This document shows positions 1 to 22,082 of a stretch of DNA of 22,082 nt, in pieces; within the stretch, counting starts at the first letter, position 1, and each line of letters opens with the position of its first letter. A program made the translations under genes and the position numbers. The DNA is taken from positions 1-22,082 of the IMG/VR virus record IMGVR_UViG_3300021091_001997. The stretch is one strand, 5' to 3'. The notes beneath the pieces are model-generated. The model ran no database searches, was not told the DNA's origin, and saw only the letters and a program-made list of their open reading frames with translations. The DNA comes from a virus.

Positions 1-209
1 ATGAAAAAGGTCACTATCTGAGCGAAGATTGGACATTCTGTCGTCGTTGGGCTAAACTAGGTGGTGAGATCTATGCTCATGCTAAGGTATTATTAAATCA
101 CAGTGGTCATTATGAGTTTGCAGGTGACTTATCCGTATTGACTGGTGGTAAACCTAGTATGCCTGATATCACTCCAGATCAGATGGCAGCTAAACAAGCA
201 CAACAATAA
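1..209 (+). CDS. C-terminal end of a glycosyltransferase-like phage protein (partial)
   Basis: The reading frame is open from the first complete codon at position 3 to a TAA at 207-209; the ATG at position 1 is in another frame that stops after six codons. The visible end reads GHYLSEDWTFCRRWAKLGG and continues with a ...LNHSGHYEFAGDLS segment. An S-E-D..F..RW...GG block followed by H-x-G and a G-D-L turn is, from memory, typical of the end of small glycosyltransferase-like proteins in T4-like phages, where the acidic residues lie near the nucleotide-sugar site. The stop overlaps the next start (TAATG), so the two genes are probably co-translated. The family call rests on about 68 residues and is moderate; the coding call is strong. 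Confidence 0.55.
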   Translation, partial: EKGHYLSEDWTFCRRWAKLGGEIYAHAKVLLNHSGHYEFAGDLSVLTGGKPSMPDITPDQMAAKQAQQ

Positions 210-655
210 TGCACGAAGAAAATCTCAGTTTTCAAATCAGCCTGACAGGAACTTTCTGGGATAAACACCCACAGTTTTCTGTTTGGTTAGATGATCATGT
301 GATAACACAAACTGAAATAGTCAGTGAAGCTGAACAGATAGTAAGTTTTGAACGCAGAATAAACGAAGGTCCGCACACACTAAAGATAAGATTAGAAAAC
401 AAAACTACAAGTGATACAGTTATAGAAAATGTGCAAGTAGTCAAAGACATGGTATTAAACATAAATGACATAATCATTGATGATATTAGTTTAGGCAATT
501 TACTTTGGTCAGCTGAATACATACTTGATTATCCACAGGAATATAAAGGTCAAACAATTGATCATCTAGATGGCTGTGTAAATCTAGGATGGAATGGTAC
601 CTATATGATCAAATTCTCTAGCCCATTTTACGTTTGGTTACTTGAGAAACTTTAA
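209..655 (+). CDS. Small beta-rich protein, carbohydrate-binding-module-like, phage family
   Basis: This encodes 148 residues without signal peptide or membrane segment. Residues about 10-95 alternate short hydrophobic strands (FSVWLDD, HTLKIRLEN, VLNINDIIID), which suggests a jelly-roll domain like the xylan-binding CBM family seen in several phage proteins. The C-terminal part ends with a L-G-W-N-G-T-Y...F-S-S-P-F-Y-V-W-L-L-E pattern that I associate with conserved small proteins of T4-like marine phages. It starts inside the stop codon of the preceding glycosyltransferase-like gene, a neighbour that would fit sugar recognition or decoration. Function is inferred from strand pattern and context only. 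The 104-residue protein at 1407 has a similar but shorter strand pattern. Confidence 0.7.
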   Translation: MHEENLSFQISLTGTFWDKHPQFSVWLDDHVITQTEIVSEAEQIVSFERRINEGPHTLKIRLENKTTSDTVIENVQVVKDMVLNINDIIIDDISLGNLLWSAEYILDYPQEYKGQTIDHLDGCVNLGWNGTYMIKFSSPFYVWLLEKL

Positions 656-663
656 GATAAATA
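656..663 (+). promoter_or_regulatory. T4-type late promoter motif GATAAATA
   Basis: GATAAATA begins directly after the stop codon at 653-655 and lies 21 nt before the ATG at 685. It matches seven of eight bases of the T4 late -10 element TATAAATA and the NATAAATA form used by cyanophages. The same octamer recurs before several other genes of this window, which supports it over chance in AT-rich DNA. Confidence 0.6.
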
Positions 664-684
664 TAGTAACATCACGGATTTACT

Positions 685-1410
685 ATGTTACTATTTGAAG
701 TTTTTAAACAACAACCTCGCAAACATGTGGCATTCGCTTTTGGCCGCATGAACCCTCCCACTATAGGACATGCTCGCCTATTAAATTCCACAGCACGTGC
801 TAGTATGGGTGGAGATTATTGGATATTTTTAAGTCATACACAAGACCCTAAAAAGAATCCCTTAGATTATAATACCAAAGTAGATTTTGTTAAAGCTATG
901 TTTCCTCAACATGCTGATCACATCAGTGTAGGTACTGGACTACGTACTATCATGGATGTAGCAGAATTCTTATATCATCACAACTATACAGATATTACTT
1001 ATGTTTGTGGTGACGATCGTTTGCCAGCATTTAAAGAGTTACTAAACAAATACAATGGGATTGAAGGTGGTAAAACCTACTATAAATTTAACAGTATTAA
1101 TCTAGTATCTAGTGGTCCAAGAGATCCAGACGGTGATGATATTGTGACAGGTGCTAGTGCCAGTGCCGCACGTGCTGCTGCCGCGCAGGGTGACAAAGCA
1201 GAATTTAAGAAAATCACAGGTGCTGGCCGTCTAGCACCCCAGTTATATCGAGCAGTGCGCCAAGGCATGAATATATTCAACGAAGATGCCAGCGGTTATA
1301 TTCCAAAGAACAAACGAGAAGCCAAAGATCCGCGTTGGTCAAATGCCTTAAGTGTTGATGTAACTCCAGAAACCCCTCGTAAAAATGCCAAAGCACTAAG
1401 GCTGATATGA
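685..1410 (+). CDS. HxGH-type nucleotidyltransferase (NMN/nicotinate adenylyltransferase-like), possible capsid cargo
   Basis: The 241-residue product carries the nucleotidyltransferase signature FGRMNPPTIGH at residues 19-29, in which T-x-G-H binds the nucleotide phosphates. A G-A-S-A-S-A-A-R segment at 156-163 sits where the family has its second S/T-x-x-x-R motif. Such enzymes transfer AMP or CMP to a phosphorylated substrate, and NMN adenylyltransferase (NAD synthesis) is the commonest phage assignment; the substrate cannot be fixed here. The C-terminal 45 residues (NEDASGYIPKNKREAKDPRW) are a charged extension. The first residues, MLLFEVFKQQ, resemble the Alt-type capsid-targeting start found on other genes of the window but lack the L-x-E cut site. 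The stop overlaps the next gene by ATGA. Confidence 0.8.
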   Translation: MLLFEVFKQQPRKHVAFAFGRMNPPTIGHARLLNSTARASMGGDYWIFLSHTQDPKKNPLDYNTKVDFVKAMFPQHADHISVGTGLRTIMDVAEFLYHHNYTDITYVCGDDRLPAFKELLNKYNGIEGGKTYYKFNSINLVSSGPRDPDGDDIVTGASASAARAAAAQGDKAEFKKITGAGRLAPQLYRAVRQGMNIFNEDASGYIPKNKREAKDPRWSNALSVDVTPETPRKNAKALRLI

Positions 1411-1721
1411 GTCAAGTAAATCTAAAAGTGCAGGTTTACTGCGTAAAACCTAGTTGGGTAAATTTTGAAAAAAACAGATACAGATTATATGTCGATGAAG
1501 ATATGTTAACTGAACGCTCATGGATTTGGGATATAAAAACATACATAGATGAAAATATATGGGTAGAATTACAAGCAGATACAGAACATATAATTAAATT
1601 AGTTCCTATATTAGATCCTATTGATAGTTTTGCAAAATTTGCTTTAAAAAAATTAAGGGTAAACGGAAAGTTATTATATTTTACTAATCAAGACCAATCA
1701 GAATTATCTTTTAGAATATAA
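1407..1721 (+). CDS. Hypothetical small beta-rich phage protein
   Basis: The gene encodes 104 residues and overlaps the preceding stop by four bases (ATGA), which suggests coupled translation. The protein is AT-rich in codon use and shows alternating strands (YRLYVDED, WVELQAD, HIIKLVPIL, GKLLYFT), so a compact beta-sandwich is likely. The pattern Y-R-L-Y-V-D-E-D...H-I-I-K-L loosely parallels the F-S-V-W-L-D-D...H-T-L-K-I-R-L pattern of the protein at 209, and both genes flank the adenylyltransferase, so they may be distant relatives. There is no signal peptide and I recognise no catalytic motif. A late-promoter octamer overlaps its stop codon. Confidence 0.7.
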   Translation: MSQVNLKVQVYCVKPSWVNFEKNRYRLYVDEDMLTERSWIWDIKTYIDENIWVELQADTEHIIKLVPILDPIDSFAKFALKKLRVNGKLLYFTNQDQSELSFRI

Positions 1722-1727
1722 TAAATA
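1720..1727 (+). promoter_or_regulatory. T4-type late promoter motif AATAAATA
   Basis: AATAAATA overlaps the preceding TAA (1719-1721) and is followed by C, as in many T4 late promoters. It lies 19 nt before the ATG at 1747, the same distance class as the motifs before 685 and 4590. Confidence 0.55.
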
Positions 1728-1746
1728 CACTATAATTGGAAATATT

Positions 1747-2112
1747 ATGAAAACAAAAGATTTTATCCGAGAAGATTATGAAGAATACCAAGATGAAGCA
1801 GGCATGGTAAAAAGTAATCTACACACTATCATACGCAGTGCTGAAGAATTAGACCAACTTATACATGATAATGAAAACATGGCTGAATGGGCACAGGAAA
1901 AAATAGCCATAGTAAAAAGCATGATAGTGACTGTAAAAGATTATGTAGCTAGTGAACACGAACTCTGTGCTGCTAAAACAGTAGCAGAAACAGCAAGCGC
2001 AGGTGCTACAGCATCAGGTGCAATAGCTACCAGCATGGGTGGTGGTGCAGGATTTGGTAAAAGCGTATTTATGAGCCGTTCAGATAGAGTTAAAAAGGCT
2101 AAGAAAAGATAA
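1747..2112 (+). CDS. Small tagged virion-type protein, probable internal head protein
   Basis: The 121-residue product begins MKTKDFIRED, the closest match in the window to the T4 IPIII capsid-targeting peptide MKTYQEFIAE, with an I-R-E cut site at residues 7-9. Residues 20-75 are predicted amphipathic helix (SNLHTIIRSAEELDQLIHDN and onward). An Ala/Gly/Ser/Thr-rich stretch and a triple glycine follow (about 78-102), and the end is basic, FMSRSDRVKKAKKR. The helical body with a basic tail suits a DNA-contacting head protein, but no enzyme motif is visible. A late-promoter octamer sits just upstream, and the stop overlaps the Dps-like gene (TAATG). The packaged status is inferred from the tag. 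Confidence 0.75.
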   Translation: MKTKDFIREDYEEYQDEAGMVKSNLHTIIRSAEELDQLIHDNENMAEWAQEKIAIVKSMIVTVKDYVASEHELCAAKTVAETASAGATASGAIATSMGGGAGFGKSVFMSRSDRVKKAKKR

Positions 2113-2549
2113 TGGATAAGTTCATAAATCAAATTAAGATCGCATTCGCAAGCCAATATGCGTTCGCTATCAAAGCACAGAACTTCCACTGGAATGTAGA
2201 AGGTGCAGATTTCTATCAATATCACAATCTATTTGAAACTATCTACAACGAAGTATATGGAGCAATCGATGCATTTGCAGAAAACATCCGCAAGCTCAAA
2301 GCCTATACTCCAGCTAGCCTATATAGATTCTCAGCACTGTCAGCAGTAGATGATGAAGTAGAAATATTAGAACCATCTGCTATGGTATCAGAACTATTGC
2401 GTGACGCTGAAAAAATGCAGGAGATCATGAAAGTTTTGTTCCAAGAAGCAGAGGAACGCGGTGAGCATGGGTTAAGTAACTTCTTAGCAGATCGCCAGGA
2501 TGCATTCGCTAAACACGCTTGGTTCCTAAGATCTACACTAAAGGTATAA
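2112..2549 (+). CDS. Dps/ferritin-like protein
   Basis: The 145-residue, all-helical product shows the Dps ferroxidase pattern: NFHWNVEGADF with H26, YHNLFETIY with H38 and E42, and AIDAFAENIRKL with D53 and E57. The length is slightly short of the usual 150-170 because the long N-terminal DNA-binding tail is absent. Dps proteins form 12-subunit cages that oxidise Fe(II) with peroxide and protect DNA; here the iron ligands appear complete, so peroxide detoxification is plausible. The start overlaps the stop of the tagged head-type protein before it. It lacks the N-terminal capsid-targeting motif of its neighbours, so it probably acts in the infected cell. Confidence 0.85.
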   Translation: MDKFINQIKIAFASQYAFAIKAQNFHWNVEGADFYQYHNLFETIYNEVYGAIDAFAENIRKLKAYTPASLYRFSALSAVDDEVEILEPSAMVSELLRDAEKMQEIMKVLFQEAEERGEHGLSNFLADRQDAFAKHAWFLRSTLKV

Positions 2550-2552
2550 TAT

Positions 2553-4040
2553 ATGGATATTAAACAACTACTAGAAAAGATAGATCAACTCGCTGGTGAG
2601 AAAGTAGGACAAAAGCCTGGCGACCAATGGCGCGGCGATGATCCGAATCCGCCCGGTAAAAAACTAGTGGGTGACAGCATCTTAAAAGATCTATCAAAAG
2701 GTCCTACACCAAAAACCAAAGAACAAGAACTAGCAGAAGAATTCCAAGCGTTCCTAGAAACAGAATTTAAAGACACAGTAGACAAACGTCCCAGTCGTAA
2801 AGGTAGTAGACCAGCACGTGGACATGAACCTAAATCCGGATACAAAACTATCAAAGCTGACGAAAGCTCTATGAGCGAAAAAGATATCGAACTACAGGAC
2901 TATCGTTTAATGTCTCACAAAGAATTCCAAACTGCTTATAAGATGACTAAAACAGAATGGATGAACAAAAATAAAGCTCTTGTTATACAAAATCCTAGTA
3001 TTAAAAAAGCATTAGGATTAGATGAAGGTGTGAATAAAAGTAGTGTTGACCGTGAAAGAGCTGATCATCGTAAAAAGGCCCTTGCACAGTGGAAGGAAGA
3101 TCATTTTGGCAGTTCAGAAGGCTTTGAAGAACACTACGGTAACGATCTAGACTATCAAGAGATAGCACAGCGAAGATTGGACAATGACGAACAAGATTTA
3201 TACGAAGGGTGGGAAAGTTGCCCTGAAGAATACAAAGAGACATACGATCACGCAGTAGAAGCACGTTGGATGGTCAAAGTTAGCGATGATGAAGGGGTCC
3301 ATCTAAAAACATTCCATGACAAATTTCCAAGTCTATCAGCGGCTAAAAAAGCCTACGAAAATACCCCATACGCTTCAGATTTTAAATACAAATCAGTTAA
3401 AAAAGAACAAGTAGAAGAAATCCTAGATCCATTTAATGCATCAGGATTTAATCCCCTACGCGATAAGCGTGATTATCTTGATAAACTTAGTTATCTATCA
3501 AATCTAGCCCGCAAACCAGGCATGAGTAAGGAAATGCAGGATCACATCAAACAACGCATACTAGATCTAAATGCAGAAGCTAGGAAAAAAGGTTATATAC
3601 AAGCTGAAAGCCGTGCTCATAAGACCCTATCAACATTCTTTAAGAATCGTGAACTACAAGATAAATTTGCCAAGGGCGAACTAAAGATTCCTACACCACA
3701 AGAACGTCAGGCACAGCTAAAGAAATTAGAAAAAGCTAAACCAGTTAAAGAATACGGCGCACCTACGACTGGTAGTCCTACTAGTACCAGCACAGATGTC
3801 ATGAAAAAAGCCATGGCTGCCACTTCTGCACTCAAATCTGCCACCGGTACAGCCCAATCTGCAACTGCATTGATGAAAGCTATGGACGCTATCAGCCAAG
3901 GCAAACCAGCCAGCAGTACAGATATGATGACTGCCCAAAATACCCTGCAGGATATTAATACGGCATTTAAAGAACCAGAACTAGCTAATGCGCTGAAACC
4001 AATCCTAGCCAAAGCCAATCAGCTTCAGCAGAAAAAATAA
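2553..4040 (+). CDS. Large charged phage protein, probable structural or internal head protein
   Basis: This 495-residue, strongly charged protein opens with MDIKQLLEKIDQL, which contains L-L-E at residues 6-8 and may be a variant targeting tag. Residues about 60-95 carry L-A-E-E-F-Q-A-F-L-E...KRPSRKGSRPARGHEP, a block I recall from other marine myovirus proteins of unknown role. The middle is acidic and helical; about 400-470 is rich in Ala, Ser and Thr with repeated T-S-T-D/S-S-T-D and K-A-M-A/K-A-M-D units, which looks like a flexible stalk or coiled segment. No catalytic motif was found. It ends exactly one base before a convergent minus-strand gene. Coding is certain; function is not. 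Confidence 0.7.
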   Translation: MDIKQLLEKIDQLAGEKVGQKPGDQWRGDDPNPPGKKLVGDSILKDLSKGPTPKTKEQELAEEFQAFLETEFKDTVDKRPSRKGSRPARGHEPKSGYKTIKADESSMSEKDIELQDYRLMSHKEFQTAYKMTKTEWMNKNKALVIQNPSIKKALGLDEGVNKSSVDRERADHRKKALAQWKEDHFGSSEGFEEHYGNDLDYQEIAQRRLDNDEQDLYEGWESCPEEYKETYDHAVEARWMVKVSDDEGVHLKTFHDKFPSLSAAKKAYENTPYASDFKYKSVKKEQVEEILDPFNASGFNPLRDKRDYLDKLSYLSNLARKPGMSKEMQDHIKQRILDLNAEARKKGYIQAESRAHKTLSTFFKNRELQDKFAKGELKIPTPQERQAQLKKLEKAKPVKEYGAPTTGSPTSTSTDVMKKAMAATSALKSATGTAQSATALMKAMDAISQGKPASSTDMMTAQNTLQDINTAFKEPELANALKPILAKANQLQQKK

Positions 4041-4487
4041 TCAGTCGATCGGATCTTCTGGTTCCTGCCCAACTGATCGCATTTCTCTATCTAGTTTCTT
4101 AATCGCTGATTTAGCCACTGATAGTTTAGCGTACATCTTATTACCACGTTTACCATTAACGTACAGGCAAAATTTACCTGATTCATCAGCACGCACTTCT
4201 GCCAGCATATCACCTTTAAAGCCAATCTTAACTGTGTATATAGGTGCGGTATCTGTAAGTGAGTCAAACCCAAGTAAAATACTGTCACCTTTAGCACCAA
4301 TTTTAACTAATTTCTTGTCAAATTTGCCACTTAAATTGGCTTTTCGCATGATAATTGCCGCCAAACGAACATTATTCTCTGCTACTTGGATAACACCCGA
4401 ATCGTCGATGCAATAGTCCTCACCTTCGAATGGACCATTAAATGGATCTGCGATGATATGATTTAATTTTTCTGATAATTTCTGCAT
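4041..4487 (-). CDS. Hypothetical protein, the only minus-strand gene in the window
   Basis: The 148-residue product starts at the ATG of MQKLSEKLNHII, which has GGA about seven bases upstream; an in-frame TTG at 4499 would add four residues but has no clear ribosome site. The sequence mixes strands and a basic helical tail (KLSVAKSAIKKLDREMRS), with G-K-F-C-L-Y-V-N-G-K-R-G in the middle. It resembles no family I can name. It is convergent with the 495-residue gene and abuts its stop exactly. A consensus-like sigma70 promoter lies just upstream, unlike the late motifs of the + strand genes, so it may be expressed early. No competing + strand frame of comparable length exists here. Confidence 0.7.
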   Translation of the reverse strand: MQKLSEKLNHIIADPFNGPFEGEDYCIDDSGVIQVAENNVRLAAIIMRKANLSGKFDKKLVKIGAKGDSILLGFDSLTDTAPIYTVKIGFKGDMLAEVRADESGKFCLYVNGKRGNKMYAKLSVAKSAIKKLDREMRSVGQEPEDPID

Positions 4488-4519
4488 TAGTTGATCCAAG
4501 AATTGTTGTTAGAAGTAAT

Positions 4520-4548
4520 ACTATACACTCAAATAGTAAAGTTGTCAA
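4520..4548 (-). promoter_or_regulatory. Sigma70-type promoter for the minus-strand gene
   Basis: On the minus strand TTGACA (4548-4543) is followed after exactly 17 bases by TATAGT (4525-4520): a perfect -35 and a five-of-six -10. Transcription would begin near 4513, about 25 nt before the ATG at 4487. The region upstream of the -35 is AT-rich. This is the only near-consensus host-type promoter I noticed in the window. Confidence 0.7.
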
Positions 4549-4561
4549 GTATAATTTTGTT

Positions 4562-4569
4562 GATAAATA
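4562..4569 (+). promoter_or_regulatory. T4-type late promoter motif GATAAATA
   Basis: GATAAATA followed by C lies 20 nt before the ATG at 4590, back to back with the minus-strand sigma70 promoter, so this 100-base gap holds two divergent promoters of different classes. Confidence 0.6.
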
Positions 4570-4589
4570 CTCTTAACGATGGAATATCT

Positions 4590-4817
4590 ATGTTAGTTTA
4601 TGATCTATTTGAAGACAATTTCTATGAGATGGCAGAAGAGCTATCTGATATCGTTACAGCACGTGAAATGATTGGACAAGCAATACAAGATTCTAAACAG
4701 TTTAAACATAGATATTTTGAATTCCTAAAGTTTCTAAGAGAAAAACACGGTGAAGCTTACAGCACACGCATGCACCAAAAAGCGGCTAAACTAGCCATTG
4801 CTAAGGAAAAAGATTAA
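4590..4817 (+). CDS. Small tagged virion-type protein (Alt-type tag)
   Basis: The likely start is ATG 4590, preceded by GGAA six bases upstream and a late-promoter octamer; a TTG at 4491 in the same frame would run through both promoters and is rejected. The 75-residue product begins MLVYDLFEDN, the M-L-x-x-[DE]-L-F-E start shared with the genes at 19306 and 21894 and similar to T4 Alt, with L-F-E at residues 6-8. The rest is helical and charged (residues about 15-70) with a basic C-terminus, lacking recognisable enzymatic motifs. Its stop overlaps the start of the tail adhesin (TAATG). A packaged internal protein is the inference; a small chaperone for the adhesin is an alternative suggested by position. 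Confidence 0.7.
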   Translation: MLVYDLFEDNFYEMAEELSDIVTAREMIGQAIQDSKQFKHRYFEFLKFLREKHGEAYSTRMHQKAAKLAIAKEKD

Positions 4818-7228
4818 TGTCAGCTGAACAAGTAATATTCCAATTTCTAAGTCAAGGTTCTAACACACTAACAAAGCCAACCGGATTCAGCAATCAGGTT
4901 TTGGTCTACGCTTGGGGTGCTGGTGGTGGGGCTGGTTCTAATGGTTCAGCCGGCGGTGGTGCAGGATTCGTAGAAGGAATCGTCACGGTTAACAGTGGCG
5001 ACACTATGGTTATAGCAGTAGGTGGTCGTGGTGGGCCTGGAATCAGTGGTTCTAGAGGAATTGGTGGGGTGAATACTAATCCAGTACTGCCGTTTGATGG
5101 TGGTACTACAGGATCTGCACAATCTGGTGCTGGGGGCGGAGGCGGAGCTGCCACTGTGATATTCGTAAACAACGTACCTATGATCGTTGCCGCCGGAGGC
5201 GGAGGTGGTAGCGGAGGTAGTGATGAACCTGGATTTGCTGGTGGAATAGCAACACTGACAGCGGCGACTCAGCGTGGTGGATCTTCGACAGATGGAGGTC
5301 AAGTAGGAGGTGGCGGTGGTGCAGGTTATCCTTTAGGTGGAGCAGGTGGCCTTAGTGTAGGCGCTAATGACCAATCAACTGGAGGCTATGGTGGGCAAAA
5401 TTTTGCTAACGCCCTAGTTAATAGCAGCACATTAACAGCAGGATCTGGAACCGTGCCAGGTGGTCGTACCAATGCCTTATATCCCCGAGCTAGCCGTGGA
5501 TATGCTGGATATGACGGTGCTGTGATAGTAATCTTTACTAAGAGTTTCCGTGGATTTATCAAAGATACTACCTGGAAAAATATTACAAATGCCTTTGTAA
5601 AAATACCAAATTCATCAACTACCTTATATCGTACTATTGCACCTAGAACAGATACATATACTTCTGGAACACATACTTTTACTATTCCTCCCGGAGTGTT
5701 TAGTTTAGATATCAGTGCGACCGGCGGCGGTGGAGGTGGAGGTGGTACGGACAGTCAATCTGGTGCAGTTGGAAGATCAGGTGCTGTTTTATCAGGAACA
5801 CTATCAGTGTCACCGGGGCAGGTGTTGACATTACATGTTGGTATGGGTGGCGGTGGTGGTGCAAATGATCAGGGAAGTGCTCCAGGCGGTGCTGGAGGAT
5901 CAAATGGAATTGGATACCGTGGTGGTAACGGTAGTGCCGCAGGACCTACTCCAATCTCTGGTGGTGGTGGGGGCGGTGGCGCAGGCACAGCCTTACTAGT
6001 TGGTAGTACTTTATACGCTGTCGCAGGTGGTGGTGGTGGTGGCGGTGGTGGTGGTAATGGTTCAGGTGGGCAGGGCGTAAATCCTGGTGGAACATCAGGC
6101 AGTATAGCAGGTGGTAATGGACAAGCCAAAGGTGGTGATGGTGGCGGCGCTGGTGGCGGTGGCGGTGGACATCCTCTAGGCGGAGCTGGTGGCATTGTTG
6201 CTGGTGGCGATAATGGTGGATTTAGTGGAGCAGATGGAGGAAGCTTAGTGCCGGCAGGATGGACACAATCATCTGCGGCCAATGGTGGAACAAATGGAGT
6301 TAGAGGAGTAAGGAGTTCAAGCCGTGGTGGGACAGGTCGAGTAACTATTGCCTATAGTTCAGCTCCAATCGCAGAAGTAGTAGAAACAGGTGGATGGAAA
6401 AGAATAATCCAATCTTACATTAAAGAAGACAATCAATGGAAGTCAATTCAATCAGATTTAAGCCTAGTACCTGTTCCTTCGTCATCTGAAACAGTTACCG
6501 TAAATATAACTATAGCGGCAGATACAAATAATTATGTACTTTCAGATTTCTTATCTGGAACTAGTTACAATCCAGGCCGTTCAATTGTAAATTTAACTGT
6601 TGATGCTGATGTGATAGTTGGTAGTACCAGTGTTGGTAGTCCAGCTCTAATAATTGATGGATTGGCCACAGGCGATCTATTTAATTTAATTAATAATGGA
6701 AACATAGCAGGCGCAGGTGGTCGTGGTGGAGCAGCTGGTCAATATACGGTTACAAATACTCCAATTTTTAATAGTAAAGGACAACCGGTTTATAGTGACA
6801 GCAAAGGTCGTATACAAGCCGTTAACACTTCAGTTACTTCAGTTCCTGGACGCCCAGGTGAAGTAGGTGGTTCAGCTTTGTACGTTACCTATCTTACTAA
6901 CCTGGTAAATAATGGTACTATCGCAGGTGGTGGTGGTGGTGGCGGTGGAGGTGGCGGACCAACTGGAGGTCAAGGCGGTGGCGGTGCTGGTAGAATAGTT
7001 GGTGCTGGCGCTAATAACGGTACACTTACAGCTGGTGGTGCTGGTACTGGTCTAGGCGGTGCAGGCGGAGCTAGAGGTACTGCGGGTTCTGCAGGTACTA
7101 ATGACACAAATATTGGTGGTCTTGGCGGGGCAGCTGGTCCAGCTATCTTAGGTATAGACAAAGTTACTATAGCTACCGCGGGAACGATTTTAGGTGAACA
7201 AAAAGTTATTGCACGTGAAGCAGGATAA
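4817..7228 (+). CDS. Glycine-rich tail fibre / adhesin
   Basis: The 803-residue product has three glycine-rich blocks (about 34-215, 285-505, 645-790) separated by non-repetitive linkers. Two linkers share a W-K-x-I...x-I/V-K theme (TWKNITNAFVKIP, GGWKRIIQSYIKEDNQWKSI) that is common in cyanophage tail fibres. The last part, VNITIAADTNNYVLSDFL with an N-N-G-x-I-A-G-x-G-G repeat, resembles adhesins of T4-like phages in which poly-glycine strands pack as a polyglycine-II sandwich whose loops bind the host surface. There is no signal peptide, as expected for a virion protein. Two exact 28-base GGT-rich repeats lie inside. The first block also resembles the 'glycine-rich' domains of many phage fibres. 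Host receptor unknown. Confidence 0.85.
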   Translation: MSAEQVIFQFLSQGSNTLTKPTGFSNQVLVYAWGAGGGAGSNGSAGGGAGFVEGIVTVNSGDTMVIAVGGRGGPGISGSRGIGGVNTNPVLPFDGGTTGSAQSGAGGGGGAATVIFVNNVPMIVAAGGGGGSGGSDEPGFAGGIATLTAATQRGGSSTDGGQVGGGGGAGYPLGGAGGLSVGANDQSTGGYGGQNFANALVNSSTLTAGSGTVPGGRTNALYPRASRGYAGYDGAVIVIFTKSFRGFIKDTTWKNITNAFVKIPNSSTTLYRTIAPRTDTYTSGTHTFTIPPGVFSLDISATGGGGGGGGTDSQSGAVGRSGAVLSGTLSVSPGQVLTLHVGMGGGGGANDQGSAPGGAGGSNGIGYRGGNGSAAGPTPISGGGGGGGAGTALLVGSTLYAVAGGGGGGGGGGNGSGGQGVNPGGTSGSIAGGNGQAKGGDGGGAGGGGGGHPLGGAGGIVAGGDNGGFSGADGGSLVPAGWTQSSAANGGTNGVRGVRSSSRGGTGRVTIAYSSAPIAEVVETGGWKRIIQSYIKEDNQWKSIQSDLSLVPVPSSSETVTVNITIAADTNNYVLSDFLSGTSYNPGRSIVNLTVDADVIVGSTSVGSPALIIDGLATGDLFNLINNGNIAGAGGRGGAAGQYTVTNTPIFNSKGQPVYSDSKGRIQAVNTSVTSVPGRPGEVGGSALYVTYLTNLVNNGTIAGGGGGGGGGGGPTGGQGGGGAGRIVGAGANNGTLTAGGAGTGLGGAGGARGTAGSAGTNDTNIGGLGGAAGPAILGIDKVTIATAGTILGEQKVIAREAG
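6021..6048 (+). repeat. Direct repeat copy 1 in adhesin gene
   Basis: A 28-base stretch starting TCGCAGGTGG and continuing with GGT/GGC codons is identical to 6921-6948. The copies are 900 bases apart, so both are in the same reading frame. Confidence 0.8.
6921..6948 (+). repeat. Direct repeat copy 2 in adhesin gene
   Basis: Second copy of the 28-base repeat at 6021-6048. Recombination between them would remove 300 codons in frame, joining the second glycine-rich block to the tip. Confidence 0.8.
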
Positions 7229-7230
7229 TC

Positions 7231-7236
7231 AAGGAG
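7231..7236 (+). promoter_or_regulatory. Strong ribosome binding site AAGGAG
   Basis: AAGGAG sits six bases before the ATG at 7243. It is stronger than most ribosome sites in the window and fixes the start of the 112-residue gene behind the adhesin. Confidence 0.75.
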
Positions 7237-7242
7237 ATTTAA

Positions 7243-7581
7243 ATGAGTAAGATCAATATCAAGATAGTAGAAGTGGACCAAGATTCGCATACGGTATTAG
7301 TAAAATATGCCAGCGAAAAAAGTCAAAAAAACATAGACGAATATCCTGCTGTGGCATTCCAAGTTACAAATTATAATGTGACCACAGCAGAAGAATTTAT
7401 TGAAGCCATACGTCCACAAGTAAGTTTATATGTGTGGCAAAGAGATCTTCAAGAAAATCCAGCCAAATCAATCGATCTTTCTGGATGGAATGGACACGTA
7501 GTAGAAGTAGATGCATTCGAATTACCTGCTCCAGCGGCACCACCACTTGAAGCACTAGCTAATCCGGAAGTAATTCTATGA
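7243..7581 (+). CDS. Small phage protein downstream of the adhesin, unknown function
   Basis: The 112-residue product begins MSKINIKIVEVDQDSHTVLVKYASEK, a pair of beta strands that recalls small proteins beside tail fibres in T4-like cyanophages. Its C-terminus is rich in Pro and Ala (ELPAPAAPPLEAL). It has an AAGGAG ribosome site, 14 bases after the adhesin stop, and its own stop overlaps the next gene by ATGA, so it is read with the adhesin and the cupin-like gene. A fibre chaperone or a fibre-attached protein would fit the place, but no motif proves either. No signal peptide or membrane segment. Confidence 0.7.
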   Translation: MSKINIKIVEVDQDSHTVLVKYASEKSQKNIDEYPAVAFQVTNYNVTTAEEFIEAIRPQVSLYVWQRDLQENPAKSIDLSGWNGHVVEVDAFELPAPAAPPLEALANPEVIL

Positions 7582-8087
7582 TCCTAAACAATGCTGTTAA
7601 TGCTGGTGGATTTATCTACTGCATGGCTCATTTTTCACCCAACGAATCTAATACCTATCATAATCAAGGTAATGGACATTTCCATCAATATCTCTATATA
7701 GTGGATGGGCAAGGTATAGTTGAAAATCGAGAAACAGCAGATGGTCCGGCTATTCGCAGAGAGGAAGGTAATGGAGTTGGTATGCTTGTGGATCTTACAG
7801 CCACTAGAGGACTTTTTCATACTACCATCACTAATGAAACCTCTCTAACAGTAATATTGTTTAATCCTATCCCAGAAACTAGAAATCTTAAAGTAGAAAT
7901 TATAAAAGGCGAACAATCACAAATAATTACTGCTGATGATAATCGTAAAGTTATTGTTTGTATAACAGGTCCAGTAATAGCAAATAATAAAACTTTAATG
8001 AGTCTACAACACGCTAAAATATTCCCAGGAAAAACTGTAGAACTAGCTGTTCCAAAACATTCAGTCTGTGCTATAGTGTCAGAATAA
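7578..8087 (+). CDS. Cupin-like protein near tail fibre genes
   Basis: The 169-residue product has GNGHFHQYLYIVDGQG at about residues 32-47, close to cupin motif 1 (H-x-H, then G) though the usual Glu is missing. A G-L-F-H-T-T-I-T-N segment at about 76-84 stands in for motif 2. Two H-x-H/H positions could still bind a metal. The second half repeats a strand-rich pattern (VIVCITGPV, FPGKTVELAV), so a bicupin-like double barrel is possible. Cupins range from sugar isomerases to storage proteins, and catalysis cannot be inferred. It overlaps the preceding gene by ATGA and is followed by an inverted repeat, which may mark the end of the adhesin transcript. Confidence 0.65.
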   Translation: MILNNAVNAGGFIYCMAHFSPNESNTYHNQGNGHFHQYLYIVDGQGIVENRETADGPAIRREEGNGVGMLVDLTATRGLFHTTITNETSLTVILFNPIPETRNLKVEIIKGEQSQIITADDNRKVIVCITGPVIANNKTLMSLQHAKIFPGKTVELAVPKHSVCAIVSE

Positions 8088-8094
8088 TCTAGTC

Positions 8095-8120
8095 AATAGT
8101 AATTCTAGATAATTACTATT
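8095..8120. repeat. Perfect 10-bp inverted repeat (hairpin)
   Basis: AATAGTAATT at 8095-8104 and its exact complement AATTACTATT at 8111-8120 enclose a 6-base loop. It lies in the gap between the cupin-like gene and fabF. There is no T-run after it, so it is a weak terminator candidate; an operator for a dimeric regulator is equally possible. Confidence 0.6.
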
Positions 8121-8147
8121 ATAAAATCATTGAGAATAGGTAGATTT

Positions 8148-9386
8148 ATGGAACAATACGTAGTCACAGGTATTGGTATACATAACAGCTTAGGTTGTAC
8201 AGCACAGGAAAGTTGGACTAATCTTATAGCAGGCAATTCAGCAGTTAAAAAAATCAACTGGCCTGGAGATGATCTTGATTGTTGGCCAAATACATACGCC
8301 AGTGTGTACAAAACAAAAATCGCAGCAATAAGTAAAAAACTAACAAATGAAGATTTACATCCAGAAAAATTTGATTATGGGTGGAACCATTGGGATCCTA
8401 ATACTCGTGCTTGTCTGATGAGTGTAGATGAAGCTGTTGAGGATTCTGGAATAAAAAGCGAAAAAGTAGGCGTAATAATTACAACATTTGGTAGCGGAAC
8501 TACTATAAGATTAGATTTATTTCATTCAATCAACAAAGGTCGCACCAAATATCCCCCACGTAAACTGTTAAATATTGGATTAGATTTTCCTGCCGCACAA
8601 GTAGCCGCTATCTATGGATTCACGGGAACTAATACTGCTATGGACAGTGCCTGCACCACAGGTATTACCAGTATTGACTATGCTATCACCAGTCTCAAAG
8701 CAGATCCCAATCTGGATGCTATGGTAGTTGGTGGTGCCGATCATCTATGCGAGCCTATCAATATATTTTGGTTCCAGAGCCTTGGTGCGCTATGCCCAAG
8801 CGATGATCCAGCAGACAATCGTCCGTTTGATGTCGATCGCAAAGGATTTGTCATGGGCGAAGGTGCTGCCACAATGATCATAGAACCACTTAGTAAGGCC
8901 AAGGCTAGAGGTGCTAAAATCTATGGTGCTATCCTTAGCACTAACTTATATACACTATTTGACAGCGATACCAGTCCAGATCCCACTGGATTAGGTGCTC
9001 GTACCTGTGTACAGGCTGCACTAGACAAAGCTGGTATCACAGCCGATCAAGTAGACTTTGTTAATGCCCATGCTACCAGCACACCTGTAGGTGATGAAAT
9101 AGAATTCGCCGCAATGGCCGCACTAACCCCAGGTAAGACTATGGTCAGTAACAAAGGACAGATTGGACACAGCATGAGCACCGCTGGTATAGTGGAAACT
9201 ATCTATACATTACAGGGTATGTGTACAGGACAACAACCGGGTAATGCTAACTTAGAAAATCCTTTAGGGCAGGGTATAATTCTACCTACAGAATCAACTA
9301 AACTAAATGTTAAATACGCTATAAAGAATAGTTTTGGATTTGGTGGACGTAATGCCAGCATGGTCTTGGAAAGATATGATAGCTAA
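8148..9386 (+). CDS. fabF: Beta-ketoacyl-ACP synthase II-like enzyme (FabF type)
   Basis: The chosen ATG at 8148 gives 412 residues beginning MEQYVVTGIG, the normal start of this family; an upstream TTG at 8130 is not needed. FabF condenses malonyl-ACP with an acyl-ACP to lengthen fatty acids. The catalytic set is visible: C169 in DSACTTG, H308 in NAHATSTPVGD, K336 in NKGQIGH, H341 in GHSMSTAG, and the glycine-rich NSFGFGG near the end. Length is the usual one. The end overlaps the first desaturase, so chain elongation and desaturation are coupled. No acyl carrier protein is seen in the window, so the host's ACP would be used. FabB or a secondary-metabolite ketosynthase are alternatives, but FabF is the best fit. 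Confidence 0.9.
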   Translation: MEQYVVTGIGIHNSLGCTAQESWTNLIAGNSAVKKINWPGDDLDCWPNTYASVYKTKIAAISKKLTNEDLHPEKFDYGWNHWDPNTRACLMSVDEAVEDSGIKSEKVGVIITTFGSGTTIRLDLFHSINKGRTKYPPRKLLNIGLDFPAAQVAAIYGFTGTNTAMDSACTTGITSIDYAITSLKADPNLDAMVVGGADHLCEPINIFWFQSLGALCPSDDPADNRPFDVDRKGFVMGEGAATMIIEPLSKAKARGAKIYGAILSTNLYTLFDSDTSPDPTGLGARTCVQAALDKAGITADQVDFVNAHATSTPVGDEIEFAAMAALTPGKTMVSNKGQIGHSMSTAGIVETIYTLQGMCTGQQPGNANLENPLGQGIILPTESTKLNVKYAIKNSFGFGGRNASMVLERYDS

Positions 9387-10164
9387 AATACTAAAATATA
9401 TGGCGCCTTCAACAGCATCAACAGCATTATTGCAGTTGAGTTGGCCTCTTGGAATATATCTTGGTATACAGTCAGGTGCTAGTTGGGGATGGTGGGTAAG
9501 TTGCATTTTATTTTATCTCATCATCTATAGTATGATAGGTAATAACATTAGCCTACACAGATATTTCACACACGATCATTTTACTGTAAGCAAACCAGTC
9601 GAGTGGGTTTTCTTATGGACTGGATGCATGACTGGGCTAGGCGAGCCGTTAAGTTATGCCATGACACACATCATACATCACAAGTATAATGACACTGAAT
9701 TGGACCCCCATGGACCTATACGTGGCAAACGCAGCTGGTTTATCTGGTTCCAAAAAACCGTAGATCCATTTGAAACTCCTGTGTTTAGCAGAAGACTTAT
9801 TTCTCTAAACATTAAATATGGATGGTTACATAGATATTACGTGCCTTTTGTCCTCGTAAATGCACTTATACTCTATCTGATCAGCTATAAAGTATTCTTA
9901 TTCCTATGGTTGATTCCTGCTAGCACTACCTGTTGGGGAGTAGGGTGGGCAGTGTGGCGCCAACACTGGCACATGGAGCCTAATAATAGTCCATTACATC
10001 GCTGGGATTGGGTATATGAAGGACTACATCTTAATCATCACTTGTATCCTGCGGCTCCAAATACCGCAGTAAGACCCAGTGAAATAGACTGGACGCATCA
10101 ATTTAGTAAAATTTTTAGACCTAAATTCCATTGGCAGGGGCAGCCTACTGATGTTAAAGAATAA
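9376..10164 (+). CDS. Membrane fatty-acid desaturase (first of a tandem pair)
   Basis: The start chosen is the ATG at 9376 with GGA five bases upstream, overlapping the end of fabF by 11 bases; an ATG at 9352 is possible. The 262-residue product has the three histidine boxes of the acyl-CoA/acyl-lipid desaturase family: HRYFTH, HIIHHKYND and HLNHHLYP, which bind two irons. Hydrophobic stretches flank box 1 and lie between boxes 2 and 3, consistent with four membrane passes. It would insert a double bond into a fatty acyl chain (delta-9 type by family), using O2 and host electron carriers. Its stop lies inside the second desaturase gene. Confidence 0.88.
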   Translation: MIAKILKYMAPSTASTALLQLSWPLGIYLGIQSGASWGWWVSCILFYLIIYSMIGNNISLHRYFTHDHFTVSKPVEWVFLWTGCMTGLGEPLSYAMTHIIHHKYNDTELDPHGPIRGKRSWFIWFQKTVDPFETPVFSRRLISLNIKYGWLHRYYVPFVLVNALILYLISYKVFLFLWLIPASTTCWGVGWAVWRQHWHMEPNNSPLHRWDWVYEGLHLNHHLYPAAPNTAVRPSEIDWTHQFSKIFRPKFHWQGQPTDVKE

Positions 10165-10903
10165 ACAGTGGATCATACAACCTAATTATATATGGATGAC
10201 GCTTATGCAGGTCATGCTACCTGTTTATGTTTATCTAGCCTGGGGAAGTGCATGGTATTGGTGGGCGGTAACTTTTGTATTTTATTTCTTATATCTCTGC
10301 ATAGGCAACAATATAGGTATGCATCGTTACTACAGTCATAGATATTTTGAAATGACAAAACCCGTAGAATATTTTGTGTCATGGTGTGCTTTCATGGCCT
10401 GCTTAGGTAGCCCGTTAAGTTATGTAAACATACACAATGTTCATCATGCACATAATGATACACTACTAGACCCACACGGTCGTCAGCGTGGATGGAAGTC
10501 GGTGCTATTCTGGTATCATAAACACCTATGGCCTTGTGATATGATATTCAGCAGAAATCTACTAAAACTCACAGCCCGCTATAAACTCCTACACGACTAC
10601 TATTGGTTATGGGTATTTGGTTGTGCAGGCCTAATGTATATCCTAGGTGGATGGAATGCGTTATTATTCTGTTGGTTATTACCTGCAAGTTTAACCCTAT
10701 GGGCAGTAGCATTAGTTTTATTATTACAGCATGACGATCAAGGACCAAGCAATACCAGAAGCTATATGTGGTTTGGCTTTGGTGAAACTTGGCATGCTAA
10801 TCATCATGCAGATCCAAGTTTACTCGATCATAGTCTGGGCAAGGGCACGGACTGGACCTATCAATTATGCAGAATCCTATCCAAGTCAAAGAAACCGCGT
10901 TAG
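10151..10903 (+). CDS. Membrane fatty-acid desaturase (second of a tandem pair)
   Basis: The 250-residue product overlaps the first desaturase by 14 bases and has its own complete boxes: HRYYSH, HNVHHAHND and WHANHHADP. Shared blocks with the first copy include I-G-N-N-I-x-x-H-R-Y, K-P-V-E, G-x-P-L-S-Y, L-D-P-H-G and L-L/I-P-A-S, so the two arose by an old duplication. The third box here, F-G-E-T-W-H-A-N-H-H, is closer to typical bacterial acyl-CoA desaturases than that of copy 1. The segment W-R-Q-H-W-H of copy 1 is replaced by L-L-L-Q-H-D-D, suggesting a different regiospecificity or substrate. Four membrane segments are likely. Confidence 0.88.
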   Translation: MLKNKQWIIQPNYIWMTLMQVMLPVYVYLAWGSAWYWWAVTFVFYFLYLCIGNNIGMHRYYSHRYFEMTKPVEYFVSWCAFMACLGSPLSYVNIHNVHHAHNDTLLDPHGRQRGWKSVLFWYHKHLWPCDMIFSRNLLKLTARYKLLHDYYWLWVFGCAGLMYILGGWNALLFCWLLPASLTLWAVALVLLLQHDDQGPSNTRSYMWFGFGETWHANHHADPSLLDHSLGKGTDWTYQLCRILSKSKKPR

Positions 10904-11487
10904 ACTTAGAACGCTTGAAACGTGATTGCAGGCGGATCAATAATAAAGTCTGTAAGCAGTTAGGCAATCTAGAAATTCCTAGCCACACAGCATATCAATC
11001 AACTCTTAAAGAACAATTAGATGCGGCTCCAGTAAGCAGTCGCTTACACGATTACTACAATGTGTTTAGTTTTCCTTATGATGGAATAAACGAGTTGTAT
11101 CGAGTAGTATGTGAGTTTTTTAAAGATGTCTGTGAGTATGATCAACCCTACTACATACACGCTTGGCTAAACTACCTACAAAAAGGTGATAGCGTTCCCT
11201 GGCATAATCATTGGGGTGCTCTAAGTGGGCTTACCCAGACCTATGTATGTAGTGCTTATATCAATGCAGAACCCAGTAATACTATCTATAAGTTCCCAGA
11301 TGGCGATGTCTATGAAATAAAGAATCGCAATAATACTATTACCTTATATGAAGACATAGGTGATACACATATGGTAGAACCCTGGACTTTAGATGAACCC
11401 AGAATAACTATCAGTATGGATATGGTTCCTATGAAATACATACAGGGATCGCCGTTTTTACTCAACACTTGGATGCCTATTGTATAA
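10867..11487 (+). CDS. 2-oxoglutarate/Fe(II)-dependent oxygenase-like protein
   Basis: The 206-residue product overlaps the second desaturase by 37 bases in another frame. Residues 110-185 show the phage 2OG-Fe(II) oxygenase pattern: W-H-N-H-W at 112-116 (H113 and H115), S-G-L..Y..A-Y-I-N strands, G-D-T-H-M-V with distal H168, and R179 in E-P-R-I-T-I-S, which would bind the 2-oxoglutarate carboxylate. The proximal motif is H-x-H instead of H-x-D, as I recall for the phage branch of the family. Such enzymes hydroxylate lipids, proteins or nucleic acids. Its place behind FabF and two desaturases suggests lipid hydroxylation, but that is inference. No membrane segment is evident. Confidence 0.78.
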   Translation: MQNPIQVKETALDLERLKRDCRRINNKVCKQLGNLEIPSHTAYQSTLKEQLDAAPVSSRLHDYYNVFSFPYDGINELYRVVCEFFKDVCEYDQPYYIHAWLNYLQKGDSVPWHNHWGALSGLTQTYVCSAYINAEPSNTIYKFPDGDVYEIKNRNNTITLYEDIGDTHMVEPWTLDEPRITISMDMVPMKYIQGSPFLLNTWMPIV

Positions 11488-11490
11488 ATA
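11483..11490 (+). promoter_or_regulatory. Perfect T4 late promoter motif TATAAATA
   Basis: The exact T4 late -10 octamer begins within the stop codon region of the oxygenase gene and lies 26 nt before the ATG of the endonuclease. The ribosome site AAGG...AAGG follows directly. This is the best late-promoter match in the window. Confidence 0.7.
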
Positions 11491-11516
11491 TAATAGTATA
11501 TAATTAAGGATCAAGG

Positions 11517-12230
11517 ATGAAGAAACTAGTATTGGCATTAAGCCTATTTTGTAGCGCGACGGCTTATGCGGGTATTAACCAACAGTGCAGTCAATTCACA
11601 GCCGCAGGCACACCACAATACGCACCAAAAGCAGGTGATCAAGAGATCTGTCACAAGAACTATGCTGTTATCCATAGCTGTGCTGTTAAAGCACCAATCG
11701 CAGTGTTTGAGCATCTAACAGTGGCAGTCATGTCAGGACCAGCTCAGCGTAAAGATGATTTCCGTCCTGATCCACAGGTAACTCCTAACTGTTCAGCTAC
11801 TCTAGCTGACTATGCTACAGTTAGTCGTACACATGATCGCGGACACATGAGTCCAGCTAAAAACAATACAACTAATGCTGAAATCATGAGCGAAAGTTTC
11901 TTATTATCAAACATGGTTCCACAGGTCGCCAACAACAATCGTGGTATCTGGAAACAGCTAGAAATGCAGGAACGCCAATGGGCAACTGCTCCAGGCACAG
12001 ATTTCTATATCATTTCAGGCGGTATATATGATCAAGGGCATGCTCGGACTGGTAACGGTCTAGGTATTCCCACACGCTTATATAAGATCATCATTGAGAA
12101 AAATAGTAAAAGAGCTATGGCATATCTAATGCCAAATCAATCACTACCGGTGGCAGATTTGCCTAAATATCAGACAACGGTACAGGCAGTAGAATCTGCA
12201 ACTGGATTTAAATTTAACCTACCTAAATAA
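11517..12230 (+). CDS. Exported DNA/RNA non-specific endonuclease (NUC1, beta-beta-alpha metal type)
   Basis: The 237-residue product begins with a clear Sec signal peptide (MKK, a hydrophobic core LVLALSLFC, then SATAYA, cut before Gly19). The nuclease core holds DRGHMSPA at 107-114 with the general base H110, and S-N-M-V-P-Q with N132 plus NNRGIWKQLE (140-149) with the metal-binding Asn and Glu. Several cysteines (24, 45, 55, 92) may form disulfides in the periplasm. The family cuts DNA and RNA without sequence preference with Mg2+. Export keeps it away from phage DNA in the cytoplasm. A perfect late promoter precedes it, so it would be made late. It is not tagged for the capsid. Confidence 0.9.
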   Translation: MKKLVLALSLFCSATAYAGINQQCSQFTAAGTPQYAPKAGDQEICHKNYAVIHSCAVKAPIAVFEHLTVAVMSGPAQRKDDFRPDPQVTPNCSATLADYATVSRTHDRGHMSPAKNNTTNAEIMSESFLLSNMVPQVANNNRGIWKQLEMQERQWATAPGTDFYIISGGIYDQGHARTGNGLGIPTRLYKIIIEKNSKRAMAYLMPNQSLPVADLPKYQTTVQAVESATGFKFNLPK

Positions 12231-12231
12231 T

Positions 12232-12606
12232 ATGACAAATACTAACGAATTCTGGGGATATCATCTAATACTCGACTGCTCAGCTTGCCATGTGCCCAGC
12301 ATACAAAGCAGAGAAAACGTCTACAACTGGATCACGCACTTGGTCCGTGTTATAGACATGGAACCAATTGGTGAACCACACATAGAATACACCGCAGCAG
12401 AATTCCCCGATAAAGCAGGATTTACTGCTATACAGATCATAGTAACATCAAGCATCGTGGCACACTTTATTGACAGTACAGGTGACGTTTATATAGATGT
12501 GTTCTCATGCAAAGAGTTTGATAACGACATAGTTATTGGCACTATTAAAGATGCATTCCTTCCCAAGAAGATTCGCACCACTTTCTTGACTCGCCAGGCA
12601 GGATAA
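12232..12606 (+). CDS. speD: S-adenosylmethionine decarboxylase-like protein
   Basis: The 124-residue product begins with W-G-Y-H-L-I-L-D-C-S-A-C and has D-M-E-P-I-G-E-P-H, G-F-T-A-I-Q-I-I-V-T-S-S-I-V-A-H-F and Y-I-D-V-F-S-C-K. This is the pattern of SpeD-like proteins of T4-like cyanophages. Bacterial SpeD cleaves itself at Glu-Ser to form a pyruvoyl group and makes decarboxylated AdoMet for spermidine. Here Ser73-Ser74 replaces Glu-Ser; H78 and C93 match conserved catalytic positions. Autoprocessing is therefore plausible but unproven. Polyamines would help neutralise packaged DNA. It starts two bases after the endonuclease stop. Confidence 0.78.
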   Translation: MTNTNEFWGYHLILDCSACHVPSIQSRENVYNWITHLVRVIDMEPIGEPHIEYTAAEFPDKAGFTAIQIIVTSSIVAHFIDSTGDVYIDVFSCKEFDNDIVIGTIKDAFLPKKIRTTFLTRQAG

Positions 12607-12621
12607 TGCTATACTAGCATT
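12605..12621. repeat. Perfect 7-bp inverted repeat (hairpin) after speD
   Basis: AATGCTA and TAGCATT enclose a 3-base loop and overlap the speD stop. A weak terminator or processing hairpin is possible; no T-run follows. Confidence 0.5.
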
Positions 12622-12625
12622 TAGT

Positions 12626-12633
12626 GATAAATA
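12626..12633 (+). promoter_or_regulatory. T4-type late promoter motif GATAAATA close to the start codon
   Basis: GATAAATA plus C ends four bases before the ATG at 12638. If used like T4 late promoters, transcription would begin at or next to the start codon. Confidence 0.5.
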
Positions 12634-12637
12634 CTAG

Positions 12638-13321
12638 ATGCAAGCAAAAGACCTAATTAGAGCCACACCAAACACCAAGATCTACCTAGACATGGATGGT
12701 GTTCTCGCAGACTTTTTCGCAGAATATGCCAAACTAGCGGGTGTAAACAATTATAGAGATATTCCACCAGCTAGTGCAGACCCTACATTGAAAAAAATGG
12801 TAGGCACAGACTTCTTCAGCAGATTGCCAAAATTCTCTACAGCAGACAGCCTAGTAAAACTAGTATTAAAATACGTTAAAACATATGGCGTCTGTTCAAG
12901 TCCCCTACGTGGTGACTTCAAGAACAGCGGACAGCATAAACGCATATGGATAAAAAACCACTTAGATCCACAACCCGCAGAAATCATCATCACTGGGCAG
13001 AAAGAACGACATGCTGTTAATCCAGATGGTAGCCCTAATATCTTGATAGATGATCGTGGTGTGAATATTGTCGCTTGGCGTGCCCGTGGTGGGATTGGTA
13101 TAAAATATCAAGCAGATGAAGACAGCCTACAGAAAGTAGCCAATGGTCTAGCCATGGCATATAATAAATTAGCAGAAGCAGTAGACGTAAACTATGGCAT
13201 AGGTAAAACACCTGGTGTGCTGTTTAGGATTGGCAACGTATATGGTAAGAAAAATCTACGTGTACCACATGCTAAACTGCATAGGAATACTAAAAACAAG
13301 AACCTAGGAATACCCCGATGA
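12638..13321 (+). CDS. HAD-type 5'-nucleotidase-like phosphatase, possible capsid cargo
   Basis: The 227-residue product has the HAD motif I K-I-Y-L-D-M-D-G-V-L-A-D-F (D18 nucleophile, D20 acid), C-S-S-P as motif II (about 86-89), I-T-G-Q-K lysine region (about 119-122) and I-L-I-D-D-R as motif IV (D138, D139). This set is that of the deoxyribonucleotide 5'-nucleotidase (NT5C) branch, which removes phosphate from (d)NMPs. After residue 180 a basic extension ends KLHRNTKNKNLGIPR, not part of the enzyme fold. The start MQAKDLIRA resembles the M-[KR]-x-K-D-F-I tag but lacks the I-x-E cut site. It overlaps the next gene by ATGA and heads the tagged block. Confidence 0.82.
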   Translation: MQAKDLIRATPNTKIYLDMDGVLADFFAEYAKLAGVNNYRDIPPASADPTLKKMVGTDFFSRLPKFSTADSLVKLVLKYVKTYGVCSSPLRGDFKNSGQHKRIWIKNHLDPQPAEIIITGQKERHAVNPDGSPNILIDDRGVNIVAWRARGGIGIKYQADEDSLQKVANGLAMAYNKLAEAVDVNYGIGKTPGVLFRIGNVYGKKNLRVPHAKLHRNTKNKNLGIPR

Positions 13322-14046
13322 AGTTATACGAAGGTGGCAATGTATTCAAAACTGCTGACGGTGCTCCAGCAACTACCCGCATCGCCCGTGAAAACGTAGT
13401 AGCCACTGTGCAATGGTTAGAACAATTAACAGGTCTGAATCTAGTAGACAACATGCTAGGATCAACTGGGCGTAAAGAAACTTCAGGTGATTTGGATCTA
13501 GGCATAGACGAAACAAAGATAACCAAGGATGTGCTAATACAACAACTCTTACGCAAAGGCATTCCAGCAGCGGATATAAAGAAGTCTGGTGACAGCGTGC
13601 ATCTTAAGACTCCTATCCTAGGTGATAAATCCAACGGATATGTGCAGACAGATTTCATGTTTGGTGATCCAGAGTTCCAAAAGTTCAGCTTGGTAGCTGA
13701 TGGCGATAGTGCCTATAAAGGTGTGCATCGTGCTTTATTGCTGGCCAGCATTGCCAAAGCACAGGGCATGAAATGGAGTTATAAAAACGGCCTGGTAGAT
13801 CGTGACACTAATGAAACTATTACCAAGAATCCCTCTGAGATAGCACAGAATTTAATCAATGGAACACCAGCTGACATGACCAGCGTAGAATCTATTATTA
13901 AAAAAATCAAAGCACTGCCCAACTACGATGAACTAGTAAAAGATGCACGTGAAGCCTTTGAGCGTGATAAACTAACCTTGCCAGAAGACAGTGTATTACC
14001 TGGCACAGGTGCTTGGTATAGACAATTTATTAACAAGAGAGTATAA
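13318..14046 (+). CDS. Pol-beta-superfamily nucleotidyltransferase-like protein
   Basis: The 242-residue product contains M-L-G-S-T-G-R-K-E-T-S-G-D-L-D-L at 46-61: the G-S helix turn (G48, S49) and the two metal-binding acids D58 and D60. A third acid, D112 in V-Q-T-D-F-M-F, fits the last catalytic position. The fold therefore resembles minimal nucleotidyltransferases that add a nucleotide to RNA, protein or small molecules. A nearly identical family occurs in T4-like cyanophages, usually starting MKLYEGGNVF as here, with no assigned function that I know. The start is not the capsid tag, although neighbours on both sides have it. Residues 130-170 hold a helical H-R-A-L-L-L-A-S region. Confidence 0.75.
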   Translation: MKLYEGGNVFKTADGAPATTRIARENVVATVQWLEQLTGLNLVDNMLGSTGRKETSGDLDLGIDETKITKDVLIQQLLRKGIPAADIKKSGDSVHLKTPILGDKSNGYVQTDFMFGDPEFQKFSLVADGDSAYKGVHRALLLASIAKAQGMKWSYKNGLVDRDTNETITKNPSEIAQNLINGTPADMTSVESIIKKIKALPNYDELVKDAREAFERDKLTLPEDSVLPGTGAWYRQFINKRV

Positions 14047-14047
14047 G

Positions 14048-14596
14048 ATGAGAGCAAGAGACTTTATCCAAAAAATTGTAGAAGCAAATTTACCGCAAAC
14101 TACAATGCCTCAAGGCAAGCAACCAAAACTAAATTTACCTCCATTAGTAAAAGGATTAATTTTACATTGGTTTTTGATGTATTATGGATTACATCATGCT
14201 GATGAACCTGAAATCATCGACGATCGAGCAGGTTATGAAGCTGATCTAGATAAGATCACTAAGAAACTAGCACAGTTGGGATTTGCTATCCAATGGGTAG
14301 ACAATCTGCCTGATTTAGGTGATGGTGGCGGTGGTGAAGGTGTTTATCTCACACACGTAGCTAGTAAACAAACAGTTGGTATTGATCATTATGATATAGA
14401 ACAAGATTATGAAAGATTTTTACCTATGGCCCACAAAGCCATATATGGCACCAATTTAGAAGAAAGTTCAAAGGACGCCTGCTATCACAAGGTCAAGAGC
14501 AGATATAAAGTTTGGCCAAGTGCTTATGCAAGTGGTGCCTTGGTCAGATGCCGTAAGGTAGGTGCAAAGAATTGGGGAAATAAAAGCAAAAAATGA
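14048..14596 (+). CDS. Tagged phage protein with basic paired-Cys C-terminal module
   Basis: The start is ATG 14048, one base after the previous stop; an in-frame GTG at 13991 lies inside the previous gene and is rejected. The 182-residue product begins MRARDFIQKIVEAN, with I-V-E at 10-12. Residues 55-140 form an acidic mixed domain of unknown type. The end is the conserved phage module A-C-Y-H-K-V-K-S-R-Y-K-V-W-P-S-A-Y-A-S-G-A-L, then R-C-R-K-V-G-A-x-N-W (C145, C168), which I recall at the end of many unrelated myovirus proteins. The basic module may bind DNA inside the head. It overlaps the next gene by ATGA. Confidence 0.72.
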   Translation: MRARDFIQKIVEANLPQTTMPQGKQPKLNLPPLVKGLILHWFLMYYGLHHADEPEIIDDRAGYEADLDKITKKLAQLGFAIQWVDNLPDLGDGGGGEGVYLTHVASKQTVGIDHYDIEQDYERFLPMAHKAIYGTNLEESSKDACYHKVKSRYKVWPSAYASGALVRCRKVGAKNWGNKSKK

Positions 14597-15486
14597 AAAT
14601 ACGTGAGCTAAGTGAACGCTGCTGGAAGGGCTACAAGCAGGTAGGTGGCAAGAAAAAAGGTGGACGCATGGTGCCTAACTGCGTGCCTGTTGAAGAAACA
14701 CGCCGCGATCCTACTGAACTGTTCAAACCCCAAGACAGTGAGTTAGATGACCTCCATCACAAATATATCGCTAGCTGGACTATGTTGGATCATCACATAT
14801 TAGAAAAGATCTATGTGTTCGCAGATGATGACTATGCAGAACAATTCATTGACCTAGTAAATGAGTTCAGCGAAAGCATGGATCACAATGCGGTAATCAC
14901 ACAGGACAATGCAGAAGTAAAATTGCAGATTACTACCAATGATGTCAAGGGGCTAACCATACTTGATTTTGAATTCGCCCTACGTGCAGAAGATGCCGCA
15001 GATAAACTAGATGGTGAATCAAAATCACATCCAACTAATGCTATAAACGAAGATCAAGAAAAATATATTTTGTATCTTAATGATAAGCCTGTTAGTGTTT
15101 ATACTTCAAATATGGAAGCTAACAATCAAGCTAAGATGGTAGCACAAAAGTATCCTACAGCAAGGATTACGGTTAAGAAAGAAGTCTGCACCTTAACTCC
15201 TGTCCAGTTAGAAGAAAATCTACGCGATTGGTTTGGTAAAGGTAAACAAGGTGGTGCTGGTGGCGGGGGTTGGGATAGATATAATACCAAAGGTGAGCGC
15301 ATAGGCAAATGCGGAGATCGCAAACCAGGTGAAGGCAAACCCAAATGCCTAAGCAAGAGTAAGGCCGCCGCACTCAGAGCCAAAGGTGGTAAGAAAGCCA
15401 TAGCGGCCGCAGTTAGACGTAAACGTTCAAAAGATACAAATCCAGAACGCAAAGGCAAAGCGATTAACGTGAGCAACAAGATATGA
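14593..15486 (+). CDS. Tagged protein with two basic Cys-pair modules and a degenerate pterin-dehydratase-like domain
   Basis: The 297-residue product begins MKIRELSERC with L-S-E at 6-8. Residues 10-30 form a C-W-K-G-Y-K...M-V-P-N-C module. Residues about 66-137 resemble pterin-4a-carbinolamine dehydratase: an F-x-x-x-D-Y-A-E-Q-F helix start, then D-H-N-A-V, V-K-L-Q-I-T-T-N-D-V-K-G-L-T and D-F-E-F-A. The family's catalytic His-His-Pro and Thr-His are replaced by H98-N99 and T115-N116, so catalysis is doubtful. The end (about 210-297) is a very basic block: W-F-G-K-G-K...G-G-G-W-D-R-Y, C240, C252, then K-S-K-A-A-A-L-R-A-K-G-G-K-K and many Arg and Lys. A DNA-binding virion protein is inferred. 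Confidence 0.7.
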   Translation: MKIRELSERCWKGYKQVGGKKKGGRMVPNCVPVEETRRDPTELFKPQDSELDDLHHKYIASWTMLDHHILEKIYVFADDDYAEQFIDLVNEFSESMDHNAVITQDNAEVKLQITTNDVKGLTILDFEFALRAEDAADKLDGESKSHPTNAINEDQEKYILYLNDKPVSVYTSNMEANNQAKMVAQKYPTARITVKKEVCTLTPVQLEENLRDWFGKGKQGGAGGGGWDRYNTKGERIGKCGDRKPGEGKPKCLSKSKAAALRAKGGKKAIAAAVRRKRSKDTNPERKGKAINVSNKI

Positions 15487-16958
15487 GAGCTAAAGATCTA
15501 ACCAAAGGCAACATAGCCTATCACGATGAGCTGAACCCTAGTGTATGGGATGGTCGTGAGCTCCGTGCGGATGTGCGTTATAAACTATTAGAGATAGCCA
15601 AGCGTTTCATAGAATATCTCGATGTGCCAGATTTTAAATTGATAGATGTGATCCTCCGTGGTAGTTTAGTAAACTATAATTACACACAATACTCAGATTT
15701 TGATCTACACATCGTCACTGACTACAAGACGTTAGACTGTGATATCACAGAACAGTTCTATATGGCCAAAAAGAAAATATGGAACGATGAACATGACATC
15801 ACCGTCAAAGGACATGAAGTAGAATTATATGTAGAAGATCGTGATGAAGAAAATGCCTCAGAAGGTATGTACAGCGTGTTAGATAATGTTTGGTACAAAA
15901 GACCTAAATATCAGCAACCTGATATCGATGATCGTGCCGTTAATGCCAAAGCACAGGATCTGATGACACAGATCAATCGCGCTGTGCGATCAGGCAGTGT
16001 AGAAGATATCACACGCTTGCAAGATAAGATCAAGAACATGCGCCAATCAGGACTAGACGCTGGTGGGGAATTTTCAACAGAAAATCTAGCATTTAAAATA
16101 GTACGCAACAAAGGGTATCTAGACCGCCTGTACAAAAACAAAAATTCTAAGTTTGATCAACAACTCAGTTTAGATGAAGGTATCAAACAGAACGCCGCAG
16201 TGGCTGCACTAGTGGCAGCACTTAGTGGTAATCCAGCACAAGCAGATTACAATTATCCCGAAACACAAAAACAAGATCCAAATGCTGTACAAAAAGCCTT
16301 GATCATCTTACGCAGTATCAACAAGATGAAGAACTATGGTCAAGCTGGACTAGAAGCTGAAGCACAGCAAGAATTTAATAATATCTTACGTAGCATGCAA
16401 GGAATGCCTAATCAGAGCCGTGTGTATCCAATCATTAAAGATTTGATCAATAGTCCAGAAACAAAAACTTTACCGCCTTTGTACGATCCTAGCTACATTC
16501 CACCAAAAGATGATGTAAATGAACGCAAGAAAGCTAAAAAGAAAAAGAAAAAATCTAGTCGTAGATCACTAGGTGGCTATTATGGTTACTATTGGGGTGG
16601 GGGATATCATGACCACGCAGACAGTGGTGCAGGTGATGCTGGCGGAGGTGGTGGAGATGGCGGTGGTGGCGAAAGCATGCGCGAAAGCCGTGAGCAATTA
16701 GATCCACGTGTAGAAGAATTCCTAGATGGACTTACTCCAGATGATGTGGGTGTAGATGAAGTGGGAGATTACGTCATACACTACGAAGGATTCACAGACC
16801 AATGCCAAGATTCAAAAGAATATCAAGCGGATCCAGAAGCAGTATTCCAAGACGTATGGGGTGACTTTAAGCGCCGCATGGGTGATAAAGATCCCATCAA
16901 CTATGGTATAGTTGGTAGTGAAGATTACCCTATCGTTTATAGTGTGTTTAGACGATGA
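15483..16958 (+). CDS. Nucleotidyltransferase-like protein with long basic and glycine-rich extension
   Basis: The 491-residue product starts MRAKDLTKGN, the tag shape without the I-x-E site. Residues 50-120 hold a Pol-beta nucleotidyltransferase signature: L-R-G-S (G60, S61), Y-S-D-F-D-L-H-I-V (D72, D74) and H-E-V-E-L-Y-V (E114 as the third acid). A helical region follows to about 230, then A-A-V-A-A-L-V-A-A-L, a Q-rich helix, a poly-lysine stretch (about 350-362), a Y/G/W-rich segment and a G-G-G-D-G run, and a separate acidic C-terminal domain (about 410-491). The domain order (enzyme, spacer, basic linker) is unusual. A nucleotidyl-transferring effector or toxin-like enzyme is possible; the substrate is unknown. 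ATGA overlaps at both ends. Confidence 0.72.
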   Translation: MRAKDLTKGNIAYHDELNPSVWDGRELRADVRYKLLEIAKRFIEYLDVPDFKLIDVILRGSLVNYNYTQYSDFDLHIVTDYKTLDCDITEQFYMAKKKIWNDEHDITVKGHEVELYVEDRDEENASEGMYSVLDNVWYKRPKYQQPDIDDRAVNAKAQDLMTQINRAVRSGSVEDITRLQDKIKNMRQSGLDAGGEFSTENLAFKIVRNKGYLDRLYKNKNSKFDQQLSLDEGIKQNAAVAALVAALSGNPAQADYNYPETQKQDPNAVQKALIILRSINKMKNYGQAGLEAEAQQEFNNILRSMQGMPNQSRVYPIIKDLINSPETKTLPPLYDPSYIPPKDDVNERKKAKKKKKKSSRRSLGGYYGYYWGGGYHDHADSGAGDAGGGGGDGGGGESMRESREQLDPRVEEFLDGLTPDDVGVDEVGDYVIHYEGFTDQCQDSKEYQADPEAVFQDVWGDFKRRMGDKDPINYGIVGSEDYPIVYSVFRR

Positions 16959-17254
16959 GAGCCAAAGAATTCATAACTGAACACAAACCTGTATTTAGGC
17001 GTAATCCTAACACAGGTCATATACAATTATTTTGGCGATGTGAAAGCGGCCTAAGAAAAGGTAGAACTGTACCAAAAGTTGCAGATTGTTCAGCATCCTA
17101 TGATATCGCCAAAGCCCAACGTTTAAAAAAGATTAGGGCTAGAACATATAAAAATCAAGCGAGATTATCAAAGCTTACAAAAAAACGTTCTAGAGCTAGT
17201 AGAGTAGCAAGTCAACTAAACAAATGGCTTCGACCTAAGAAAAAAAGAAAATGA
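16955..17254 (+). CDS. Small very basic tagged protein with paired-Cys module
   Basis: The 99-residue product begins MRAKEFITEH, an ideal example of the tag with I-T-E at 7-9. The remainder is extremely basic: V-F-R-R-N-P-N-T-G, W-R-C-E-S-G-L-R-K-G-R-T-V-P, C45 (C29 and C45 are the only cysteines), then a Lys/Arg-rich helix to the end, KKKRK. W-R-C-x-S-G-x-R-K-G-R-x-V recurs, as I recall, in small proteins of T4-like phages. After cleavage of the tag the mature protein would be about 90 residues, similar in size and charge to T4 internal proteins that bind packaged DNA. ATGA overlaps on both sides show tight translational coupling. Confidence 0.75.
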   Translation: MRAKEFITEHKPVFRRNPNTGHIQLFWRCESGLRKGRTVPKVADCSASYDIAKAQRLKKIRARTYKNQARLSKLTKKRSRASRVASQLNKWLRPKKKRK

Positions 17255-17541
17255 GACAGGAAGACTTTGATCAGTGCTACAAACTAGCCAATGACCTTTA
17301 TACTAAAGAAAAGACCAAAGGCAAGATGCCTGTCTTATTACAGGTAGCAGGATTTAAAGGACACACTGAACTAGCTGATCCTAGATGGCAACGGATACCA
17401 CCTAAATATTGGCATCATTATGTTGTAGTGTTAGATAACGTAGTACATGATCCTAGTGCGAAACAGTTTGGTCAGACTAAAACAGAATATGCAGTAGGTG
17501 AACTTGGTAGAACATGGGATATGGTGTATAAGGTAAAATGA
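17251..17541 (+). CDS. Small papain-like / transglutaminase-like protein (putative Cys-His-Asp hydrolase)
   Basis: The 96-residue product has C9 in an N-terminal helix (D-Q-C-Y-K-L-A-N-D-L), a strand V-L-L-Q-V-A-G-F-K-G, then W-H-H-Y-V-V-V-L-D-N-V-V-H-D-P-S-A-K-Q-F with H55/H56 and D67. Cys on a helix, then His-x-V on a strand and Asp-Pro-[ST] in the next strand is the order of a papain-fold catalytic triad as in transglutaminase-like amidases and deamidases. The protein is very short for that fold, but the core elements are present in the right order. Possible acts are peptide-bond or amide hydrolysis, or deamidation; the substrate is unknown. The start MRQEDF resembles the tag only in part. 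It overlaps the preceding gene by ATGA. Confidence 0.65.
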   Translation: MRQEDFDQCYKLANDLYTKEKTKGKMPVLLQVAGFKGHTELADPRWQRIPPKYWHHYVVVLDNVVHDPSAKQFGQTKTEYAVGELGRTWDMVYKVK

Positions 17542-17542
17542 T

Positions 17543-17929
17543 ATGAGAGCGAATGATTTTTTATTTGAAATATCAAAAAAATATGATAATATGATACCTC
17601 CTCCTCATTGGAATCCTCGTTGGCCTGTTGAATATAGAACAATATATGATCGGTACAAAAGAGGTACCCATCAGATGAGTAATTCCGATATGCAGATTAT
17701 TAATATGTTGAATAACTACGTTCCAAGAAAAAATAATATGAACCCAATTTCAACTAATAAGCATTATGCTAATTATAGACAACGTGATCTAATACCAGCA
17801 GGCATAGTAGATTTATATTCCAAAGGTAAAACCCCAACAGATATAGCAAACTTTTATAGAATACCTTTAGAACAAGTAATAAACACTTTAAAAGCACGAG
17901 GGATAACAGGAAGAACATTTAGAACATGA
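17543..17929 (+). CDS. Tagged small protein with C-terminal helix-turn-helix
   Basis: The 128-residue product begins MRANDFLFEIS, the tag with L-F-E at 7-9. Residues 18-60 contain Pro/Trp-rich H-W-N-P-R-W-P and helical segments. The C-terminal 35 residues (IVDLYSKGKTPTDIANFYRI and on through V-I-N-T-L-K-A-R-G-I) have the spacing of a resolvase- or sigma-like helix-turn-helix, with K-T-P-T-D-I-A as turn and helix 2. A DNA-binding protein delivered with the genome could act on host or phage promoters at once after entry; that is an inference. It begins one base after the preceding stop and overlaps the next gene by ATGA. AT-rich codon use matches the small neighbours. Confidence 0.68.
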   Translation: MRANDFLFEISKKYDNMIPPPHWNPRWPVEYRTIYDRYKRGTHQMSNSDMQIINMLNNYVPRKNNMNPISTNKHYANYRQRDLIPAGIVDLYSKGKTPTDIANFYRIPLEQVINTLKARGITGRTFRT

Positions 17930-19224
17930 GAGCTAGACAGTTTATATTAGAATACAATCAACAGGCCACGATACAACGCTTTGGTGATAAACTTCTGCAG
18001 ACTGTGCTTAAAGATCCTAGCCCAGAGATTTCCGCCATACATCACATGTTGCAGTATCGCAAAGAATTTAAAGATTTCAATCTAAGTCCGAATACAAAAA
18101 CCAATATCTTGATCAGCGTCATGCAGGCTATCGAAGGTGCAGATCCAACTAAGAACAAAGAATACACAGTGTTCTTGGCTAAGATGTATGCTGGTGGTGG
18201 CTGGGGTAGTAAGATCGAAGACTTAGAAAGCAAGATCAAACCAGCACTAGAAAAATTCCACTTATTAAAACTTAAACGTAAAATACCTGCACCACGCAAC
18301 GACATCATGCGTTATGCGGACCTAGCAGACTTTGTAGCAGTGGTAGATGAATATCCAGATCCAGAAGAGAAAAAACAAGCGGACAAAGGTACAAGCAAGA
18401 CAGTATTTGAAAATGATCAAGTGCGTATCGTAGTTCCAGAAGACCAAACGGCGGCCTGCTATTATGGACAAGGAACACGTTGGTGTACTGCGGCTCAAAC
18501 AAGTAGCAACTACTTTGGGCACTATAATAAACAAGGGCCACTGTATATCTTACTGCCTAAACAGCCTCGTCATGACGGTGAAAAATATCAACTGCACTTT
18601 GAAAGTGAGCAGTTCATGGATGAAAACGATTATAATGTTGAAAACATTGTTAACCTGCTAGAACATCGCTTTGGTAACTTAATACCATGGTTCCAAGAAC
18701 ATGCGCCTGCTATACGTGAATGGGTCGTGTTTGCTGCTGATGATTATCTTAAAGAACCATTGATGAAGATCGGTGAGATAGTCATGGAACACGTATGGGA
18801 AATGGTAAGTGATTGGGAAATAAATGATGACTACTGGTATGAGCATCTACGCAAAGAAGGCTATGTATATCCAGAAGGACATGAAGAAGAGGGCATGATC
18901 GACTGGGATCGAGCCGCAGAGGATGATGTAGATTATCTCAACTGGAATTATGATGCCAACGATTGGTTTATGGCAGCTAAAGAAGCTGTGGAAGTTACGC
19001 CTACTCAAGCACGCAGAACCGCAGAAGAAGGTTATGAAGAAGAAAAAGAATTGATCGTCATGGGCGAACTTGAACTGATACCAGCATACAATGTACGCCA
19101 GGCATTTGAGCGTAGCCGTGATGGTGATGGCGGACTAGAAGAATGGATCCACAAACACGTGGTCATGCAGCGAGATGGTGACAAGTGGACTGCTAAGTTC
19201 TACACACCACCTAAGAAGAATTAA
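17926..19224 (+). CDS. Tagged conserved phage protein with GxxTxWCTA motif, function unknown
   Basis: The 432-residue product starts MRARQFILEYN with I-L-E at 7-9. Residues about 1-130 are mainly helical. Around 177-235 is the best-conserved part: A-C-Y-Y-G-Q-G-T-R-W-C-T-A-A, then Y-F-x-x-Y-x-x-x-G-P-L-Y-I-L-L-P-K and K-Y-Q-L-H-F-E. I recall the G-x-x-T-x-W-C-[TI] pattern from several phage and plasmid proteins with no known activity; the invariant Cys could be catalytic. Residues about 270-400 are strongly acidic with many Trp and Tyr, ending in a more basic tail. A thiol-dependent enzyme or an immune-system decoy are guesses. It is followed by an unusually GC-rich 81-base gap. Confidence 0.7.
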   Translation: MRARQFILEYNQQATIQRFGDKLLQTVLKDPSPEISAIHHMLQYRKEFKDFNLSPNTKTNILISVMQAIEGADPTKNKEYTVFLAKMYAGGGWGSKIEDLESKIKPALEKFHLLKLKRKIPAPRNDIMRYADLADFVAVVDEYPDPEEKKQADKGTSKTVFENDQVRIVVPEDQTAACYYGQGTRWCTAAQTSSNYFGHYNKQGPLYILLPKQPRHDGEKYQLHFESEQFMDENDYNVENIVNLLEHRFGNLIPWFQEHAPAIREWVVFAADDYLKEPLMKIGEIVMEHVWEMVSDWEINDDYWYEHLRKEGYVYPEGHEEEGMIDWDRAAEDDVDYLNWNYDANDWFMAAKEAVEVTPTQARRTAEEGYEEEKELIVMGELELIPAYNVRQAFERSRDGDGGLEEWIHKHVVMQRDGDKWTAKFYTPPKKN

Positions 19225-19305
19225 GAACACAGCCTAGGACCGTTAGTGTTAGGCCGTGGGGCGGCTGCTGCCCTGGAGGGATGCCAGAAGTGAGCATGGA
19301 AAATT
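19225..19305 (+). other. GC-rich intergenic element with three possible hairpins
   Basis: This 81-base gap is clearly richer in G and C than its surroundings. Stem 1 pairs 19228-19230 with 19256-19258 and 19232-19236 with 19250-19254 around a 13-base loop. Stem 2 pairs GGGC 19259-19262 with GCCC 19270-19273. Stem 3 pairs TGG 19274-19276 with CCA 19284-19286. No late-promoter octamer is present. A structured RNA, a processing site or a leftover of an inserted element could explain it; base pairing was judged by eye. Confidence 0.4.
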
Positions 19306-19881
19306 ATGTTAGCATTTGAATTATTTGAGGATTCACCAGATACTCCAGCAGGTAGCCGTACTGCTGATCTTAATCTTGGCAAGCTGTGGTTACTGACTGA
19401 ACTCAATCGTCTAGGCCTAGATAGTTTTAATACAGTGTATGTATTAGGATCATGGTATGGTAGCATGGGTCCTTATTTACTATATAAAAAAATTAAATTT
19501 GATACTGCTTATCTTATAGACATAGATCCTAAAAACACAGGCTGGGTACAAACTATGACCAAACAGCTTGGCATAAATGATCGAATCACAGCAGTCACAC
19601 AAGATTGTAACACTACAGATTTCAAAGTCGATCGCATACTAGTGATCAACACCAGCTGTAATGATGTAGTCAATGAGGGTTGGTTTGACAATGTGCCCAC
19701 TGGAGCAATAGTAGCATTGGAAGGCCGTGATAATCAGCCCAATAATGCCACTAATACCACACAGGATCTAGACAGCTTTGATCGGGCATATCCCCTGGCC
19801 AAAACTCGTGTGTTAGATAAAATACGCCTAAAAGGCTATGATGATAGCTACAATAGATTCCTCAAGATAGGTGTCAAATAA
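19306..19881 (+). CDS. Tagged SAM-dependent methyltransferase-like protein
   Basis: The 191-residue product begins MLAFELFEDSPD, the Alt-type tag with L-F-E at 6-8. Residues 43-55 (T-V-Y-V-L-G-S-W-Y-G-S-M-G) match motif I of class I methyltransferases, the glycine-rich loop that holds AdoMet. A-Y-L-I-D-I-D-P at 68-75 gives the acidic residue after strand 2, and R-I-T-A-V-T-Q-D-C at 92-100 fits the next strand. No N-P-P-Y or similar base-flipping motif is visible, and D-R-I-L-V-I-N-T-S-C-N stands at the catalytic strand, so the target (nucleic acid, protein or small molecule) is open. It follows the GC-rich gap and precedes the amidoligase-like gene. Confidence 0.72.
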   Translation: MLAFELFEDSPDTPAGSRTADLNLGKLWLLTELNRLGLDSFNTVYVLGSWYGSMGPYLLYKKIKFDTAYLIDIDPKNTGWVQTMTKQLGINDRITAVTQDCNTTDFKVDRILVINTSCNDVVNEGWFDNVPTGAIVALEGRDNQPNNATNTTQDLDSFDRAYPLAKTRVLDKIRLKGYDDSYNRFLKIGVK

Positions 19882-19884
19882 ATA
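19877..19884 (+). promoter_or_regulatory. T4-type late promoter motif AATAAATA close to the start codon
   Basis: AATAAATA overlaps the stop of the methyltransferase-like gene and ends six bases before the ATG at 19891, so transcripts from it would have almost no leader. Confidence 0.45.
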
Positions 19885-19890
19885 TAAGAT

Positions 19891-21885
19891 ATGCGCTATG
19901 ATCAGTTCAAAATTAACCTACTAGAAGCCATCATTGATGAAGCTGAGATGACGCCTAAAGCGTTCCAAGAGTTTCTCAATAGCCCACTTGTCACAGGTAT
20001 GCGTATGGGCTTTGAGCTAGAAGCCTGTATCCATAATGTGCGTAGTTACAATGATGACTATAGCGAAAATGACTATAGCTATGACGACCCTGTATATGAT
20101 ATTGAAGACATTATAAATTTCTTTGGCAACAACGATGCTAATCGTGAAAGCGATCTCAATAAGCTACGCAATGATCTCTATGATGACTTCCAAGAATGGC
20201 AAGATCAACGGTTTGATAATTTCCTAAAAACAGATGATGGACAGACTGACCTAAAAGAACTTATACGCAGTAAGTTAGAAGATCTAGACTACGATGAACG
20301 CCAGCAGAAACTGGAGTTTGAACGTGCAGAAGAGGGCAAAGTCAGCGATATCTATGCAGAAGCTGAAATGCAGGCATTAGAAACCATGCGTGACGAATTC
20401 AACGACGATGGTGACAATGACTTTGAAGCATTCGCCAAAGACATAGACATGAGCTACATGAGTGATGTAGAAAACAAATATTCACACTACCTATATTGGC
20501 CATATCAGAGCTATGGTGACGAAGAATACCTAAATGTAGATTATGTAGCAGACGAACTATACACAGACACAGGTATAGAAGCCTTTGCCAGTGATAGCTA
20601 TCACAGCACTAGCCGTAGCCGTGCTCAAGAACGAGGTCGTTGGATCATTGAACCTGACTCAAGTATTGAAGTAGATGAAAGTGAAGATGGCGGCCTAGAG
20701 TTCATCAGTCCAGCACTGGAAATCAACACCGCAATTGAGCAGATGAAGAAGGTCTTAGACTTTATCAAAGGTCACGGATATACTAACAGCTCAACTGGCC
20801 TGCACATCAACATCAGTGTCCCTGACTATAATGTAGACAACCTTGACTATGTCAAGCTGGCTGTGTTCCTAGGTGACAAATATGTTCTAGAGCAATTTGA
20901 TCGTCTAAGCAACTACTACTGCAAGAGTGCTTACGATAAGATTGGTGGCAAGATTGCGAGTCTACAAGGTGATCAACTCAAAGCTGTATTTGCCAAGATG
21001 CGTGAAGGACTTACCCTAGCCGCAAGTAAACTCATACACACGGGCTATACAGACAAATATACTAGTATCAATACCAAAGACGGTTATATTGAATTCCGCT
21101 CACCAGGTGGAGAATACACAACTAGACCCGTAGAAGAATTGGTCAACACTGCCTTACGCATGGCCTTATCATTACGCATCGCTATAGACCCTGAGATGTA
21201 TAAACAGGACTATGAAAAACGCCTATACAAACTACTCACTGACCAAGGTGAGCCCGATGATCTGATCAAGTTCAAAGACTATATCGCACAGTATCAGGCC
21301 TCAAGCCCAGAGCGTAGGAAATACATCATACAGACTGTCAAGATGGAACGTGAAGCACGTGCTGAAAAGAAAAAACTAGCCAAAGATGCCAGCAAGCCCT
21401 ACTGGATGGTCAAACGTCGCGATGGCACAGGTGGGGGTATGGCAGTTCACGCACTCACAGCTCTTGACGCTGTTAAAGAAGTGGCTCGGGGATTTGAGGC
21501 AGATCCCGTAGACCTATACGCTATACCTATGACAGATGAAGAAGAGGAACAACGTGGTAGCACTATATTCGTAATTGATTATAATGGACAGGAATATCGC
21601 CAACGTGCTAATAGATCAGGTGATGCTAGAGATTTACTAGCGGCAAGATTAGGGGTTAGCCGTAACGATTTAATCGTGCAGAGAACTGAGAATCCACAAG
21701 AAGAACCTCAAGCAGATAATCCTAACCAAACTGGAGATTATGAATTAGCCAATAGTAATCGCAGTGTAGATCGCAGATTGACTAATGTTGACAGAGAAAC
21801 AGCAGAACGCACAGCACGCAACATGGAAGGTGAAATGGGCTTACAGTATGGTAGCATCAGTGTGCAGAGGGTCGTTACTAGCTAA
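19891..21885 (+). CDS. Tagged amidoligase-like (glutamate-cysteine ligase fold) protein
   Basis: The 664-residue product begins MRYDQFKINLLEAII with L-L-E at 10-12. It has the marks of the putative amidoligase family: M-R-M-G-F-E-L-E-A at 37-45 (E42 and E44 as metal ligands), W-I-I-E-P-D-S-S at about 249, G-G-L-E-F-I-S-P-A at about 266, G-L-H-I-N-I-S-V at about 302 and a Y-I-E-F-R-S-P-G-G block at about 396. These ATP-using enzymes join an amine to a carboxylate and are known in phages and near peptidases. Residues 50-240 include a long acidic insertion. The C-terminal 180 residues hold two small repeats (W-M-V-K-R-R-D..., then T-I-F-V-I-D-Y-N-G...) of unknown role. Coding is certain; the substrate is unknown. 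Confidence 0.78.
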   Translation: MRYDQFKINLLEAIIDEAEMTPKAFQEFLNSPLVTGMRMGFELEACIHNVRSYNDDYSENDYSYDDPVYDIEDIINFFGNNDANRESDLNKLRNDLYDDFQEWQDQRFDNFLKTDDGQTDLKELIRSKLEDLDYDERQQKLEFERAEEGKVSDIYAEAEMQALETMRDEFNDDGDNDFEAFAKDIDMSYMSDVENKYSHYLYWPYQSYGDEEYLNVDYVADELYTDTGIEAFASDSYHSTSRSRAQERGRWIIEPDSSIEVDESEDGGLEFISPALEINTAIEQMKKVLDFIKGHGYTNSSTGLHINISVPDYNVDNLDYVKLAVFLGDKYVLEQFDRLSNYYCKSAYDKIGGKIASLQGDQLKAVFAKMREGLTLAASKLIHTGYTDKYTSINTKDGYIEFRSPGGEYTTRPVEELVNTALRMALSLRIAIDPEMYKQDYEKRLYKLLTDQGEPDDLIKFKDYIAQYQASSPERRKYIIQTVKMEREARAEKKKLAKDASKPYWMVKRRDGTGGGMAVHALTALDAVKEVARGFEADPVDLYAIPMTDEEEEQRGSTIFVIDYNGQEYRQRANRSGDARDLLAARLGVSRNDLIVQRTENPQEEPQADNPNQTGDYELANSNRSVDRRLTNVDRETAERTARNMEGEMGLQYGSISVQRVVTS

Positions 21886-21888
21886 ATA
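21882..21888 (+). promoter_or_regulatory. Weak late-promoter-like motif CTAAATA
   Basis: CTAAATA plus C overlaps the stop codon at 21883-21885 and ends five bases before the ATG at 21894, in the same position as the motif before 19891. The match is imperfect. Confidence 0.3.
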
Positions 21889-21893
21889 CGTAT

Positions 21894-22082
21894 ATGCTAA
21901 CTGTTGAACTATTTGAAGAATTAGAAGGACCACCAGAGCCAACCCTAATAGACGCTCTGCGTGATTTCTTACCTATAGCAGTCCGTCATCTTAAACTCAA
22001 ACACTTACCAAAGATCAAGTTATTACGTGATGTAGACACAGAGCATATGTCTAGTTTTGGTAAGTTCTCAAACGAAGATCGC
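21894..22082 (+). CDS. Tagged phage protein, N-terminal part only (possible zinc peptidase-like)
   Basis: The frame is open from ATG 21894 to the window end (63 residues). The start MLTVELFEELEG is the Alt-type tag with L-F-E at 6-8. The next part, L-R-D-F-L-P-I-A-V-R-H-L-K-L-K-H-L-P-K-I-K-L, followed by S-S-F-G-K-F-S, resembles from memory phage proteins whose later part contains an H-E-x-x-H zinc peptidase-like motif. That part would lie beyond the window, so the family call is weak. It follows the amidoligase-like gene by eight bases. Confidence 0.6.
   Translation, partial: MLTVELFEELEGPPEPTLIDALRDFLPIAVRHLKLKHLPKIKLLRDVDTEHMSSFGKFSNEDR

Follow-up and report, generated by a model that had tools for sequence, protein, structure and literature searches.

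Where phages carry a single lipid-desaturase gene, the usual explanation is control of fluidity by a gene acquired from the host. Viral fatty acid desaturases have been described from cryopeg brine and sea ice, with two viruses having five copies each (PMC7300359), from phages of Lake Baikal (PMC7678222), and as lipid desaturases of cyanophages (Roitman et al. 2018, as cited in PMC7300359 and PMC11480375). On the side of fatty acid synthesis, fabG-acpP-fabF clusters are reported from prophages in Rhodobacteraceae (PMC8224337), and fabF, fabG, fabI and fabZ are already listed as viral AMGs (PMC12783922, PMC10653327).

The window analysed here, a stretch of 22,082 bases, is the whole of IMG/VR record IMGVR_UViG_3300021091_001997. 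It encodes a FabF-like beta-ketoacyl synthase (KS), two membrane desaturases (Des1 and Des2) and a 2OG-Fe(II)-oxygenase-like protein in one overlapping unit (Table 1). We interpret this unit as a phage operon that modifies acyl chains, and give this reading a probability of about 0.6.

Table 1. The desaturase unit and neighbouring features of the window.
Feature	Position	Strand	Length	Evidence or remark
Glycine-rich tail-fibre-like gene	4817-7228			near the unit
Cupin-fold protein	7578..8087	+		AlphaFold pLDDT 90; Foldseek to cupins
KS, FabF-like beta-ketoacyl synthase	8148..9386	+	412 aa	Pfam PF00109/PF02801
Des1, SCD/DesC-type membrane desaturase	9376..10164	+	262 aa	PF00487; boxes HRYFTH, HIIHH, HLNHH
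Des2, second membrane desaturase	10151..10903	+	250 aa	PF00487; boxes HRYYSH, HNVHH, HANHH
2OG-Fe(II)-oxygenase-like protein	10867..11487	+	206 aa	PHROG 81 "2OG-Fe(II) oxygenase", 9e-16
Endonuclease_NS family nuclease with signal-peptide-like start, then S-adenosylmethionine decarboxylase	11517-12606			downstream of the unit (Pfam)

The unit and its phage group

Ten further IMG/VR contigs, from related jumbo T4-like phages (labelled G001-G010; the group is known here from metagenomes only), also carry the unit. All eleven contigs encode desaturases and the oxygenase, and nine encode the KS. The order KS-Des1-Des2-oxygenase is found in seven other contigs (G001-G006 and G010). In G001 an SDR-like gene (L018:6136-6783) is placed between Des2 and the oxygenase, overlapping by 4 nt on each side; it has no Pfam match and a weak FabG-like PHROG match, and a YxxxK motif is not apparent. 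The KS of G007 is followed by five desaturases in tandem, then by an ORF of 93 aa, a FabI-like reductase and the oxygenase. The FabI-like protein, of the enoyl-ACP reductase type, matches solved FabI structures with 181 bits (E 2e-52), and its catalytic Tyr/Lys lie in the motif YNVMGVAK. G008 (218.9 kb) carries Des1-Des2-oxygenase, with no match to the KS anywhere in the record, and within 15 kb of the unit two more PF00487-like desaturase genes lie on the opposite strand (L064:1691-3413 and 13387-14139). A third His-rich, membrane-like ORF without Pfam match is also seen there on the opposite strand. The G009 record ends inside the first gene of a desaturase-Des2-oxygenase array, which puts the KS position past the record end. 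The comparison with other phage genomes that the initial annotation had proposed thus gives a syntenic unit of variable composition in ten other contigs and not a scattered assembly. The KS, absent from G008, is not a fixed component of it.

The surroundings of the unit in G001 (118.7 kb) are the same as in the window, and the T4-like DNA polymerase of G001 shares 52% identity with the enzyme of Sinorhizobium phage Phosso (469 kb) and 47% with the one of Agrobacterium phage Atu_ph07 (490 kb). These observations indicate that the window is most likely a piece of a large T4-like phage. An artefact or a contaminating host contig is ruled out by the ten syntenic viral contigs, which share the surroundings of the unit, together with the T4-like polymerase. 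The T4 late-promoter motif TATAAATA has a single + strand site in the window, at 11483, which is not above chance expectation. Six other proteins of the window (1747-2112, 12638-13321 and 15483-19224) begin with MRAKDF-like N-termini, which resemble the T4 capsid-targeting sequence of internal proteins; the proteins of the unit have no such N-terminus. An S-adenosylmethionine synthetase is also encoded by G001.

The ORF coordinates agree with the overlaps first reported for the window, 11 nt for KS/Des1, 14 nt for Des1/Des2 and 37 nt for Des2/oxygenase, all on the + strand; the start of Des1 is ambiguous, with an in-frame TTG upstream at 9334. All junctions tabulated across the contigs overlap, by 4-53 nt, where those in G001, G004, G007 and G008 depend partly on alternative start codons. 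Chance overlap is ruled out by the conservation of the junctions among contigs. The overlaps suggest translational coupling, and by inspection most inner starts are without an obvious Shine-Dalgarno sequence. The dN/dS of the unit genes is about 0.04-0.31, indicating purifying selection. Median pairwise Nei-Gojobori omega is 0.164 for the KS, 0.167 for Des1, 0.095 for Des2 and 0.169 for the oxygenase; the cupin gene upstream has 0.284 and the nuclease gene downstream 0.129. Synonymous sites are close to saturation in many of the pairs behind these values. The cupin gene lies immediately upstream of the unit in every contig that extends that far and is under weaker constraint than the unit genes (ten sequences aligned, one being an additional copy that follows the unit in G007). 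The cupin-fold protein is possibly part of the unit.

Catalytic features of the encoded enzymes

The KS contains both ketoacyl synthase domains (Pfam E-values 3e-34 for the N-terminal and 3e-24 for the C-terminal domain). Cys169, His308, Lys336 and His341, the Cys-His-His triad and lysine of FabF/KAS II-type enzymes, are invariant among seven aligned phage KSs, which bears out the earlier statement that the FabF catalytic residues are complete. The best PDB relatives are FabF, and the protein additionally matches a polyketide KS family. Against the NCBIfam fabF model TIGR03150, the KSs of the window and of G007 score 268 and 273 bits, far under the cut-off of 493.75; we therefore call the KS FabF-like and not a housekeeping FabF equivalog. 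Most matches to "phage" FabF were left out of the comparison, being unannotated fragments or records that are possibly host DNA.

Des1 and Des2, 38% identical to each other, both score above the cut-off of the Pfam FA_desaturase family (7e-11 and 1e-12). The histidine boxes of both had been described as complete, and each indeed retains the nine histidines of SCD/DesC-type enzymes, three boxes and a further metal-binding His. These residues (Des1 61, 66, 98, 101, 102, 197, 218, 221 and 222) are invariant in 20 phage desaturases. The PDB sequence closest to a profile of Des1 and Des2 is stearoyl-CoA desaturase 4zyo. All the phage desaturases belong to one family. Des1 and Des2 each make up one group in the tree, and both clades occur throughout these phages; of the five G007 copies, four belong to the Des1 side, with the deep branches uncertainly placed. 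As the tree reads, the family has grown by tandem copying inside the phage group. A search of 50,697 phage records gave no desaturase close to Des1 or Des2, and two scans of genome contigs by conserved peptide patterns, a method able to miss relatives, gave no close bacterial relative. The second scan gave three bacterial desaturase loci at 24-27% identity. One of the three, on contig L055 (DGBH01000176.1, from a Bacteroidetes bin), has two distant desaturases, one of which overlaps an SDR gene by 4 nt, as well as a TauD-like oxygenase and a radical-SAM-like ORF; it may be a binned phage fragment.

The oxygenase is less well defined. It matches Pfam 2OG-FeII_Oxy_5 below the cut-off (0.0035), and a PDB sequence search returned spurious matches only. 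The AlphaFold model (pLDDT 88) has, by Foldseek, a double-stranded beta-helix fold whose nearest neighbours are the uncharacterised, PF13759-like proteins 3bvc and 2rg4, followed by prolyl hydroxylases, namely the Pseudomonas putida enzyme bound to EF-Tu and human PHD2. His113-x-His115, His168 and Arg179 are invariant in eleven aligned sequences. The metal motif is thus HxH...H, not HxD/E...H. With a histidine in place of the acid of the iron triad, 2OG-dependent chemistry is likely, not certain.

Proposed acyl-chain remodelling and alternative readings

As judged from sequence, the KS and desaturase sites are intact, the junctions overlap and the unit has long been retained under purifying selection. 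We suggest that the unit probably alters the fatty acid composition of its host during infection. In Escherichia coli, FabF elongates 16:1 to 18:1 in membrane thermal control. The phage KS would condense malonyl-ACP with acyl-ACP of the host, whose FabG, FabZ and FabI would complete the elongation round, with G007 supplying its own FabI. The desaturases, lodged in the inner membrane of the host and supplied with electrons by a host donor, would introduce double bonds into acyl chains bound for host phospholipids, acting on host acyl-lipid or on acyl-CoA/ACP. The oxygenase may hydroxylate such a chain, or another target while co-expressed with the unit. The net outcome would be that membrane acyl chains become longer and more unsaturated while the cell is infected, to the advantage of virus production or release. 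Searches for an ACP in all eleven records and for a Fer2 ferredoxin in six of them were negative, so that both must come from the host.

The initial annotation had gone further, to a dedicated pathway of elongation, two desaturations and possible hydroxylation. The part that stands is a set of phage-borne, syntenic, intact and selected acyl-chain enzymes, and G007, with its KS, five desaturases and FabI, strengthens it. Elongation was overstated: a KS alone is no pathway, and without an ACP in the records it needs host ACP and the other Fab enzymes. Lipid hydroxylation was overstated too, as the iron motif is non-canonical and prolyl hydroxylases predominate among the fold neighbours with a known function. 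The benefits proposed there, in fluidity, lysis timing or the blocking of other phages, are speculative. A stronger version, in which KS (with FabI in some phages), position-specific desaturases and oxygenase act sequentially on the same chain in a nearly self-contained viral pathway, yielding an unusual poly-unsaturated, hydroxylated fatty acid foreign to the host and required by the phage, we consider doubtful. Des1 and Des2, as paralogues, could act on different substrates rather than on one chain.

The role of the oxygenase in lipid chemistry is the weakest part of our reading, since those structural neighbours whose function is known mostly have protein substrates. It is quite conceivable, at somewhat under even odds, that the desaturases (and the KS where present) alone act on lipids, while the co-expressed oxygenase hydroxylates a protein such as a tail-fibre or host protein. 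The glycine-rich tail-fibre-like gene near the unit would offer such a target, and related PHROG-81 oxygenases occur in cyanophages, for which several copies per genome are reported with no desaturase mentioned (PMC3037559). However, the oxygenase closes the operon in 11/11 contigs, overlapping the preceding gene even when this is the FabI or SDR-like gene, and its close relatives are found in unit-bearing contigs only; both observations speak against this reading.

We think it unlikely that, instead of remodelling the bulk membrane, the unit serves to produce a specialised acyl compound, free or conjugated, such as a signal or an antimicrobial. The low fabF score and polyketide match of the KS, the FabI added in G007 and the rows of two to five desaturases, which are reminiscent of polyyne/alkyne clusters, are consistent with such a product. 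Neither an acyl-AMP ligase nor a thioesterase is recognised beside the unit, however, ACP is absent from all eleven records, and the best PDB relatives are FabF for the KS and SCD for the desaturases. The position of the unit beside tail-fibre-like and cupin genes also makes a virion-linked role possible, in which it acylates or modifies a virion component or a surface glycolipid; in Pelagibacter phage Mosig, too, a desaturase gene stands next to one for a 2OG-type hydroxylase, close to tail-fibre genes. We regard this as very unlikely, because no acyltransferase is recognised in the unit and metabolic genes often lie near structural ones in T4-like phages.

This phage group has kept and enlarged a desaturase family of its own, diverged from any bacterial relative found, in an overlapping operon with elongation and oxygenase genes. 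It thereby offers a testable case of viruses running acyl-chain chemistry of their own, and at about 3.3 kb the four genes lend themselves to joint expression.

Comparison with known systems

We know of no multi-enzyme unit from the cyanophage work, which the present locus resembles in that both concern phage lipid desaturases. In the literature searched, which covers the field partially, a conserved operon of KS, desaturase and oxygenase genes did not come up. The enzymes share catalytic residues and overall sequence class with bacterial KAS II (FabF) and mammalian stearoyl-CoA desaturase, but among the collections searched the identity between the KS and bacterial FabF does not exceed about 34%. 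The Rhodobacteraceae prophage clusters also link FabF to phages; they differ in following the E. coli fab cluster order with ACP included, and the accessible text describes no desaturase or oxygenase alongside (PMC8224337). Mosig EXVC030M (MT647606) has the same adjacency of a desaturase and a 2OG-type gene, but its oxygenase is of another family (Asp_Arg_Hydrox), its single desaturase is 26% identical over 68% of Des2, and no KS is annotated nearby. The viral desaturases of cryopeg brine and sea ice are likewise SCD-like, with intact histidine motifs and under purifying selection, and the five copies in each of two viruses equal the number in G007; in the accessible part of that report, no operon is described that combines them with a KS, a FabI or a 2OG oxygenase (PMC7300359). 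Single phage desaturases were known before, and what appears to be new is their conservation within a multi-enzyme unit.
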